Assembly (NCBI GenBank): GCA_902790495.1
Contig: CADASK010000028.1
Coordinates: forward strand, 30,528 to 94,527
Reading direction: 5' to 3'
DNA: 64,000 bases
Source: an uncultured Eubacteriales bacterium
GTDB taxonomy: Bacteria; Bacillota; Clostridia; Christensenellales; Aristaeellaceae
The notes beneath the pieces are model-generated. The model did not search any database. It was given only the letters and a program-made list of their open reading frames with translations, and was not told the DNA's origin. Below are positions 1-64,000 of the stretch, one piece after another (positions within the stretch are counted from its first letter, which is position 1; the number at the start of each line of letters is the position of its first letter). The translations under genes and the position numbers were made by a program.

Positions 1-1
1 G

Positions 2-373
2 CGTATAGACCGCATTTCCGAGGAGGTTCGCCGCGAGGTGGACCGCATCATCCGCGACGAGCTGCACGACCCGCGCATCGACGGCACCTTCTCCGTCACC
101 CGGGCGGAGGTCACCCGCGACCTGCGCTACGCCAAGATCTACGTCTCCGTGCTGGAGGACGACAAGCGCGCGCCCTTCCTGGCGGCCTGCAAGAGCGCCG
201 CGGGCTACATCCGCCGCGCCTTGGGCAAGGAGATGATCATCCGCACCGCACCGGAGCTGATCTTCGTTGAGGACAACAACATCGCCTACGGCGTGCACAT
301 CGCCAAGGTGCTCAAGGACGTGGACATGGGCGACTGGACGGACGAAGAGACCGGGAACGCGGAGGAGCTATGA
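2..373 (+). CDS. rbfA: Ribosome-binding factor A (5' end cut by window)
   Basis: RbfA is a small KH-like protein that binds the 30S subunit and helps mature the 5' end of 16S rRNA. The frame is open from base 2 and reads RIDRISEEVRREV before the DELHDPRI segment typical of RbfA, so only the first few residues are missing. The middle holds the family's VTRDLRYAKIYVSVL strand and the C-terminal half holds RTAPELIFVEDN. The stop overlaps the next start as ATGA, so this gene is coupled to nrnA. The order rbfA-nrnA-truB-ribF is the usual one in Bacillota, downstream of infB. Confidence 0.95.
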   Translation, partial: RIDRISEEVRREVDRIIRDELHDPRIDGTFSVTRAEVTRDLRYAKIYVSVLEDDKRAPFLAACKSAAGYIRRALGKEMIIRTAPELIFVEDNNIAYGVHIAKVLKDVDMGDWTDEETGNAEEL

Positions 374-1374
374 GCGATCGCAATCTGTCAGCCCTGGCGG
401 AGACCCTTCGTGCGGCGCAAAGCGTCTGCCTGGTCTCCCATGAATTCCCGGACGGGGACACCATCGGCTCGGCCCTGGCCCTGCGCATCGGCCTGGAGCG
501 CCTGGGCAAGACTGTGGAGCACTTCTGCGTGCACAAGGTGCCGGACAACCTGATGGAGCTGCCGGGCGCAACCCGGGTTCGCCTGGCGGAGAGCCTGCGC
601 GGGGACGAGCGCTTCGATCTGCTGCTGTGCGTGGACATCGCCGACGAGCGGCGCGCGGGCACGCTGGACGGCAAGCCTGTGATGGACATGCTGCGCGTCC
701 GCTGTGCCCGCACGGCCCAGGTGGATCACCACGGCACCAACCCAGGCTACTGCGAGGTGAACAGCGTGGACGGTAGCGCGGCGGCTGCGGGCCTTTTGGT
801 GCGCGAGCTGCTGGACGTGCTGGGCGTCGCGCTGGATACGGACCTCGCGGCTTGCCTGTACACCGCCATCGCCACGGACACCGGCAACTTCTCCCACGGC
901 AACACGTCGGCGGAGGTCTTCCGCGCGGCGGCGTCGCTGATGGATGCCGGGCTGGAGCTGACCCGGTGGAACCGCCGCCTGTTCGTGGAGCGCGCCATGC
1001 CCAAGCAGCTGCTGATCGCCCGCGCCATGAACTCCCTGCGCTACCTGTGCGGGGGACGGCTGGGCGTCATCACCCTGTCCCGGCAGGACTTTGCCGAGGC
1101 GAAGGCCACCGCGGAGCACGCCGACGATATTGTGAACATCGCCCTGGATACCGAGGGCACGGTGATGGCCCTGCTGGCCCGGGAGGAGGCGAGCGGCGGC
1201 ATCAAGTGCAGCCTGCGCGCCCTGGCGCCCCTGCGGGTGGACGAGATCGCCCGCTCCTTCGGCGGCGGCGGCCATGCCCAGGCCTCCGGCTGCACGGTGG
1301 CGGGTGAACTGGGCGAGGTCACCGAGCGGGTGACAGCGGCGATGGAAAAGGAACTGAAAAAACAGAACGTATGA
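370..1374 (+). CDS. nrnA: DHH/DHHA1 phosphoesterase (NanoRNase/pAp phosphatase)
   Basis: A 334-residue cytosolic DHH-DHHA1 protein of the NrnA type. The family degrades 2-5 nt RNA oligonucleotides and dephosphorylates 3'-phosphoadenosine 5'-phosphate. Visible metal-binding motifs are SHEFPDGDTIGS near residue 23, LLCVDIADERR near 80, the signature VDHHGTN near 118 and TDTGNFSHGNTS near 172. The DHHA1 substrate-binding motif GGGGHAQASG lies near residue 300. Length and motif order match the family. Start and stop overlap both neighbours by ATGA, so it is translated from the rbfA-truB-ribF transcript. Confidence 0.94.
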   Translation: MSDRNLSALAETLRAAQSVCLVSHEFPDGDTIGSALALRIGLERLGKTVEHFCVHKVPDNLMELPGATRVRLAESLRGDERFDLLLCVDIADERRAGTLDGKPVMDMLRVRCARTAQVDHHGTNPGYCEVNSVDGSAAAAGLLVRELLDVLGVALDTDLAACLYTAIATDTGNFSHGNTSAEVFRAAASLMDAGLELTRWNRRLFVERAMPKQLLIARAMNSLRYLCGGRLGVITLSRQDFAEAKATAEHADDIVNIALDTEGTVMALLAREEASGGIKCSLRALAPLRVDEIARSFGGGGHAQASGCTVAGELGEVTERVTAAMEKELKKQNV

Positions 1375-2282
1375 ACGGATTTCTGAACATCCTCAAGCCC
1401 CCGGGCATGACCAGCGCCGCGGTGGTGGGCAACGTCCGCCGCCTGACCGGCGAAAAGCGCGTCGGCCACGCGGGCACCCTCGATCCTGAGGCGGCTGGCG
1501 TGCTGCCGGTGATGGTGGGCCGCGCGGCGCGCCTCTTCGATTACCTCACCGAGAAGGAAAAGACCTACGTCGCCGAGTGCGCCTTCGGCTGCGAGACCGA
1601 CACCCAGGACGCCCAGGGCACCGTGACCCGCACGGGCGACGCCTATCCGACCCTGGACGCGGTGAAGGCGGCGGCGCAGAGCCTGACCGGCGACATCCTG
1701 CAGCGGCCCAGCGCCTACAGCGCGGTGAAGCGGGACGGCAAGGCCCTGTACGAGCTGGCGCGGGCCGGGCGGAGCGTGGAGATCGAGCCGAGGCCCGTGC
1801 ACATTGAGCGGATCGACGTCGGCCCGGAGACCGGGAACCACGGCGTGATGCTGACCGTGACCTGCGGCCGGGGCACCTACATCCGCGCCCTGTGCGAGGA
1901 CATCGGGCGGCTGTGCGGCTGTCCGGCCCACATGCGGTTTCTGCTGCGGACGCGCACCGGCGTGTTCGATATCGCCGACGCGGTGACGCTGGAGGAGGCC
2001 GCCGAGGCTGCGGCGCAGGGGCGGCTGGCCGAGCTGCTGACGCCGATGGACGCGCCGCTGGGGCATCTGCCGCGGCTGGAGGTGCCGGAGGCGTGGTACA
2101 AGCCGGCCTTCAACGGCGTGAGTTTGCCGGTGGAGGCTTTCGGCGCGGAGCAGCTGGCGGAAGAAACGCTGGTCCGCCTGTACGCGGGCGAGGTGTTTTT
2201 GGGGCTTGCGAGCAGGCAGGGGGAAACCATGACCTGGCGGGTCATTCTGGCTGATCATAAAGATATGGAGAGTTGCCGATGA
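1371..2282 (+). CDS. truB: tRNA pseudouridine-55 synthase
   Basis: TruB isomerises U55 to pseudouridine in the T-loop of nearly all tRNAs. The 303-residue protein starts with the family's GFLNILKPPGMTS and carries the catalytic aspartate in GHAGTLDPEAAGVLPV near residue 38. The KTYVAE segment, the SAVKRDGKALYELAR segment and CGRGTYIRALCEDIG follow in the usual order. The extra C-terminal part resembles a short PUA-like extension. It overlaps nrnA by ATGA upstream and ribF by ATGA downstream. Confidence 0.96.
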   Translation: MNGFLNILKPPGMTSAAVVGNVRRLTGEKRVGHAGTLDPEAAGVLPVMVGRAARLFDYLTEKEKTYVAECAFGCETDTQDAQGTVTRTGDAYPTLDAVKAAAQSLTGDILQRPSAYSAVKRDGKALYELARAGRSVEIEPRPVHIERIDVGPETGNHGVMLTVTCGRGTYIRALCEDIGRLCGCPAHMRFLLRTRTGVFDIADAVTLEEAAEAAAQGRLAELLTPMDAPLGHLPRLEVPEAWYKPAFNGVSLPVEAFGAEQLAEETLVRLYAGEVFLGLASRQGETMTWRVILADHKDMESCR

Positions 2283-3181
2283 GAATCCTTCGCGATCCGG
2301 CCCTGGCGGGGCCGTGTGTGCTGATCCTGGGCATGTTCGACGGTGTCCACCGGGGACATCAGGCGCTGCTGATGCGCGGGGCCGAGCTGGCGGAGGCCCA
2401 CGAGCTGCCGCTGGTGGTGTGCACCTTTGAGCCGCACCCGCTGGAGGTGCTGATGCCCGACCGCGCGCCGAAGCGCCTGACTACCCCGGCCGAGCGCGCC
2501 GGGCTGATGGCCTCCTTCGGCGTGGACGATCTGTGCGTGCACGCCTTCACCCATGAGCTGGCGAGCCAGACGCCCGAGGCCTTTGCCCGGATGCTCACGG
2601 AGATCTACCAGCCCCGGTATGTGGTGTGCGGCTTCAACTTCACCTTCGGGCGCGAGGGCCGCGGCAACGGCAGCCTGCTGTGCGCCTACGGTGCGGCCCA
2701 CGGCTTTGAGACCTGCGTGATCCCCGCGGTGGAGGTGGACGGCGAGACCGTGTCCTCCACGAGGGCCCGCAAGGCGCTGGAGGCCGGCGACATCCGCGCC
2801 CTGAGCCGGATGCTCGGCCACGCCTGGACGCTGACGGGCCTGGCGGAGGATGCCGAGAGTGTTACGGGGGCTGTCCGCGTGGACGGCCCGGCGGTGAAGG
2901 CGCTGCCTGCCTGCGGGGTCTACGCCTGCTACGTGAGCCTGCGGGACGGCGAGAGCTTCCGGGCGATGGTGCAGGTCAGCCGCACGACGGAGGAGGACAG
3001 TCCGAAGACTGTGACCGCCATGCTGCTGGACGAGCGGGTGAAGCTGGCCGGCGAAATGGTGAGGCTGACCTTCATGGAGTGCCTGCGCCCGGCAAAGCGC
3101 TTTGACTCCCCGGAGGCCTACACCGCGCAGCTTCAGCAGGACGCGGAAACTGCCAAAGCGTATTTTACGCGGATTAAATAA
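2279..3181 (+). CDS. ribF: RibF family FAD synthetase with degenerate riboflavin kinase domain
   Basis: RibF normally joins an N-terminal FMN adenylyltransferase to a C-terminal riboflavin kinase. The adenylyltransferase half looks intact: GMFDGVHRGHQ near residue 18, TFEPHPLEVL, CGFNFTFGREGRG and SSTRARKALEAGDI. The kinase half keeps the overall layout (LPACGVYACYV, ECLRPAKRFDSPEAYTAQL). However, the ATP/Mg-binding GFPTAN motif and the NIGxRPTF motif are not recognisable; VSRTTEED stands where the latter is expected. This 300-residue protein may therefore make FAD from FMN but not FMN from riboflavin. The ATG start overlaps the truB stop and has a GGAG site about 8 bases upstream. Confidence 0.9.
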   Translation: MRILRDPALAGPCVLILGMFDGVHRGHQALLMRGAELAEAHELPLVVCTFEPHPLEVLMPDRAPKRLTTPAERAGLMASFGVDDLCVHAFTHELASQTPEAFARMLTEIYQPRYVVCGFNFTFGREGRGNGSLLCAYGAAHGFETCVIPAVEVDGETVSSTRARKALEAGDIRALSRMLGHAWTLTGLAEDAESVTGAVRVDGPAVKALPACGVYACYVSLRDGESFRAMVQVSRTTEEDSPKTVTAMLLDERVKLAGEMVRLTFMECLRPAKRFDSPEAYTAQLQQDAETAKAYFTRIK

Positions 3182-3230
3182 CACTCTTTCTATTCGTTCC
3201 ATATTGATCTGTTCAATATCGAGGCGGCGA

Positions 3231-3329
3231 GCGAAGGGGTGCAGGGGGCTCGGAGCGCCCGGAAAACGCCATGTTATGGCGTTTTCAGCGGAGAGCGGGC
3301 GGCAGCCCCGGACCGATCGCAAAGCCCCC
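3231..3329 (+). repeat. Family A dispersed repeat, long form, 3' half missing
   Basis: It begins with GCGAAGGGGTGCAGGGGGC and contains the long-form inner module with the perfect hairpin GAAAACGCCAT-GTT-ATGGCGTTTTC. It stops after GATCGCAAAGCCCCC. The distal GCGCC/GGCGC hairpin found in other copies is absent and the sequence passes straight into the coding region of the deaminase-like gene. The junction suggests the repeat replaced the original 5' end of that gene. Confidence 0.85.
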
Positions 3330-5768
3330 GTCGAGCTGGACCGCGCGGGGGACGCGCTGACCTACACCCTGCGCACCCCGAACCACGCCACCGGCAACCT
3401 GATCACCAATCTGGCGCGGGTCTGCGGCCTGCCGCTGAGCTTCGACCCGGACGGGCTGAAGGTCATCCGCGGGGAGATCCCCTGCTATGTGGACGACCGC
3501 AACCGCGAGGTCTTCGTGCTGCGCATGGGCGACACCAAGGTGGCCAACATCTACCCGGACGGCGCGGTGGAGCGCAAGGCCTACATCCCGGCCATCGCCA
3601 AGACGCTGATGAGCCAGACCAAGGATTACCGCCTGGACATCCGCAAGACCCTGGTGAAGACCTACATCCTCCGGGACGTGAAATTCCGCGCCGACCTGCA
3701 CACCCACATGAACGCGAACCTCGACCCGGACATCCTCATCGCCCTGGGCATCCGCCACCAGATCCGCTACCCGCTGTACTACATCAGGAAGCTGGGCCTG
3801 CGGATGACGGCGCAGCAGCGGGACGAGCTGGAGATACGCCGGGCCGCGGAGGCGGAGTGCTGGGCGGATTCCGGACTGAAGGGCAAGTACCTCGACCGGA
3901 AGATCGACGACAACACCTTCATCAACTTTGCGGATTTCATGCTCTCCAGCCCGGAGAACACGGCCTACAACCTGCCGCGCATCCGCGCCTCGCTGACCAT
4001 CCTGAAGGACGGCCAGGCGGTGTTCACCAACCTGGAGAAGGTGTACCTCTACCGCTACGTCTTCACGAAGGGACAGCCCCACGGCGACCGCGTGCCGCCG
4101 GGGAATATTGGCCGCATCCCGGACCGGGACATCGTGCGGGCGCTGGAGCGGATGGAGGCGGACGGCAGGCACCCGGTCTTCCGGGACAACACGGTCTTCG
4201 AGGACAAGCTGCTGTGGATCGCGCGCTCGGCCGCGGCCAAGGGCGTGCGCTACATGGAGATCTCCGACACGGCCCTGGTTAAGCCCGCCGAGGCGCCGCG
4301 CATGCTGGCCCAGGCGCACCGGGTGCTGCCCGCCGTGGAGCGGGAGACCGGCGTCGTCATCCGCTTCCTGGCGGGCATCCGCCGGATCCCGCTGACCCTT
4401 GTGCGGGATCAGATCGCGGCCCAGGGCACCCTGCGGGACAGCCTGCGCACGGTGCGCGCCGTGGCCTGCGACCCCTACGTGGCGGGCAGCGACATCCTGG
4501 GCGAGGAGATCAACGACATCCGCGAGCTGCAGCCGGTGATCCGCGAGCTGGTGCGCGTGGCCGGGGAGAACGAGGGCTTCACCCTGCGCATTCACGCGGG
4601 CGAGAACGATTCCCTGCGGGACAACGTGGCCAACAGCCTGCGCTGCGTGCGGGAGTCCCTGGCTCCCGGCCAGCCCATGCCGGCCCTGCGCATAGGCCAC
4701 GGCCTGTACACCGCCAACCTGGCCTCCCGCAAGGGACGCCAGCTGATCGAGGATCTGCGCGGGAGCGGGGCGGTGCTGGAGTTCCAGATCACCTCCAACG
4801 TGCGGCTCAACAACCTCTCGGAGCTCTCGCATCATCCGCTGAAGCAGTACCTGCGGGGCGGCATTCCCTGCGTGCAGGGCACGGACGGCGGCGCGCTCTA
4901 CGGCACGGACTCCATCGACGAGGAGCTGTCGCTGGAGCGCTTCCTCGAGCTGAGCCACGAGGAGCTGCTGGCCATGCGCCGGGCCGAGGACAGCGTGCGG
5001 GAGCAGGGCATGAAGGCCCTCAGCCGCAAGCGCGCGGGCTTCGCGGCCCTGGTGAAGGGCGCGGACATCGAGAGCTTCTACGCGTCGCGCATCGCGGCCG
5101 TGGAGGAGGACGGCACCGCCCTGACCGGCGGCAAGAAGCGGCTGGAGAGCGCCGCGGCCCTGGCGGAGCAGATCTGCGGGATCGACACGGGCCGAGTGCC
5201 CGTGGTGCTGCTGGGCGGCAGCTTCAACAGCGACCGCCACACCACCCGGACTCGGGAGCCCTTCCTGCGGCTCATCGACGCGCTGACAGAGCAGCTCGAC
5301 CCGGAGAAGGTCTGCTTCGTGATCGGCCACCGGCTGACGGGCTACGAGGGCTACCTGGCGCGCCAGGCTCGAGGACGCTTCCCGCTCTGGGCCATCGTGC
5401 CGACCCGCCTGCGGGAGAGCGAGGCCGAGCGCCTGCGGGAGAGCGGCGCGGGTATCCGCGTCTCCATCGAGCCCAGCGGCATGGGCGTGTACAAGTCCTT
5501 CGCCTACGAGATCTTCAAGCGCAGGCCCTCGGTGCTCATCGCCCTGGACGGCAACTCCGCCGGGGCCAACACCGTGCAGGAGGCCAAGAACGGCAAGCGC
5601 CGGTGCCGCATCTTCGTCAGCCGCCACTCGCGGCTGCTCTCGGCCAAGGCGAGGTCGCTGGAGGGCTACGTGAGCCTGATCGGCGGCGACGAGACGGACG
5701 GCGGGGACGCCCGGGCCATCGCCGAGGCGGTGGAGAGCGTCTGGCTCGAGATGCGCGGCGAGGCTTGA
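3276..5768 (+). CDS. Adenosine deaminase-like protein fused to a C-terminal Rossmann-like domain
   Basis: An 830-residue protein if read from the ATG inside the upstream repeat. Residues about 135-600 hold a metal-dependent deaminase barrel: HTH metal pair (H142, H144), HAGE (H440, catalytic E443), GHG (H475), a SN motif and TDGG (D537). All zinc ligands and the catalytic Glu are therefore present. A long insertion separates the HxH from the rest of the barrel. Residues about 20-135 form an unassigned N-terminal domain. Residues about 640-825 start with VPVVLLGGSFN and look like a Rossmann/SLOG-type nucleotide-binding fold (inference). The first 18 residues come from repeat DNA, so the native start may be lost. 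Substrate unknown; a free or signalling adenine nucleotide is plausible. A distant parallel is RdrB of RADAR defence, but no partner ATPase is present. Confidence 0.7.
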   Translation: MAFSAESGRQPRTDRKAPVELDRAGDALTYTLRTPNHATGNLITNLARVCGLPLSFDPDGLKVIRGEIPCYVDDRNREVFVLRMGDTKVANIYPDGAVERKAYIPAIAKTLMSQTKDYRLDIRKTLVKTYILRDVKFRADLHTHMNANLDPDILIALGIRHQIRYPLYYIRKLGLRMTAQQRDELEIRRAAEAECWADSGLKGKYLDRKIDDNTFINFADFMLSSPENTAYNLPRIRASLTILKDGQAVFTNLEKVYLYRYVFTKGQPHGDRVPPGNIGRIPDRDIVRALERMEADGRHPVFRDNTVFEDKLLWIARSAAAKGVRYMEISDTALVKPAEAPRMLAQAHRVLPAVERETGVVIRFLAGIRRIPLTLVRDQIAAQGTLRDSLRTVRAVACDPYVAGSDILGEEINDIRELQPVIRELVRVAGENEGFTLRIHAGENDSLRDNVANSLRCVRESLAPGQPMPALRIGHGLYTANLASRKGRQLIEDLRGSGAVLEFQITSNVRLNNLSELSHHPLKQYLRGGIPCVQGTDGGALYGTDSIDEELSLERFLELSHEELLAMRRAEDSVREQGMKALSRKRAGFAALVKGADIESFYASRIAAVEEDGTALTGGKKRLESAAALAEQICGIDTGRVPVVLLGGSFNSDRHTTRTREPFLRLIDALTEQLDPEKVCFVIGHRLTGYEGYLARQARGRFPLWAIVPTRLRESEAERLRESGAGIRVSIEPSGMGVYKSFAYEIFKRRPSVLIALDGNSAGANTVQEAKNGKRRCRIFVSRHSRLLSAKARSLEGYVSLIGGDETDGGDARAIAEAVESVWLEMRGEA

Positions 5769-6041
5769 ATGCCAGTTTCTGGCACTTGAACCGGATGCAA
5801 GGTTTGCAACTTTTTTTCCGCGGGCTGCAAAAACGCGGCGCTGGACGGCGGAGGTCTCCGCCCGGGCCCGCGCGCTGTACTCAGCCGGCAGGACAGGCCT
5901 GCGGCATGGAAAAACCGGCCAAACTTTTTTGCCTTTTTACAAGAAAAGACTTGCATTTTCCGCGTCTATGTGAGAAAATAGCGTATGTTAAAATATCTCT
6001 ACCGGTATTTTGGCATATTAAAAATGAGGAGGAATCCAAAC

Positions 6042-7967
6042 ATGAAGAAGTTCCTTGCGGTACTTCTGGCTGCGATGATGGTTCTGTCCATGACCGCGTC
6101 CTTCGCCGAGGAAGCTGCGGCTCCCGCTGAGAAGGGCACTATCGTCTATGGCGCCACTACCGAAATCGGCGGCGACTTCGCCCCCGGCCCCTGGTACACG
6201 AACAACGCCACCGACAAGATGCTCCGTGATCTGAGCAACGACTATGCTACGGTCGTGACCGATCAGGGCGGCGCCTATGTCATCAACGAGACCGTGTGCG
6301 AGAGCATCGACGGCGTCGTGAATGAGGATGGCACCAAGACCTTCACCATCAAGGTGAAGGAGGGCCTCGTGTACAACAACGGCGAAGCCATCACCATCAA
6401 GGACTTTGTGTGGCCCGTGGTGTTCTCCAGCTCCAAGCTGATGACCGACCTTGGCGCGAAGCTGACCGGTTATCTGACCTATGTGGGCGGCCAGGAATAC
6501 TATGACGGCACCGCCACCGCCATCAGCGGTGTCCGCATGCTGGACGACTACACCATGTCCCTGCAGATCGTCGCGGATAAGATCCCCTATTTCTATGATA
6601 TGGCTTATGCCAGCGTGCAGGCGTTCAACCTGAAGTACTGGCTGGGCGAGGGCATCGACGTGGCGGACGACGGCGAGGGCTGCTACTTCACCGGCGACTA
6701 CACGCTGGACAGCGTGAAGGCCGCTCTGGATTACAGCCGCTTCAACGCCAGTGAGGACCGCGTCTCCGCTGGCCCCTACAACCTGGTTGAGTACGATGTG
6801 GCCGCCAAGCAGGCGACCCTGACCATCAACCCCAACTACCAGGGCAACTTCGAAGGCCAGAAGCCCTCGATCGCCAAGATCGTCGTGCTGCGCGCCGAGG
6901 ACGCCACCTGGGCCGACGCCATCAAGACCGGCGGCTTCAACTTCTATGACACCATCACCGATGGTTCTCAGATCAACACCGCCATGGACATCATGGAAGA
7001 CGACTCCGTGAAGGAAGCGCTGGGCTATGGCTTCAACTATGTCCAGTTCGACCGCGCGGGCTATGGCTTCCTGCACTTCTCCTGCGACTTTGGCCCGACC
7101 CAGTTCCCCGCTGTGCGTCATGCCATCGCCCAGCTGCTCGACCGCAATGAGTTTGCCAACACCTTCTGCCAGGGCTGGGGCGGCGTCGTCAACAGCCAGT
7201 ACGGCACCGGTCTGTGGCAGTATCAGGAAGCCGAGGAGTGGCTCAACGAGAACCTGAACACCTATCCCTACGATCCCGACGCGGCCGTGCAGACCCTGAT
7301 CGACGACGGCTGGGTGTATGCCGAGGACGGCTCCGACTATGTCGAGGGCATCCGCTGGAAGAAGGTTACCGCTGAGGAAGCCGGCACCTATCAGTACAAC
7401 GTGACCCTGGCTGACGGCACCATCCTGATGCCCCTGAAGATGGACTGGTCCTCTTCTGACGGCAACTCCGTGTCCGACCTGCTGAGCGTCATGCTGGCCA
7501 ATGGCCCGCAGACCGCCGCCGCCGGTATCGAGATCAACCAGCAGGTGATGACCTTCACCGAGCTGCTGAACTACTACTATCGCGACGCGACCCAGGGCGA
7601 CAAGTACGGTGTGCCCACCTACTGCCTGTTCAACCTGGCCAACAACTTCAACCCCGCCTTCGACCAGTCCTATGAGTGGACCCAGGATCCCGACATGATC
7701 GCTCAGGGCTACAACGTGAGCCGTCTGATGGATCCTGAGATGGATCGCCTCTCCATGGAAATGGTGTACGGCGTGGACAGCACGGACACCGAGAAGTACA
7801 TGGATATCTGGAAGCAGTATGAGCTCCGCTGGAACGAGCAGCTGCCCCAGGTGCCGCTGTACAGCAACGTGTACATCTCCATGTATCCCGAGTGGCTGGA
7901 GAACTACAACCAGGATTCCTTCTGGAACTTTGAGCAGGCGATCCTGTACGCGACTGTCGCTGAGTAA
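6042..7967 (+). CDS. ABC transporter substrate-binding protein, family 5 (peptide/nickel type)
   Basis: A 641-residue exported solute-binding protein, longer than the usual 520-560. It opens with a classical signal peptide MKKFLAVLLAAMMVLS ending at SFA-EE. The family 5 pattern follows, with IKVKEGLVYNNGEAITIKDF (residues around 110) and GPYNLVEYD (around 245). The ligand cannot be told from the sequence. The ATG was chosen because AGGAGG lies 9 bases upstream and the signal peptide begins there; longer in-frame readings add only charged residues. Its codon choice is less GC-biased than its neighbours, as expected for an abundant protein. The 270 bases upstream are AT-richer, with no convincing promoter hexamers. 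The DppBCDF genes follow. Confidence 0.92.
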   Translation: MKKFLAVLLAAMMVLSMTASFAEEAAAPAEKGTIVYGATTEIGGDFAPGPWYTNNATDKMLRDLSNDYATVVTDQGGAYVINETVCESIDGVVNEDGTKTFTIKVKEGLVYNNGEAITIKDFVWPVVFSSSKLMTDLGAKLTGYLTYVGGQEYYDGTATAISGVRMLDDYTMSLQIVADKIPYFYDMAYASVQAFNLKYWLGEGIDVADDGEGCYFTGDYTLDSVKAALDYSRFNASEDRVSAGPYNLVEYDVAAKQATLTINPNYQGNFEGQKPSIAKIVVLRAEDATWADAIKTGGFNFYDTITDGSQINTAMDIMEDDSVKEALGYGFNYVQFDRAGYGFLHFSCDFGPTQFPAVRHAIAQLLDRNEFANTFCQGWGGVVNSQYGTGLWQYQEAEEWLNENLNTYPYDPDAAVQTLIDDGWVYAEDGSDYVEGIRWKKVTAEEAGTYQYNVTLADGTILMPLKMDWSSSDGNSVSDLLSVMLANGPQTAAAGIEINQQVMTFTELLNYYYRDATQGDKYGVPTYCLFNLANNFNPAFDQSYEWTQDPDMIAQGYNVSRLMDPEMDRLSMEMVYGVDSTDTEKYMDIWKQYELRWNEQLPQVPLYSNVYISMYPEWLENYNQDSFWNFEQAILYATVAE

Positions 7968-8011
7968 TCAGAGAGCAGCCGTCTCCGGCGTGCTGATTTA
8001 ACCGGAAAGAG

Positions 8012-8037
8012 GGGGCGGGCCTTCCAAGACCCGCCCC
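8012..8037 (+). terminator. Hairpin between binding protein and permease genes
   Basis: GGGGCGGG and CCCGCCCC form an 8-bp GC stem with a 10-base loop, followed by TGTTTC. It lacks a strong T-run, so it is more likely a partial terminator or a 3' stabiliser that lets the binding protein accumulate above the permease subunits. Confidence 0.5.
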
Positions 8038-8060
8038 TGTTTCATACAAACAGAATACGT

Positions 8061-8124
8061 CATGCATAATGCGGAGGGAAGCGCCCCCCTCACCGCGCTC
8101 CGACTTCCTTCCGCATTGTGCATG
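8061..8124. repeat. 64-bp imperfect inverted repeat (family D)
   Basis: Two 21-base arms, starting CATGCATAATGCGGAGG and ending TTCCGCATTGTGCATG, match at 19 of 21 positions around a 22-base centre. Other spacers of the window do not contain it. It looks like a small MITE-like or structural element lying just before the ribosome binding site of the dppB-like gene. Confidence 0.6.
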
Positions 8125-8163
8125 GCACAGGGTTCATTTTTCCTAACAAAAGGGGAGAAGCAC

Positions 8164-9183
8164 ATGGGCAAATACATCCTCAAGCGTCTGGGCTACATTG
8201 TGGTGGTCTTCCTCATTGTATCCCTGCTGATGTACTCACTGTACAACCTGATACCCTCCGACCCCGCCCGGCAGGAGCTGGAGCCCCAGCGCCGGAACAT
8301 GAAGCCGGACGAGTACGAGCAGGCGTATCAGCGCTTGCGGCAGCAGCTGGGTCTGGACGATCCTCTGATCGTTCGATACTTGCGATGGATCGGGTTATGG
8401 AAGGGTCTGGACGGACGCTTTGACGGCCTGCTCGAGGGCAACTTCGGCTATTCCAATCTGTACAAGCAGAATGTGGTGGACGTCATCAAGGCCCCGATGA
8501 GCAATACGATCTTCATCAACATCTTCTCGACCATCCTGTCCCTGGGCATCACCATCCCACTGGGCATCTACTGCGCGGTGCACAAGGGCAAGCGCTTTGA
8601 CCAGGCGACCCAGGTGGTCACGATGCTGGGCTACTCGATCCCGATCTACATCATCGCGCTGGTGTTCATGTTCCTGTTCTGCATCGTGTGGCGCATCTTC
8701 CCCGTGATGGGCACCAAGACGGCGGGCGCGACCTACACCAGCAGCTGGGACGAGTTTGTGGATAAGCTGTACCACATCACCCTGCCGGTGATCGTCATGA
8801 CCTTCGGCTCCCTGGGCGGCATGACCCGCTATGTCCGCTCGGCCATGATCGACGCCCTGAGCATGGACTATGTGCGCACGGCCCGCGCCAAGGGCGTCAA
8901 GGAGAAGGTCGTCATCTACTCCCACGCCTGGCGCAACGCCCTGTTGCCCGTCATCACCTCGATCCTGGGCTGGTTCCTGTCCATCTTCTCCGGCTCCGTG
9001 ATCATCGAGAACACCTTCTCCCTCAACGGCATGGGCAAGCTGTACTGGCAGGGCCTGAACAACCTGGACTTCGAGCTGGTGCTCGCCATCCAGATGTTCT
9101 ACTCCGTAGTGTCCCTGGTTGGCTCCCTGCTCATCGACATCAGCTATGGTCTGGTGGACCCGCGCGTGCGTGTGGACAAATAA
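8164..9183 (+). CDS. ABC transporter permease, DppB/OppB type
   Basis: A 339-residue inner-membrane permease of the peptide/nickel family. The N-terminus MGKYILKRLGYIVVVFLIVS is the typical first transmembrane helix of DppB. A hydrophilic segment with QQLGLDDPL follows, then about five more helices. The cytoplasmic EAA loop reads DYVRTARAKGVKEKVV and contacts the ATPases. The start has AGGGGAG 7 bases upstream. Downstream, dppC follows after an 18-base gap holding GGAGGAGGAG. Confidence 0.94.
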   Translation: MGKYILKRLGYIVVVFLIVSLLMYSLYNLIPSDPARQELEPQRRNMKPDEYEQAYQRLRQQLGLDDPLIVRYLRWIGLWKGLDGRFDGLLEGNFGYSNLYKQNVVDVIKAPMSNTIFINIFSTILSLGITIPLGIYCAVHKGKRFDQATQVVTMLGYSIPIYIIALVFMFLFCIVWRIFPVMGTKTAGATYTSSWDEFVDKLYHITLPVIVMTFGSLGGMTRYVRSAMIDALSMDYVRTARAKGVKEKVVIYSHAWRNALLPVITSILGWFLSIFSGSVIIENTFSLNGMGKLYWQGLNNLDFELVLAIQMFYSVVSLVGSLLIDISYGLVDPRVRVDK

Positions 9184-9201
9184 GGGAGGAGGAGAAGAGA
9201 T

Positions 9202-11067
9202 ATGGCAAACAATCAGAAAAAAGGCTTCTTCCTCACCCGCTGGTTCCGCCGCGCCTTCATGGGCAGCGACCAGGAGGTCCGGGACATCATGCAGGAAGAG
9301 CAGGTGCAGACACCGTTTAAGACCATGGCGAAGAATTTCTTTGCCAAGCACACGGTGCGCATCGGCCTGGGCGGCTTTATCCTGGTTTTCCTCTTTGTAC
9401 TGATCGGCCCGAGGTACTGGGTGCTCGACCTGTCTGAGCAGGATTCCACGCTGATCAACCTGCCCCCGTCCAGCGATTTCATGTCGGTGCCCAAGGAGAT
9501 GCAGGGGAATATCGTGGACCTGGCCGCGGGCAAGACCTACGGCATCGGCCTGGACAAGAACGGCAAGCTTCACACCTGGGGCTACACCCGCATCACGGAG
9601 AAGGTCAACCTGGCCAACATCCCGGATGAGGTGCAGGCCGCCAACATCGTGCAGCTGGCCGCCGGCGAGGATCACTGCGTGGCGCTGGACGACAACGGCC
9701 AGATCTACGTGTGGGGCAACACCCGCCTGCAGCAGGGCAAGTTCTCCTCGGATATGACCAAGGCCATGAAGAACGCCGCAAAGGGCGAGAGCGACCCGAG
9801 CTGGGACATCATCCAGATCGAGGCGAGCAACCAGTTCTCGGCAGCGCTGTCCTCCGACGGCACGCTGTACCTCTGGGGCAACACCAACATGGCGGATATC
9901 AAGCTCCGCAGCCAGTACCAGGGCAACATCGCCAAGGTGGCCCTCACGGCCAACGAGTACATCTGCCTGATGAAGGACGGCACGGTGGCCTACACAGGCT
10001 ACAAGGACAAGGGCTCGCCCTTCGCGGCCATTCCCGCCGGCCTGGAGGGCAAGACCGTGGTGGACATCGCGGCGACCTCCGGCTCCATGGCAGCCCTGAC
10101 CTCCGACGGCGAGGTGTTCGTGTGGGGCTCCTCCACCGCCGGCGAGAAGAACGTTCCCGCCTTCAGCGGCAAGCCTGTGGCCATCTATGGCGGACGCTAC
10201 CACTATGACGCCCTGATGGAAGACGGCTCCGTGGTGGCCTGGGGTAACAACAAGTACCACCAGGTCGACGTGCCCGGCGGCCTGAGCGGCATCACGAAGA
10301 TCTACACCGGCAACTTTGCCAACTACGCGCTGGACGCCTCCGGCGCCGTGCACACCTGGGGCCTGAAGGGTTTCACCCTCGGCACGGACAACCTGGGCCG
10401 CGACCTGCTGACCCGTATTGTCAACGGCGGCCGCGTCACCATGACCGTCGGCGCCATCTCCGTCGTCATCGCGACGATCATCGGCGTGCTGCTGGGCGGC
10501 CTGGCCGGCTACTTTGGCGGCAAGGCGGACCTGCTGATCATGCGTATCGCCGAGATCGTGGGCGGCCTGCCCTTCATCCCCTTCGCCATGATCCTCTCCG
10601 CGGTCATCGGCACGCGGCTGGACCCGACCCAGAGAATGTACCTGATCATGGTGGTTCTGGGCATCCTCTCCTGGGTGCCGACCTGCCGCCTGGTGCGCGC
10701 GCAGATCCTGGCCCAGCGCGAGATGGAGTACGTCACCGCCGCCAAAGCCATGGGCATCAAGGAGTGGCAGATCGTGTTCCGCCACATCCTGCCCAACGTC
10801 ATCTCCCTGCTGCTGGTGTCCATGACGCTGGATTTCGCCACCTGCATGCTGACGGAGTCGACGCTGAGCTACCTCGGCTTCGGCATTCCGCTGCCCACGC
10901 CGACCTGGGGCAACCTGCTCACCGGCGCGAACAACTCGGTGGTCATCCAGCAGTACTGGTGGCAATGGGTGTTCCCGGCGGCCATCTTCGGCGTGTGCAC
11001 CATCTGTATCAACATGATTGGCGACGGCCTGCGGGACGCGGTCGATCCCAAGTCCCAGGAACGCTAA
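9202..11067 (+). CDS. ABC permease, DppC type, with an inserted seven-repeat RCC1-like beta-propeller
   Basis: A 621-residue protein, about twice the usual DppC length. Residues 1-53 are cytoplasmic and 54-70 are transmembrane helix 1. In ordinary DppC a short external loop then leads to the GTDxLGRD motif. Here residues about 101-390 hold seven RCC1-type repeats, each with an IVxLAAG-like strand, an AL-DG turn and a VWGN-like strand (WG near 126, 171, 225, 308, 347 and 386; the fourth repeat has YTG). Seven repeats fit one closed propeller. Blade seven runs directly into FTLGTDNLGRDLL (391-403), after which the five-helix core and the EAA loop EYVTAAKAMGIKEWQ (509-523) are normal. The frame is uninterrupted, so this is a genuine fusion. 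Topology places the propeller outside the membrane, where it could meet the binding protein or a cell-surface ligand. Confidence 0.93.
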   Translation: MANNQKKGFFLTRWFRRAFMGSDQEVRDIMQEEQVQTPFKTMAKNFFAKHTVRIGLGGFILVFLFVLIGPRYWVLDLSEQDSTLINLPPSSDFMSVPKEMQGNIVDLAAGKTYGIGLDKNGKLHTWGYTRITEKVNLANIPDEVQAANIVQLAAGEDHCVALDDNGQIYVWGNTRLQQGKFSSDMTKAMKNAAKGESDPSWDIIQIEASNQFSAALSSDGTLYLWGNTNMADIKLRSQYQGNIAKVALTANEYICLMKDGTVAYTGYKDKGSPFAAIPAGLEGKTVVDIAATSGSMAALTSDGEVFVWGSSTAGEKNVPAFSGKPVAIYGGRYHYDALMEDGSVVAWGNNKYHQVDVPGGLSGITKIYTGNFANYALDASGAVHTWGLKGFTLGTDNLGRDLLTRIVNGGRVTMTVGAISVVIATIIGVLLGGLAGYFGGKADLLIMRIAEIVGGLPFIPFAMILSAVIGTRLDPTQRMYLIMVVLGILSWVPTCRLVRAQILAQREMEYVTAAKAMGIKEWQIVFRHILPNVISLLLVSMTLDFATCMLTESTLSYLGFGIPLPTPTWGNLLTGANNSVVIQQYWWQWVFPAAIFGVCTICINMIGDGLRDAVDPKSQER

Positions 11068-11082
11068 GGAGGTGGAGAGAAT

Positions 11083-12061
<979 letters not shown>

Positions 12062-12081
<20 letters not shown>

Positions 12082-13636
12082 GCGCAAACCCCTTCTGCGC
12101 ATCAGCAACCTGAAACAGTATTTCCCGCTGAAGACCAAGGGCCTCTACGTCAAGGCCAACGACGGGATCACCCTGGATATCTACGAGGGTGAGACGCTGG
12201 GTCTGGTGGGCGAGAGCGGCTGCGGCAAGTCGACCTTCGGCCGGACGCTGCTGCAGCTCTACCGCCAGACCGACGGCCGCACCATGTACTACGGCCGCAC
12301 CCTGGACGACATCGCCCCCAAGTACGTGGGCGACACCATCCGCACGCTGGACAAGCGCCGCAAGCAGATGAAGGAGCTGGAGGCCAGGCGGGACGCCGTG
12401 CAGCGCGAGTACGACGCGATGCAGGACGGCAAGGAAAAGTACGCCAAGGCCAACGACCTGGAGCAGGCCAAGAAGGAGGCCAAGGACGCCTTCCTGGACA
12501 TGGCCAACCTGATCGGCGGCTTCCTGACCGTGGACGATCTGGCCCCCGTGACGGAGGCCTTCATGGGCACCTACCGCCTCTCCTCCAAGCAGCATGACGC
12601 GGAGGAGCGCCAGGAGACCGCGACCCTCAACCTGGAGGAAGCGAAGTTCAACCTGGAGCAGGCGAAGAAGGATCCGAGGAAGGCCAGCAGGGTTGCCGGC
12701 CTGGAGACCAAGGTCGCCAAGCTGCAGGCCAAGTGCGACGAGATCGACCGGGAAATCGAAGAGGTGAAGGCGGAGCTGGTGGAGGCCCGCGCGAAGATCG
12801 ACGAGATGCGCAAGCCCTACGCCAACGACGCGGAGTTCCAGCGCGTGGAGGCCTACCGCGACGACGGCATCGACCTGGCGCGCCTGGAGTACAACGAGAT
12901 CCGCGAGCTGCGCAGCGATCTGCAGATGATCTTCCAGGATCCCTACTCCTCGCTGAACCCCCGCATGACGGTGGGCCAGATCATCTCTGAGGGCATGATT
13001 GCCCACAACCAGTACAAGAAGAACGACGAGAGACTGCAGGAGGCCATCATCAAGGTGATGGACGACGCGGGTCTGGCGGCCTACTTCATCCACCGCTACC
13101 CGCACCAGTTCTCCGGCGGCCAGCGCCAGCGCATCGGCATCGCCCGGTCCCTGGCTGTGCACCCGAAGTTCGTGGTGTGCGACGAGGCGGTCTCCGCCCT
13201 GGACGTGTCCATCCAGAGCCAGATCATCAACCTGCTGCAGGACCTGAAGGAGCAGCAGAACCTGACCTACCTGTTCATCACCCATGACCTGAGCGTGGTG
13301 AAGTACATCTCCGACCGCATCGGCGTGATGTACCTGGGTTCCATGGTGGAGCTGGCGGAGAGCCAGGAGCTGTTCGACCATCCGCGTCACCCCTACACGG
13401 AGGCGCTGATGAACGCCATCCCCACCACCGACATCGACAGCAACCGCAAGATCGAGGTGCTGGAGGGCGACATCCCGAGCCCTGTCAACCCGCCCAAGGG
13501 CTGCAAGTTCCACACCCGCTGCAAGTACTGCACGGAGATCTGCGAGCACATGATCCCGCCGCTGGTGGAGGACAGCCCGAACCACTTCGTGGCCTGCCAC
13601 CATATTCTGCGCGACAAGGATGAGGAGAAAGCCTGA
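12062..13636 (+). CDS. ABC transporter ATP-binding protein, DppF/OppF type, with a ~200-residue coiled-coil insertion
   Basis: A 524-residue ATPase against about 320 in normal DppF. Walker A GESGCGKST lies at residues 50-58. Between residues about 80 and 282, where a normal protein needs only some 30 residues to reach the Q-loop, there is a highly charged helical insert. It reads LDKRRKQMKELEARRDAVQ, continues through a short hydrophobic stretch (MANLIGGFLTVDDL), and ends in a second helix pair around AKLQAKCDEIDREIEEVKAE. The ATPase resumes at DLQMIFQDPYSSLNP (286-300), signature FSGGQRQR (350-357), Walker B VVCDEAVSALD and the C-terminal Cys cluster CKFHTRCKYC. Start: AGGAGG lies 8 bases upstream of the ATG inside dppD. 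The insert would project from the helical side of the nucleotide-binding domain (inference). Confidence 0.93.
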
Positions 13637-13851
13637 TGCTGTTCCAGTCGAAATACGACCGGGCCCGCAAGCTCCAGCAGGAGCGCATGGGCGACGCGCC
13701 CCGCGCGCTGGAGGATGAGAACCTCGCCGACAAGCTGGAGAAGCACGACACCTTCGCGCTGATCGTCTCGGCGCTGATCACCATCCTGCCGGCAGCCCTG
13801 CTGTTTCTGGCCGTGGTGGTCGGGATTGCCTACTTCTTTGTCATTCGTTAA
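13636..13851 (+). CDS. Small single-span membrane protein closing the dpp-type operon
   Basis: A 71-residue protein with a charged, helical first half (residues 1-40) and one strong transmembrane helix (about 41-68: FALIVSALITILPAALLFLA and onwards). The ATG shares one base with the dppF stop (TGATG), so it is translationally coupled and presumably a subunit or regulator of this transporter. No known family is recognised. A factor-independent terminator follows 11 bases after the stop. Confidence 0.8.
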   Translation: MLFQSKYDRARKLQQERMGDAPRALEDENLADKLEKHDTFALIVSALITILPAALLFLAVVVGIAYFFVIR

Positions 13852-13862
13852 TGACCATCAAG

Positions 13863-13909
13863 AAACCCGTCCAAAGCCTGTTATCAGGTCTATGGACGGG
13901 TTTTCGTTT
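13863..13909. terminator. Bidirectional terminator between converging operons
   Basis: AAACCCGTCC pairs with GGACGGGTTT around a loop that holds a smaller CCTG/CAGG hairpin. T-runs are present on both strands (TTTTCGTTT on plus, TTTCTTG on minus). It ends the plus-strand dpp-type operon and the minus-strand ABC operon that converge here. Confidence 0.85.
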
Positions 13910-14705
13910 ACCCCAACAGCATCCTGTCGTTGTCCAGACTCCTCTGGGTCTTCTGCTGAAACATCTCCAGCAACTGCGGCACGCTGAGGGCCGCCCGCTC
14001 CTCCCCGGCCACATCCAGCACCACCCGGCCGCTGTCCATCACCAGCGTGCGGGTGCCCACCTCCAGGGCGGCCTGCATGTTGTGGGTGATCATCATGCAG
14101 GTGAGATGCCGCTCCGCCACGATGCGCCGGGTCAGGGCCATCACCTGCTCCGCCGTGGCGGGGTCCAGGGCGGCCGTGTGCTCGTCCAGCAGCAGCAGCT
14201 TCGGCTCGGCGATGGTGGCCATCAGCAGCGAGGCCGCCTGCCGCTGTCCGCCGGAGAGGAGACCCATGCGGGTCTTCATGCGGTCCTCCAGGCCCAGGTG
14301 CAGCTCGCGCAGCAGGTCGCGGAAGTAGGCCGTATCGCGCCGGTTCACCGCGAAGAAGGAGCGGCTGGCCTTGCGGGTGTAGGCCAGGGCCAGGTTCTCC
14401 TCGATGGTCATGTTGGGCGCGGTGCCCAGCAGCGGATTCTGGTAGAGGCAGCCGATGTGGTAGGCGCGCCGGTAGTCCTTCAGGCGGGTGATGTCCTCGC
14501 CGTCCAGGATGATCTTGCCGCGGTCCAGGCGGAACTTGCCGAGAATCGCGTTGAAGAGGGTGGACTTGCCCGCGCCGTTGGAGCCCAGCAGGGTGATGAA
14601 ATCGCCATCCGCGATCTCCAGGCTCACGCGGTCCAGGGCGACCTTGGCGTTGGGCGTGCCGGGCTCGAAGGTCTTCTGCAGACCCACCAGGCTGAGACTG
14701 CTCAC
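13908..14705 (-). CDS. ABC transporter ATP-binding protein of TrpXYZ-like system
   Basis: A 265-residue ATPase. Walker A is LLGSNGAGKST near residue 37, the signature is LSGGQRQA, Walker B is LLLLDEHTAALD, with the H-loop in MITHNMQ. The DEHTAALD variant and the neighbouring membrane protein place it in the subfamily that pairs with PF04392-type binding proteins (TrpX/TrpY/TrpZ in streptococci). It starts at GTG, and that GTG overlaps the permease stop as GTGA, so the two genes are coupled. Confidence 0.88.
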   Translation of the reverse strand: MSSLSLVGLQKTFEPGTPNAKVALDRVSLEIADGDFITLLGSNGAGKSTLFNAILGKFRLDRGKIILDGEDITRLKDYRRAYHIGCLYQNPLLGTAPNMTIEENLALAYTRKASRSFFAVNRRDTAYFRDLLRELHLGLEDRMKTRMGLLSGGQRQAASLLMATIAEPKLLLLDEHTAALDPATAEQVMALTRRIVAERHLTCMMITHNMQAALEVGTRTLVMDSGRVVLDVAGEERAALSVPQLLEMFQQKTQRSLDNDRMLLG

Positions 14706-15667
14706 GCGGCATCCTCCTCTCGCTCGGCCCGCCGCTCGGCGATCAGCCGCTTGACGCGGGGGATGGACAGGGCGATGACCACGATGACGGCGGAGAGCAG
14801 CTTCACCGCGTAGCTGGGCATCTCCACCTTGTAGGCCACCTGCAGGATGATGCGGTAAACGAGGGAGCCGGCCACCGCCGAGACGATGCCCAGAGTGACG
14901 CTGCGCCGGCCGAAGAAGACCTGGCCGATGATGACCGAGGCAAGGCCCACCACCAGCATGCCGGAGCCGAAGTTCAGGTCGGCGTAGCGCTGCTGCTCGC
15001 ACAGCAGGGCCCCGGAGAAGGCCACCAGGGCGTTGGAGATCATGATGCCGAGGATGCGCGAGCGGTCGGCGTTGATGGAGGAGGAGCGCACCATCTGCTC
15101 GTTGTCGCCGGTGGCGCGGATGGCCATGCCCGTGCGGGTGAAGAAGAACATCGCCAGGATGGCCGCCGCGGCCGCCACGATCAGCGCGGTGAGGATGAGC
15201 GCCGAGAGGTTGCTGTCAAAGCGCCGGTTGCCGCTCAGGCCGATCATCAGCGTGCGGAAGGATTTGTAGACCGTGTCGCTGGCGACCTGGGTCTGGGCGC
15301 CGACGCTGTTGAGCTCCATCCGCTGCAGGTAGAGGTTGCTCTGCCCGCCCAGCAGCACAAAGTTGACCGTGTACAGCCCCGTCATAGTGAGGATGCCGGA
15401 GAGGATCGGGTTGATGCCGACCTTGGTTTGCAGCATGCCCGTGATCCAGCCCGCGGCGGCGCCGACCAGCAGGCTGCACAGCAGCGCGAGGCCGGGGTGC
15501 CCCGCGATGGTGACCACCGCGCAGGCGCACATGCCGGCGACGAAGCTGCCGTCGATGGTCAGGTCAGGCGTGTTCAGCACCTGGAAGGCGATGAACACGC
15601 CCATGGCCATCGGCGCGTAGATCATGCCCTGGCTCAGGGCGGATAACAGCAGAGCGAGGATACTCAT
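14702..15667 (-). CDS. ABC transporter permease of TrpXYZ-like system
   Basis: A 321-residue membrane protein of the branched-chain/ribose permease superfamily (BPD_transp_2). It has about eight hydrophobic segments, the motif TPDLTIDGSFVAGM near residue 33 and GINPILSGILTMTG near residue 84. The first motif is characteristic of the permease that accompanies PF04392 binding proteins. The C-terminus ends in a charged cytoplasmic tail coupled to the ATPase gene. The 246-base gap to the binding protein gene contains one family B and one family A repeat. Confidence 0.9.
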   Translation of the reverse strand: MSILALLLSALSQGMIYAPMAMGVFIAFQVLNTPDLTIDGSFVAGMCACAVVTIAGHPGLALLCSLLVGAAAGWITGMLQTKVGINPILSGILTMTGLYTVNFVLLGGQSNLYLQRMELNSVGAQTQVASDTVYKSFRTLMIGLSGNRRFDSNLSALILTALIVAAAAAILAMFFFTRTGMAIRATGDNEQMVRSSSINADRSRILGIMISNALVAFSGALLCEQQRYADLNFGSGMLVVGLASVIIGQVFFGRRSVTLGIVSAVAGSLVYRIILQVAYKVEMPSYAVKLLSAVIVVIALSIPRVKRLIAERRAEREEDAA

Positions 15668-15680
15668 AACACTTCTCCAA

Positions 15681-15739
15681 TCTGCCTTCCCCCTTCGGGG
15701 GAAGGTGTCATCGGGCTTCAGCCCGATGACGGATGAGGG
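15681..15739 (-). repeat. Family B dispersed repeat
   Basis: On the minus strand it reads CCCTCATCCGTCATCGGG and ends in CCTTCCCCC/GGGGGAAGG. Two stems are visible: CATCGGGC/GCCCGATG and CCTTCCCCC/GGGGGAAGG. Variable stems inside a fixed CTCATCCGTCA frame mark the family. Confidence 0.75.
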
Positions 15740-15786
15740 AATTCAAGAATTCCAAATTGAAACCGGTATGAACGACGGCGAGCGCA

Positions 15787-15905
15787 GCGAAGGTTTGCAA
15801 AGGGCGCCGAGCGCCCAGAAAACTGTCCAGTGGACAGTTTTCAGCGAGACGAAAGCGGCAGCGACATGATCGCAAAGCCCTTTGCCCGCGCCCGCAGGCG
15901 CGGAA
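15787..15905 (+). repeat. Family A dispersed repeat, long form variant
   Basis: Long form with stem TTGCAAAGGGC/GCCCTTTGC, inner hairpin GAAAACTGTCC-AG-TGGACAGTTTTC and distal hairpin CGCGCC/GGCGCG. The inner hairpin differs from the GAAAACGCCAT version at several positions, with compensating changes on the other arm. Confidence 0.85.
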
Positions 15906-15913
15906 CCCCTGCT

Positions 15914-16903
15914 TTACTTGCCAAAGTGGCTGGTGCCGTCCGCCTCGACCAGCACATTGTACTTCGCCAGCACATCATCACTCAGCTCCATCCCGATGCG
16001 CCTGGCGGCCTGCAGGTTCACAAACCTGGCATAGTCGCTCAGGGTCTCATAGGGGATATCCTCCGGCATCTCGCCGCCGGCGATGCGCACGACCATCGCG
16101 GCCACCTGGCGGCCCAGCTGTACATAGTCCACGCCGATGGTGGCGAAGCCGCCGTCCGCGACCATGGAGTCCGCGCCGCAGTAGACCGGGATGCTGTGGC
16201 CGTAGGCGACGTCCGTGTAGGTGGACATGGCGGAGGCGATGGAGTTGTCGTTGCCGGTGTAGAGGGCGTCCACGCCGGAGGAGATCAGGGTCTCCGCGGC
16301 GGTCTGCAGCTCGGAGAGGTTCGCGATGGAGACCTCCTCGTAGGCGATGCCGTTGGCGTCGCAGTAGGCCTTGGCGGCGTTGATGGTGGAGACGGAGTTG
16401 GTCTCGCTGGAGGTGTAGAGGAAGCCGATCTTCTTGTAATCCGGCTGGAAATCGGAGATGAGCTTCACGATCTCCCCGGCGGGGATGTTGTTGCTCACGC
16501 CGGTGATGTAGAAGCTGTCGTCGCCCGTGAGGCCGGCGGCCACGGGATCGGACACGGCGGCGAAGACCACCGGCACGTCGCCGTCCTCAAAGACGACCTT
16601 GGCGCTCTGGGCCGTGTTGGTGGCGATGGGCACGAGGATGTCCACGCCGTCCAGCTTCACGTTGGAGAGGATGGTGGAGAGGGCCGCGGAGTCGCCCTCG
16701 GCGTTGCGGGTCACGATCTCGAACTCGACGCCGCTGGCCTGCAGCTCGGCGATGATGGTGTCACGGATCTGGTTGAGGGAGGTGTGGGTGAGGGGCTGCA
16801 CCACCGCCACGCGGATGGGCGCGGCCAGGGCGGTGAGGCCAAAGCAGGTCACGCAGAGAACCAGAGACAGGGCCACCAGGATACGGATGACAGAGCGCTT
16901 CAT
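15914..16903 (-). CDS. ABC transporter substrate-binding protein, TrpX-like (PF04392 type)
   Basis: A 329-residue exported protein. The signal peptide is MKRSVIRILVALSLVLCVTC, ending near LTALA-AP. The mature part has the PF04392 features VAVVQPLTHTSLNQIRDTI near residue 33, ILVPIATNTAQSA, VVFAAVSDPVAAGL and GFLYTSSETNSV. In streptococci this family (TrpX) is a predicted tryptophan-binding protein of a T-box-regulated transporter. The start was set at the ATG before the signal peptide, with GGAGGA 8 bases upstream. The gene lies downstream of the Trp T-box/dehydrogenase unit on the same strand, about 310 bases away. Confidence 0.88.
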   Translation of the reverse strand: MKRSVIRILVALSLVLCVTCFGLTALAAPIRVAVVQPLTHTSLNQIRDTIIAELQASGVEFEIVTRNAEGDSAALSTILSNVKLDGVDILVPIATNTAQSAKVVFEDGDVPVVFAAVSDPVAAGLTGDDSFYITGVSNNIPAGEIVKLISDFQPDYKKIGFLYTSSETNSVSTINAAKAYCDANGIAYEEVSIANLSELQTAAETLISSGVDALYTGNDNSIASAMSTYTDVAYGHSIPVYCGADSMVADGGFATIGVDYVQLGRQVAAMVVRIAGGEMPEDIPYETLSDYARFVNLQAARRIGMELSDDVLAKYNVLVEADGTSHFGK

Positions 16904-16966
16904 AAGCGTTTCCTCCTTCAAAATAGTTGATAAGTGAGTTTGGACAAGCTGCCGAAACTAGGCGAT

Positions 16967-17023
16967 GCGAAGGGGTGCAGGGGGCGATCGCAAAGCCCCC
17001 TGCCCGCGCCCGCAGGCGCGGAA
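16967..17023 (+). repeat. Family A dispersed repeat, short form
   Basis: Standard short copy with stem GCAGGGGGC/GCCCCCTGC around GATCGCAAA and distal hairpin CGCGCC-CGCA-GGCGCG. It lies in the 311-base spacer between the dehydrogenase and TrpX-like genes together with a family C copy. The rest of that spacer shows a CTTTCCCA-TG-TGGGAAAG hairpin and nothing else recognisable. Confidence 0.9.
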
Positions 17024-17132
17024 TCTCTGATATCATAGAATTACTCTATTGTACAGAAGATTAAAACCCTATCTGTCGCAAGTTGAAGGCTTTACTTTCC
17101 CATGTGGGAAAGTAGCAAAGGACACCGGGGGA

Positions 17133-17181
17133 CACGTTGCGACGTGTGTCCCCCGGACCCCCCGCACACGCTTTTGGTACC
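17133..17181 (-). repeat. Family C repeat, copy 1
   Basis: On the minus strand it reads GTACCAAAAGCGTGTGCGGG, then a GGGTCCGGGGGACAC block and a CGTCGCAACGTG end. An almost identical copy in opposite orientation lies about 2.7 kb away, beyond the P1 peptidase gene. Confidence 0.8.
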
Positions 17182-17214
17182 ATGCGCCAGCAATCGTATG
17201 GGAATCCTGCTTAA

Positions 17215-18135
17215 TTAGATGGAATTTGCAATAGCCGTATGCTTCTGCAGCACCTCAGCAGAGTGATGCAAAGCCTGCATCTCCTCCGGCGTCAGCGGCA
17301 GCTCAATAATCTCCTCAATGCCGCTTCTGCCGACCCTGCAGGGCACCCCGCAGTGAATCCCGCTGACCCTGTATTCGCCCTCCGGCGCCACGGACAGCGG
17401 CATCACCTGATGGCTGTCGGTGAGGATCGCGCGGATCAGCAGGGCGGCCGCCCTTCCGATGCCGAACTCCGTCGAGCCCTTGCCCTCGATGATGTCCATA
17501 CCGATGCGATGGGTGCGCTCCAGGGCTGCCTCCGGGTCGAAGCCGGGCGCTTCCGCCGCGGGTTTTCCGCTGATACGGACGGCGGAGAAGGGAATCATGG
17601 AGGAGTCCCCGTGCTCGCCGAGCACCACGGCGTCGATGGCGCTGCCCGCGGCGCCGGTCTGCTCGCTCAGCACGCGGCGCAGGCGGGCCGTATCCAGCAG
17701 GGTGCCCGTGCCGAAGCAGCGGGTGTGCTCCATGCCGAGGGCGCGGCGCAGGCAGTCCGCGATGATGTCGCAGGGGTTGGTGATGCTGACCACCAGACCG
17801 CCGACACCGGCGGGCCGCAGCTGCTCCGCCAGCTCGCGCACCATGCGCACCGAGTCGCCTAAGAGATCCAGCCGGGTCTGGCCCGGCTCCCGGGGCTTGC
17901 CGATGGCGCACACGGTGACGTCCGCGTCGGCGCAGTCGGCGTAGGCGCCGGCGCGCACGGTGATGCGGCCCAGGGCCTTGTCCAGGCTGTCCGCCACGTC
18001 CATGGCCTGGGCGGCAGCCTTGCCGGGGATCTTGTCCACGAGGACGATCTCCCGGCAGATGCGTCCCGCGACGAGGGCTGAGGCCACATGGGATCCGACG
18101 TGGCCTGCGCCGAGGATGACTACTTTGCCTTGCAT
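17215..18135 (-). CDS. L-2-hydroxyacid dehydrogenase (lactate/malate dehydrogenase family) under a Trp T-box
   Basis: A 306-residue NAD-dependent dehydrogenase. The Rossmann motif GAGHVGSH is near residue 9; the catalytic His is H175 in GEHGDS and the substrate-binding Arg is R151 in GTLLDTAR. At the classical specificity position, where lactate dehydrogenases have Gln, the loop reads GKPREPGQTR with Arg (R82), as in malate dehydrogenases. The GTGTLLDTAR segment also recalls L-2-hydroxyisocaproate dehydrogenase, so the natural 2-oxoacid is open. A tryptophan-specific T-box upstream and a TrpXYZ-like transporter downstream suggest an aromatic 2-oxoacid such as indolepyruvate (inference). AGGAGG lies 6 bases before the ATG. 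Confidence 0.85.
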   Translation of the reverse strand: MQGKVVILGAGHVGSHVASALVAGRICREIVLVDKIPGKAAAQAMDVADSLDKALGRITVRAGAYADCADADVTVCAIGKPREPGQTRLDLLGDSVRMVRELAEQLRPAGVGGLVVSITNPCDIIADCLRRALGMEHTRCFGTGTLLDTARLRRVLSEQTGAAGSAIDAVVLGEHGDSSMIPFSAVRISGKPAAEAPGFDPEAALERTHRIGMDIIEGKGSTEFGIGRAAALLIRAILTDSHQVMPLSVAPEGEYRVSGIHCGVPCRVGRSGIEEIIELPLTPEEMQALHHSAEVLQKHTAIANSI

Positions 18136-18173
18136 GCTGCACCTCCTGGCTGGAGACAGGGGGGTTTCAAACA

Positions 18174-18448
18174 GAAAAGCCCTGTCCCGCAAATCGTTCT
18201 TTGCTGGGACAGGGCTGATATCACTTCCCTGCGGTGCCACCCGGCTTGGCGCTGTGTGCGCCCACCTCACGCCGTACCATCATACGGCCCCCGCGGATAA
18301 CGGGAGGGTACCCGTCGCCCCTACTGAGCGCGTCGCGCGGTTCGGTTTGCCCTCGGAAGTCCATTCATCACCGCGTCCTGTGCCGCAATCCCACCGCCTG
18401 CGGCTCTCTTGCCATGCTGCCGATGACTACTCGTCTTCCTCAATGGTT
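18174..18448 (-). ncRNA. T-box riboswitch leader, tryptophan specifier (UGG)
   Basis: Read on the minus strand. Stem I closes with GGAAG/CTTCC, above which TCATC pairs with GATGA. Between these lies the specifier loop, ACGAGTAG on the 5' side (with the usual AGUA) and A-TGG-A on the 3' side; the specifier is at 18361-18363. The apical part has AGAGAGCC and GGTGGGATT-type T-box sequence. The antiterminator carries the T-box GGGTGGCACCGC at 18231-18242, whose UGGC bulge matches the G discriminator base of tRNA-Trp. A terminator follows: AGCCCTGTCCC/GGGACAGGGCT then TTTT. Uncharged tRNA-Trp should stabilise antitermination and switch on the dehydrogenase gene, which starts about 40 bases downstream. 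Confidence 0.9.
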
Positions 18449-18454
18449 TAGCAC

Positions 18455-18483
18455 ATTATAACGATGAAGGGAGAAACTGTCAA
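18455..18483 (-). promoter_or_regulatory. Consensus sigma-A promoter of the T-box transcript
   Basis: On the minus strand TTGACA (18483-18478), a 17-base spacer, then TATAAT (18460-18455). Both hexamers are perfect. Transcription should start about 7 bases before Stem I of the T-box. Confidence 0.93.
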
Positions 18484-18664
18484 TACCCATATTTTGGTTT
18501 TGGGAAAAAAGACAGGAAAAATACACAGGACGGCCCGGGCAATGGGAAAAGCGCCCGGGGCTTTTTGCGGCCGGCCGGGTACGCTGTGCAGGAAAACGCA
18601 TGGCTTTCGCGTATTGATAAAGAGGATCAGGTGGCGGAAAAGCGCCGCACAGAAAGGCATCGGG

Positions 18665-19660
18665 ATGAGCATGAAGCAGAGCGTCGAGCGGGAGATACCG
18701 ATCCAGGCCGTGGGGCCGGTGGGCATCGGTCAGGTAGAGAACAGGGAGGCCGGCACGGGGCTGACGGTTTTCGTGTGCCCGGCGGGCATGCGCGCGGGCC
18801 TGGACATCCGCGGCGGCGGGCCGGCCTCGCGGGAGCCTCAGCTGCTGCAGCCGCTGACGGCGGCCCAGGAGATCCACGCCATCGTGCTCGGCGGAGGCAG
18901 CGCCTTCGGCCTGGACGCGGCGGGCGGAGTGATGCAGTGCCTCGAGGAGCGCGGCATCGGCCTGGAGGTCGGCGTGACGAAGGTACCGCTGGTGGTGCAG
19001 TCCGATATCTTTGACCTGACCGTGGCTCGCCCGGACGTGCGCCCGGACGCCGCTATGGGCTACGAGGCGGCAAGGCTGGCCCTGGACGCGCCCAACTACC
19101 GCGACGGCAATTTCGGCGTCGGCTGCGGGGCCACGGTGGGCAAGATGGCCGGCATGGCCACCTGCATGAAGACCGGCATCGGCAGCTATGCCGTCCAGCT
19201 GGGCGATGTGAAGATCGGCGCGGTGGTGGTGGTCAACGCCCTGGGCGACGTGTTCGACTGGAAGACCGGGCGGCAGGTCGCGGGCCTGCTGACCGAGGAC
19301 AGGTGCGGCCTGCGCAGCACCTCGGACTTCATGAAGGGCATGACGGCCATCGCCGAGAACAAGTTCGCGAGCAACACGACCCTGGCGGTGGTGATGACCA
19401 ACGCGGTCTTCGACAAGGCCAGGCTGTGCAAGATCGCCGGGATGGCCCACGATGGCTACGCGCGGTCGATCCACCCGGTGCACACGTCCGCTGACGGCGA
19501 CAGCATCTACGCGGTGTCGCTGGGCGATGTGCGCGCGGATCAGGATCTCGTGGGGATGATGGCCGCAGAGGTGGTCAGCGAGGCGATATTGAGGGCAGTT
19601 GCCGCCGCCGAGAGCGCCTACGGGTTTCCCTCAGCGAGGGAATTGGGAATAATCCTGTAA
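18665..19660 (+). CDS. P1 family peptidase (DmpA/BapA-like, Ntn fold)
   Basis: A 331-residue protein of the P1 (S58) family, which matures by self-cleavage into two chains and acts as an aminopeptidase on beta-amino or D-amino N-terminal peptides. GGGSAFGLDAAGGVMQ near residue 78 and GNFGVGCGATVGK near 149 are typical. The predicted cleavage and nucleophile site is the NTT in ASNTTLAVVMTNA, about residue 240. AGAAAGG stands about 8 bases before the chosen ATG; a second ATG two codons on is also possible. It is divergent from the T-box transcript and shares the spacer with it. Confidence 0.88.
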   Translation: MSMKQSVEREIPIQAVGPVGIGQVENREAGTGLTVFVCPAGMRAGLDIRGGGPASREPQLLQPLTAAQEIHAIVLGGGSAFGLDAAGGVMQCLEERGIGLEVGVTKVPLVVQSDIFDLTVARPDVRPDAAMGYEAARLALDAPNYRDGNFGVGCGATVGKMAGMATCMKTGIGSYAVQLGDVKIGAVVVVNALGDVFDWKTGRQVAGLLTEDRCGLRSTSDFMKGMTAIAENKFASNTTLAVVMTNAVFDKARLCKIAGMAHDGYARSIHPVHTSADGDSIYAVSLGDVRADQDLVGMMAAEVVSEAILRAVAAAESAYGFPSARELGIIL

Positions 19661-19702
19661 TGGAATAAAACATCTTGAACTTTGTTCATGCCAACAAAGA
19701 GA

Positions 19703-19759
19703 TTCCGCGCCTGCGGGCGCGGGCAGGGGGCTTTGCGATCGCCCCCTGCACCCCTTCGC
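19703..19759 (-). repeat. Family A dispersed repeat, short form
   Basis: Same sequence type as the copy near 17.0 kb but inverted: GCAGGGGGC/GCCCCCTGC stem and CGCGCC/GGCGCG hairpin. It follows the P1 peptidase gene. The 372-base spacer up to rpsR holds this copy, a family C copy, a family A remnant and the rpsR terminator. Confidence 0.9.
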
Positions 19760-19812
19760 ATCGCCCATCTTCAATGTTGTTTTATTGCCATTTAGAAGAT
19801 AAGATTGGGCAA

Positions 19813-19860
19813 GTACCAAAAGCGTGTGCGGGGGGTCCGGGGGACACACGTCGCAACGTG
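19813..19860 (+). repeat. Family C repeat, copy 2
   Basis: Starts GTACCAAAAGCGTGTGCGGG and ends ACACGTCGCAACGTG; nearly identical to copy 1 but on the other strand. Confidence 0.8.
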
Positions 19861-19913
19861 ATGTCGCTGCCGCTTTCGCCTCACTGAAAACTCCACACTG
19901 TGGAGTTTTCCGG
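19861..19913 (-). repeat. Family A remnant (inner module only)
   Basis: On the minus strand it keeps the inner hairpin GGAAAACTCCACA-GTG-TGGAGTTTTC followed by AGGCGAAAGCGGCAGCGACAT, matching the variant long copy near 15.8 kb. The outer stems are missing. It abuts family C copy 2. Confidence 0.65.
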
Positions 19914-19982
19914 ATATGGGTTTATTACATGAAGCACACAAAGGTTCAGAAACTCTGCTATCCAAACGAACAAACACAGAAT

Positions 19983-20022
19983 AAGAAAAGAACCATCCAA
20001 CATCATGTCGGACGGTTCTTCT
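19983..20022 (-). terminator. Terminator of the rpsF-ssb-rpsR operon
   Basis: On the minus strand GAACCGTCC/GGATGGTTC form a stem with an 11-base loop, followed by TTTTCTT. It lies about 10 bases after the rpsR stop. Confidence 0.85.
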
Positions 20023-20032
20023 TTTGAGCAAA

Positions 20033-20290
20033 TTACTCAGCCGTGTAGGGCAGCAGCGCGATGGCACGGGCGCGCTTGATGGCCTCGCTCAGCTGGCGCT
20101 GATGCTTGGCGCAGTTGCCGGTCATACGGCAGGGCAGAATCTTGCCGCGCTCGTTGATGTAGCGGCGCAGATGATTCACGTCCTTGTAGTCGATATAAGC
20201 AATCTTATCGACGCAGAAAGCGCACACCTTGCGGCGGGGGCGACGGCCTCCGCGCGGACGCGGCCTTCTCTCTTCACGTACTTCAGACAT
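20033..20290 (-). CDS. rpsR: 30S ribosomal protein S18
   Basis: An 85-residue S18 with a basic arginine-rich N-terminus followed by [18 protein letters not shown] and [19 protein letters not shown]. The four cysteines (CxxC and CxxxxC) make it the zinc-binding type, as opposed to the Cys-free version some genomes also carry. S18 pairs with S6 on the 30S platform. It is the last gene of rpsF-ssb-rpsR, 100 bases after ssb. Confidence 0.97.
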
Positions 20291-20392
20291 GGGATTTGGC
20301 CTCCTTTCGAGGGCTGCCCGGCTATGCCGGACGCAGGTAGGATCGACTGGGAATCAGTCGGTTGGCTGTGATACGGTGACGTTCGCCTTCCG

Positions 20393-20857
20393 TCAGAAGG
20401 GCAGATCGTCGGACTCCACGGCGGTAAAGCCGTTGTTCTGAGCGGTGGGCGCAGCGGGCGCGGCGGGGGATGCGGACATTCCGCCGTTCTGCCTCATGGC
20501 TTCAGCTTCGGCGCGGCTGGTCAGGAACTCGAAGTCGTCCGCACGCATCTCCAGGCTCACGCGGGTATTGCCGCTCTGATCCTGGTAGGTGCGGGGCTGC
20601 TGCAGCTCACCGGTGACGAAGACCTTGTTGCCCTTCGCCAGGTAGCGCTGGCAGACGTCTGCGCGGGTGCCCCAGACACTCACACGGATGAACAGGGTAT
20701 CATCCTGCTGCTGTCCGTTCTGGTTGTTCTGGTTGCTGCGGCGGCGGCCGTTGGCTGCCACCGTGAAGGAGCAGACCTGCGTGTCGCCGTTGTAACCGCT
20801 GACCGAGCGCGTTTCGGGATCCCGGACCAAATTGCCGATAATCTGGATCTTATTCAT
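20393..20857 (-). CDS. ssb: Single-stranded DNA-binding protein
   Basis: A 154-residue SSB. The OB-fold begins MNKIQIIGNLVRDPETR and continues through FIRVSVWGTRADVCQRYLAKG and VFVTGELQQPRTYQD. A Gln/Asn-rich linker loop sits at residues 40-50. The acidic tip ESDDLPF is the docking site for partner repair proteins. The ATG was chosen over a TTG two codons upstream because it lies behind AAGGTGATTGCGT. It sits between rpsF and rpsR, its usual place in Bacillota. Confidence 0.97.
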   Translation of the reverse strand: MNKIQIIGNLVRDPETRSVSGYNGDTQVCSFTVAANGRRRSNQNNQNGQQQDDTLFIRVSVWGTRADVCQRYLAKGNKVFVTGELQQPRTYQDQSGNTRVSLEMRADDFEFLTSRAEAEAMRQNGGMSASPAAPAAPTAQNNGFTAVESDDLPF

Positions 20858-20893
20858 ACGCAATCACCTTAGAACTCGGAAATCTTTGTCGAA

Positions 20894-21298
20894 TTACTCA
20901 GCCTCGGCGGGCTCGACAGGAGCCTCGGCCGCGGGAGCGGCTTCCTCGGCGGGAGCGGCGGCTTCCTCAGCCACGGGCTTGATGGCGCGCGGCTTGACCT
21001 TGCTCTGCTTCACCAGCAGCTTCACGGTCATGTACCGCAGGATGCTGTCGTTGATGCGCAGGTTGCGCTCAACCTCAGCCACCAGCTCGGCGGGAGCCTG
21101 CATGGTCACCAGCACGTACCAGCCCTCGGTGCGATAGTTGATCGCATAGGCCAGGCGGCGCTTGCCCCAGGTCTCATCAACCTTTTCCACCTCGCCGCCG
21201 TTGGCAGCGATCAGGGCGGAAACCTTCTCGATCAGTTCCTTGCGAGCGGTCTCCTCCAGGTTGGGGTCGATGATGTAGGTCAGTTCATACCTATTCAT
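20894..21298 (-). CDS. rpsF: 30S ribosomal protein S6
   Basis: A 134-residue S6: MNRYELTYIIDPNLEE, GKRRLAYAINYRTEGWYVL and NLRINDSILRYMTVKL are family hallmarks. Residues about 108-134 form a low-complexity Ala/Glu/Pro tail longer than in E. coli. AGGAGGTGAAAGG precedes the ATG. It leads the rpsF-ssb-rpsR operon. Confidence 0.97.
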   Translation of the reverse strand: MNRYELTYIIDPNLEETARKELIEKVSALIAANGGEVEKVDETWGKRRLAYAINYRTEGWYVLVTMQAPAELVAEVERNLRINDSILRYMTVKLLVKQSKVKPRAIKPVAEEAAAPAEEAAPAAEAPVEPAEAE

Positions 21299-21325
21299 GT
21301 CCTTTCACCTCCTCATGGACGTATG

Positions 21326-21349
21326 GCGCTGCATCTTTGCGTGCAGCGC
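21326..21349 (-). promoter_or_regulatory. Leader hairpin upstream of rpsF
   Basis: GCGCTGC and GCAGCGC pair over a 10-base loop in the 5' leader, 27 bases before the rpsF start. Many bacteria autoregulate rpsF through an S6:S18-binding leader. The CCG element expected in that motif is not evident here, so the role is unproven. Confidence 0.45.
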
Positions 21350-21368
21350 AAGGATGTGCCAATTTCGA

Positions 21369-21396
21369 ATTATAGCACAAAACGCGGCTTTTGCAA
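21369..21396 (-). promoter_or_regulatory. Promoter of the rpsF operon
   Basis: On the minus strand TTGCAA, 16 bases, TATAAT. It lies about 70 bases upstream of the rpsF start and just before the leader hairpin. Confidence 0.75.
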
Positions 21397-21463
21397 GGGG
21401 AATTTCCGCGATTCTCCCGTTTTTTCGGGCAAAATCTGGCGGAAATCCGGAATTTTGCAAAGG

Positions 21464-21898
21464 TTACGGCTGCGGATCTTCTTCGCCGACGCGGGTGAAG
21501 CGCCGGAAGGTGTTCCCGCCGCGCTCCACGGTCTCGTTCCACATGGCGGCCGGGCGCACCCACACGCCGCCCTCGCCGTAGAGCGCGCGGTACACCACCA
21601 TGGGCTCGGTGGTCTCCGAGTGCCGCGCGATGCAGAGCACCTCGTATTCGTTTCCCTTGAAGTGGCGGTAGCGGCCCGGCGGAATCTCCCGCTGGGCTTC
21701 CTCGAAGGAGGGCAGGCATTCGACCTTCGCGATATCGCTCTCGAAGAGCCGCTGTCCGCCGATCCGGAGGCCCGCTTCCCCGCGGCCGAACTCGCGCAGC
21801 CCGGCCTAGGCCGTGAAAGCCTCCGCGACGCCGGTGAAGGTGCGGCCCTGGGTGTCCGTCACGCGGATGAGCTGATGGTGGTACTGGGTGTATTGCAT
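21464..21898 (-). pseudogene. DUF1653 protein interrupted by an in-frame amber codon
   Basis: Read from the ATG at 21898 the frame gives MQYTQYHHQLIRVTDTQG and so on, meets TAG at codon 31 (21808-21806), then continues open for 113 codons to TAA. The part beyond the TAG holds the DUF1653 signature RYRHFKGNEYEVLCIARHSE and VVYRALYGEGGVWVRPAAMW. The part before it looks like the small strand-rich domain often placed before it. No good internal start follows the TAG. It is either a nonsense mutation, a sequencing error or a suppressed stop. The start lies 13 bases upstream of the next gene on this strand, xth, so it was probably in that operon. Confidence 0.8.
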
Positions 21899-21910
21899 GG
21901 GGCCTCCCGT

Positions 21911-22666
21911 TCAGTCCTTCAGCGTCAGCTCCACCGGGCAGTGGTCGGAGCCGAAGATCTCGTTGTGGATCTCCGCGCTGAGCAGGCGGGGCCGCAGGGC
22001 CTCGGACACGATGAAGTAATCGATGCGCCATCCCGCGTTGTTCTCCCGGGCGTGGAAGCGGTAGCTCCACCAGCTGTAGATGTTGGTGCGGTCGGGGTAG
22101 AAGTAGCGGAAGGTGTCGATGAAGCCGCTGCCCAGCAGATGGGTCATCTTGTCGCGCTCCTGCTGGGTGAAGCCGGCGTTCATGCGGTTGCTGGCGGGGT
22201 TCTTCAGGTCGATCTCCTCGTGGGCCACGTTCAGGTCGCCGCAGAAGATGATGGGCTTCTCCCGCTCCAGCTCCTTCAGGTAGGCGAGGAAGGCGTCCTC
22301 CCAGGCCATGCGCCAGTCCAGGCGCTTCAGCCCGTCCTGGCTGTTGGGCGTGTAGACCGTCACCATCCAGAAATCGCCCATGTCGGCGCTGATGACCCGG
22401 CCCTCGTGGTCGAACTCGTCCACGCCAATGCCGTAGCGCACCTGCAGCGGCTCCTTGCGGGTGAAGAGGGCGGTGCCGGAGTAGCCCTTCTTCTCCGCCG
22501 CGTTCCAGTACTGGTGATAGCCGGGCAGGTCCAGCTCCACCTGGCCGACCTGGCATTTGGTTTCCTGCAGGCAGAAGATGTCCGCGTCGAGCTGTTTGAA
22601 GCTCTCGAGGAAATCCTTGCCCAGGGCCGCGCGGATACCGTTGACGTTCCAGGAAATCAGCTTCAT
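21911..22666 (-). CDS. xth: Exodeoxyribonuclease III (AP endonuclease)
   Basis: A 251-residue protein of the ExoIII/APE1 family that cuts DNA at abasic sites. MKLISWNVNGIRAAL, the Mg-binding LQETKC near residue 33, CGDLNVAHEEIDL near 142, WSYRFHARENNAGWRIDYF and the catalytic SDHCPVELTL at the C-terminus are all present. It lies just upstream of the broken DUF1653 gene on the same strand. Confidence 0.96.
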   Translation of the reverse strand: MKLISWNVNGIRAALGKDFLESFKQLDADIFCLQETKCQVGQVELDLPGYHQYWNAAEKKGYSGTALFTRKEPLQVRYGIGVDEFDHEGRVISADMGDFWMVTVYTPNSQDGLKRLDWRMAWEDAFLAYLKELEREKPIIFCGDLNVAHEEIDLKNPASNRMNAGFTQQERDKMTHLLGSGFIDTFRYFYPDRTNIYSWWSYRFHARENNAGWRIDYFIVSEALRPRLLSAEIHNEIFGSDHCPVELTLKD

Positions 22667-22714
22667 AGTTTTGAACTCCTCTCAAGGGTTTGTTCAGCCT
22701 GAAGTAAACGCGAC

Positions 22715-22771
22715 GCGAAGGGGTGCAGGGGGCGATCGCAAAGCCCCCTGCCCGCGCCCGCAGGCGCGGAA
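22715..22771 (+). repeat. Family A dispersed repeat, short form
   Basis: GCAGGGGGC/GCCCCCTGC stem and CGCGCC/GGCGCG hairpin; identical in type to the copies near 17.0, 24.4, 33.4 and 60.3 kb. It lies directly upstream of the xth gene. Confidence 0.9.
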
Positions 22772-22808
22772 TTCTTGCAGATATTGAGAATGCTTTATCA
22801 GCAGGGAG

Positions 22809-22932
22809 TTTCGCCGCCTGCGGGCGGCGACCAAAGGGCTTTCCGATCGGTCCGGGGCTGTCGCCCGTTCTCCGCTGAAAACGCCATAACATGGAGTTTT
22901 CCGGGCGCTCCGAACCCTTTGGAAACCTTCGG
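22809..22932 (-). repeat. Family A dispersed repeat, long form
   Basis: Long form with CCAAAGGG/CCCTTTGG as main stem and CGCCGCC/GGCGGCG as distal hairpin. The inner hairpin GAAAACTCCAT/ATGGCGTTTTC carries one mismatch, as if two hairpin versions had recombined. It faces the short copy just upstream; together they fill the 301-base spacer between xth and the MATE gene. Confidence 0.85.
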
Positions 22933-22967
22933 GCATCCGCTCTTGTTGCGGCAGCTGTGTTAAACTA

Positions 22968-24320
22968 TCAGGCATTGGCTTCCAAAAGCCTTTTGCGGTA
23001 AACCGTGACATACATCGTCACAAAGCAGGCCATGCCGCCGAGGAAATTCGACACCGGTTCGGCGATGAACACGCCGTTCACGCCTAACCCCATCATGGGC
23101 AGCAGCAGGGTCAGGGGCGTCACGATGACCACCTTGCGCAGCAGGGAGAAGAACACCGCGTGCTTGGCGTCGCCCAGGGCCTGGAAGACGCTCTGCCCGG
23201 CCATCTGGAAGGCCTGGAACACGAAGCCGAAGAAGTACAGCCGCAGGGCGGGCGGGCCGGCCTCCAGCAGGGCGGCGTCGCTGGCGAAGATGGACACGAG
23301 AAAGCGCGACTGCCAGAGCACCAGCAGCCAGGCCAGCAGGGTGTAGGCGATGCCCACGAGGGTGGTGAAGCGGATACCCTCTTTCACGCGGGCGTACTTG
23401 TTCGCGCCGTAATTGTAGCCCAGCACGGGCTGCGCGCCGCTGGTGATGCCGTGCACCGGCATCGCGAAGATCTCGCGCACGGAGTTCAGCACGGTCATCA
23501 CGCTGACGTAGAGGTCGCCGCCGTAGCGCTGGAGGGTGGCGTTGCAGGCCACCTGGGTCAGGGCGTTGGTGGCCATCATGATGAAGCCCACAACGCCCAG
23601 GGACACGATCTCACCGGTCATGCGCGCGGTGACGCGCAGGTGGTCGCGGCGGATGGGGATCAGCACCTTCTTCCCGGTGAGGAAGCGGAGCACCCACACG
23701 CAGCTGACGGCCTGGGCGATGACGGTGGCCAGGGCTGCGCCGCGCACGCCCATGCCGAAGGTGAAGATGAACAGCGGGTCCAGCACCAGGTTGATCACCG
23801 CGCCGAGGACGGTGGTCAGCATGCCCACGCGCGGGAAGCCCTGGGCGTTGATGAAGCCGTTGAGGCCCGTGGCCAGCATGGTGAAGGGTGTGCCGAGCAG
23901 GTAGATGGTCAGGTAGGCGTCCGCGTAGCTGTAGGACGCCTCGCTGGCCCCGAAGGCGAAGAGGATCGGGCGGCGGAAGAGGTAGCTGACGACGATCAGC
24001 GCCGCCGAGCAGAGGGTCAGCAGGGTGGTGACGTGGCCCAGCAGGCGGGAGGCCCGCTCCTCCTGGCCCGCGCCCCGGGCGATGGCGAACAGCGGCGCGC
24101 CGCCCGAGCCGAACAGCGAGGTGAACGCGCCGATCAGCGACACAATTGGGAAGATGAGGCCGACGCCGGTCAGGGCCATGCTGTCCGTGGCGGAGAGATG
24201 GCCGAGATAGATGCGGTCCACGATGTTGTACATCAGGTGGACGAGCTGCGCGAGGGTCAGCGGCAGCGCCTGCGCCAGGATCTGCCGGCTGACCTTTCCC
24301 TCGGAGAAATCATGCTGCAT
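22968..24320 (-). CDS. MATE family efflux transporter (1)
   Basis: A 450-residue, 12-helix multidrug/toxin exporter of the MATE family, driven by Na+ or H+. The first repeat begins LPLTLAQLVHLMYNIVDRIY and the equivalent second half begins around residue 240. The SGAQPVLGYNYGANKYARVKE motif near residue 290 is characteristic of the NorM/DinF-related clostridial group. Substrate cannot be told. It is flanked on both sides by family A repeats. Confidence 0.92.
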   Translation of the reverse strand: MQHDFSEGKVSRQILAQALPLTLAQLVHLMYNIVDRIYLGHLSATDSMALTGVGLIFPIVSLIGAFTSLFGSGGAPLFAIARGAGQEERASRLLGHVTTLLTLCSAALIVVSYLFRRPILFAFGASEASYSYADAYLTIYLLGTPFTMLATGLNGFINAQGFPRVGMLTTVLGAVINLVLDPLFIFTFGMGVRGAALATVIAQAVSCVWVLRFLTGKKVLIPIRRDHLRVTARMTGEIVSLGVVGFIMMATNALTQVACNATLQRYGGDLYVSVMTVLNSVREIFAMPVHGITSGAQPVLGYNYGANKYARVKEGIRFTTLVGIAYTLLAWLLVLWQSRFLVSIFASDAALLEAGPPALRLYFFGFVFQAFQMAGQSVFQALGDAKHAVFFSLLRKVVIVTPLTLLLPMMGLGVNGVFIAEPVSNFLGGMACFVTMYVTVYRKRLLEANA

Positions 24321-24374
24321 AAGGAACCTCTTACACTATATCTTCCATAAAAAGCTCATTGCACAAGATGGCGG

Positions 24375-24431
24375 GCGAAGGGGTGCAGGGGGCGATCGCA
24401 AAGCCCCCTGCCCGCGCCCGCAGGCGCGGAA
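24375..24431 (+). repeat. Family A dispersed repeat, short form
   Basis: Standard GCAGGGGGC/GCCCCCTGC and CGCGCC/GGCGCG hairpins, in the short gap between the transglutaminase-like gene and the MATE gene. Confidence 0.9.
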
Positions 24432-24446
24432 CCCCTGACGCATGCA

Positions 24447-26771
24447 TCAGAAGAAGCCCATCGGCTTACGCCCAAGTCGTTTGATCAAGATTTTCAGCCT
24501 TGTGAAAGGCTTCATGGCCTTCCACACATGGCGATAGGCCTGCTCCGCCTCCGCAGCCTCCTCCTCCGTGGCGCTCACATGCCCATACAGAACGACAGCT
24601 GCGCTCTCCCCGACAGGCGCCAGCGGATGCGCCACCGCGCCGATCTGATCCAGACGCCCCAGCCAGGCGGCCGGCGTCTCATGGGCCTCGCGCCCCAGCC
24701 CCATGGCCGTCAGCGCATGGGCGAGGGCCCCGAACCACACCAGCCACGCGCCGGTGGGGCTGCCGGCCTTTGCCGCGCGGCGGGTCGGGCTGACCCAGTG
24801 CAGACGCAGGGCGACGCAGGCTGCAACAAGGGCCAGGAGCAGCAGCGCGCCGGCGATCCAGAGCCAGGGCGGCAGGTTCGGCGTGTCACCGGGTTCGGGT
24901 ACTGTGTCAGGGTCGGGTGCATCCCCGTCCCCGGGGGCGTCACTCTCCTCGGGCGAGGCGGACGGCGCGGGCGTTGGGGTGGCGGCGGGCGCTTCCGTGG
25001 AGGTCGGCGTGGGCGTCGGCGCGGGGTCGTCGCCCTCCGGCGGCGGGGTCGGCGTGGCCGCGCTCTCCGGGCTGGGCGAGGGTGCGCTGTCGTTGTCGTT
25101 GGCCTCCGGTGCGGTGGGATCCTCCGGCGTCTGCGCGCCATCCTCCAGATCCACCGGGGTGTGGGGCGGGGTCGCGTCGAAGGTCAGCCAGCCATAACCT
25201 GGGAAGAAGACCTCCGTCCAGGCGTGGGCGTCCAGGCCGGTGACGTGGGCAATGCCGTCCGCGCCGGGCTGGGCAAGGTAGCCCTCCACATAGCGCGCGG
25301 GCAGGCCCACCATGCGGCAGAGCACGGTCATGGCGGAGGCAAAGTGCACGCAGCAGCCCTCGCCGGTGTTCAGCAGGAAATAGGTCACAAAGTCCGCGTC
25401 CTCCGGCTGCCAGGGGGCGTCGAGGGTGTAGCGGAAGGAGGCGCGCAGCCAGTCGCGCAGGGCCATGGCCCTCGCGTAGGGAGTGTCCGCACTCTGGACG
25501 GCTTGCCGTGCGAGGGTGTAGAGCTGCTCCTGCAGATGGGCCGGCAGGGTGGTGTATTGGGAGAGAAAGGCCTCGTCCGGCGCTGCCGCCGAGACTTCGC
25601 AGGCCGCCAGCAGCACCTCCAGGCCCACGTCGCCGCCCACCGCCAGGGGCGCGGAGACCGTGTAGGTGTCTCCGGCCTGCTGATCACGGGTCGCGAACAC
25701 CTCCGAGGCGTTGTTGAAGTAGGGGACGAGGTCGCCGCCCACGGCCAGCTGCCGCACGCGCTGGGGCGTGAAGAGGCTGGAGACATTCTCCGCCGCCAGC
25801 TCCACGGTCACGGTCTGAGGCGTCAGCAGGGTGTTGGCCGTCAGGGAGGCGTCCGGCAGGGCCTCGTCAAAGAGGCTTGCGCGCAGGGCCCGCCAGCGCG
25901 GCGAGATCCACAGGTACCTGCGGCCGCCGGTGGTGTCGCGCCAGACGCGGCCCGTGTAGGTGTTGCGCACGCTGCCGCGCAGGTAGACGGTGCGGGGCGC
26001 GGTCACGGTCATCACGGGATGGTCGGTGGGCGCGGCGGGGCCGCCCATCTGCCCGCTGCCCTGGGGATAGTAGCCCTCATCCGCCAGGGAGAAGACGTTG
26101 CGCGGCTGGGTGAAGAAGAACAGGTCCATCACGCGCTGGCGCAGGGCGTCGGCCTGCTCCTTCAGCGGATTGGCCGGCATGCCGCCGGACGGCAGCAGCA
26201 GGAAGGCGAGCAGGGTCAGGATGATGACGGCGGGCCAGGCGCGGCCCGGGACGCGGCCGCTGTTCCGCTCGCGGATGATCAGCAGCAGCACGGCTGCCAC
26301 GCCTGGCGCGGTGCAGGGCAGGGCGTGCTCCACGCCGCCGAGCCACAGGATCAGCAGGGCGAGGATCATGCCCATCATCGCCGGAATAACGCCGCTGCGC
26401 TCCCGGGTGAGGGCAAAACCCAAAAGCCCTGTCATCCCGGCGAGGAGCAGGGCCATTTCAAGGGCGACAAAGGGCACGGCGGCGCGGAAGCCCTCCGCGC
26501 GGAGGAACAGGGCGCTGCCCAGCTCCGTCAGGGTGGCAAGGCCGCCCAGGAGGAACACCCACGCGGCGCAGGCGGCGGCGAGGACGCCGGCCAGGCACCA
26601 GGCGCTCCAGCGGCGGAGGCTGGAGACCTCGCACAGGAGGATTAGCGCCAGGGAGGCCGCGAGGGCCGGCAGGGCCTGGGGGAGGATATCCAGCGCCGCC
26701 AGGAGGGGGAGGAGGTAGCCCCACGCGCAAAGAAGGGCTGTGACGCCGTCGGTCAGCCGCTGTTTGAACGT
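24447..26771 (-). CDS. Transglutaminase-like membrane protein (TgpA/DUF3488 type), likely ACG start
   Basis: About 774 residues if started at ACG 26771. The N-terminal third has several transmembrane helices. A large extracytoplasmic part then carries the transglutaminase core: Cys in GEGCCVHFASAMTVLCRMVG (second Cys, about residue 474) and DAHAWTEVFFPGYGWLTFDA. A Pro/Thr/Ser-rich linker, one more helix (PPWLWIAGALLLLALVAAC) and a cytoplasmic tail follow. The first standard start in frame is GTG at 26558. The frame stays open for 71 codons upstream of it with good membrane-helix sequence (TDGVTALLCAWGYLLPLLAA). An AGGTGA ribosome site sits about 6-8 bases before the codon ACG-TTC-AAA-CAG, so the start is probably ACG or a mutated ATG. 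The usual MoxR and DUF58 partner genes are not adjacent. Confidence 0.82.
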   Translation of the reverse strand, partial: TFKQRLTDGVTALLCAWGYLLPLLAALDILPQALPALAASLALILLCEVSSLRRWSAWCLAGVLAAACAAWVFLLGGLATLTELGSALFLRAEGFRAAVPFVALEMALLLAGMTGLLGFALTRERSGVIPAMMGMILALLILWLGGVEHALPCTAPGVAAVLLLIIRERNSGRVPGRAWPAVIILTLLAFLLLPSGGMPANPLKEQADALRQRVMDLFFFTQPRNVFSLADEGYYPQGSGQMGGPAAPTDHPVMTVTAPRTVYLRGSVRNTYTGRVWRDTTGGRRYLWISPRWRALRASLFDEALPDASLTANTLLTPQTVTVELAAENVSSLFTPQRVRQLAVGGDLVPYFNNASEVFATRDQQAGDTYTVSAPLAVGGDVGLEVLLAACEVSAAAPDEAFLSQYTTLPAHLQEQLYTLARQAVQSADTPYARAMALRDWLRASFRYTLDAPWQPEDADFVTYFLLNTGEGCCVHFASAMTVLCRMVGLPARYVEGYLAQPGADGIAHVTGLDAHAWTEVFFPGYGWLTFDATPPHTPVDLEDGAQTPEDPTAPEANDNDSAPSPSPESAATPTPPPEGDDPAPTPTPTSTEAPAATPTPAPSASPEESDAPGDGDAPDPDTVPEPGDTPNLPPWLWIAGALLLLALVAACVALRLHWVSPTRRAAKAGSPTGAWLVWFGALAHALTAMGLGREAHETPAAWLGRLDQIGAVAHPLAPVGESAAVVLYGHVSATEEEAAEAEQAYRHVWKAMKPFTRLKILIKRLGRKPMGFF

Positions 26772-26808
26772 GGGAGTTCACCTGCCTTTTTTGATCTCGG
26801 ATTGTATC

Positions 26809-27282
26809 TTAGGGATTGAGGATGGTTTCCATGCCATATTTTTGTACGTGCATGCCGCACTTTTCGTAGAAGGCCAGGGCGCCGTCGTTGAGGGCCCAGA
26901 CGTTCAGCGTGAGGTTGTGGCAGCCGATGGAGCGCGCCAGGTCGAGCGCGGCATCGTAGAGCGCGCGGCCGACGCCCTGCCCCCGCGTCCGCTCGAAGAC
27001 GCACAGGTCGTCGATGTAGAGGGTCTTGATGGGCATCATGTGGTGATCCTTCGTGTGATCCTGCAGGACGCAGAAGGCGTAGCCCAGGGCCTCGTCCTGA
27101 TCGTCCGCGGCGATGAGCACGGGCGTGAGGGGATCGGCGAAGATCGCGAGGATCTCCCCGTCCGTGTACTTGCGGCAGAGGCGGAAGAGGTCGGGGCGGC
27201 CCTCCCAGTGGACGCGGTTGACCTCAGTGAGGAGGGCTTTGACGGCTTCGAGGTCGCGGGGGATGGCGGGGCGAATGTGCAT
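26809..27282 (-). CDS. GNAT family N-acetyltransferase
   Basis: A 157-residue single-domain GNAT. It begins MHIRPAIPRDLEAVKALL. The acetyl-CoA-binding loop is RTRGQGVGRALYD near residue 101, followed by NVWALNDGALAFYEKCGM, the typical last strand-helix. Similar proteins act on small amines or on ribosomal protein N-termini; the substrate here is unknown. A GGATG site lies about 10 bases before the ATG. It is followed on the same strand by the transglutaminase-like gene after 37 bases. Confidence 0.9.
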   Translation of the reverse strand: MHIRPAIPRDLEAVKALLTEVNRVHWEGRPDLFRLCRKYTDGEILAIFADPLTPVLIAADDQDEALGYAFCVLQDHTKDHHMMPIKTLYIDDLCVFERTRGQGVGRALYDAALDLARSIGCHNLTLNVWALNDGALAFYEKCGMHVQKYGMETILNP

Positions 27283-27334
27283 AGAATGATCATCCTTTAC
27301 GGGCGAGCCCGTTGTGTTCTTGATTGTGCAGGAG

Positions 27335-27391
27335 TTCCGCGCCTGCGGGCGCGGCCAGGGGGCTTTGCGGTCGCCCCCTGGACCCCTTCGC
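27335..27391 (-). repeat. Family A dispersed repeat, short form with altered stem
   Basis: On the minus strand the main stem is TCCAGGGGGC/GCCCCCTGG, so the base next to CAGGG has changed on both arms compared with the standard copy. The core GATCGC has become GACCGC. It lies upstream of the acetyltransferase gene. Confidence 0.88.
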
Positions 27392-27426
27392 CGGCCGCTC
27401 TTCATGAGAGCTATAGAGAAGAGATA

Positions 27427-28650
27427 TCAGTCCGTCCACCGGAACACCTGTCGGCGGCCGGCGGCGTCCACCGTCAGGACGCCGAGGGGGTAGGTCTCCG
27501 TGCGCACAAAGCCCATGGGCGCGAGCTCGGGCATGCGGAAGGTGCGGGAGCAGATGTGCTGCAGGTGCAGGGTCTCGCCCACGATGGGGCCGCAGCCCCA
27601 GGCCTCCAGGGCGGCGAAGGGCTCAGCCGTGCGCGGGAAGGCGGGATGCTCGGCCTCGAAGCCCGTGAGCACCACCAGGCCCGAGGCGGCGTCAAAGGAG
27701 CCGTAGAGGGCGGCGGGGCTGGCGTCGCAGGCCATGTGGACGCTCAGATCCTGCAGGCGCAGGCGGTTCTCGCTCACGGCGATGGCCTCCCGGCTGCTGT
27801 CCACGCCGATAAAGCCGCAGCCCAGCCGCCGCGCGGCCTCCAGCGCTGTGCCGGAGCCGCAGCACAGGTCGCACACCAGATCCCCCGGGTCCACCACGGG
27901 CCGCAGCATCCGGTCCAGCAGCTTCAGGGGCTTCTGGGTCGGATAGCCCGTGCGCTCGGGGTCGCGCTGCTGCAGGTGGCTGATGTCCGTCCACACGTCG
28001 CCGGGGTAGGTGGGCTGATCGTCATAATAGCGGTATTCCTTGCCACCCACCACCACGCTGCCGTAGACGCGGCCGTTCTCGTCCGTCTGGCGCTTCAGGT
28101 GGTTGTGGCGCACGCCCTCGCGCGGGATCGGCACCCGGTCGAGGCTGAAGCGGTATTCCGGGCTGCGGGCGTAGAGCAGGATGGTGTCGTGCTTGCGGCT
28201 GAAATATTTTCTGGAGCGGCCGCCGCTCTCGTAGCTCCAGATGATCTCATTGAGAAAATTGCCCGCGCCGAAGACCTCGTCGCACAGCAGCCGCGCCATG
28301 GCGGAGGCGCGCCAGTCCAGGTGGAGGTAGCACACGCCGGTGGGGGCCAGCAGCTCCCGGGCGTTCTCCAGCAGACCGCGCAGCATGGCCTGATAGATCT
28401 CCGGCGTATCGAAGCGATCCGGATAGCCCTTGAGGCTGACCACCGGCTTGCCCGCGCGCCAGCCCTGGGCGCCGAAGGCCCGCTTGCGCGTGAACACCTC
28501 GCCGGTCATGAAGGGCGGATCCATCACCACCGCCTGCACCTGGCCGCGGTAGGGCACCAGCGCCTGCTGGGGCTGGCTCGCATCCAGGCAGAACAGCAGA
28601 CCGCCCCCGGTGCCGGAGATGGTGTGAGACAGACGGATCGGCTCAAACAA
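27427..28650 (-). CDS. DNA (N6-adenine/N4-cytosine) methyltransferase, beta class, orphan
   Basis: A 407-residue S-adenosylmethionine-dependent methyltransferase. The catalytic motif comes first as AVVMDPPFMTG near residue 42 (DPPF rather than the commoner DPPY). The SAM-binding motif comes late, DLCCGSGTALEAA near residue 278, after RTGYPTQKPLKLLDRML. This order defines the beta class, which includes type III Mod and CcrM-like enzymes. The C-terminal 90 residues look like an added recognition or partner domain. No restriction subunit is nearby, so it is an orphan. It overlaps the preceding Cys-cluster gene by 8 bases. Confidence 0.9.
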   Translation of the reverse strand: MFEPIRLSHTISGTGGGLLFCLDASQPQQALVPYRGQVQAVVMDPPFMTGEVFTRKRAFGAQGWRAGKPVVSLKGYPDRFDTPEIYQAMLRGLLENARELLAPTGVCYLHLDWRASAMARLLCDEVFGAGNFLNEIIWSYESGGRSRKYFSRKHDTILLYARSPEYRFSLDRVPIPREGVRHNHLKRQTDENGRVYGSVVVGGKEYRYYDDQPTYPGDVWTDISHLQQRDPERTGYPTQKPLKLLDRMLRPVVDPGDLVCDLCCGSGTALEAARRLGCGFIGVDSSREAIAVSENRLRLQDLSVHMACDASPAALYGSFDAASGLVVLTGFEAEHPAFPRTAEPFAALEAWGCGPIVGETLHLQHICSRTFRMPELAPMGFVRTETYPLGVLTVDAAGRRQVFRWTD

Positions 28651-29188
28651 GGCGGTCGCCTCCTTCGTGTCGGGACGGTTCGGATGGGGACGGCATCAGC
28701 TCCCTGCGCAGGGCGCGCAGCTCGTCGTGGGTGCGGGTGAGGCGGATGAGGAAGGTCTGCTGTTCGTCGTCCTCCGCCAGCAGCTCGCCGCAGCGGCGCA
28801 CGGCGGCCCGGAAGTCCTCCCGCAGGCCGCGCAGGCCCATCTCCGCCAGGGGACACACGGCCCGGCTGCGGGCATCCACGGCGACCTTCACCGCGCCGTC
28901 GCGCCACAGCGGCAGCAGCGGGAACATCCGGCAGGCCAGGGGCCTCTCGCCGCGGTCGCACACGCCGCCGCAGATCAGCAGCGTGCCCGCTGGGGTCGGC
29001 TTCATGCGGAAGCCCGCGCGGCCCTCATAGCACGCCTCCTCGCCGGGAAACAGGAGCATGCCGGTCTCCTCCCCGGGCAGGGAACGGCAGCAGGCCGCGC
29101 CGCACAGCCGCCCGCAGTCCTCCTGCAACGGCGTCACATCGCGCAGGAGCGCGCGGCACCTCGCGACAGGATGTTCCGGTGGAAGCAT
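28643..29188 (-). CDS. YkgJ-like cysteine-cluster protein (putative metal-binding)
   Basis: A 181-residue protein with cysteines at CGRLCGAACCRSLPGEE near residue 25, then CGGVCDRGERPLACRMFPLLPL near 73 and CPLAE near 112. This layout resembles the YkgJ zinc/iron-chelating cluster family, whose function is unknown; some members modify proteins. AGGAGGT lies 5-6 bases before the ATG. It overlaps the downstream methyltransferase gene, so the two are made from one transcript driven by the promoter at 29.25 kb. Confidence 0.8.
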   Translation of the reverse strand: MLPPEHPVARCRALLRDVTPLQEDCGRLCGAACCRSLPGEETGMLLFPGEEACYEGRAGFRMKPTPAGTLLICGGVCDRGERPLACRMFPLLPLWRDGAVKVAVDARSRAVCPLAEMGLRGLREDFRAAVRRCGELLAEDDEQQTFLIRLTRTHDELRALRRELMPSPSEPSRHEGGDRLV

Positions 29189-29230
29189 GGCGTACCTCCT
29201 GCCCTTTGCCCAAACCGGGCTGATACGGAC

Positions 29231-29259
29231 ATTATACAACAAATTCAGAGGCCGGGCAA
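29231..29259 (-). promoter_or_regulatory. Promoter of the Cys-cluster/methyltransferase operon
   Basis: On the minus strand TTGCCC, 17-base spacer, TATAAT with a TG dinucleotide just before the -10. It lies about 40 bases upstream of the start codon. Confidence 0.8.
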
Positions 29260-29268
29260 TGGGTTCGC

Positions 29269-29382
29269 GCGGGATGCAATAGAACAGCCGCCCGAATAGT
29301 GACGGCTGATTCTGCGGCGTTGCCCGCAATCCGCTTATAACTTGAGGAGCAACCGCAAGCGTGGTTCGCTCTTCGTTTTTTT
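29269..29382 (+). ncRNA. Candidate small structured RNA with its own terminator
   Basis: A plus-strand segment with no reading frame folds as one long interrupted hairpin: GCGGG/CCCGC, GCAA/TTGC, AGAA/TTCT and AGCCG/CGGCT nest in order. A second hairpin GAGC-AACC/GGTT-GCTC follows, ending in CGTTTTTTT (29347-29382). No plus-strand gene lies upstream for this terminator to serve. A weak TTGCCC/CATTAT promoter may lie at 29206-29235. No known RNA family is recognised; a 6S-like RNA was considered but not supported. Confidence 0.5.
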
Positions 29383-29462
29383 GTAGGCCACGGAGCGGGG
29401 ATTGTCAAGCCCGCGCATGCAAACGCGGCGCTTGCAATAGGTAAAAAACTTTCCCCAGCCCC

Positions 29463-29491
29463 TTGACAAACCCCCGGTGCGGTGCTATTGT
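29463..29491 (+). promoter_or_regulatory. Heat-shock operon promoter
   Basis: TTGACA, 17-base spacer, TATTGT. The CIRCE operator begins 10 bases after the -10, so HrcA bound there would block the start of transcription. Confidence 0.88.
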
Positions 29492-29501
29492 ATGTCCAGG
29501 G

Positions 29502-29528
29502 TTAGCACTCACCGGTTGAGAGTGCTAA
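29502..29528 (+). promoter_or_regulatory. CIRCE operator (HrcA-binding site)
   Basis: A perfect TTAGCACTC-N9-GAGTGCTAA inverted repeat, 38 bases before hrcA. HrcA binds it with GroEL help and represses the operon until heat shock, so the operon is autoregulated. Confidence 0.98.
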
Positions 29529-29565
29529 CAACCGGAAGACACATCAACCGGAAGGAGGGCGAAAC

Positions 29566-30627
29566 ATGGGCATGGATGAGCGGAAGTTCCGCATCCTGCA
29601 GGCGATCATCGACGATTACATCCTGACAGCCGTGCCTGTGGGCAGCCGAACCATCTCCAAGAAATACGACATGGGCCTCTCCTCCGCCACCATCCGCAAT
29701 GAGATGAGCGACCTGGAGGAGCTGGGCTACCTCGATCAGCCCCACGTCAGCGCGGGCCGCGTGCCCTCAGCGAAGGCGTACAGGCTCTACGTGGACCAGA
29801 TGCTGGCCAGCGGACGCATCCGCAGCGACCGGCCCGAGGCTGTGGTCGCCCACCTGAACGCGCGCACCCACCAGATGGAGGATGTGATCGACCAGGCGGC
29901 GCAGGTGCTCTCGAGCCTGACCAACTACACCGCCGTGGTGCTGCCGCCGACCAAGCCGCAGCCCATCATCCGCACCCTGCAGCTGGTGCCCGTCACCCAG
30001 AACAGCGTGCTGGTGGTCGTCGTGACCGACGGCGGCATCGTGCGGGACAGCGTGATTCCCGTGAGCGGGAGCCTGGACGCGGACGCGCTCTACAGCATCT
30101 CGCGCAGCCTTACCGAGCAGCTGAGCGGCCACACCCTGGCGGAGGCCACGGCCATGCTGCCGCAGATCGCCGCGCGGATGCGGGACAACGAGCGCCTGCT
30201 GGCGCAGCTCGGCGGCTTCTTCGAGGAGACCGAGGAGCACGCCCAGCGCGGGCACGTGGGCATCGGCGGCGCGAGCAACATGCTCAGCTACCCCGAGTAC
30301 TCCGACGCGGAGAAGGCGCGGGGCTTCCTGAGCCTCATCGAGACGCGGGACAAGCTGGCGTCCATCATCGCCCACCACGGCGACGTGGCCTTCACCGTGC
30401 GCATCGGCCCGGAGACGGGCGTGCCGGAGATCAGCGACTGCTCCATCGTCACCGCGACCTACTCCACGCGGTCCGGGCGGCAGGGCACCATCGGTGTCAT
30501 CGGCCCGACGCGCATGCAGTACAGCCGGGTGATCTCGGTGCTCGGCGCGATGGGCCAGCAGCTCTCGCAGCTGTTCGGCACCCAGGACGCGGAGAAAGAG
30601 AGTCCCAAGGGAAGCGATCAGACATGA
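29566..30627 (+). CDS. hrcA: Heat-inducible transcription repressor HrcA
   Basis: A 353-residue repressor of class I heat-shock genes. The N-terminal winged helix has RKFRILQAIIDDYILTAVPV, SSATIRNEMSDLEELGYL and SAGRVPSAKAYRLYVD, all diagnostic. A GAF-like middle and C-terminal domain follow. GAAGGAGGG precedes the ATG. Its own CIRCE site lies directly upstream. The stop overlaps grpE as ATGA. Confidence 0.97.
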   Translation: MGMDERKFRILQAIIDDYILTAVPVGSRTISKKYDMGLSSATIRNEMSDLEELGYLDQPHVSAGRVPSAKAYRLYVDQMLASGRIRSDRPEAVVAHLNARTHQMEDVIDQAAQVLSSLTNYTAVVLPPTKPQPIIRTLQLVPVTQNSVLVVVVTDGGIVRDSVIPVSGSLDADALYSISRSLTEQLSGHTLAEATAMLPQIAARMRDNERLLAQLGGFFEETEEHAQRGHVGIGGASNMLSYPEYSDAEKARGFLSLIETRDKLASIIAHHGDVAFTVRIGPETGVPEISDCSIVTATYSTRSGRQGTIGVIGPTRMQYSRVISVLGAMGQQLSQLFGTQDAEKESPKGSDQT

Positions 30628-31325
30628 AGAAACGCAAGCAGCGCCAGGCGGAACGCGAGGCGCGCAGGGCATCCCAGATACCGCCCCAGGCGGAGGCGGA
30701 TAATGAAAGGTGGAAGCACACCATGACCGAAAACGAGCGGTTCCGGGAAGAGGAACGCCCAGAGGCGGAGGCCGCCGCGGAGATGCCGGGGGAGATCCCG
30801 GAGACCGTGCCGGCGGAGGAGAACGCGCAGGCTGCCGTGGAACAGGCGGAGGCGGCTGAGCAGGCGGAGGAGAATCCCCTGCAGGCCGAGCTGGACGCCG
30901 CGAAGAACCAGGCGCAGGAGTACCTGACCCTGGCCCAGCGCGTGCAGGCGGACTTCGACAACTTCCGCAAGCGCAACGCCAGCGTCCGGGCGGACAGCTT
31001 CGAGGAGGGCCGCCGCGAGGTGGCCGGGCAGATGCTGCCGGTGCTGGACAACCTGGAGCGCGCCCTGGAGAGCGCCGGCGAGGACAGCCCCCTGAAGGCC
31101 GGCCTGGAGCTGACGCTGAAGCAGATGCGCGACACCTACCAGAAGCTGGGCGTCGAGGTGATCGACCGCAAGGGCGAGAAGTTCGATCCCAACCTGGAGA
31201 ACGCCGTGATGCAGGTTCCCGCCGACGCCGGCGAGCCCGGCACGGTAGCCCAGGTGTTCCAGAAGGGCTACACCATGGGCAACCACGTGCTGCGCCACGC
31301 GATGGTGCAGGTTGTGGCGGAATAA
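30624..31325 (+). CDS. grpE: Nucleotide exchange factor GrpE
   Basis: A 233-residue GrpE, the ADP-release factor for DnaK. The N-terminal 85 residues are low-complexity and Glu/Ala-rich. A long coiled coil (about 85-135) with VQADFDNFRKRNASVR follows, then the beta-domain with GVEVIDRKGEKFDPNLENAV and KGYTMGNHVLRHAMVQV. The ATG that overlaps the hrcA stop was chosen. A second ATG 99 bases on, after GAAAGGTGG, would give a 200-residue protein of more usual length and may be the main start. Confidence 0.95.
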   Translation: MKKRKQRQAEREARRASQIPPQAEADNERWKHTMTENERFREEERPEAEAAAEMPGEIPETVPAEENAQAAVEQAEAAEQAEENPLQAELDAAKNQAQEYLTLAQRVQADFDNFRKRNASVRADSFEEGRREVAGQMLPVLDNLERALESAGEDSPLKAGLELTLKQMRDTYQKLGVEVIDRKGEKFDPNLENAVMQVPADAGEPGTVAQVFQKGYTMGNHVLRHAMVQVVAE

Positions 31326-31415
31326 ACCCCTGCCAGAGGATTCCCGGACATCCGTCCGGTTTCCATATACAAACAACATCAACAGTTACCTGAACTGATA
31401 GAGGAGGAAATCACT

Positions 31416-33233
<1,818 letters not shown>

Positions 33234-33278
33234 TTGTATCATAAATACCTTTCCTAAAGAATTGTTCAAGTACGGCGG

Positions 33279-33336
33279 GCGAAGGTTTCCAAAGGGCGAT
33301 CGCAAAGCCCTTTGGTCGCCGCCCGCAGGCGGCGAA
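33279..33336 (+). repeat. Family A dispersed repeat, short form, CCAAAGGG type
   Basis: Main stem CCAAAGGGC/GCCCTTTGG and distal hairpin CGCCGCC-CGCA-GGCGGCG. Both stems differ from the standard copy on both arms, keeping pairing. It forms a tandem with the next copy between dnaK and dnaJ. Confidence 0.9.
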
Positions 33337-33365
33337 ATCCCGCGTGCTCTGCTTCAATGCGGTGG

Positions 33366-33422
33366 GCGAAGGGGTGCAGGGGGCGATCGCAAAGCCCCCT
33401 GCCCGCGCCCGCAGGCGCGGAA
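33366..33422 (+). repeat. Family A dispersed repeat, short form
   Basis: Standard GCAGGGGGC/GCCCCCTGC type, same orientation, 29 bases after the previous copy. The two sit inside the otherwise compact heat-shock cluster and separate dnaJ from dnaK by 293 bases. Confidence 0.9.
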
Positions 33423-33526
33423 CCGCCTGCTGACCGAAAGAACAGCCTGCATGGAAAAGGTATGCACGAAACTGAGGAGACGGCAGAAACACTCTGCCGC
33501 CTCCTCATCGAATGTGGTGACAGACG

Positions 33527-34666
33527 ATGCCAGCGAGCAAGAGAGACTATTATGAGGTTCTCGGCGTAGACAAGAACGCCTCCGCCGACGACATCAAGCG
33601 CGCGTACCGCAAAAAGGCCAAGGAATACCACCCTGACCTGCACCCCGGCGACAAGGAAGCCGAGGAGAAGTTCAAGGAGATCAACGAGGCCAACGAGGTG
33701 CTCAGCGACCCGGACAAGCGGGCGCGGTACGACCAGTTCGGCTTCGAGGATCCGACCCAGGGCTTCGGCGGAGGCGGCAACCCGTTCGCGGGCGGCGGCT
33801 TCGGCGGCTTTGGCATGGACGATATCCTCAACAGCTTCTTTGGCGGCATGGGCGGCATGGGCTCCTCGGCCCGCCGGGCAGCCGGCCCCGTGGAGGGCAA
33901 CAGCCTGCGCTATGACCTGAAGATCAGCTTCGAGGAGGCCGTGGACGGCTGCGAAAAGTCCTTCGACTTCTACCGCTACGAGAACTGCGAGACCTGCGGC
34001 GGCTCCGGCGCCAAGCCCGGCACCCAGCCCTCCGTCTGCCCGACCTGTAAGGGCCAGGGCCAGGTGCGCTCCTCCGGCGGCTTCATGACCACCATCCGTA
34101 CCTGCCCGACCTGCGGCGGCACGGGCAAGGTGGTCACCGACAAGTGCACCAGCTGCGGCGGCACGGGCCGCGTGCGCAAGCGCCGCACCGCCACGGTGAA
34201 GGTGCCCGCCGGCATCGACGACGGCCAGACCATCGTGATGAACGGCCAGGGCGAGCCCGGCCTGCGCGGCGGCGCGAACGGCGACCTGTACGTCACCGTG
34301 TCCGTGCGCCCGCACAAGCTGTTCCGCCGGGACGGTAACAACCTGCTGCTCGATTTCCCCATCAGCTTCACCCAGGCGGCCCTGGGCGGAGAGTTGGACA
34401 TCCCGACCCTGCACGGCTCCGTGAAGTACCGCATCCCCGAGGGGACGCAGACGGACACCGAGTTCCGCATCAAGGGCCAGGGCGTGCCCTACCTGCGCTC
34501 CTCCGGCAAGGGCGACCTGCTGGTGCGCGTGCGCGTGGAGGTGCCCAAGCGCCTGACCGAGAAGCAGCGCGAGCTGCTGCGCCAGTTCGACGCCACCACC
34601 ACCGGCCGCGAGTACGAGGGCAAGAAGAGCTTCATGGACAAGATCAAGGACGCCTTCGGCGGCTGA
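33527..34666 (+). CDS. dnaJ: Molecular chaperone DnaJ (Hsp40, type I)
   Basis: A 379-residue class I J-protein that stimulates DnaK. The J-domain has [18 protein letters not shown] with HPD in [10 protein letters not shown] Gly/Phe-rich segment spans about residues 75-120. Four zinc-binding repeats follow: [24 protein letters not shown] and CTSCGGTG. The C-terminal substrate domain is complete. The GTGACAGACG upstream gives only a weak ribosome site. Confidence 0.97.
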
Positions 34667-34714
34667 GAAATGCCGGAAGCTGTCTTCTGCTGTGCCTCGG
34701 TTCCAACCGAACAT

Positions 34715-34770
34715 GGCGGCGAACGCCGCACCATCAGTCGTCACTTGCCAGAGTGGCGGCTGTTCTTTTT
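34715..34770 (+). terminator. Probable dnaJ terminator region
   Basis: GCGGC-GAAC-GCCGC forms a tight tetraloop hairpin, and the GCCGC can alternatively pair with GCGGC just before TGTTCTTTTT. Only the second pairing is followed by T residues, so the exact terminator is uncertain. Confidence 0.4.
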
Positions 34771-34771
34771 C

Positions 34772-34800
34772 TTGACAATCCCCTCCCAAACGATTACACT
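34772..34800 (+). promoter_or_regulatory. Promoter of the DUF4230 module
   Basis: TTGACA, 17-base spacer, TACACT. The start codon of the small membrane protein gene lies 35 bases further on. Confidence 0.82.
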
Positions 34801-34835
34801 GAATTCATCAGCTTATCTGTTTGGGAGGTGTTTTC

Positions 34836-35048
34836 ATGTTCTGGAAGCCGCTGGTGCCTCCGCCGCCGCTGCCGGAGGATGTCAAGCGCCGCCGCGACCG
34901 GCGCAGGAGCCGGAATGACAGAAGAGACAGACGTCCGCGCGGCAAGGCTCTGTATGTGCTGGCGGCCATCGGCGCGGTGACCGTGCTGGTGCTGCTGGCG
35001 CGGTATGCCATCGTGCCGCTGCTGGTGTGGCTGGGAGGTCGGACATGA
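34836..35048 (+). CDS. Small basic single-span membrane protein
   Basis: A 70-residue protein: a Pro-rich start (MFWKPLVPPPPLPED), a strongly basic Arg-rich stretch (residues 17-37), then one transmembrane helix (LYVLAAIGAVTVLVLLARYA). The basic side should face the cytoplasm. GGGAGGTG precedes the ATG. It overlaps the DUF4230 gene by ATGA, suggesting a partner role. No family recognised. Confidence 0.75.
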   Translation: MFWKPLVPPPPLPEDVKRRRDRRRSRNDRRDRRPRGKALYVLAAIGAVTVLVLLARYAIVPLLVWLGGRT

Positions 35049-35665
35049 AGCGCGTACTTCGCTGGGCAGGCAAAACCCTCGGCACGGCCCTCGTGCTCAC
35101 CCTGGTGATCGTGCTGTTGCCCTACGCCAGGGATCTGCTGGGCCGCCTGCTGCCGGACATCACCGGGCGGACGGCCACGGTGTCCGCTCTGCTCTCCCAC
35201 CGCCTGAGCGAGAGCACCCGGCTGGAAACCCTCACCGTGGAGGATGAGGGCGTGTTCACCGCCACCCAGGACGCCCTGCTGCTGGGCACGGTGCAGACGG
35301 TGACCGTCCACTACACCTACCGCGCGTCCCTGGGCATCGACCTGACGAAGGTCACCGTGACGCCCACGGGCAATGCCGTCACCCTGACCCTGCCGGAGAC
35401 CGAGCTGCTCTCGGACAGCCTGACCCCGACCCGGGTCGACCGGGACGACTTCTGGTATCCCCTGACCGAGAAGCGCCGCGCCGCCATCCTCGCCGAGGAG
35501 CAGACCCGCTGCCGCGATCGCGTGCTGGCCGAAGCCCTCGCAAACAACACGGGCCGTGCAGCGGCGGAGAAGGCGCTGCGGGAGACCGTGGCGGGATGGA
35601 TGGAGGGAACGGGGAGCGTGCCGGTGATCTTCGCGTGGGAGGCAGACGCGGAGCCATCGACGTGA
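35045..35665 (+). CDS. DUF4230 domain protein
   Basis: A 206-residue protein with one N-terminal transmembrane helix (GTALVLTLVIVLLPYA) and an extracytoplasmic domain. That domain has VHYTYRASLGIDLTKVTV near residue 90 and LTLPETELLSD near 115, the recognisable core of DUF4230. Its function is unknown. It is coupled to the small membrane protein upstream, with GGGAGG in that gene as ribosome site. Confidence 0.82.
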   Translation: MKRVLRWAGKTLGTALVLTLVIVLLPYARDLLGRLLPDITGRTATVSALLSHRLSESTRLETLTVEDEGVFTATQDALLLGTVQTVTVHYTYRASLGIDLTKVTVTPTGNAVTLTLPETELLSDSLTPTRVDRDDFWYPLTEKRRAAILAEEQTRCRDRVLAEALANNTGRAAAEKALRETVAGWMEGTGSVPVIFAWEADAEPST

Positions 35666-35721
35666 CAGGCGCAAGAGTTGCTGAAATCACAAAACAGATA
35701 CACAGAAAGAAGGAATCACCC

Positions 35722-37221
35722 ATGACCCTGCAGGAAGCCCTGGAAACCCTGAAAGCGATGGAGGAGGCGCAGGCCGCCTACGGCCAGGCGTTCTCCGTGA
35801 TGTACGTGGACGGCGACACCGTCGCGCCGAAAATGAGCTACAAGGGCCGCGCGAAGGCCCTCGGCTACCTCTCCGGCGAGCTGTACAGCAAGACCGTGAA
35901 CGAGCGCAACATCGAGGCCATCCAGACGATCCTCGACGCCGGGGACGCGGTGGACGCCCTGACCCGCCGCAAGGCCACCGTGCAGAAGGAAGACCTGGAG
36001 GACATGCTCCTCATGCCCAAGGAGGAGTACCAGACCTACCAGGAGACCCTGACCGAGGCCGGCGCGGTGTGGCACGAGGCCAAGCTGAAAAGCGACTGGG
36101 ACGCCTTCCAGCCCTACCTGGAGAAGCTGGTGGCCTACAAGCGCCGCTTCGCCGAGCGCAAGGACGCCAGCCGCCCCGCCTACGACGTGATGCTCGACCG
36201 CTATGAGAAGGGCATGAACACCAAGACCCTGGAGGGCTTCTTCTCCCTGCTGCGCAGTGAGCTGACGCCCGTCATTCTGGCGGTGAAGGACAAGCCCGCG
36301 CCGGACGACAGCTGCATCCACGGCCACTTCCCGGTGGAGGGCCAGCGGGAGCTGAACCGCCGGGTGATGGCGGTGATGGGCCTCGACCCCGAGCGCACCG
36401 CCCTGGGCGAGACCGAGCACCCCTTCACCGACGGCGTGAACAAGTGGGACGTGCGCATCACCACGCACTACCACGAGGACGACGTCTCCCAGAACCTCTA
36501 CTCCGTGATCCACGAGGGCGGCCACGCCCTGTACGAGCTGGGCGTCGCAGATGAGCTGCAGTTCACCTGCCTCTCCGGCGGCTCCGCCATGAGCATCCAC
36601 GAGAGCCAGAGCCGCTTCTACGAGAACCTGATCGGCCGCAGCCGCCCCTTCATGGAGACGCTGCTGCCCATCCTGCGGGACGTGTTCCCGGAGCAGTTCC
36701 GCGCCGTGACCGTGGATCAGCTCTACCACGCCATGAACAAGGCGATGCCCTCCCTGATCCGCACCGAGGCCGACGAGCTGACCTACGCGATGCACGTGGC
36801 CATCCGCTTTGAGATTGAGAAGCTGATGTTCTCCGGCGACGCGAAGCTCAGCGAGCTGCCGGGCATCTGGAACCAGCTCTATCACGAGTACCTGGGCGTG
36901 ACCGTGCCGGATCACCGCCGCGGTATCCTGCAGGATTCCCACTGGTCGGGCGGCCTGTTCGGGTATTTTCCGAGCTACGCCCTGGGCAGCGCCTACGGCG
37001 TGCAGATGCTCTATGCGATGGAGCGCGATGTGGATGTGTGGGGCGCGGTGCGCGCGGGCGATCTGACGCCCGTCACCGCCTGGCTGGGCGAGCATATTCA
37101 TCGCTTCGGCCAGAGCAAGACGCCCGCCGAGCTGCTGGTCAGCGCGGAGGTCAATCCCTTTGATCCGCATGTGTATGTGGGGTATTTGAAGAAGAAGTAT
37201 GGGGAACTGTACGGGCTCTGA
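35722..37221 (+). CDS. M32 family metallocarboxypeptidase
   Basis: A 499-residue cytosolic carboxypeptidase of the Taq/M32 family, which trims C-terminal residues from peptides. The zinc site HEGGHALYELG (HEXXH) is near residue 265, followed by the third ligand in SIHESQSRFYEN about 30 residues later. DHRRGILQDSHWSGGLFGYFPSYALG near residue 395 is diagnostic of the family. AAGGAATCACCC precedes the ATG. A family A repeat and a terminator follow. Confidence 0.96.
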   Translation: MTLQEALETLKAMEEAQAAYGQAFSVMYVDGDTVAPKMSYKGRAKALGYLSGELYSKTVNERNIEAIQTILDAGDAVDALTRRKATVQKEDLEDMLLMPKEEYQTYQETLTEAGAVWHEAKLKSDWDAFQPYLEKLVAYKRRFAERKDASRPAYDVMLDRYEKGMNTKTLEGFFSLLRSELTPVILAVKDKPAPDDSCIHGHFPVEGQRELNRRVMAVMGLDPERTALGETEHPFTDGVNKWDVRITTHYHEDDVSQNLYSVIHEGGHALYELGVADELQFTCLSGGSAMSIHESQSRFYENLIGRSRPFMETLLPILRDVFPEQFRAVTVDQLYHAMNKAMPSLIRTEADELTYAMHVAIRFEIEKLMFSGDAKLSELPGIWNQLYHEYLGVTVPDHRRGILQDSHWSGGLFGYFPSYALGSAYGVQMLYAMERDVDVWGAVRAGDLTPVTAWLGEHIHRFGQSKTPAELLVSAEVNPFDPHVYVGYLKKKYGELYGL

Positions 37222-37242
37222 ACCTCTTGAACGAGGCGGCGC

Positions 37243-37299
37243 GCGAAGGGTTGTCAGGGGCGATCGCAAAGCCCCTGACCCGCGCCCGCAGGCGCGGAA
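37243..37299 (+). repeat. Family A dispersed repeat, short form, TCAGGGG type
   Basis: Main stem TCAGGGGC/GCCCCTGA, again with changes on both arms relative to the standard copy; distal hairpin CGCGCC/GGCGCG. It stands just before the terminator. Confidence 0.9.
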
Positions 37300-37316
37300 C
37301 ACTTGCAGTCGTATAC

Positions 37317-37354
37317 AAAAGGAGACGTACCAACATCTGGTGCGTCTCCTTTTG
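37317..37354. terminator. Bidirectional terminator
   Basis: AAAAGGAGACG-ACCA pairs with TGGT-CGTCTCCTTTT around a 5-base loop, with T-runs on both strands. It serves the M32 gene on plus and the ABC operon on minus. Confidence 0.88.
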
Positions 37355-37369
37355 CTATGAAGAGAGAAA

Positions 37370-38458
37370 TTAGAGCAGATGCGCGCACTCCTTGTCAAAG
37401 GAGAGGTATGCGCTGTCGCCGACGGCGAAGATCTTCTTGTTGATCGGACAGTTGTCCGTGATCTTCACCAGGGTGTCGCCCACGCGCACGTGGTAATTCT
37501 GATAGCTGCCCATGAAGCAGCTCAGCTCCACCTTGCAGGGCAGCTGGCCGCTGTCCGCGATCCGGATGGCCTCGGGGCGCAGCACGATCTCGCAGTCCTC
37601 GCCGGCGGCGGGGCGCTTGTCGGAAGCGACCTGCACCGGGTGGCCGTTCACGCGGACCGTCACGCTGCCGTCGTCCGAGCCGGCCGCTTCGCCGTGGAGG
37701 AAGTTGCACTCGCCGATGAAGTCCGCCACAAACTCGCTCACGGGCTTGTAGTAGATCTCGTGCGGGCTGCCCATCTGGGCGATGACGCCGCTCTTCATCA
37801 CGATGATGCGGTCGGAGATGGACATGGCCTCGCTCTGGTCGTGGGTGACGTAGATGGCCGTGATGCCCAGGGCCTGCTGGATGCGGCGGATCTCGGTGCG
37901 CATCTGCACGCGCAGCTTGGCGTCCAGGTTGGACAGCGGCTCGTCGAAGAGCAGCACGCCGGGCTCCACCACCAGGGCGCGGGCCAGGGCGACGCGCTGC
38001 TGTTGGCCGCCGGAGAGCTGGTTGGTCATGCGCTGCTCCATGCCGGAGAGCTCCACCAGCTTCAGGATGTCGGTCACACGGCGCTTGATCTGGTCGGAGG
38101 GCACCTTGCGCAGCTTCAGGCCGTAGGCCACGTTGTCGAACACGTTGTAGTGGGGGAAGAGGGCATAGCTCTGGAACACCATCGCGGTGTCGCGCTTGTT
38201 GGGGGTGAGGGCGTTGATGGGCTCGCCGCCCAGGTAGATCTCGCCCTCGTCGGGGGATTCAAAGCCTGCCACCATGCGCAGGGTGGTGGTCTTGCCGCAG
38301 CCGGAGGGGCCCAGCAGGGTGACGAACTCGCCCGGGCGGATCTCCAGGTTGCAGTCCTTCACCGCGTAGAAATTCTTGCCGGTCTTGGGATCCTGGTAAA
38401 TCTTCGAGATATGGTCCAGCTTCACGCCCTTGGGCTGCTTCGCACGCATATCGCTCAT
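37370..38458 (-). CDS. ABC transporter ATP-binding protein, Fbp/Pot type
   Basis: A 362-residue ATPase. Walker A GPSGCGKTT is near residue 49, the Q-loop VFQSYALFPHYNVFDNVA, the signature LSGGQQQR and Walker B LLFDEPLSNLDAKLR, with a C-terminal TOBE domain (about 285-355). The SNLDAKLR form is typical of iron(III), spermidine/putrescine and phosphonate importers. It is the last gene of a binding protein-permease-ATPase operon. The solute is not certain. Confidence 0.93.
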   Translation of the reverse strand: MSDMRAKQPKGVKLDHISKIYQDPKTGKNFYAVKDCNLEIRPGEFVTLLGPSGCGKTTTLRMVAGFESPDEGEIYLGGEPINALTPNKRDTAMVFQSYALFPHYNVFDNVAYGLKLRKVPSDQIKRRVTDILKLVELSGMEQRMTNQLSGGQQQRVALARALVVEPGVLLFDEPLSNLDAKLRVQMRTEIRRIQQALGITAIYVTHDQSEAMSISDRIIVMKSGVIAQMGSPHEIYYKPVSEFVADFIGECNFLHGEAAGSDDGSVTVRVNGHPVQVASDKRPAAGEDCEIVLRPEAIRIADSGQLPCKVELSCFMGSYQNYHVRVGDTLVKITDNCPINKKIFAVGDSAYLSFDKECAHLL

Positions 38459-38461
38459 GCT

Positions 38462-40171
38462 TTATTCCTCCTTCTGTTTCCGGCTGGTTCCGAAGAATTT
38501 GATAAACAGATTCATCAGCAGCACCGCGCCGTAGGTGATGAGTATCAGGATGGTGGCAAAGGCGCAGGCCAGGCTGTAGGAGCCCTTCTCCGCAAACTCG
38601 TTGATCTGCACGGTGATGAGCAGATAGCTGGGCGTCACCAGCAGGATGATGGCGGAGATGGCGGTGATGGAGCGCACAAAGGCCGTGACCAGGCCGGAGA
38701 GGAAGGAATCCTTGATGAGCGGCAGCGTGACCGAGGTGAACACCTTGAGGCTGTTTGCGCCCATGTCATAGGCGCTCTCCTCAATGCTCTTGTCAATCTG
38801 CCGCAGGGCGGAAATGCCGCTGCGCGTGCCGGTGGGCAGGGAGCGCACCACAAACACGATGATCAGGATCGCGCCTGTGCCGTAAAGCCCTTGCAGCAGC
38901 CCCGTGTGGAACAGGCCGCTGGAGAAGCCGCGGATATAGCCCACGCCCAGCACGGTTCCGGGCACGGCCATGGCCAGCATGGACACGGCCTCGATGAAGC
39001 CCTTGGCCTTGAATTTCCGCTTGACCACCAGGTAGGAGATGATCATGGAGAGCAGGGCCGTGATGGGCGAGGCGATGAGGGACAGCACAAAGGAGTCCTT
39101 GAAGGCTTTCAGGCCGTGGTAGCGGGTAAAGACCAGGCTGAACCACTTGCCCGTGAGCGGGAAGAACTTATAGCCCCAGGTGGGGAAGCACGCGCCGATA
39201 GGTACGCAGATATACATCAGGATGACGAAGGCCGCGCCGAGGCTGCAGAACACGGTCAGCGGGATCTTGACGGACTTGTCCTCAATGAGCATGCGGGCGC
39301 GGCTGGCCTTGCCGGTGAGGGTGGCGGCGGTTTTCGCCTCCAGCACGTACTTCTGCACCGCGAACATCAGCAGCGTGATGCACAGCAGCACCACGGCCAT
39401 GGCGGCGGCGCCGGCCTTGTCGTAGGCGCCGGTGATCTGCAGGTAGATGGTGGTGGCCAGCGTGTCGTAGGAGCCGCCGATCAGCATCGGGTTGGCGAAG
39501 TCAGCGATGGACTCGATGAAGGTGACCAGGAAGGCGTTGCCGATGCCCGGCAGCAGCAGGGGCAGGGTCACGTCGGCAAACACCTTCCAGCGGCTGGCGC
39601 CCATGTCCCGGGCCGCCTCCTCCAGCGAGGGATCGATGTTTTTGAGCAGGCCCTTGAGCATCATGTAGCACACGGGGAAGAAGGTGAGCGTCTGCACCAC
39701 CACAATGCCCCAGTAGCCGTAGACGTTGTTGTCGTAGATGCCCAGCAGAAAGCGGGTGATGACGCCCGCCTTGCCGAAGAGCATGATCATCGACAGGGAG
39801 AGCACAAAGGGCGGAGAGACCACGGGCAGCATGGACACCACCTTAAACAGGCCGCCCACCAGCTTGTTCAGCCGGACATAGACCTCCACATAGGCGAAGA
39901 GCAGGCCCAGCAGCGAGGAGAAGATGCCCACCACAAAGCCGACCTTCAGGGTGTTGGTGATGGCCCTGGTGAAGCTGGGCATATCGAAAATCCGTTTGAA
40001 CACGCTGAAGCTGAAGCCGCTGTCGCCCACAAAACTGTCCACCAGCAGGATGGCCAGCGGGTAGAGGATAAACAGCGTGAGGAATGTGATCAGCACCACG
40101 ATGGTGGTTACCATAATGGGGTCGCCGAGCAGCTTCTTGCGGTCGAGCGCGGACCCCTGCGTTTTGGCCAT
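38462..40171 (-). CDS. ABC transporter permease, fused two-domain Fbp/Phn type
   Basis: A 569-residue permease with about 12 helices in two homologous halves (roughly 1-285 and 300-569). Each half has its own cytoplasmic EAA loop: LEEAARDMGASRWKVFADVT in the first and IEESAYDMGANSLKVFTSVT in the second. This fused arrangement is that of FbpB and of 2-aminoethylphosphonate permeases. It ends 3 bases before the ATPase gene. Confidence 0.93.
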   Translation of the reverse strand: MAKTQGSALDRKKLLGDPIMVTTIVVLITFLTLFILYPLAILLVDSFVGDSGFSFSVFKRIFDMPSFTRAITNTLKVGFVVGIFSSLLGLLFAYVEVYVRLNKLVGGLFKVVSMLPVVSPPFVLSLSMIMLFGKAGVITRFLLGIYDNNVYGYWGIVVVQTLTFFPVCYMMLKGLLKNIDPSLEEAARDMGASRWKVFADVTLPLLLPGIGNAFLVTFIESIADFANPMLIGGSYDTLATTIYLQITGAYDKAGAAAMAVVLLCITLLMFAVQKYVLEAKTAATLTGKASRARMLIEDKSVKIPLTVFCSLGAAFVILMYICVPIGACFPTWGYKFFPLTGKWFSLVFTRYHGLKAFKDSFVLSLIASPITALLSMIISYLVVKRKFKAKGFIEAVSMLAMAVPGTVLGVGYIRGFSSGLFHTGLLQGLYGTGAILIIVFVVRSLPTGTRSGISALRQIDKSIEESAYDMGANSLKVFTSVTLPLIKDSFLSGLVTAFVRSITAISAIILLVTPSYLLITVQINEFAEKGSYSLACAFATILILITYGAVLLMNLFIKFFGTSRKQKEE

Positions 40172-40257
40172 ATCGTCCTCTCCTTCCCCTCACAGAGTTT
40201 TTCCGAAAAAGCAAGGATGGCGGATCGCCGCCATCCTTGCCGTGGTTTGCAAAAGGC

Positions 40258-41358
40258 TTACTTGGTCTGGAAACGATCCTCACCGGTGTTGGCGCCGGCG
40301 GCCTCGATGGCGGCCATCACGTCGGCCACATTCTGGTCAGTGTCCCTCACGGCGGCGGCAAAGTCATAGCCGTCCCACACCAGGCTGGGATCCAGGCCCG
40401 CGTCGATGGCAGCCTGGGGCTGCTGCGCGTTGTCGATCACCAGGAACTGATAGGAGCCGTTCTTGGCGCCCAGCTCCACGCAGTCGGGGCTCAGGGCATA
40501 TTCCACAAACAGCTTGGCGGCGTTCATGTGAGCAGCGCCCTTGAAGATGGCCACCGGGCCGATCTCGCAGGCAGTGCCGTCGGCGGGCACCACCAGGCCG
40601 ACGTTCTCATAGCCGTTGTCGACGATCTGGGTGATGCCGTCATGCAGGAAGCCGATGCCGATGACGCACTCGCCGGTGCCCACGTTCTTGGAGGGGCCGG
40701 AGCCGGACTTGGTGTACACCTGCACGTTCTTGTCCAGGTCCACCAGGTACTGGACGCCCGCGTCATGGCCTTTGAGCTGGATCATCAGGTTGGCCACCAG
40801 CTTGGGGGTGCCGGCGGTCTTGTAGTTGCTCAGCCAGATCAGGCCCTTGTATTCTTCCTTCAGCAGGTCGTCCCAGGTCGCAGGCGCTTCCAGACCCATG
40901 CGGGCCAGCTCGTCCTTGTTGACCATGAAGCCCAGCAGGCCGGTATAGATGCCATACCAATAGCCGTTGGGATCCTTATAGATGTCCTTGCTCAGGTGCG
41001 CGGCGTTGGCGGGCACATAGCTGTTGTCCAGGAAGCCCTTGGCCGCCAGGGAGTCATAGGGGTTGTTGGTGCCGCCGAACCACACGTCGGCGGAGGGCTT
41101 GCCGTTTTCTTCCTCGATCTTGGCGGGCACTTCGCCGGTGGACAGGCGCTGATACTGCGTCTTGATGCCATACAGCTTTTCAAAGTTTTCGCACACAGCC
41201 GCAAGGTATTCCTCCTCGCAGGAGCCGTATACCACCAGGGTGCCATCGGCCTGCGCAGCGGCGACCAGGTCGGCGTCCGCGCCCACGTCGGCGGAAGCCA
41301 GAGACAGGCAGCCCGCCATCATCATGACGGCCATCAGAATAGCAAGAAACCGTTTCAT
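40258..41358 (-). CDS. ABC transporter substrate-binding protein, Fbp-like
   Basis: A 366-residue exported binding protein of the extracellular solute-binding family 1/6. The signal peptide is MKRFLAILMAVMMMAGCLSLASA. The Cys in MAGC could make it a lipoprotein, but an ASA-D cleavage site also fits. LVVYGSCEEEYLAAVCENFEKLYG, DVWFGGTNNPYDSLAAKG and NVGTGECVIGIGFLHDG are typical of iron(III)/phosphonate binding proteins. The start was placed at the signal peptide; AGGAGGGTC lies upstream. A perfect promoter precedes it. Confidence 0.92.
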   Translation of the reverse strand: MKRFLAILMAVMMMAGCLSLASADVGADADLVAAAQADGTLVVYGSCEEEYLAAVCENFEKLYGIKTQYQRLSTGEVPAKIEEENGKPSADVWFGGTNNPYDSLAAKGFLDNSYVPANAAHLSKDIYKDPNGYWYGIYTGLLGFMVNKDELARMGLEAPATWDDLLKEEYKGLIWLSNYKTAGTPKLVANLMIQLKGHDAGVQYLVDLDKNVQVYTKSGSGPSKNVGTGECVIGIGFLHDGITQIVDNGYENVGLVVPADGTACEIGPVAIFKGAAHMNAAKLFVEYALSPDCVELGAKNGSYQFLVIDNAQQPQAAIDAGLDPSLVWDGYDFAAAVRDTDQNVADVMAAIEAAGANTGEDRFQTK

Positions 41359-41410
41359 GGAAAGACCCTCCTTGAACCGTAAAATATGGACGTTTTTTGC
41401 GTCTGGGAGT

Positions 41411-41439
41411 ATTATAGGTCTTTGCAGGTCGATTGTCAA
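41411..41439 (-). promoter_or_regulatory. Consensus promoter of the Fbp-like operon
   Basis: On the minus strand TTGACA, 17-base spacer, TATAAT, both perfect, about 53 bases upstream of the start codon. No clear Fur box is seen. Confidence 0.92.
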
Positions 41440-41507
41440 GGGAATCACAAACTTTTTGCGCACAAAACAGACCAGAACAGACAAAAAAGAAGGCGCCCGC
41501 AGGGCAG

Positions 41508-41553
41508 CCCTCTCAGTCACCTGCGGTGACAGCTCTCCCAGAGGGAGAGCCAA
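41508..41553 (+). repeat. Family B dispersed repeat, CTCAGTCA subtype
   Basis: CCCTCTCAGTCACCTGCGGTGACAG with stem GTCACC/GGTGAC, then CTCTCCC/GGGAGAG and AGCCAAG. Same subtype as the copies near 55.0 and 59.05 kb. Confidence 0.75.
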
Positions 41554-41609
41554 GAAGTGAAGCCTTCTGCACAGCTAAATGAAATAGTTGCCTAAACAAG
41601 AGCGGCCGC

Positions 41610-41720
41610 GCGAAGGTGTGCAGGGGGCTCGGAGCGCCCGGAAAACGCCATGTTATGGCGTTTTCAGCGGAGAGCGGGCGGCAGCCCCGGACCGATCGCA
41701 AAGCCCCTGACCCGCGCCCG
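41610..41720 (+). repeat. Family A dispersed repeat, long form, chimeric and truncated
   Basis: Long form with perfect inner hairpin GAAAACGCCAT-GTT-ATGGCGTTTTC. The 5' arm is of the GCAGGGGGC type but the 3' arm is of the GCCCCTGAC type, so they pair poorly; the end stops within GCGCCCG. This looks like a recombinant between two copies. Confidence 0.82.
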
Positions 41721-41743
41721 AGTGTTTTTCATGAAATGAAACG

Positions 41744-41777
41744 CAAAAAAAGGGCAGATGAAACACACCTGCCCTTT
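41744..41777 (-). terminator. Terminator of the IspH-S1 gene
   Basis: On the minus strand AAGGGCAG/CTGCCCTT with an 11-base loop, followed by TTTTT. It lies 18 bases after the stop codon. Confidence 0.88.
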
Positions 41778-41794
41778 GGGATTCATTCCGAATC

Positions 41795-43810
41795 TCAGGC
41801 TTCGGGAGCGGCTTCCTCAGCAGCATCCTCCGCAGTGGGGACCTCCACCAGCACGGCCTCTTCCACGGCCTCGTCGGCAGGCAGATCCAGACCCTCAGCG
41901 GCATCCAGGGCTTCCTCTTCGAGGGCCTGGCGAATGCTCAGGGAGATGCGCTTGGCCTCGGTATCCACGGACAGCACCTTCACGTGCACGATGTCGCCCA
42001 CGTTCACGGCGTCCTCCACCTTGGCAATCTTGGTGGGCGCGCACTGGGAGATGTGCACCAGGCCGTCCAGGCCGGGCTCAAGCTCCACAAAGGCGCCGAA
42101 GGTCACGATGCGGACAACCTTGCCCTCCACGATGGAGCCCACCGGATACTTCTCGGCGGCGTTGTCCCAGGGACGGGGCTGGAGCTGCTTGTAGCCCAGC
42201 TGAATGCGCTCGCGCTCGCGGTCGAGGCTGAGCACCTTCACGTCGATCTCCTGGTTGGGCTTCACGACCTCGCTGGGATGCTTCACATGGCCCCAGCTCA
42301 GGTCGGTGATGTGCACCAGGCCATCCACGCCGCCGACGTCGACGAAGGCGCCGAAGTCGGTCAGGCGGCGAACGACGCCGCGGATGACGATGCCCTCTTC
42401 GAGCTTCTCCCAGGCTTCCTTCTTCTTGGCGGCGGATTCCTCAAGAATCACGGCCTTGCGGCTGGCGACGATGCGCTTCTTCTGCTTGTCGACCTCGATG
42501 ATCTTGAGCTTCATGTCCTTGCCGACGAACTCACCGATCTTCTCGACATAGCGGGGGGCGAGCTGGGAGGCGGGGACGAAGGCGCGAACGCCGTCCACAT
42601 CGGCAATGAGGCCGCCCTTGACGGCTTCCTTGCCAACGCCTTCCACATACTCATTGGCGTCGTACTTCGCCATCAGAGCTTCCCAGGCTTTGCGATTGAC
42701 GATGTTACGCTGGCTGAGCACCACGTTGCCCTCGCCATCGTTCACCTTGACGACCTCGACCTCAATCTCGTCGCCAACCTGCACGTCCTGCTGGGTCAGG
42801 TCGCTGCGCTTGACGAGACCGTCGGACTTGTAGCCGATGTTGACGCACACTTCGTCGTCATTCACCTGCACCACAGTGCCGGTCACGGTCTGGCCGGGAC
42901 GGATGCGCACGAGCGTGGCGTCCACCTCTGCCATGAAGTCGTTCTTCTCCTCTTCGGGAGTCGCCTGGGTCCTGTTCTCATTGTCGGTCATTGTTGTGAC
43001 AACCTCCTTAAGTAGCCCGTCCGGCGTGGAAGCACCGGCGGTCATTCCGATCCTGTCGGAATGAATATTCGCAAAGGCAGGCGGAATCTCCGCCGCGCAC
43101 TCTACCATAATGGTTCTGGGGCAAAGGGATTTGCACAGCTCATAGAGCTTGCGGGTGTTGGCGCTCCTGCGTCCGCCCACCACGATCATCGCGTCCACCT
43201 GACCGGCCAGATCTCTCGCTTCTGTTTGCCGCGTGTGGGTCGCCGAACAGATCGTGCAGTGCTCCGACAGGCTTTGAACCCGTCTGCGCAGAATCTCCAG
43301 TACCGCCTCCCAGCGCTCCTGGGGAAAGGTGGTCTGTGCCACCACCGCGGCCCTGTCCATCGGGGGAAGCGCTTCCGCCTCCTCCGGCGTGGCCGCGTAG
43401 AAGACCGGGCCTTTTGCCCAGCCGGCCGTGCCCTCCACCTCCGGGTGACGGGCCTCGCCGACGATGATGACCGGCGTGCCGTCCCCGCTCTCGCGGGCGA
43501 CAATCTCGTGCAGCCGGGCGACGTAGGGGCAGGTGAGGTCGACGACCTCGCAGCCTTGCGCCTCCAGCGCCTGCAGCACCGACGGCGCGACGCCGTGGCT
43601 GCGAATCAGCACACAGCGCCCTTCCGCCTCCTCGGGGGAAGCGATGGGAGGCACACCCTGCCGGGCCAGCTCCTCCACCACCTGCGGGTTGTGGATCAGC
43701 TCGCCCAGGGTGCATGCGGGTTTGCCGGAAGCAGCGATCTGTCCTGCGGCCTCCACCGCGCGGCGCACACCCATGCAAAAACCGGCGTGCCTGGCCACCT
43801 CCAAAGGCAT
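41795..43810 (-). CDS. ispH: IspH (HMBPP reductase) fused to ribosomal protein S1-like domains
   Basis: A 671-residue fusion known from many clostridia. Residues about 1-280 are IspH, the [4Fe-4S] enzyme making IPP and DMAPP in the last step of the MEP pathway. Its cluster cysteines are in ARHAGFCMGVRRAVE near residue 12, LTCPYV near 95 and CTICSATHTRQ near 190. Residues about 300-630 hold four S1 RNA-binding repeats, including VIRGVVRRLTDFGAFVDVGG and IVEGKVVRIVTFGAFVELEP, and an acidic Ala/Glu tail follows. The ATG with AAAGGGG upstream was chosen; longer readings add a Lys/Arg-rich stretch. A TTGCTT/AATAAT promoter may lie around 43.9 kb. Confidence 0.95.
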   Translation of the reverse strand: MPLEVARHAGFCMGVRRAVEAAGQIAASGKPACTLGELIHNPQVVEELARQGVPPIASPEEAEGRCVLIRSHGVAPSVLQALEAQGCEVVDLTCPYVARLHEIVARESGDGTPVIIVGEARHPEVEGTAGWAKGPVFYAATPEEAEALPPMDRAAVVAQTTFPQERWEAVLEILRRRVQSLSEHCTICSATHTRQTEARDLAGQVDAMIVVGGRRSANTRKLYELCKSLCPRTIMVECAAEIPPAFANIHSDRIGMTAGASTPDGLLKEVVTTMTDNENRTQATPEEEKNDFMAEVDATLVRIRPGQTVTGTVVQVNDDEVCVNIGYKSDGLVKRSDLTQQDVQVGDEIEVEVVKVNDGEGNVVLSQRNIVNRKAWEALMAKYDANEYVEGVGKEAVKGGLIADVDGVRAFVPASQLAPRYVEKIGEFVGKDMKLKIIEVDKQKKRIVASRKAVILEESAAKKKEAWEKLEEGIVIRGVVRRLTDFGAFVDVGGVDGLVHITDLSWGHVKHPSEVVKPNQEIDVKVLSLDRERERIQLGYKQLQPRPWDNAAEKYPVGSIVEGKVVRIVTFGAFVELEPGLDGLVHISQCAPTKIAKVEDAVNVGDIVHVKVLSVDTEAKRISLSIRQALEEEALDAAEGLDLPADEAVEEAVLVEVPTAEDAAEEAAPEA

Positions 43811-43922
43811 AGCATAACCCCTTTCGGCCTTCTTCTTTTTCCGTATACGACGCATCCTGCGATTTTCCTGCCGACCTGAAAAATTTTTTTGGTGGATTAT
43901 TTGTAAAACATTCCTCAAAAGC

Positions 43923-43947
43923 AAAAAAACGCCCCTTTCGGAGCGTT
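43923..43947 (-). terminator. Terminator after plsC
   Basis: On the minus strand AACGCTCC-GAAA-GGGGCGTT, followed by TTTTT. It separates the cmk-plsC unit from the IspH-S1 gene. Confidence 0.87.
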
Positions 43948-43959
43948 TGGTGTGTTAGC

Positions 43960-44619
43960 TCAACGTCGTATCGCTTCCGCCAGCTCTTCCTGCATCCTGC
44001 CGTAGGCAGCCTTGATCCTCTCCATCAGCTGCTCGGCGGTCTGCCGGTTGACGCCCTCGGCGCGCAGATCCTCCGTCGGGATCACCTCGCCGACCCACAC
44101 CCGCGTGCGGTGGAAGGGCCTGGCACGGCTGTCGATGTACATGGGCAGCACCGGCACGCCGCTGCGCAGGGCGATCAGGCCCACGCCGGCCTCGGTGTGC
44201 TCCATCACGCCCTCGTGGTGGCGCGTGCCCTCGGGGAAGATGCCCAGCACCTCACCCTCGCGCACGGCCTTCATGCAGGCGCGCATGGCCTCCATGTCGC
44301 TGTTGTGCCGGTCGACGATGATCATGTGCAGGGAGGTGAGGAGCCAGTGGGTGAAGCGGTTGCCGACCAGCTCCTTCTTGCCCAGGAAGGTGACCTCGTA
44401 GCGTTTGATCGGCTTGCCGACCACGATGGGATCGAGGCCGGAGAGGTGGTTGGAGATGACGATGAAGGGCGCGTCGAGGCCCGCGCGCTCCGCGTGGTAA
44501 TACTTCACCGGGCAGAGGGTGCGGAAGAGGACGGCCGCCAGCACCCGCGCGGCGGTGTACAGGGGCGTCCGGGCGGGCCGCTTCGTGACGGCGGTTGCCG
44601 GGGTCTTCGTGTCAGCCAT
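43960..44619 (-). CDS. plsC: 1-acyl-sn-glycerol-3-phosphate acyltransferase
   Basis: A 219-residue PlsC that acylates lysophosphatidic acid to phosphatidic acid in membrane lipid synthesis. The catalytic HX4D motif is in SNHLSGLDPIVVG near residue 57. FPEGTRHHEG near residue 127 binds the glycerol phosphate, and GVGLIALRSGVPVLPMYI follows. One N-terminal hydrophobic segment anchors it. It overlaps cmk by 8 bases, the usual clostridial cmk-plsC(-ispH-S1) order. Confidence 0.95.
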   Translation of the reverse strand: MADTKTPATAVTKRPARTPLYTAARVLAAVLFRTLCPVKYYHAERAGLDAPFIVISNHLSGLDPIVVGKPIKRYEVTFLGKKELVGNRFTHWLLTSLHMIIVDRHNSDMEAMRACMKAVREGEVLGIFPEGTRHHEGVMEHTEAGVGLIALRSGVPVLPMYIDSRARPFHRTRVWVGEVIPTEDLRAEGVNRQTAEQLMERIKAAYGRMQEELAEAIRR

Positions 44620-45283
44620 GGCGCTTCGCCTCCACAACGGCGAGGATCTTCTCCACGCTCTCCTCAAAGCTGAGACCGGTGGTGTCCACGATCACGGCGT
44701 CCGCCACAGCCTGCAGGGGATCCACCTCGCGGTGGGTGTCCTGGTAGTCGCGGCGCTTGAGATCCTCCAGCACCTGCTCGTAGCTGTCGGAGCCGCCCTT
44801 CTCGCGCAGCTGCTCCCAGCGGCGGCGGGCGCGCTCCTCGGGGCTGGCGGTGAGGAAGATCTTCACCGGGGCGTCCGGCAGCACGCGCAGGCCGATGTCG
44901 CGGCCGTCCACCAGCATGTCGGTGGTGGCGGCGAGGCGCTGCTGCACGGCGACCATGGCGCGGCGCACCCCCGCGAACTTGGCCACGGTGGAGGCGGCCA
45001 TGCTGACCTCCTCGGTGCGGATGAGGCCGGTCACGTCCTCGCCGTCCAGCAGGGTGTGCTGGCCGTCGGGCTGATGGGCCACGCCCACGTCGACGCGGCC
45101 GCACAGGGCGGTGACGGTGTCCTCGTCCGAGGGGCTGATGCCGGCGCGCAGGGCGGCCAGGCCGATGGCGCGGTACATAGCGCCGGTGTCCAGGTGGAGG
45201 ATGCCGAGGCGGGAGGCGACGGCGTCGGCGATGGTGGATTTGCCCGCGCCGACGGGGCCATCGAGAGCGATGTTGATAGGCAT
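44612..45283 (-). CDS. cmk: Cytidylate kinase
   Basis: A 223-residue (d)CMP kinase. The P-loop is in IALDGPVGAGKSTIADAVA (GPVGAGKS); HLDTGAMYRAIG near residue 32 is the CMP-binding segment. VDGRDIGLRVLPDAPVKIFLTAS near residue 145 and a lid with RRWEQLREKG are typical. It is coupled to plsC and followed by IspH-S1, a widespread arrangement. Confidence 0.97.
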   Translation of the reverse strand: MPINIALDGPVGAGKSTIADAVASRLGILHLDTGAMYRAIGLAALRAGISPSDEDTVTALCGRVDVGVAHQPDGQHTLLDGEDVTGLIRTEEVSMAASTVAKFAGVRRAMVAVQQRLAATTDMLVDGRDIGLRVLPDAPVKIFLTASPEERARRRWEQLREKGGSDSYEQVLEDLKRRDYQDTHREVDPLQAVADAVIVDTTGLSFEESVEKILAVVEAKRHG

Positions 45284-45339
45284 AGGTTATCCCTCTTATT
45301 GTTTGGATTCTTTGTCAATATCTGCGGGGCAGCAGGGAG

Positions 45340-45462
45340 TTTCGCCGCCTGCGGGCGCGGGCAAGGGGCTTTGCGATCGGTCCGGGGCTGCCGCCCGTTC
45401 TTCGCTGAAAACGCCATAACATGGCGTTTTCCGGGCGCTCCGAACCCCCTCCACCCCTTCGC
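45340..45462 (-). repeat. Family A dispersed repeat, long form, chimeric
   Basis: Perfect inner hairpin GAAAACGCCAT-GTT-ATGGCGTTTTC. The distal hairpin mixes two types (CGCGCC on one arm, GGCGGCG on the other) and the main stem arms are mismatched, again pointing to recombination between copies. It fills the spacer between hutP and cmk. Confidence 0.84.
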
Positions 45463-45493
45463 GTGCGTTCCTCTATAAAACGATTATTGGGAA

Positions 45494-45916
45494 TTACAGC
45501 GACCGGTGGCCCATGCCGACGCAGATCTCGTTGAGGTGGGTGAGGCCGACGCCGAAGAAGACGGCTACGGCGACGTGCTCGCCCCAGCGGGCGACGCCAA
45601 TCTTGCCGCCCACGGGCAGACCGAAGGCCTTGGTGCTCACCTGGCTGATGGCCTCCCGGGTCGCGCCGGCGACAGCGCCCTCCTCCCGGTGCATCTCGGC
45701 GCTGATCACGTGCTCGCGCTTGGCCGCGACTACGGCGCGCTCCACCATCCGCATCACGGAGGTGTTGAACTCGCCGCCGAAATCCACCGCCGCGCCGCGG
45801 ATTTCTTCGCGGAGCAGCAGCTCCTTGATCTGGCCTTCCTCCTCGCGGGTGGAGGTCATCGCCAGGAGGATGGCGGCCTTCGCCACGCCGCGGCTGTCAC
45901 GGGTTACTTGGAGCAT
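45494..45916 (-). CDS. HutP-like RNA-binding regulator
   Basis: A 140-residue protein matching the clostridial HutP family. It has SRGVAKAAILLAMTSTREEE near the N-terminus and HREEGAVAGATREAISQVST in the middle. At the C-terminus GVGLTHLNEICVGMGHR is the region containing the histidines that coordinate the ligand-dependent metal in Bacillus HutP. Bacillus HutP is a histidine- and Mg-dependent antiterminator of the hut operon. No hut genes are in this window, so its RNA target is elsewhere or different. The ATG was chosen because AAAGGTGG lies 8 bases upstream; GTG codons just before it are alternatives. Confidence 0.85.
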   Translation of the reverse strand: MLQVTRDSRGVAKAAILLAMTSTREEEGQIKELLLREEIRGAAVDFGGEFNTSVMRMVERAVVAAKREHVISAEMHREEGAVAGATREAISQVSTKAFGLPVGGKIGVARWGEHVAVAVFFGVGLTHLNEICVGMGHRSL

Positions 45917-45961
45917 ACAGGTCACCACCTTTATCTCAGCGTGAAGCGTTATCTGGAAGGA

Positions 45962-46771
45962 TTACGATTTGCCGTAATAGTATTTCCGCAAAATCCAGCC
46001 GTTGAGGCCCGGGGGAAGGAGGTCGTGCAGGTAGACGGCCAGGTGCTGATCGGGCTTGGCGATGCGCAGGCGCACGGGCATGCGTTTGCGCGCGAGGACG
46101 CGGGCCACCTTCCGGCCCAGCTTAGCGGGGTCGGAGCCGTGGGTCTCGTCCCGGTGGATGACGCCGGTGGCGCTCTGGTAATCTGCCCAGTAGGGGGATT
46201 CGGGCGTGACCGCCTCCGCGTGGTGGCGGGTGTGCTGGCTGCCGCTGCGGTGGTCGCCCGGCTCCACCAGGCAGACCTGGATGCCGAAGCGCCGCGCCTC
46301 CATCTGCAGGCACTCCGCGTAGCCCTCGATGGCGTGCTTGGCCGCTGTGTAGGCGCTCTGGCACGGGATGCCCAGGAGGCCGTTGATGGAGGAGAACATC
46401 ACGATTTTGCCGCTGCCCTGACCGCGCATCAGCGGCAGCACGGCGCGGTTCATCCGCACCATGCCGAGGAAGTCCGTGTCCATCACCCGGCGGTATTCCT
46501 CCGGGGAGGTCTCCTCGCAGGGGCCGAGGACGAGGATGCCTGCGCACTGCACCAGGGCGTCCACCCGCGGCGACACGGCCCGGGCGGCCTCGGCAAAGGC
46601 GGTGACGCTGGCCTCGTCCGTCACGTCCAGGGGCAGGCGGTGGATGCCGTCTGTCCCCGTCTCCGCGCGGAAGGAGCGCGCCCCGGCGACGACCGTGTGG
46701 CCGGCCTCCCGCAGGGCCTGCGCCGTGGCCAGGCCGAGACCGCTGGAGGCCCCGGTGATCCAGACGACCAT
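45962..46771 (-). CDS. Short-chain dehydrogenase/reductase
   Basis: A 269-residue classical SDR. The nucleotide-binding motif is TGASSGLGLATAQALREAGH at residue 6. LVQCAGILVLGP is near 85, the catalytic Ser is in MFSSINGLLG near 140 and the YxxxK pair in SAYTAAKHAIEGYAE near 155. The C-terminal 40 residues (LRIAKPDQHLAVYLHDLLPP) resemble the group annotated as oxidoreductases of unknown substrate. It starts 1 base after the mtnN stop. Confidence 0.9.
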   Translation of the reverse strand: MVVWITGASSGLGLATAQALREAGHTVVAGARSFRAETGTDGIHRLPLDVTDEASVTAFAEAARAVSPRVDALVQCAGILVLGPCEETSPEEYRRVMDTDFLGMVRMNRAVLPLMRGQGSGKIVMFSSINGLLGIPCQSAYTAAKHAIEGYAECLQMEARRFGIQVCLVEPGDHRSGSQHTRHHAEAVTPESPYWADYQSATGVIHRDETHGSDPAKLGRKVARVLARKRMPVRLRIAKPDQHLAVYLHDLLPPGLNGWILRKYYYGKS

Positions 46772-46772
46772 C

Positions 46773-47462
46773 TCAGGCGCCCTCCGTCAGCAGGCGCTCC
46801 ACCACCGCCTGGGAATGGGCGGCGGCTAAACGCGTGAAGGACGGATAGTCCATGTGGGAATCGGTGTTGGCATTGTCGGAGATGGAGCGCAGGATGCCGC
46901 AGGGCACGCCGTGCATGTAGCAGGCGTGGGCGACCGCGCCGCCCTCCATCTCCACCGCCAGGGGATGGTACATCTCCCGGATGCGGGCGCGGGCTTCGTC
47001 CGTGTGGATGAACTGATCGCCCGTGGCCACCAGGCCGACGTGCACGTGGAAGCCGCCCACGGCCTCCGCCGCCTTCTTCAGCCGCTCGCGCAATCCGGCG
47101 TCACAGGGCAGGGTGGTCAGGTTGATCTTGCTGATGAGCCCCGGCGGATCCAGGGGCGAGGTGTCATAGTCGTGCTGCACGGCGGCGTTGGCGATGACCA
47201 TGTCGCCGATGCGCACGTCCGCCGCCATGGAGCCGGCGACGCCCAGGTTGAGCAGCCACGCGGGATGGTAGCGCAGGATCATGCTCTGGGCGCATAGCGC
47301 CGCGTTGATCTTGCCCGGCCCGCAGACCGCCAGCACGGCTTCCTGTCCGAACAGGGTGCCGCGCACGAAGGTGTCCATGCCGATGGTCTCGCGCACGGGG
47401 TTTTCCAGGCGCGCTTCCAGCGCCTCCACTTCCACGTTCATGGCGCCGATGAGGCCGATCAT
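46773..47462 (-). CDS. mtnN: 5'-methylthioadenosine/S-adenosylhomocysteine nucleosidase
   Basis: A 229-residue PNP/UDP-family nucleosidase that releases adenine from MTA and SAH. MIGLIGAMNVEVEALEARL is the family start (with the catalytic Glu at 12 region). LNLGVAGSMAADVRIGDMV is near residue 76, AVEMEGGAVAHACYMHGVP near 172, and the catalytic Asp in ISDNAN near 198. AAAGGAGCGATGGT carries the ribosome site. It heads a two-gene unit with the SDR gene. Confidence 0.94.
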   Translation of the reverse strand: MIGLIGAMNVEVEALEARLENPVRETIGMDTFVRGTLFGQEAVLAVCGPGKINAALCAQSMILRYHPAWLLNLGVAGSMAADVRIGDMVIANAAVQHDYDTSPLDPPGLISKINLTTLPCDAGLRERLKKAAEAVGGFHVHVGLVATGDQFIHTDEARARIREMYHPLAVEMEGGAVAHACYMHGVPCGILRSISDNANTDSHMDYPSFTRLAAAHSQAVVERLLTEGA

Positions 47463-47539
47463 ACCATCGCTCCTTTCGGTTGCTTGCAATCGTTATGATA
47501 GCGGATTTTTCCCGGGGTGTCAATGACGGGGCGGGGGTC

Positions 47540-48094
47540 TCAGGCCATCTGCCAGCGCAGCTTTTCCGCGCCGTCCGCCACGTCCTTCCAGACAAAGAGG
47601 CCGTCCTGCAGGGTCATGTACCCGTGCCAGCTGCCGGCCTTGGGGATGGACACTGAGCCGGGGTTGAGCACCCGCACGCCGCCGACGTCCTCGCAGCAGG
47701 GCACGTGGGTGTGGCCGTGGAGGAGCACGTCGCCGGGCTGCAGGGGCGGCAGGTTTTGACCGTTCCACAGGTGGCCGTGGGTGAGGTAGACGAGATGGCC
47801 GGCCTGCTCCAGCAGGGCGTAGTCCGCCATCACGGGGAAGGGCAGCACCATCTGGTCCACCTCGGCCTCGCAATTGCCGCGCACGCACAGCACCCGGCCG
47901 GCCAGCGGGGAGAGCAGCTGAATGACCTCCTTGGGCGCGTAGCCCTCCGGCAGGTCGTTGCGCGGGCCGTGGTAGAGCAGGTCGCCCAGGAGGATGACGC
48001 GGTCGGCCTCCTCGGCCTCCAGGCGCGCCAGCAGCCGGCGGCACCAGGCGGCGGAGCCGTGGATATCCGAGGCGATGAACCATTTCATGGACAT
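47540..48094 (-). CDS. YfcE/MJ0936-type metallophosphodiesterase
   Basis: A 184-residue calcineurin-like phosphoesterase. The dinuclear metal site is built from FIASDIHGSAAW, VILLGDLLYHGPRN, VRGNCEAE, LTHGHLW and LHGHTHVP, all in the right order. E. coli YfcE is a cyclic-nucleotide-insensitive phosphodiesterase of unknown physiological substrate. The first of two nearby ATGs was chosen because AGGAGG lies 10 bases upstream. It overlaps the VanZ gene by 10 bases. Confidence 0.93.
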   Translation of the reverse strand: MSMKWFIASDIHGSAAWCRRLLARLEAEEADRVILLGDLLYHGPRNDLPEGYAPKEVIQLLSPLAGRVLCVRGNCEAEVDQMVLPFPVMADYALLEQAGHLVYLTHGHLWNGQNLPPLQPGDVLLHGHTHVPCCEDVGGVRVLNPGSVSIPKAGSWHGYMTLQDGLFVWKDVADGAEKLRWQMA

Positions 48095-48603
48095 GAGAGG
48101 CTGGCCTCCTTCCGCGCCCTGCTCCGGGCGATCAGCACGATGAGCACATAGGCGGCGAGGGCACCGGTCAGGGCCCCTGCGCTGTCGATCAGCACATCCT
48201 TCACGGCGGCGCCGCGGGCGTCCACGAAGAGCTGGTGGATTTCGTCCGTAGCGGCGTAGAGGGTCGCGCAGCCCCAGGCCAGGAGCGAGGCGTGACGGTT
48301 GGTCAGGGTCTCCCACCACAGCCGCAGGCAGAAGGCCAGCAGCGCGAACTCGCAGAAGTGGCCCAGCTTCCGCGTCACATGGTCGAGAAAGAGGATCACC
48401 GCGGCGCGCACCTCGGGCGGCTGCAGGTCGAAGCCGTCGTCGATGAAGCGGGCCAGCCACTCGGTGATGCCGCCGCTGAGCATCGCGGACTCCGCGCCGG
48501 GCTGCGCGGAGAAGAAGAAGATCATGGCCATCACCGCGAGGGTCATCAGGCCGAAGATGAGCCGGAGCCGCCTGTGCCCAAGCCAGATACCGCCTTCAAG
48601 CAT
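48085..48603 (-). CDS. VanZ family membrane protein
   Basis: A 172-residue protein with about four transmembrane helices. FFFSAQPGAESAMLSGGI near residue 29, RKLGHFCEFALLAFCLRL near 82 and YAATDEIHQLFVDARGAAVKDVLIDSAGAL near 115 form the VanZ signature. VanZ gives low-level teicoplanin resistance in enterococci; chromosomal homologues are usually of unknown role. It overlaps the glycosyltransferase gene by 8 bases. Confidence 0.92.
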   Translation of the reverse strand: MLEGGIWLGHRRLRLIFGLMTLAVMAMIFFFSAQPGAESAMLSGGITEWLARFIDDGFDLQPPEVRAAVILFLDHVTRKLGHFCEFALLAFCLRLWWETLTNRHASLLAWGCATLYAATDEIHQLFVDARGAAVKDVLIDSAGALTGALAAYVLIVLIARSRARKEASLSCP

Positions 48604-49594
48604 GCGTGTTGTTCTCCTGTGTGGAATGGGGAGCCTCGCCGCCGGTCCCCCAGGTGCGTTCGGCGATGATGTAGCGCGGGCGCGCCTTCACCTCGAGGTA
48701 GATCTTGCCGACGTACTCGCCGATGACCCCGAGGAAGAGGGCCTGCACCCCGCCGATGAAGCAGACGATGCACGCCGTGGAGGCCCAGCCTGCCACGCTG
48801 TGGCCGGTGAAGGCCGTGATCAGCGCCCAGATGATGCCGAGGAAGGACAGCAGCGAGATGATCAGCCCCGCCAGGGTGATGAAGCGGATGGGCTTGACCG
48901 AGAGGCTGGTGACCCCGTCGAAGGCCAGGGCGATCATCTTGCGCAGGGGATAGTGGCTCTCGCCGGCCAGGCGCTCATGGCGCTCGTAGTAGACGCAGGT
49001 GGACTTGAAGCCCACCAGCGGCACCATGCCGCGCAGGTAGAGGTTAACCTCCTTAAACTTGGCGAACTCCCGCAGGGCCCGGGCGGACATGAGGCGGTAG
49101 TCGGCGTGGTTGTAGACCACCTCCGCGCCCATGGCATTGAGGAACTTGTAGAAGGCCTGGGCCGTGGCGCGCTTGAAGAAGGTGTCGCTCTCCCGGCTGG
49201 AGCGCACGCCGTAGACGATGTCGCAGCCGTCCAGGTAGGCGTCCACCATCTCGTCCATGGCATTCAGGTCGTCCTGGCCGTCGCAGTCGATGGAGATGGT
49301 GATGTCGCAGCGCTCCATGGCCTCCATCAGCCCGGCGAGCACCGCGTTCTGGTGCCCGCGGTTGCGGCTCTGGGCGATGCCGAGGAAGTGCTCGTCCTGC
49401 CGCGCCAGGCCGCAGATGATGTCCCAGGTGCCGTCCCGGCTGCCGTCGTTGACGAAGAGCACCCGGCTCTCCGGACTGATCTTGCCCGCCGTCCACAGCT
49501 GGCGGAGCTTGTCCAAAAACATGCCGCTGGTCACCGGCAGCACGGCCTCCTCATTGTAACAGGGAACGACGATATACAGAACCGGGGCGCTCAT
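48596..49594 (-). CDS. Polyprenyl-phosphate glycosyltransferase, GT2 (GtrB/DPM1-like)
   Basis: A 332-residue family 2 glycosyltransferase. The GT-A domain has YIVVPCYNEEAVLPVT, VNDGSRDGTWDII and ISIDCDGQDDL (metal-binding DxD region). FKEVNLYLRGMVPLVGFKS follows. Two C-terminal helices (about 230-300) anchor it, with GEYVGKIYLEVKARPRYII at the end. The family moves glucose or a similar sugar from a nucleotide onto undecaprenyl phosphate for cell-surface decoration. The ATG was chosen because GAGGTGAAA lies directly upstream. Confidence 0.93.
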   Translation of the reverse strand: MSAPVLYIVVPCYNEEAVLPVTSGMFLDKLRQLWTAGKISPESRVLFVNDGSRDGTWDIICGLARQDEHFLGIAQSRNRGHQNAVLAGLMEAMERCDITISIDCDGQDDLNAMDEMVDAYLDGCDIVYGVRSSRESDTFFKRATAQAFYKFLNAMGAEVVYNHADYRLMSARALREFAKFKEVNLYLRGMVPLVGFKSTCVYYERHERLAGESHYPLRKMIALAFDGVTSLSVKPIRFITLAGLIISLLSFLGIIWALITAFTGHSVAGWASTACIVCFIGGVQALFLGVIGEYVGKIYLEVKARPRYIIAERTWGTGGEAPHSTQENNTHA

Positions 49595-49709
49595 GGGTTT
49601 CACCTCGCTGATCTTCACGGTTGTGTCAGGCGCATTATACCACGATTGAGGGCGGGTGTACAGTTTCAATGATCTAACGGGATAACCATGCGTTTTATGC
49701 CCTGTTTAA

Positions 49710-49760
49710 CCTCATTCGTCAGCCCGCAAGCGGGCTGCTACCTTCCCCAGAGGGGAAGGC
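49710..49760 (+). repeat. Family B dispersed repeat
   Basis: CCTCATTCGTCAGCCCGCAAGCGGGCTG followed by CTTCCCC/GGGGAAG. It faces an inverted copy 21 bases away. Confidence 0.75.
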
Positions 49761-49781
49761 TTTGGGAAACGGGCTCTAAGC

Positions 49782-49830
49782 TTTCCCCTTGGGGAAGGTG
49801 GCAGCGTCGCCAGACGCTGCCGGATGAGGT
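49782..49830 (-). repeat. Family B dispersed repeat, inverted partner
   Basis: On the minus strand CTCATCCGGCAGCGTC-TGG-CGACGCTGCC then CTTCCCC/GGGGAAAG. The pair of inverted copies can fold on itself. The 449-base spacer between the glycosyltransferase and mntP holds this pair, the hairpin after it and no evident gene. Confidence 0.72.
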
Positions 49831-49888
49831 CGGCAGACCATTGCAATTCACCGAAGGGGATCTCAGTCATAAAGGCTCGTATGATAAT

Positions 49889-49919
49889 CGCCCGGGCAAG
49901 TGCGCCGCGGGCGTTTTTG
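49889..49919 (+). terminator. Orphan plus-strand terminator-like hairpin
   Basis: CGCCCG and CGGGCG with a 13-base loop, then TTTTTG. No plus-strand gene lies upstream, so it may end a short untranslated RNA or be fortuitous. The remaining bases up to mntP are AT-rich with no recognised element. Confidence 0.4.
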
Positions 49920-50043
49920 TCGTGATCCGTTCCGTTTTTCTCAGCCCTTCCGGGAAGGGCATGATGCCGGAAGAAACCTCGAAGGTCACAAAATCTTAGC
50001 TATACTTAAGATTCTTCAAATCCCAGAAAATCTTAAAGTAGAA

Positions 50044-50634
50044 TCACCCGGCCAGGTGCTCCACGAGGATCTTCACCCCGATGCCGATCAGCACGATGCC
50101 GCCGAAGATCTGCGCGGCGCTGCGGTATTTCGCGCCGAACACGCTGCCCAGCTTGACGCCGACGGCGGAGAGGACGCAGGTGATCAGGCCGATGACGGCC
50201 ACGGCGGACCAGATGCCGGAGGGGCCGGCCACGGCGGCCGAAGCCGTATCCATGGCCGCGAAGGCCACGCCGGTGGCCAGGGCGTCGATGGCGGTGGCGA
50301 CGGCCAGGGGCAGCATGGCCCTGGGCGAGAAGTTCGCGTTCTGGCTGTTCTCCTCGCCGCGGATGCCCTCCAGCGCCATGTTGCCGCCGATGATGGCCAG
50401 CAGGATGCAGGCGATCCAGGGCGCGGCGGAGGTCATGAGGCCTGCCAGGGTGGTGCCGAGGAAGTAGCCGATGAGGGGCATCAGCGCCTGAAACGCGCCG
50501 AACCAAAGCCCGACGGCAGCCATGTGGCGCGGGGTGGCGCGGCCTGCGGCGAGGCCCTTGCAGACGGAGACGGCGAAGGCGTCCATGCTCAGGCCGACGG
50601 CGATGCCGATGACTTCAAGCCAGGAAACTCCCAT
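50044..50634 (-). CDS. mntP: Manganese efflux pump MntP
   Basis: A 196-residue, six-helix membrane protein made of two DUF204 repeats. LEVIGIAVGLSMDAFAVSVC near residue 5 and LAVATAIDALATGVAFAAMD near 109 each contain the conserved Asp that lines the Mn2+ path. It exports excess Mn2+. No yybP-ykoY riboswitch is seen; the gene follows the radical SAM gene after 21 bases and is probably cotranscribed with it. Confidence 0.95.
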   Translation of the reverse strand: MGVSWLEVIGIAVGLSMDAFAVSVCKGLAAGRATPRHMAAVGLWFGAFQALMPLIGYFLGTTLAGLMTSAAPWIACILLAIIGGNMALEGIRGEENSQNANFSPRAMLPLAVATAIDALATGVAFAAMDTASAAVAGPSGIWSAVAVIGLITCVLSAVGVKLGSVFGAKYRSAAQIFGGIVLIGIGVKILVEHLAG

Positions 50635-50655
50635 AAGAATTCCTCCAATAGAATT

Positions 50656-51555
50656 TTATACTGAATGCTCGTCCCCGATAAAGCTGTCCGGAGCGTTGAA
50701 GGAGGGGACGAAATCCACCGTGGCGCTGGTGGGGCCCTGCAGATAGCCGGGCAGACCGAGGGCGGCCATCGCGTCCGCCACGCGGCGGTACTCCCGGGGC
50801 GTGATGCGCCGGTCGAGGCCGGGGATGTCCACGCCGTTGCAGGGGACGTACTGCTGCATCAGGCTCACGGGAATGCCGGCGGGCAGCTCATCCTTCACCC
50901 ACTGCAGCAGGGCGATGCTCTCGCTGGTGCAGCCCGGAAGGATCAGGTGGCGGATCAGCGTGCCGCGGGTCATCACACCGTTCTCGCTGTACTGCGGGAC
51001 GCCGGTCTGCCGCACCATCTCGCGGATGGCCTCGCTGGTCACGGCGAAATAGTCCGCCGCGCCCGCGCACAGCCGGCCCATGCGCTCGCTGCGGTGCTTG
51101 AGGTCGGGCAGGTACACGTCGATGACGCCGTCCAGCAGGCGCAGGGTCTCCACGGTCTCGTAGCCAGAGGTGTTCCACACCAGGGGCACCGGCGGGCGGT
51201 AGAGGGCCAGGGTCTCTAAAATCTGTGGCACATAGGGGGTCGCGGTGATGAAGCTGATGCTCTCCATGCCCGCGTCCGTCAGGCGGCGGAGGTATTCGCT
51301 CAGTTCCCGCGGGGTAAAGCTGCGGCCCGCGTTGCGGTGGCTGATGTCGCCGTTCTGGCAGTAGGCGCAGCGAAGGGTGCAGCCGGAGAAGAAGACGGCC
51401 CCGGTGCCGCGGGTGCCGCTGATGGGCGGCTCCTCCCAGAGATGGGGCTGGATGCGGCCGATCTTCATGGTGGTGGGAAGGCCGCAGAAGCCGTGGCCTT
51501 CTGTGGGCGTGCGGGGTGCGCTGCAGCGGCGGGGGCAGAGGGTGCAATTGGGCAT
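50656..51555 (-). CDS. Radical SAM protein, PflA-like (COG1313 type)
   Basis: A 299-residue radical SAM protein. An N-terminal CTLCPRRCSAPRTPTEGHGF motif precedes the cluster-binding CX3CX2C in FFSGCTLRCAYCQNGDISH near residue 64. VWNTSGYETVETL and DVYLPDLKHRS are typical of the group annotated as pyruvate formate-lyase activating-like proteins. The true target is unknown for this subgroup. AAGGAGCTTCCCTC precedes the ATG. Confidence 0.9.
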   Translation of the reverse strand: MPNCTLCPRRCSAPRTPTEGHGFCGLPTTMKIGRIQPHLWEEPPISGTRGTGAVFFSGCTLRCAYCQNGDISHRNAGRSFTPRELSEYLRRLTDAGMESISFITATPYVPQILETLALYRPPVPLVWNTSGYETVETLRLLDGVIDVYLPDLKHRSERMGRLCAGAADYFAVTSEAIREMVRQTGVPQYSENGVMTRGTLIRHLILPGCTSESIALLQWVKDELPAGIPVSLMQQYVPCNGVDIPGLDRRITPREYRRVADAMAALGLPGYLQGPTSATVDFVPSFNAPDSFIGDEHSV

Positions 51556-51610
51556 GAGGGAAGCTCCTTGTTGGGTGATAACGGGATAGCTGTCGGTTTG
51601 GCGGCGCAGT

Positions 51611-53560
51611 TTAGGAGTTAGATTCCCACTCACAGTGGGCGTGGGCGGGGACCTCGTTCCAGGGGACGTTGTAGCCTGCGCCGTGGCTGCAGAAGACCGA
51701 GTCCGGCGTGTCCTCGAGGGTGGCCAGGGGGTTGTAGGCCTTTTCCGCGACGATTTCCTCCGTGTTGTGGCAGGGAGCGTAGCGGCTGCTCCACACCCGC
51801 AGGCTGCCCCGGCCGTGGGTCAGCATCAGGAAGCTCTCCTGCCAGGGCGCGAACAGGGCGTAGGGCGCTTCGCCGCGCACAGTCACGGTGTCGCCCTCGA
51901 ACGCGGGGGCCTCGCACGCCGCGCGCAGGCTGCTCAGCGGGGCGGTCAGCGCGCCGTACAGCTCTGACGGCACGCGCAGCTCAAAACCGCAGATCGGCTC
52001 CAACAGCATGTTGTTTTCCCCGGCCTGCATCAGCCCCTGGCGGATGGCCCGGTAGACCGCCTGGCGGAAGTCCCCGCCCTCGGTGTGCTTGGGGTGCGAG
52101 CGGCCGATGAGCAGCTCCACGCGCACGTCGGTGAGCGGGCTGCCGGTCAGCACGCCGCGGTGCTCCTTCTCGAAGACGTGGGTCTCGATCAGCCGCTGCC
52201 AGTTCAGCGCCAGGTCGTCCACGTGGCAGAGGGAGCGGAAGGTGATGCCGCTGCCAGGCTCACCGGGGCACAGCCTGAGCCAGACCTCGGCGTAGTGCCG
52301 CAGCGGCTCGTAGTGGCCGATGCCGATGGCGGGCGCGGCGACGGTCTCCCGGTAGAGCACGCGGCGCGGGCCGAAGGTCACCTTGAGGCCGAAGCGATCC
52401 GCCAGCTCTTCGCGCAGGATGTCCAGCTGCATGCCGCCCATGATGCGGGCGGAGATCACGCCCTCGCGCTGCTCTACGGCGAGGGTCGGGTCCTCGTCCT
52501 CCAGGGCGCGCAGGGCTTCCATCAGCTTTTGGGGCGTGGCGTCGGGGCACAGCACATCCGCTGCCAGCATGGGTTCGGTGTGGAAGGCCGCGCGGGTCTC
52601 GCCGCCGATGCCGTCGCCGGGGCGCAGGCTGTCCAGCCCGGGGATGGCCACGAGGTCGCCGGCCTCCGCCTGCTGCACCGAGCGGTATTTCTCGCCGTGG
52701 TAGACGCGCAGCTCGTTGATCTTCACGGCACCCTCAGCCAGGGGCAGGCTGTCCTTCACCCGCAGGGCCCCGGCGGTCAGCTTGACGAAGCACAGCCGCG
52801 TGCCCTTCTCGTCCCGGCGCACCCGGAAGACGCGGCCGGCCAGGGGCGCGGCGGGGTCGTAGGCGGTGACGGTCAGCTCGTCCATCAGCCGGAGGAAGGT
52901 GTCGACGCCTTCGCCAAAAAGGGCGGAGCCGGCCATCACCGGGAACACCTCGCGCCGGGCGATCATGCCCCGCAGGCTGTCGCGCCACACGTCCATGGGC
53001 AGGTCGTCCGCGAGGAAGCGCTCCAGCAGGGCGTCGTCCAGGGAGGCGACAGCCTCCACCAGCTCGCTGTCCGGCGCGCCGGCGGTCTGCCAGGACCGGC
53101 AGTCCAGCATGGCCGGGCTGAAGCGGGTGCGCATGGCGCGCAGCACGCCGTCCGGGTCCGCGCCCTCGCGGTCGCACTTATTGAGGAAGACGAAGACCGG
53201 CACGCGGTAGGCCTGCAGCAGGTGCCAGAGGGTTTCGGTGTGGGGCTGCACGCCCTCCGCCGCGCTGACCACAAGCACCGCCGCGTCCATCACGGAGAGG
53301 GCGCGCTCCATCTCGGCGGAGAAGTCCACGTGGCCGGGGGTGTCCAGCCAATAGACGGTGCTGTCGCCCACCTCCAGTACGGCCTGGCCGGAGAAGATCG
53401 TGATGCCCCGCTGGCGCTCCATCGGGTGGTCGTCCAAAAAGGCGTCGCGGTGATCCACGCGGCCGAGGTGGCGGATGGCGTGGGTCAGGTAGAGCGCCTG
53501 CTCGGAGAAGGTGGTCTTCCCCGCATCGACGTGGGCGAGGATGCCGATGGTTTTTTTCAC
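51611..53560 (-). CDS. TetM/TetO-like ribosomal protection GTPase
   Basis: A 649-residue EF-G-like translation GTPase. G1 is GILAHVDAGKTT, G2/G3 are RQRGITIFSGQ and DTPGHVDFSAEMERAL, and G4 is NKCDREGADPDG. Domains II-V follow, ending with DSVFCSHGAGYNVPWNEVPA. Family members remove tetracycline from the ribosome; many clostridia carry divergent chromosomal versions whose resistance role is unproven. Two GTG codons compete. The first lies inside the ribosome site AGGAGGTGAAG, so the second, 8 bases after AGGAGG, was taken as the start. Confidence 0.88.
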   Translation of the reverse strand: MKKTIGILAHVDAGKTTFSEQALYLTHAIRHLGRVDHRDAFLDDHPMERQRGITIFSGQAVLEVGDSTVYWLDTPGHVDFSAEMERALSVMDAAVLVVSAAEGVQPHTETLWHLLQAYRVPVFVFLNKCDREGADPDGVLRAMRTRFSPAMLDCRSWQTAGAPDSELVEAVASLDDALLERFLADDLPMDVWRDSLRGMIARREVFPVMAGSALFGEGVDTFLRLMDELTVTAYDPAAPLAGRVFRVRRDEKGTRLCFVKLTAGALRVKDSLPLAEGAVKINELRVYHGEKYRSVQQAEAGDLVAIPGLDSLRPGDGIGGETRAAFHTEPMLAADVLCPDATPQKLMEALRALEDEDPTLAVEQREGVISARIMGGMQLDILREELADRFGLKVTFGPRRVLYRETVAAPAIGIGHYEPLRHYAEVWLRLCPGEPGSGITFRSLCHVDDLALNWQRLIETHVFEKEHRGVLTGSPLTDVRVELLIGRSHPKHTEGGDFRQAVYRAIRQGLMQAGENNMLLEPICGFELRVPSELYGALTAPLSSLRAACEAPAFEGDTVTVRGEAPYALFAPWQESFLMLTHGRGSLRVWSSRYAPCHNTEEIVAEKAYNPLATLEDTPDSVFCSHGAGYNVPWNEVPAHAHCEWESNS

Positions 53561-53605
53561 GGTCTTCACCTCCTTGGGGGGTTCCGCAGCCCAAAGGCAG
53601 CGCGC

Positions 53606-53650
53606 GCGAAGGGGTGCAGGGCGTTCCGAGCCCTTTGGAAACCTTCGGGC
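53606..53650. repeat. Family A fold-back remnant
   Basis: It begins as a plus-strand copy (GCGAAGGGGTGCAGGGC) and ends as the complement of another copy's first part (GAGCCCTTTGGAAACCTTCG). The result is a small palindrome in which CGAAGG pairs with CCTTCG. It looks like two inverted copies joined by deletion of everything between. Confidence 0.65.
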
Positions 53651-53734
53651 GCCAGCCGGCTGAGTGGAACGGATGCAGTAAAACTGCTTTGGAAGAAAGA
53701 AGCCCTTCCGCGGGGGAGGGCTTCGGGTAAGGCT

Positions 53735-54883
53735 TTAGGCCATCAGGGCATCTGCCAGGGCCTCAATGGCGGGAAGATCACTGGTCTTCGGCGCGCCCTT
53801 GATCGTAACCACCGGCTCGAGGAAGGTCAGCTCCTTTAGGCCCTCCAGCTGGGCCTTCATGTTCTTGGCGGCCATGGGCGCCCAGGAGCCGTTCTCGACG
53901 AGGCCGACGGTGCGCTTCTGCCAGTTCTTGGCGCGCAGGTGGTTGATGAAATCCTCCATGAAGGGCATCGTGCCCGCGTTGTAGGTGGAGGCGGCCAGCA
54001 CCACCTTGCCGAAGCGGAAGGCCTGGGCCAGGGCCTCGGAGAAGTCGTTGCGGGCCAGGTCGCAGAGCATCACCTCGGGGCAGCCCTTCTTGTCCAGGGT
54101 GTCCGCCAGCTTCTCCGCCACGGCGGCGGTGTTGCCGTGCAGGGAGGCGTAGGCGATCAGCACGCCCTCGGCCTCGGGGGTGTAGGTGGACCAGAGCTGG
54201 TACTTCTCCAGCACGTGGGGGATGGTCTCGTCCAGGGTCGGGCCGTGGAGCGGGCAGATGGTGCGGATGCTCAGGCCAGCGGCCTTCTTCAGCACGGCCT
54301 GCACCTGCGGGCCATACTTGCCGACGATGTTCAGGTAGTAGCGGCGGGCCTCGTCGTCCCAGTCGTCCTCCATGTCCAGCGCGCCGAACTTGCCGAAGGC
54401 GTCGGCGCTGAAGAGCACCTGCTCGCTCTCCTCGTAGGAGAACATGACCTCGGGCCAGTGCACCATGGGCGCGGTGATGAATCGCAGGGTGTGGGCGCCC
54501 AGGGAGAGGGTCTCGCCCTCCTTAACCATCTGTTTGGCCACCGGGCCCAGCTGGAAGTAGTTGTCCAGCATCTGGAAGGTCTTGGCGTTGCCCACCAGGG
54601 TCACCTGGGGATAGGCGTCCACGAAGAGCTGCAGGCTGGAGGCGTGGTCGGGCTCCACGTGGGAGACGACCAGGTAGTCGGGCTGGCGGCCGTCCAGGGC
54701 AGCGGCGAGGTTCTTCAGGTAGTCCGCGGCGCAGGAGCGGTCGACGGTGTCCAGCACGCAGACCTTCTCGTCCAGGATGACCCAGGCGTTATAGCTCATG
54801 CCGAGGGGCACAGGGTACTGCCCCTCGAACAGATCGATCTCATGGTCGTTGACGCCGATGTAGCGGATGCTTTCACTGTGCAT
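53735..54883 (-). CDS. Flavodiiron protein (A-type flavoprotein, FprA-like)
   Basis: A 382-residue oxygen/NO reductase. The metallo-beta-lactamase-like domain (1-245) has the diiron ligands in VVSHVEPDHASSLQ (HxExDH near residue 80), PMVHWPEVMFSYE and SADAFGKFG, with the last His in CPLHGP. The flavodoxin domain (about 255-380) begins GVLIAYASLHGNTAAVAEKL. Such proteins protect anaerobes by reducing O2 to water or NO to N2O. Its redox partner is not adjacent. Confidence 0.95.
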   Translation of the reverse strand: MHSESIRYIGVNDHEIDLFEGQYPVPLGMSYNAWVILDEKVCVLDTVDRSCAADYLKNLAAALDGRQPDYLVVSHVEPDHASSLQLFVDAYPQVTLVGNAKTFQMLDNYFQLGPVAKQMVKEGETLSLGAHTLRFITAPMVHWPEVMFSYEESEQVLFSADAFGKFGALDMEDDWDDEARRYYLNIVGKYGPQVQAVLKKAAGLSIRTICPLHGPTLDETIPHVLEKYQLWSTYTPEAEGVLIAYASLHGNTAAVAEKLADTLDKKGCPEVMLCDLARNDFSEALAQAFRFGKVVLAASTYNAGTMPFMEDFINHLRAKNWQKRTVGLVENGSWAPMAAKNMKAQLEGLKELTFLEPVVTIKGAPKTSDLPAIEALADALMA

Positions 54884-54989
54884 GGGTGATGTTCCTCCCT
54901 TGTTGGTTCGATCTATCCTGTGTAATGCTGTCTATTCTGTAAAAAGAATGACGGGCGGTGAAGCCTGCTGCCAGCAATCGCGCAATCAA

Positions 54990-55040
54990 CCCCTCAGTCA
55001 TCGCTGGCGCGATGACAGCTCCCCTCATAGGGGAGCCAAG
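54990..55040 (+). repeat. Family B dispersed repeat, CTCAGTCA subtype
   Basis: CCCCTCAGTCATCGC-TGGC-GCGATGACAG with stem TCATCGC/GCGATGA, then CTCCCCT/AGGGGAG and CCAAG. Confidence 0.75.
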
Positions 55041-55097
55041 CGGTTTCGCGTTCAGTCATGAGAAACTTTACAACAGCTGCCTAAACAAAAGCGGCGG

Positions 55098-55191
55098 GCG
55101 AAGGGGTGCAGGGGGCTCGGAGCGCCCGGAAAACGCCATGTTATGGCGTTTTCAGCGGAGAGCGGGCGGCAGCCCCGGACCGATCGCAAAG
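55098..55191 (+). repeat. Family A dispersed repeat, long form, 3' half missing
   Basis: Same 5' part and inner hairpin as the copy at 3.2 kb, ending at GATCGCAAAG before unrelated sequence. It lies next to the ppa stop codon. The loss of the distal half at nearly the same place as in the 3.2 kb and 41.6 kb copies marks a recurrent break point. Confidence 0.83.
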
Positions 55192-55219
55192 GCAGCAGGT
55201 GCTGAGCGCAGCAGGCGTT

Positions 55220-55753
55220 TTACCTGCAATACGCCTCAACATACCTGTCGTAGCACTTCTTAATCACTTCAATGGCCGCATCGCGCCCGTACACCCCGTC
55301 GATCTCCACGTGCTTGCCCTCCTCCAGGTTCTTGTACACATTGAAGAAGTGGCTGATCTCCTGGGCCACGTGGGCGGGCAGCTCGCTGACATCGTGGTAG
55401 GTGTTGTACACCGGGTCGTTGAAGGGCACGGCGAGGATCTTCTCGTCCATGGCGTCGCCGTCCTTCATGGCGAAGTACCCGATGGGGTAGACCTCGACGA
55501 TGCTCATGGGGATGATGTTCTCGCTGCAGAGCACCAGCACGTCCAGCGGGTCGCCGTCGTCGGCCAGGGAGCGCGGCAGGAAGCCGTAGTTGGCCGGGTA
55601 GTGGGTGGATGTATACAGGATGCGGTCGAGCCGCAGCGCGCCGCTCTCCTTGTCCATCTCGTACTTGTTCTTGGAGCCCTTCTCGATCTCGATGACGGCC
55701 ATGAAGTCGTCCGGCTTCATGCGCGCCGGGCGGATGTCGTGCCACAGGTTCAT
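55220..55753 (-). CDS. ppa: Inorganic pyrophosphatase (family I)
   Basis: A 177-residue soluble pyrophosphatase. VIEIEKGSKNKYEMDKESG near residue 20, RILYTSTHYPANYGFLPRSL near 44 and the metal-binding DGDPLDVLVL near 66 are diagnostic. DEKILAVPFNDPVY near 102 adds the further Asp ligands. It pulls biosynthetic reactions forward by hydrolysing PPi. AGGTGTTCGC precedes the ATG. Confidence 0.96.
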   Translation of the reverse strand: MNLWHDIRPARMKPDDFMAVIEIEKGSKNKYEMDKESGALRLDRILYTSTHYPANYGFLPRSLADDGDPLDVLVLCSENIIPMSIVEVYPIGYFAMKDGDAMDEKILAVPFNDPVYNTYHDVSELPAHVAQEISHFFNVYKNLEEGKHVEIDGVYGRDAAIEVIKKCYDRYVEAYCR

Positions 55754-55904
55754 GCGAACACCTCCGTGGAAATATCTCGGTGGATATGATAGCACAAACG
55801 GCGGGATTAGAAAAGGACTTTTGACAGAGAAAAAAACAAGGCGTTGCGCGGAAGGGGAGACCTGTGCTATCCTGTCTGTGCAAAGAGAAAGGAGGCCGCA
55901 GGCC

Positions 55905-56516
55905 ATGCTGTATACCATGCGTACCGACCGGTTCCGCCCGGTCCATGTGGAGATGGAGGATCGTGAGACGGAGGGTGTGCCCGCTCTCCGCGTGGTCAAG
56001 GGACAGGAGAAGCTGATGCGCTTCGACGAGAACACCTACGCCAGGCTGGAGGGCGTCACCTTCCACAACGGGGTGATCCGGGTGAAGCTGCTCAGCCGGC
56101 TGTTGCCCGACGCGCCGGATTTTGCGCGCGGCTTTATCGGCATCGTGTTCCGCGCGGACGAGCGGGACGCGGCCTTTGAGTCCTTCTACATCCGCCCCAC
56201 CAACGCCATGACCGACGACCCGGTGCGCCGCGCCCATGGCTGCCAGTATTTTTCCTACCCCGGCTACACCTTCGCGTATTTCCGCGAGTTCGGCATCACC
56301 GGCTATGAGGCGCCGATCAGCTGCGGCCTGGACGAGTGGGTGACGCTGGAGGCTGTGATCCGCGGGGAGAACGCCGTCTTCTCCCTGAACGGAAAAGAAG
56401 CCCTGACCGTCACGGGCCTCCGGCATGGGCCGGACGCCTCGGGCGGGATCGGGCTGTTTGTCGATATCGGGACGGAGGGCTTCTTCAGGGATCTGGAGAT
56501 CGAGGCGGAGGACTGA
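55905..56516 (+). CDS. Protein of unknown function, concanavalin-like beta-sandwich fold suggested
   Basis: A 203-residue soluble protein without signal peptide. The pattern of short strands resembles laminin-G/DUF1080-like sandwich domains: VTFHNGVIRVKLLSRLLPD, FIGIVFRADERDAAFESFYIR and WVTLEAVIRGENAVFSLNGK, then GGIGLFVDIGTEGFFRDLEI. These usually bind or cleave glycans. No catalytic residues can be named. AAAGGAGG precedes the ATG, and TTGCGC/TATCCT with an 18-base gap may be its promoter. Its stop is only 1 base from the stop of the converging MATE gene. Confidence 0.75.
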   Translation: MLYTMRTDRFRPVHVEMEDRETEGVPALRVVKGQEKLMRFDENTYARLEGVTFHNGVIRVKLLSRLLPDAPDFARGFIGIVFRADERDAAFESFYIRPTNAMTDDPVRRAHGCQYFSYPGYTFAYFREFGITGYEAPISCGLDEWVTLEAVIRGENAVFSLNGKEALTVTGLRHGPDASGGIGLFVDIGTEGFFRDLEIEAED

Positions 56517-56517
56517 G

Positions 56518-57885
56518 CTACGCCGCGCTCCTGTTTCCCCGCACGTCGCTCCACTTGTGCATGAAGTAGATGAACATCAGGATGGCGCAGGAGGCCCAGC
56601 CCACCGGGTAGCCGATGCCGACCACTTGTGGCGTGTAGGCGATGCGCGTGGCGACGAAGAGGTAGATCTGCCGCAGCGCCACGAAGGTGGAGAGCATGAT
56701 GATCATCGGGCCGCGGGAATCGCCCCGGCCGCGCAGGGAACCCGCCAGCACGTTGTTGGCGGCGCTGAAGATGAGGAAGAACGTGTTCATCCGCAGGAAG
56801 AGCACGCCGTACTCGATGACGCTGGGATCCTGGGTGAACAGGGCGGTGGCGCCGGGCGCGAAGATATACAGCCCCGCCGCGAGGATCGCCGTCATCAGCA
56901 TGGTGAAGACCACGGTGCGGATGCTGCCGTCGTAGGCGCGGCGCACCTTGCCCGCGCCGACATTCTGGCTGACGAAGGTGGTCGCCGACTGGTTCAGGCT
57001 GTTGATGGGCAGAAAAACGAAGGCGTCCAGCTTGTTGTAGCAGCTCCACCCGGCCATGCAGCTGGAGCCGAAGCCGTTGACATAGCTCTGCACGAACACG
57101 TTGGAGAAGGACGTGAGCATGGACTGGATGCCCGCGGGCAGGCCGATGGCGAGGATGCGCCTGAGGATCACCCCGTCGATGCGCAGGTCGTGCCAGGTGA
57201 GGCGGTAGATCGTGTCCGACCGCGTGAGCAGGGCCAGCACCATGAAGGCGGAGATGAACTGGGAGAGGATGGTGGCCCAGCCCGCGCCGGCGATGCCCCA
57301 CTTCAGCGGGATGACGAAGAGAAGGTCGAGCACGGTGTTGAGCAGGCTTGTGAAGATCAGGAAATAGAGCGGGCGCTTCGTGTCGCCCACGGCGCGGAGG
57401 ATGCCGCTGCCCATGTTGTACACGCACAGGCCGATGCTGCCGGCGAAGTAGATGCGCAGGTAGGTCGCGGCCTCGCCGAACACGTCGTCCGGGGTGGACA
57501 TCAGCCGCAGCATCATCGGCACGCCGAGGATGCCCAGCACCGTGAACACCGCGCCGATGAGAAAGGTGACGGCCATGGTGGTCTCCACCGCGCTGTGCAG
57601 CTTCTTCTCCTCCCGCGCGCCGAAAAACTGGCTGATGACCACGCCCGCGCCGATGGCCACGCCGTTGAAGAAGAAGATCATGATGTTGACGATCATGGTG
57701 GTGGAGCCGATGGCCGCCAGGGCTTCCTTGCCCACAAAGTTGCCCACAACGAGGGTGTCCACCGTGTTGTAGAGCATCTGAAAGATGTTGCCGAATAAGA
57801 GCGGGACGGCAAACCCGATCAGGTGCGGGAGGATCGGCCCCTCGGTCATGTCGCGGGTGCGGGAGGAACGGGCGGGTGCGCGCAT
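56518..57885 (-). CDS. MATE family efflux transporter (2)
   Basis: A 455-residue, 12-helix MATE exporter, different in sequence from the one near 23 kb. ILPHLIGFAVPLLFGNIFQM and TVDTLVVGNFVGKEALAAIG open the first half. LPAGIQSMLTSFSNVFVQSY and ATTFVSQNVGAGKVRRAYDG mark the second. Substrate unknown. Of two ATGs six bases apart the downstream one was chosen, since AAGGAAG lies 8 bases before it and only 2 before the other. Confidence 0.92.
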   Translation of the reverse strand: MRAPARSSRTRDMTEGPILPHLIGFAVPLLFGNIFQMLYNTVDTLVVGNFVGKEALAAIGSTTMIVNIMIFFFNGVAIGAGVVISQFFGAREEKKLHSAVETTMAVTFLIGAVFTVLGILGVPMMLRLMSTPDDVFGEAATYLRIYFAGSIGLCVYNMGSGILRAVGDTKRPLYFLIFTSLLNTVLDLLFVIPLKWGIAGAGWATILSQFISAFMVLALLTRSDTIYRLTWHDLRIDGVILRRILAIGLPAGIQSMLTSFSNVFVQSYVNGFGSSCMAGWSCYNKLDAFVFLPINSLNQSATTFVSQNVGAGKVRRAYDGSIRTVVFTMLMTAILAAGLYIFAPGATALFTQDPSVIEYGVLFLRMNTFFLIFSAANNVLAGSLRGRGDSRGPMIIMLSTFVALRQIYLFVATRIAYTPQVVGIGYPVGWASCAILMFIYFMHKWSDVRGNRSAA

Positions 57886-58076
57886 CGGCATCGCTTCCTT
57901 ATCGTGGGAATGCTTCAATTCTATATGAAAACGGGGAATGATGCAAGCGATTCTTTCGGCGGATGCCGCACAGGGTGAAGCGACGCCGCGCATACCCAGC
58001 CGCCGCCCCGATTCTCCCCTTCCCTAATCCCCCAAAACGTGATACAATGAGCCGTCGAAAGGAGCAGTGAATCCGC

Positions 58077-59036
58077 ATGAAACGATGGATGCGCGCCCTG
58101 GCGCTGGCGCTGGCGATGCTGTGCGCGATGCCGAATGCCCTGGCGGCCAAGAAGGCCAAGGCGACCCCGACGCCCGCGCCGGTGGATATTATCACCTCCG
58201 TGGTGCAGCCGCCGGAGGCCATCCAGCAGGTGCTGGACATCGCCTACCAGGAGTGGGTGACCACGGAGGGCAAGGCGCTGAAGAAGCAGGGCAACAAGTA
58301 TCAGACCTGGTGGAACAACTACAAGTGGGAGTGGTGCGCCGGCTTTGTGACCTGGTGCATGCTGGAGGCCGGCATCCCCCAGGAATTCAAGGACGACATC
58401 TTTGACATGGAGGAGGGCGAGCCCTCCACCGGCATCTTCCACACCAAGGCGTCCTCGCCGGGCAAGATGCTCGCGGGCTACGAGCACATGCACCGCACCA
58501 CCCGCGTGCCGCAGAAGGGCTTCATCATCTGCTACGGCGTGAAGAGCAACGGCTATGTGCACGTGGGCTTCGTCTACGACGTGGAGGAGCTGGGCGGCGG
58601 ACGCTACCGGCTGACCACCATCGAGGGCAACATGTCCAACACGGTGAAGATGTATGTCTACGACTACGACATGAACGCCGAGAAGAAGAACTGCATCACG
58701 GCGATCCCCGAGGAGCTGCAGACCCGGCAGGAGGCCAAGAACTTCACCTACAAGCTGCGCAAGGACGGCAAGAGCAAGTGGTACGTCAACTACTTCCTGA
58801 TGCCTTGGCTGCCGGATGAGTACGCGGCAATGCAGCCCGAGGTGACGCCCGCGCCCGCCGTGGCCGAGGCGACGCTCGTGCCGCCGGTGGAGACAACTGT
58901 GCCCGCCGCCGGTCAGACCCTCGCGCCTGTGGCGGCCGCACCGGAGACGATGACAGCTGCGCCCGCGCCCGCTGCGACCCCCGCCCCCGTGATCAATCAG
59001 GACGGTACGCCCGGCCTGCTGATGCCGATCGGGTGA
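58077..59036 (+). CDS. Secreted CHAP-domain protein
   Basis: A 319-residue exported protein. The signal peptide is MKRWMRALALALAMLCAMPN, ending at ALA-AK. The CHAP domain (about 50-170) has the catalytic Cys in WEWCAGFVTWCMLEAG and the His in SNGYVHVGFVYDVEE, then TTIEGNMS. The last 80 residues are Pro/Ala/Thr-rich, like a wall-spanning or disordered tail. CHAP enzymes cut peptidoglycan as amidases or endopeptidases. AAAGGAGCAG precedes the ATG; GATACAAT about 30 bases upstream could be the -10. Confidence 0.88.
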   Translation: MKRWMRALALALAMLCAMPNALAAKKAKATPTPAPVDIITSVVQPPEAIQQVLDIAYQEWVTTEGKALKKQGNKYQTWWNNYKWEWCAGFVTWCMLEAGIPQEFKDDIFDMEEGEPSTGIFHTKASSPGKMLAGYEHMHRTTRVPQKGFIICYGVKSNGYVHVGFVYDVEELGGGRYRLTTIEGNMSNTVKMYVYDYDMNAEKKNCITAIPEELQTRQEAKNFTYKLRKDGKSKWYVNYFLMPWLPDEYAAMQPEVTPAPAVAEATLVPPVETTVPAAGQTLAPVAAAPETMTAAPAPAATPAPVINQDGTPGLLMPIG

Positions 59037-59088
59037 CCCTCTCAGTCAGCCTGACGGCTGACAGCTCCCCCAGGGTGGGAGCCAAGAA
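59037..59088 (+). repeat. Family B dispersed repeat, CTCAGTCA subtype
   Basis: CCCTCTCAGTCAGCC-TGAC-GGCTGACAG with stem TCAGCC/GGCTGA, then CTCCC/GGGAG and CCAAG. It begins next to the CHAP gene stop. Confidence 0.75.
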
Positions 59089-59159
59089 AACCACCTGCCT
59101 CTTCCTCCCGGAGAGGGATGATCACATAGATGATTCTTATTGGTAAAGGAGATCTCCCG

Positions 59160-60164
59160 ATGAAGCTGATTATTCCGCAGAACTACAACCCTGTGCTGAA
59201 CCTGCGTGACACCGAGATCGCCATCAAGCTGGTCAAGGACTTCTTCGAGACCGAGCTGGCGCGGGCGCTCAACCTCGCGCGTGTCTCCGCGCCCATCATG
59301 GTGACGCCGGAGAGCGGCCTGAACGACAACCTGAATGGCGTGGAGCGTCCAGTCGCCTTCGATGTGAAGGAGACGGGCCGCATGGCCGAGATCGTCCACT
59401 CCCTGGCCAAGTGGAAGCGCCAGGCCCTGAAGGTCTATGGCTTCAAGCCCGGCGAAGGGCTGTACACCGACATGAACGCCATCCGCCGCGACGAGGAGAC
59501 CGACAACATCCACTCCATTCTCGTGGACCAGTGGGACTGGGAGCGCATCATCACCCCGGAGGAGCGCAACCGCGACTTCCTGCGGGAGATCGTGCGGACG
59601 ATCTACCTGGTGCTGCGCAAGAGCGAGGGCTACGTCTGCGCCCACTATCCCTTCATCAAGCCGGAGCTGCCGGACGAGATCGCCTTCGTCTCCTCCCAGG
59701 AGCTGGAGGACCGCTTCCCCGACCTGAGCCCCAAGGAGCGCGAGTACCGGGCGGTGCGCGAGCACGGCGCGGTGTTCCTGGAGGGCGTGGGCGGCAAGCT
59801 GAAATCCGGCAAGATCCACGACGGCCGCGCCCCGGACTATGACGACTGGGATCTCAACGGCGATATCCTGATCTACGACCCGCTGCTGGACATCTCCCTG
59901 GAGCTGAGCAGCATGGGCATCCGCGTCGACCCCGAATCCCTGCGCCGCCAGCTGAAGGAGCGCGGTTGCGAGGAGCGGGCCGAGCTGCCCTTCCAGAAGG
60001 CGCTGCTCAACGGCGAGCTGCCCCTGACCATCGGCGGCGGCATCGGCCAGAGCCGCATGTGCGTCTACCTGCTGCGCAAGGCCCACGTGGGCGAGGTGCA
60101 GGCCAGCCTCTGGCCCGATCAGGTGGTGGAGGCTTGCCATCGGGCGAATATTCAGCTGCTGTAA
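59160..60164 (+). CDS. asnA: Aspartate-ammonia ligase
   Basis: A 334-residue ammonia-dependent asparagine synthetase of the class II aminoacyl-tRNA synthetase fold. LARVSAPIMVTPESGLNDNL near residue 40, VERPVAFDV near 62, LYTDMNAIRRDE near 100, HSILVDQWDWERII near 117 and the C-terminal GGGIGQSRMCVYLLRKAHVG are diagnostic. It makes Asn from Asp, NH3 and ATP. AAAGGAG lies 7-8 bases before the ATG. Confidence 0.97.
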   Translation: MKLIIPQNYNPVLNLRDTEIAIKLVKDFFETELARALNLARVSAPIMVTPESGLNDNLNGVERPVAFDVKETGRMAEIVHSLAKWKRQALKVYGFKPGEGLYTDMNAIRRDEETDNIHSILVDQWDWERIITPEERNRDFLREIVRTIYLVLRKSEGYVCAHYPFIKPELPDEIAFVSSQELEDRFPDLSPKEREYRAVREHGAVFLEGVGGKLKSGKIHDGRAPDYDDWDLNGDILIYDPLLDISLELSSMGIRVDPESLRRQLKERGCEERAELPFQKALLNGELPLTIGGGIGQSRMCVYLLRKAHVGEVQASLWPDQVVEACHRANIQLL

Positions 60165-60170
60165 AGAAAC

Positions 60171-60223
60171 CCTCATCCGTCAGCGGCAAGCCGCTGACAC
60201 CTTCCCCCAGAGGGGGAAGGCTA
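60171..60223 (+). repeat. Family B dispersed repeat
   Basis: CCTCATCCGTCAGCGGC-AA-GCCGCTGAC then CCTTCCCCC/GGGGGAAGG. It is the CTCATCCGTCA subtype, right after the asnA stop. Confidence 0.78.
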
Positions 60224-60274
60224 TGAGACTGACACACGCAAGCAAATATGATAGCTGCCTAACAAGACGGGCGG

Positions 60275-60331
60275 GCGAAGGGGTGCAGGGGGCGATCGCA
60301 AAGCCCCCTGCCCGCGCCCGCAGGCGCGGAA
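60275..60331 (+). repeat. Family A dispersed repeat, short form
   Basis: Standard GCAGGGGGC/GCCCCCTGC and CGCGCC/GGCGCG hairpins, 37 bases before rimM. Confidence 0.9.
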
Positions 60332-60368
60332 TCTCAAGGCATTGGCCAGTTTACAAGAAGGAAAAATC

Positions 60369-60893
60369 ATGCTCCAACCTTTCCTGATGATCGGTGAGAT
60401 CCTCCGGCCCCAGGGCGTCCGCGGCGAGGCCAAGGTGCGCCCCTACGCCCAGAACCCGGAGGATTTTCTCACCTGGAAAACCCTGTACCTGAAAAACGGC
60501 GAGACCTGGACGCCCATCGGGGCGAAGTGCTCCCGCGTCCATGACGGCTTCGCCTATGTCACCCTCGAGGGCTGCGCCAGCCCGGAGGACGTGGAGAAGC
60601 TGCGCGGCCGCGAGCTGTGGATCGACCGCGCCCACGCCGCCGCGCTGGAGGAGGACGAGGTGTACATCTCCGACCTCATCGGCTGCGCGCTGGTGGACGG
60701 GCAGGGCGAGCGCCTCGGCACGCTGAAGGATGTGCTGCAGCACGGGCCCACCGACATCTACGTCTTCGACACCCCGCGCGGGGAAATGATGGCCCCGGCC
60801 CTGCGCACGGCCTTCCCGGTGACGGACGTGGAGCACCAGACCATCACGGCGGACACAGAGCGCCTGGCGGAGATAGCGGTCTATGCGGATTGA
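60369..60893 (+). CDS. rimM: Ribosome maturation factor RimM
   Basis: A 174-residue 16S rRNA processing factor that binds S19 during 30S head assembly. MIGEILRPQGVRGEAKVRPY is the typical start. LWIDRAHAAALEEDEVYISDLIGCALVDG near residue 85 leads into the PRC-barrel domain, which ends APALRTAFPVTDVEHQTI. AAGAAGGAAAAATC precedes the ATG. It overlaps trmD by 11 bases. rpsP, usually just upstream, is not present here. Confidence 0.95.
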   Translation: MLQPFLMIGEILRPQGVRGEAKVRPYAQNPEDFLTWKTLYLKNGETWTPIGAKCSRVHDGFAYVTLEGCASPEDVEKLRGRELWIDRAHAAALEEDEVYISDLIGCALVDGQGERLGTLKDVLQHGPTDIYVFDTPRGEMMAPALRTAFPVTDVEHQTITADTERLAEIAVYAD

Positions 60894-61662
60894 CATACTC
60901 ACGATCTTCCCGGAGATGTTTCCGGGCGTGCTCGGCAGCAGCATTCTCGGCCGGGCGAAGGAGCAGGGGCTGGTGGATATCCGCCCCGTGGACATCCGGC
61001 CCTACTCCGCGCTGAAGCACAAGAACACCGACGACTACCCCTTCGGCGGCGGCGCGGGCATGGTGATGCTGGCCCAGCCCATCGCCGACGCCATGGCGGA
61101 CGTGTGCGGCCCGGACTTCACCGGCCGGCGCATCTACCTCGGGCCGAGGGGACGGAGGCTGACCACCGAGGTCGCCCGGGAGCTGGCGCGGGAGGAGCGG
61201 CTGGTGCTGCTCTGCGGCCACTACGAGGGCGTGGACCAGCGGGCGCTGGACACCTGCGTGGACGAGGAGATCTCCATCGGTGACTACATCCTGACCGGCG
61301 GCGAGCTGGCGGCGATGGTGCTGTGCGACTGCGTGGCGCGGTTCATCCCCGGCGTGCTGGGCTCCGCGGAGAGCCCGGAGGACGAGAGCTTTTCCGACGG
61401 CCTGCTGGAATACCCCCAGTACACCCGCCCGCGCGAGTGGAACGGCCTGACCGTGCCCCAGGTGCTGCTGGACGGCAATCACGCGGCCATCGAGGCGTGG
61501 CGGCACCGGGAGGCCTTGCGGGCGACCCTGCGCCATCGGCCCGACCTGTTTGACGCGGCGGAGGCGCGGGCACAGGAGATCCCCGGCAAGCCCGGCCTGC
61601 GCGAGCGCGCGCTGTTCCGGGAGGTGCGAGAGGAGGAAGCGGCTTGTTCCTCAGAAAGCTGA
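60883..61662 (+). CDS. trmD: tRNA (guanine-N1)-methyltransferase
   Basis: A 259-residue SPOUT methyltransferase that forms m1G37 in tRNA and prevents frameshifting. MRIDILTIFPEMF, the SAM-binding knot with LLCGHYEGVDQRALDT near residue 107 and SIGDYILTGGELAAMVL near 127, and PQYTRPREWNGLTVPQVLL near 177 are all present. It overlaps both rimM and the following membrane protein gene. Confidence 0.97.
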   Translation: MRIDILTIFPEMFPGVLGSSILGRAKEQGLVDIRPVDIRPYSALKHKNTDDYPFGGGAGMVMLAQPIADAMADVCGPDFTGRRIYLGPRGRRLTTEVARELAREERLVLLCGHYEGVDQRALDTCVDEEISIGDYILTGGELAAMVLCDCVARFIPGVLGSAESPEDESFSDGLLEYPQYTRPREWNGLTVPQVLLDGNHAAIEAWRHREALRATLRHRPDLFDAAEARAQEIPGKPGLRERALFREVREEEAACSSES

Positions 61663-62018
61663 CGGTGCTGGTGGTGCCTCTGCTTCTGCTGGCGGCGGTC
61701 TGCCTGATCCTGCCCCTGCTGGGGGCGGCGGGCTTCTTCGCACCGGTGCTGCAGGGCGCGCTGGCCGGCGCTGCCCTGGCGCTGATGCTGCCGCTCTCCG
61801 GCGCAACCCGGGAGGCGGAGCCCTTCGCACGGCTGCTGGTGTTCCCGGCGCTGGTGACGGCGGGCGTGATCGCCTGGCAGTACCTGTGCTCCGTGGGCGA
61901 GAGCCTGCCCCTGCTGGATCGCCTGGCGACAACGGATCCCCGCGTGCTGGCAGCGGAGGGCGCTTTCGCGGCCTACCTGGCCGTGCACTGCTTCCGTATC
62001 CGGGAGAGGGAAGAGTGA
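61644..62018 (+). CDS. Small polytopic membrane protein, TTG start
   Basis: A 124-residue protein with about three or four transmembrane segments (LTVLVVPLLLLAAVCLILPL, APVLQGALAGAALALMLPLS and LLVFPALVTAGVIAWQYLCS). It starts at TTG inside the end of trmD with AGAGGAGGAAG upstream, so it is coupled to rimM-trmD. No known family is recognised. Confidence 0.72.
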   Translation: MFLRKLTVLVVPLLLLAAVCLILPLLGAAGFFAPVLQGALAGAALALMLPLSGATREAEPFARLLVFPALVTAGVIAWQYLCSVGESLPLLDRLATTDPRVLAAEGAFAAYLAVHCFRIREREE

Positions 62019-62056
62019 GACGGTTGAAAATAGAAACCGCCGAATAAGGGCGGCGC

Positions 62057-62178
62057 GCGAAGGGTTGCAAGGGGCTCGGAGCGCCCGGAAAACTCCATGT
62101 TATGGAGTTTTCAGCGGAGAGCGGGCGGCAGCCCCGGACCGATCGCAAAGCCCCTTGCCCGTGCCCGCAGGCGCGGAA
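62057..62178 (+). repeat. Family A dispersed repeat, long form, complete
   Basis: A full long copy: main stem GCAAGGGGC/GCCCCTTGC, inner hairpin GAAAACTCCAT-GTT-ATGGAGTTTTC and distal hairpin. The inner hairpin has CTCC/GGAG where others have CGCC/GGCG, a two-sided change. Confidence 0.88.
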
Positions 62179-62270
62179 TCTCTGTTGACAGCCGGCTTCA
62201 CGAATGAAGTGAAGGACAAGCCAGCCAGTAACCCGTAAAACCCATGTCTGACGATGTCATTCTGATGTCC

Positions 62271-62299
62271 TTGTACGTCAGGAAAAAACCTGATAAACT
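62271..62299 (+). promoter_or_regulatory. Promoter with palindromic spacer
   Basis: TTGTAC, 17-base spacer, TAAACT. The spacer contains the perfect inverted repeat TCAGG-AAAAAA-CCTGA, a likely operator for a dimeric repressor. Confidence 0.65.
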
Positions 62300-62306
62300 G
62301 ATACCG

Positions 62307-62379
62307 TGCTCAATTGGGCACAGGGAAGCGCCATGGAGCTTCCCGCACTGCACACCGTGCCTCGTGGCGCGGTTTTTTT
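62307..62379 (+). promoter_or_regulatory. Structured leader with attenuator-like terminator
   Basis: Three hairpins in 73 bases: GTGCTCAATTGGGCAC, GGGAAGC/GCTTCCC, and CCGTGCC-TCGT-GGCGCGG followed by seven T. The last is a good factor-independent terminator 30 bases before the scaffold-like gene. It therefore either attenuates that operon or ends a small RNA. Confidence 0.6.
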
Positions 62380-62408
62380 GTACTCTTTTGCAAACGAAAG
62401 GAGGCTGC

Positions 62409-62840
62409 ATGAACGAAGAAGAGCTGATGGAGCCGACGCCTGCGGAAACGCCTCCCGCGCCCGCCGCGCCCGCCGATGCCCTGGCCGAGCTCGACGCCCT
62501 GCGTGCCTGGAAGGCGGCCCGCCTGGAGGCCGACGCCCTGCAGAGCCGCCGCGACGCCGTGGCGAGGCTGCTGCGGGAGGACGGCGCGCTGCCCGAGGCC
62601 GTGCCGCTGCTGGTGCTCAGTGTGAACGCCGACACCGCGAAGGACGCGGAGACCGCCGCCCGGGCCATCCGCGCGGCCTACCCGGGCTTCTTCCGGGAGG
62701 ATCACCCGGTGCCGACCCCGGCCGTGCCGCGCGGCGAGGCAGGGCCCTGGATGCCGGGGCGCGAGGGGCTTGCCACCATGAGTCCGGAGGATATCAACCG
62801 GAGGTGGGAGGAGGTGAAGGCTGCGTTGAGGGGGCTGTGA
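62409..62840 (+). CDS. Phage scaffold-like acidic helical protein
   Basis: A 143-residue protein, rich in Glu/Ala/Pro at the N-terminus (residues 1-30). A helical segment LAELDALRAWKAARLEADAL follows, and a C-terminal helix with MSPEDINRRWEEVKAALRGL. Small proteins of this build placed directly before a capsid gene are usually scaffold proteins (for example the DUF4355-type). AAAGGAGG precedes the ATG. The call depends mostly on the neighbour. Confidence 0.65.
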   Translation: MNEEELMEPTPAETPPAPAAPADALAELDALRAWKAARLEADALQSRRDAVARLLREDGALPEAVPLLVLSVNADTAKDAETAARAIRAAYPGFFREDHPVPTPAVPRGEAGPWMPGREGLATMSPEDINRRWEEVKAALRGL

Positions 62841-62879
62841 CAGTATTCAGTGATACAAGCCTTCATCATCAAGATGGGG

Positions 62880-62937
62880 GCGAAGGTTTCCAAAGGGCGA
62901 TCGCAAAGCCCTTTGGTCGCCGCCCGCAGGCGGCGAA
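62880..62937 (+). repeat. Family A dispersed repeat, short form, CCAAAGGG type
   Basis: Nearly identical to the first copy between dnaK and dnaJ: CCAAAGGGC/GCCCTTTGG and CGCCGCC/GGCGGCG. It lies between the scaffold-like and capsid-like genes, showing the host repeat family has invaded this phage-derived pair. Confidence 0.9.
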
Positions 62938-63033
62938 ATCTCCTGCAATACGCTGCGTTCGCTCAGTGCAAAGACGAACACATTCCATCCATATCAAATC
63001 AACTGAACCAAAGAAAAGAAAGGAAATAACATT

Positions 63034-63843
63034 ATGGCCATTGACAAGTTCATTCCCCAGGTCTGGAGCGCACGGCTCCAGGAAAACCTCACCAAGCAGC
63101 TGGTCTTCGGCGCGCTGTGCAACCGCTGGTGGGAGGGCGACATCGCCCAGTGGGGCGACCAGGTGCACATCAATTCCCTCACCGACATCACCGTGAAGCC
63201 CTACCAGGCCGGCGCGGACCTGGACGACCCCGAGCCCCTGAGCGGCACCGACACCGTGCTGGTGATCGACCACGGGGTGTACTGCAATTTCTACCTCAAC
63301 GACGTGGACGCGGCACAGGCCCGGGCGGACGTGATGGACGCCGCCATGCGCTCCGCCGCCCGCCGCCTGGCGGAGGACACCGAGGCTTACATCCTCGGGG
63401 TGATCCGCGCTGGGGCTGGCCTCAAGAAGAGCGTGGCCCTGGAGGCGGGCAAGGCCTTCGAGCTGATCGTGCGCCTCAAGACAGCCCTGGACGAGAAGAA
63501 CGTGCCACGCACCGGCCGCAAGCTGGTGATGCCCTCCACCTTCGAGGCCGAGCTGCTGAAGGACACCCGCTTCGTGACCGCGGGCGGGGCCATCGCCGAG
63601 TCTGCCCTGGCCGAGGGCGCGGTGGCGCGGGCCGCGGGCTTCGACATCTACATCAGCAACGACCTGCAGAACGAGCTGGTCGCCATGACCGAGGAGGGCG
63701 TGACCTTCGCCCAGCAGATCGCCAAGATGGAGGCCTACCGCCGCGAGAAGGGCTTCGACGACGGCGTGAAGGGCCTGAGCCTGTGCGGTGCAAAGGTCGT
63801 TCAGCCCAACTGCGTGGCCGTGTGGACGATCACGGAGGAGTGA
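63034..63843 (+). CDS. P22 coat-type phage capsid-like protein
   Basis: A 269-residue protein resembling the short P22-type coat proteins common in clostridial prophages. VWSARLQENLTKQLVFGALC near residue 10, GDQVHINSLTDITVKPYQ near 41, TVLVIDHGVYCNFYLNDVDA near 73 and GRKLVMPSTFEAELLKD near 160 fit that pattern. An AAAGGAAATAACATT leader carries the ribosome site. No portal, terminase or tail gene is visible on either side within the window, so this is either a prophage remnant, the edge of a larger element or a domesticated shell protein. Confidence 0.75.
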   Translation: MAIDKFIPQVWSARLQENLTKQLVFGALCNRWWEGDIAQWGDQVHINSLTDITVKPYQAGADLDDPEPLSGTDTVLVIDHGVYCNFYLNDVDAAQARADVMDAAMRSAARRLAEDTEAYILGVIRAGAGLKKSVALEAGKAFELIVRLKTALDEKNVPRTGRKLVMPSTFEAELLKDTRFVTAGGAIAESALAEGAVARAAGFDIYISNDLQNELVAMTEEGVTFAQQIAKMEAYRREKGFDDGVKGLSLCGAKVVQPNCVAVWTITEE

Positions 63844-63911
63844 GACCAGCCCTTCAGCCTTCCGCAGGAACGTCTTTGCAGGGGTGTGGGGGAGATTTCT
63901 GGCTTGAATTG

Positions 63912-63998
63912 TCAAGTCAAGTGCAACGAAGTACCAAAGAAAACTTCGAAGGGGGACTTCCAGCCGAGACATTTACGAGGACGATGATTGAGCAGATC
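63912..63998 (-). CDS. IS30-family transposase, C-terminal fragment (cut by window)
   Basis: On the minus strand the last 28 codons read LLNHRPRKCLGWKSPFEVFF and end HLT-stop. The NxRPRKxLGxxxPxEVF motif is the conserved C-terminus of IS30-type transposases, just after the last catalytic Glu. The remainder lies beyond the window. The element's end should lie between here and the capsid-like gene stop, around 63.85-63.91 kb. Confidence 0.85.
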   Translation of the reverse strand, partial: DLLNHRPRKCLGWKSPFEVFFGTSLHLT

Positions 63999-64000
63999 GA

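Follow-up and report, generated by a model that had tools for sequence, protein, structure and literature searches.

Extracellular recognition in type I ABC importers is thought to be left mostly to the binding protein, and the best-studied outer domain of a permease subunit is MalF-P2, which lies between TM3 and TM4. Proteins with RCC1-like repeats were reportedly surveyed by Stevens and Paoli in 2008. MalF-P2 is described as spanning residues 91-271, with one segment directly touching MalE (PMC3150292), and in the account given of the E. coli peptide permeases the TM1-TM2 regions of DppB and DppC are periplasmic, DppA caps both permeases and a scoop motif of DppB enters the DppA cleft (PMC12136057). 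Among open-access full texts, judged by title and the start of the abstract, no description of RCC1 or propeller domains together with ABC transporters or permeases was found; protein databases may already list the combination.

The window analysed here, a stretch of DNA of 64,000 nucleotides, encodes a permease that resembles the described OppC/DppC permeases (E. coli OppBCDF, 8z21, and DppBCDF, 8z1v-8z1z; M. tuberculosis OppABCD, 8j5q; NCBIfam Opp4C) in its core, its six TM segments and its operon partners. It departs from them in carrying a 289-residue propeller, whereas in some ordinary members the PPS-like and GTD motifs are separated by just five residues. The propeller has its fold in common with BLIP-II and RCC1 proteins; however, BLIP-II is described as a free secreted inhibitor (PMC9218822), and the window propeller is a domain within a membrane permease. 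As with MalF-P2 (PMC3150292), one permease subunit in a type I importer would bear a folded extracytoplasmic region within a loop, although fold and loop differ (TM1-TM2 here) and its contact with the binding protein is putative. Like the DppB scoop motif, it would be a TM1-proximal periplasmic element of a peptide permease, the scoop being a short helix-loop-helix in the other subunit and the propeller a folded domain (PMC12136057). A seven-bladed propeller in the OppC-type permease of a five-gene oligopeptide-type importer operon occurs across Bacillota.

Propeller fold, insertion site and topology

The OppC/DppC-type permease gene occupies window positions 9202..11067 on the + strand, encodes 621 aa and has an intact frame with 0 internal stops. 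Pfam, AlphaFold2 and Foldseek agree in placing a seven-bladed RCC1/BLIP-II-type propeller at residues 101-389 (9502..10368, +). In the Pfam search, RCC1_2 (PF13540) matches in six stretches (120.3 bits, cut-off 22) and RCC1 scores 27.2 bits against a cut-off of 21.7, with repeats starting at about residue 101, while WD40_RLD, at 128.3 bits, remains under its own cut-off of 150. The permease core, TM2-TM6 (residues 390-621; 10369..11064, +), is identified by OppC/DppC sequence and fold matches and by BPD_transp_1 at residues 428-617 (116.2 bits, cut-off 26.4); OppC_N at residues 37-89 falls slightly under its cut-off (22.2 bits against 23.9). The top NCBIfam model, Opp4C, covers residues 391-617 only, and its 278.9 bits lie under the equivalog cut-off of 350, so that the permease stands apart from the Opp4C equivalog. 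In the sequence comparison with solved chains, the permease part matches OppC and DppC best, and BLIP-II and RCC1-type proteins follow for the insert.

The AlphaFold2 model of the permease, built on a 51-sequence alignment, has a mean pLDDT of 80.9, with ten-residue means of 85-94 over residues 101-390 and 58-71 over residues 501-590. The pTM is only 0.69, and the model does not fix how propeller and membrane part are placed relative to each other. Seven blades are predicted at residues 104-387, each of three DSSP strands except blade 4, which has two. The top Foldseek match is BLIP-II (E 4.7e-19; 28% identity; TM-score 0.77 by BLIP-II, i.e. target, length), E. coli OppC (8z21_B; 40% identity over the core) ranks next and then DppC, and UVR8, an RCC1-type propeller, is also among the structural matches. 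The modelled fold is in this way confirmed, and with it two proposals of the preliminary description, namely that residues of about 101-390 (9502-10371) are seven RCC1-type repeats, which was right to a residue or two, and that they close into a propeller.

The insert begins beyond TM1 (residues 50-72; 9349..9417, +), for which the AlphaFold2 helix covers 50-72 and the hydropathy peak 51-69, and ends before TM2, which starts at residue 402 in the model. In the window permease, PPSSDFMSVPKEMQG leads into the propeller and the conserved junction GLKGFTLGTDNLGRD (residues 387-401; 10360..10404, +) leads out of it, from the last blade to the permease core. In alignment A1, the junction positions G387, G390, G394, D396, G399, R400 and D401 are invariant and L388, K389, T395 and L398 are at least 90% conserved. 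Ordinary OppCs have from TM1 onward a short linker, e.g. PPSRSHLFGTDELGRD (L123) or PPGGAHPFGTDKLGRD (L124), which is longer in others. The permease motifs are conserved in relatives, with E509, A513 and A514 invariant in the same alignment; A1 comprises 50 of the 75 loci described below and a further alignment, A2, 45 loci. An insertion between TM1 and the GTDNLGRD motif with frame and permease motifs kept, as initially described, is thus borne out by the reading frame, the AlphaFold2 model and conservation in relatives.

Topology was approached through hydropathy, charge and analogy. Hydropathy peaks and AlphaFold2 helices agree on six TM segments; all six peaks lie outside the insert, and none is found in residues 100-390, where the maximum is 0.96. 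The N-terminal 49 residues are net positive (9 K/R vs 5 D/E) and the propeller is net negative (23 K/R vs 29 D/E). By analogy with the coupling-helix position described for peptide permeases (PMC12136057), an EAA-type coupling-helix region would lie between TM4 and TM5, the residue assignment being our own; with that region cytoplasmic, the TM1-TM2 loop would consequently be outside. The propeller is predicted to be extracytoplasmic, its side of the membrane being read from topology alone, and the earlier placement outside the membrane agrees with the six peaks, the charge pattern and the periplasmic TM1-TM2 regions reported for DppB and DppC (PMC12136057).

Operon context, distribution and origin

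The permease gene is the third of five on the + strand. A binding-protein gene of the oligopeptide type (SBP_bac_5, 90.5 bits in Pfam; 6042..7967) is followed by an OppB/DppB-type permease (8164..9183; probably starting at residue 35 of its listed ORF; BPD_transp_1 134.7 bits; Opp4B at 254.7 bits, under the cut-off of 450), and the propeller permease is followed by an OppD-type ATPase (11083..12081; ABC_tran and oligo_HPY; PRK09473 OppD at 393.6 bits, under the cut-off of 575) and an OppF-type ATPase with a long insert (12062..13636; likely start at residue 8; Pfam and NCBIfam). Further upstream, an 888-aa frame at 3102-5768 carries an adenosine deaminase domain (56.2 bits). Among loci L036-L109, taken from matches of at least 40% identity and counted wherever the contig allows, OppB lies directly upstream of the propeller OppC in 70/70, OppD downstream in 69/69, OppF next in 66/66, and a binding protein upstream in 58/59, the single miss being L108.

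The binding protein has 641 aa from its likely start, with a signal peptide that has no lipobox cysteine, and was modelled by AlphaFold2 with a pLDDT of 90.9. Oligopeptides are its likely cargo, because AppA of B. subtilis (1xoc) is the first Foldseek match and OppA-, DppA- and NikA-type proteins of the same fold come next; a nickel-type cargo is also possible. All seven SBP_bac_5 proteins of the window's genome (L131-L137) are without a clear lipobox cysteine (L135 is ambiguous), and Lgt-family genes are present there.

The preliminary description had suggested that the propeller could dock an unusually long binding protein, and that co-occurrence of the two be tested. The protein is indeed longer than the 50 Foldseek targets listed (477-602), and docking as such keeps indirect support from the co-conserved operon and from the excess distance correlation reported below. 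The tie to length was given up: in all 14 stretches viewed (8.5-12 kb; L214-L227), relatives of similar length, at 29-37% identity, have no propeller OppC with them. The author chose these stretches, which mostly cover the downstream side, from 64 rows of at most 37% identity, and they include none of the rows already known to adjoin a propeller OppC. Since long relatives occur without a propeller OppC, the length of the binding protein does not by itself go with the propeller, and a long binding protein as propeller-specific partner was rejected. Thirteen of these stretches hold no OppC-like match and look like orphans, and L217 has an OppC without a propeller. Within the family, 30 genomes carry a binding protein at least 51% identical to that of the window, the next matches falling to 37%; in 27 of them it lies on the same contig as a propeller OppC, and in three (G105, G019, G036) on another contig. 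In a second propeller group of the family, with an OppC of about 40% identity, a binding protein of 31-37% identity shares the contig in 7/10 genomes, and none was found at E <= 1e-50 on the propeller-OppC contig of G029, G034 and G179.

The OppF insert (12293-12865, about residues 85-275 of the listed ORF) sits between Walker A and the Q-loop. This stretch measures 214-231 residues in 62/63 propeller-operon OppFs, leaving out L038, which is cut short, and OppFs of at most 50% identity, e.g. L065 and L098; for comparison, it measures 39 and 44 in two other-operon OppFs (L076, L036) and 47 in the propeller-operon L100. The OppF of an ordinary operon in the window's genome (L157/L183) aligns over nearly its whole length and that of L173 does not. 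Because a long OppF occurs in the ordinary operon L157/L183, and not in L173, the insert is not propeller-specific, and the idea that it is a co-adapted cytoplasmic partner of the propeller was dropped.

A scan of GTDB contigs yielded 75 loci, with the whole protein in one frame in 68, at 47-88% identity; the others are five partial loci (L102-L105, L109), one split (L101) and one permease-only match (L110). In L101 (7980-9798) the propeller permease lies in two overlapping frames in a MAG, for which an assembly error or a broken gene is possible. Matches across propeller and permease occur in 37/200 genomes of the family, with three more partial or split (G019, G036, G125), and, at E <= 1e-70, in 17/391 of the class and 14/398 of the phylum, both counts including the window's own genome; the class carriers G223 and G241 are single-contig genomes. 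G105 has two propeller OppC matches, one full (C139) and a second over residues 59-621 at 54% identity (C318). The 75 loci are nearly all from MAGs, named Clostridia, Clostridiales, Christensenella, Erysipelotrichaceae, Oscillospiraceae, Ruminococcus or Tissierellia; a few, at 63-76% identity, are labelled Chloroflexi, Anaerolineaceae or Petrimonas, labels that binning or naming errors may explain. Among 3328 plasmid records with a match, there is none in which 80% of the query is covered at a single site. Homologues with the insert at the same site, for which a search had been suggested, are thus plentiful, and an assembly chimera or chance was rejected, the whole protein being present in 68 of 75 loci and the arrangement being carried by many genomes of family, class and phylum.

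In a tree of the permease core, the 45 propeller rows all lie on one side of a single branch (SH-aLRT 100), with no propeller-less row among them. Of 119 distinct rows, the tree uses 69; propeller rows were left out if they had fewer than 215 residues or exceeded 90% identity to a retained row. Most rows come from searches with the propeller protein, and permease-only matches in the family are at most 48% identical, save a contig-edge fragment in G019. The tree is read without a fixed root, and several ordinary rows are long-branched, which makes their places and the deeper order unsure. Because the 45 propeller rows share one side of one branch, the simplest reading of the tree is that the propeller was acquired once and kept since. 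No donor gene was found in the window's genome, whose draft has 78 contigs and a completeness of 94.5%, as the permease is the only RCC1_2 match there; the other OppCs of this genome are without a propeller.

Evolutionary coupling and the possible role of the propeller

Positions conserved above 0.95 number 38/289 in the propeller vs 101/232 in the core, three of the 38 lying in a stretch that few sequences have. Mean distances are 0.74 for the propeller, 0.27 for the permease core and 0.80 for OppC residues 35-100. Propeller dN/dS is 0.11-0.48 in 6/8 pairs; in the other two, synonymous sites are saturated and dS is not computable. The propeller thus evolves faster than the core yet under constraint, and its far lower conservation means that its partner may vary. 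Residues that have a frequency of at least 0.92 and depart from the repeat consensus (D157, H158, Q211, R332, H334, N374 and Y375) fall within the first hairpin of blades 2, 3, 6 and 7 or directly behind it and are candidate contacts for the binding protein; listed residues 192, 193 and 195 fall in a stretch present in few sequences only. H158 and H334 stand at positions where RCC1 repeats usually have His, and may for this reason be structural.

Pairwise distances were compared across 40 of 50 operons, near-identical ones having been dropped. Given OppD and the OppF core alone, the correlations with the binding protein are nearly equal for propeller (0.72) and permease core (0.67). Given OppD, the OppF core, OppB and the permease core, the propeller retains a partial r of 0.33 with the binding protein, a value reached in 0 of 2000 permutations, the controls being 0.035 for the permease core, 0.05 for OppC residues 35-100 and 0.08 for the fast-evolving OppF insert. 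Propeller and OppB show a partial r of 0.40 given OppD, the OppF core and the permease core (computed as a coefficient, with no permutation), and the strongest link is that of OppB with the binding protein, at 0.81, or 0.60 with the core added. Propeller and OppF insert correlate at 0.09 given OppD and the OppF core and at 0.19 with OppB and the permease core added; for whole OppF the value is 0.01 or 0.21, depending on the controls. This evidence, indirect and weak as a test, suggests that propeller distances follow those of the binding protein and of OppB more closely than background, a pattern to which shared rate effects could contribute.

Tentatively, and as a reading that could well be right, the propeller may be a platform on the outer side of the membrane for docking the cognate binding protein or for gating, in the manner of MalF-P2. 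It would stand beside the outer mouth of the OppB-OppC pore, tied to TM2 and the core by the short conserved connector GLKG(F/Y), and would hold the binding protein above the pore or orient it there, helping close off the cavity or coupling docking to ATPase activation. With another fold, it would do what MalF-P2 does for MalE and the DppB scoop motif for DppA.

The main rival, which we consider unlikely, is a receptor for some other partner, for instance a protease that is secreted or sits on the surface, a component of the cell wall, or some large peptide or protein, by which a source of peptides would be brought to the importer. Its attraction is that the nearest structural relative, BLIP-II, is described as a secreted binder of beta-lactamases (PMC9218822) and that the propeller changes faster than the core (0.74 vs 0.27), as would a domain following a variable partner. 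However, no dedicated partner gene is linked to the operon, the largest cluster of flanking ORFs of at least 150 aa covering 7/74 loci in flanks of at most 8 kb that are often cut, and the propeller distances follow the binding protein and OppB. A regulatory sensor, in which a ligand on the propeller alters transport activity or signals, is less probable again: the short connector to the core would suit it, and UVR8, the RCC1-type propeller among the structural matches, is a light sensor, but no linked regulator gene was found among the same flanking ORFs of the 74 loci. For the ligand sensing and the surface anchoring suggested in the preliminary description, the analysis turned up evidence neither in favour nor in opposition.

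That the insertion is near-neutral, a propeller tolerated with no specific role, seems very improbable. Other inserts in this loop would fit such tolerance: another OppC group has a large, unrelated one, and that of L120 is about 100 residues long; however, no member of the 45-row propeller group in the tree is without the propeller, and the constraint seen in dN/dS, the invariant residues and the phylum-wide spread speak against it. Least credible of all is that the propeller replaces a lipid anchor, tethering a lipobox-less binding protein that would else be lost from a single-membrane cell, a reading suited to the missing lipobox cysteine in the window's binding protein and its close relatives but opposed by the lipobox of 22/55 propeller-operon binding proteins (by pattern match corrected by reading, with the false match L073 removed, L074 added and the ambiguous L055 and L063 counted as without) and by the window's genome, whose only RCC1_2 protein is the window's permease and whose six further SBP_bac_5 proteins are also without a clear lipobox (L135 ambiguous), so that lipobox and propeller vary independently.

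A second insert in the same loop

An unrelated large insert occupies the TM1-TM2 loop of eleven distinct OppC genes (L111-L119, L121, L170). Ahead of the core these have 360-525 residues of stop-to-stop frame, and their motif reads GTDxxG(M/F/Y)D instead of GTDxxGRD; in the permease-core tree the 11 rows of this class, so labelled by the author's reading, lie on one side of another branch (support 99). In the one member scanned with Pfam (L168:5788-7548), only OppC_N and BPD_transp_1 exceed their cut-offs, DUF7287 being sub-threshold, and the neighbouring binding protein of that operon has 805 aa. By eye, the insert appears to consist of about four repeats. Reading long open frames as inserts proved wrong for L004 and L122-L125, which are ordinary OppCs.

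The extracytoplasmic TM1-TM2 loop of OppC may be viewed as an evolutionary port in which Bacillota installed large recognition domains at least twice, the BLIP-II-type propeller and, independently of it, the unrelated repeat-like domain, a view that we regard as possible but somewhat more doubtful than a docking or gating role of the propeller. As a widespread and probably once-acquired domain, the propeller offers a natural experiment on how a permease subunit captures, orients or gates its binding protein, and, being a discrete domain, it could be deleted for testing its role. If the view of the loop as a port is true, there would be a class of peptide importers in which the permease too, and not the binding protein alone, recognises and gates an extracellular partner.
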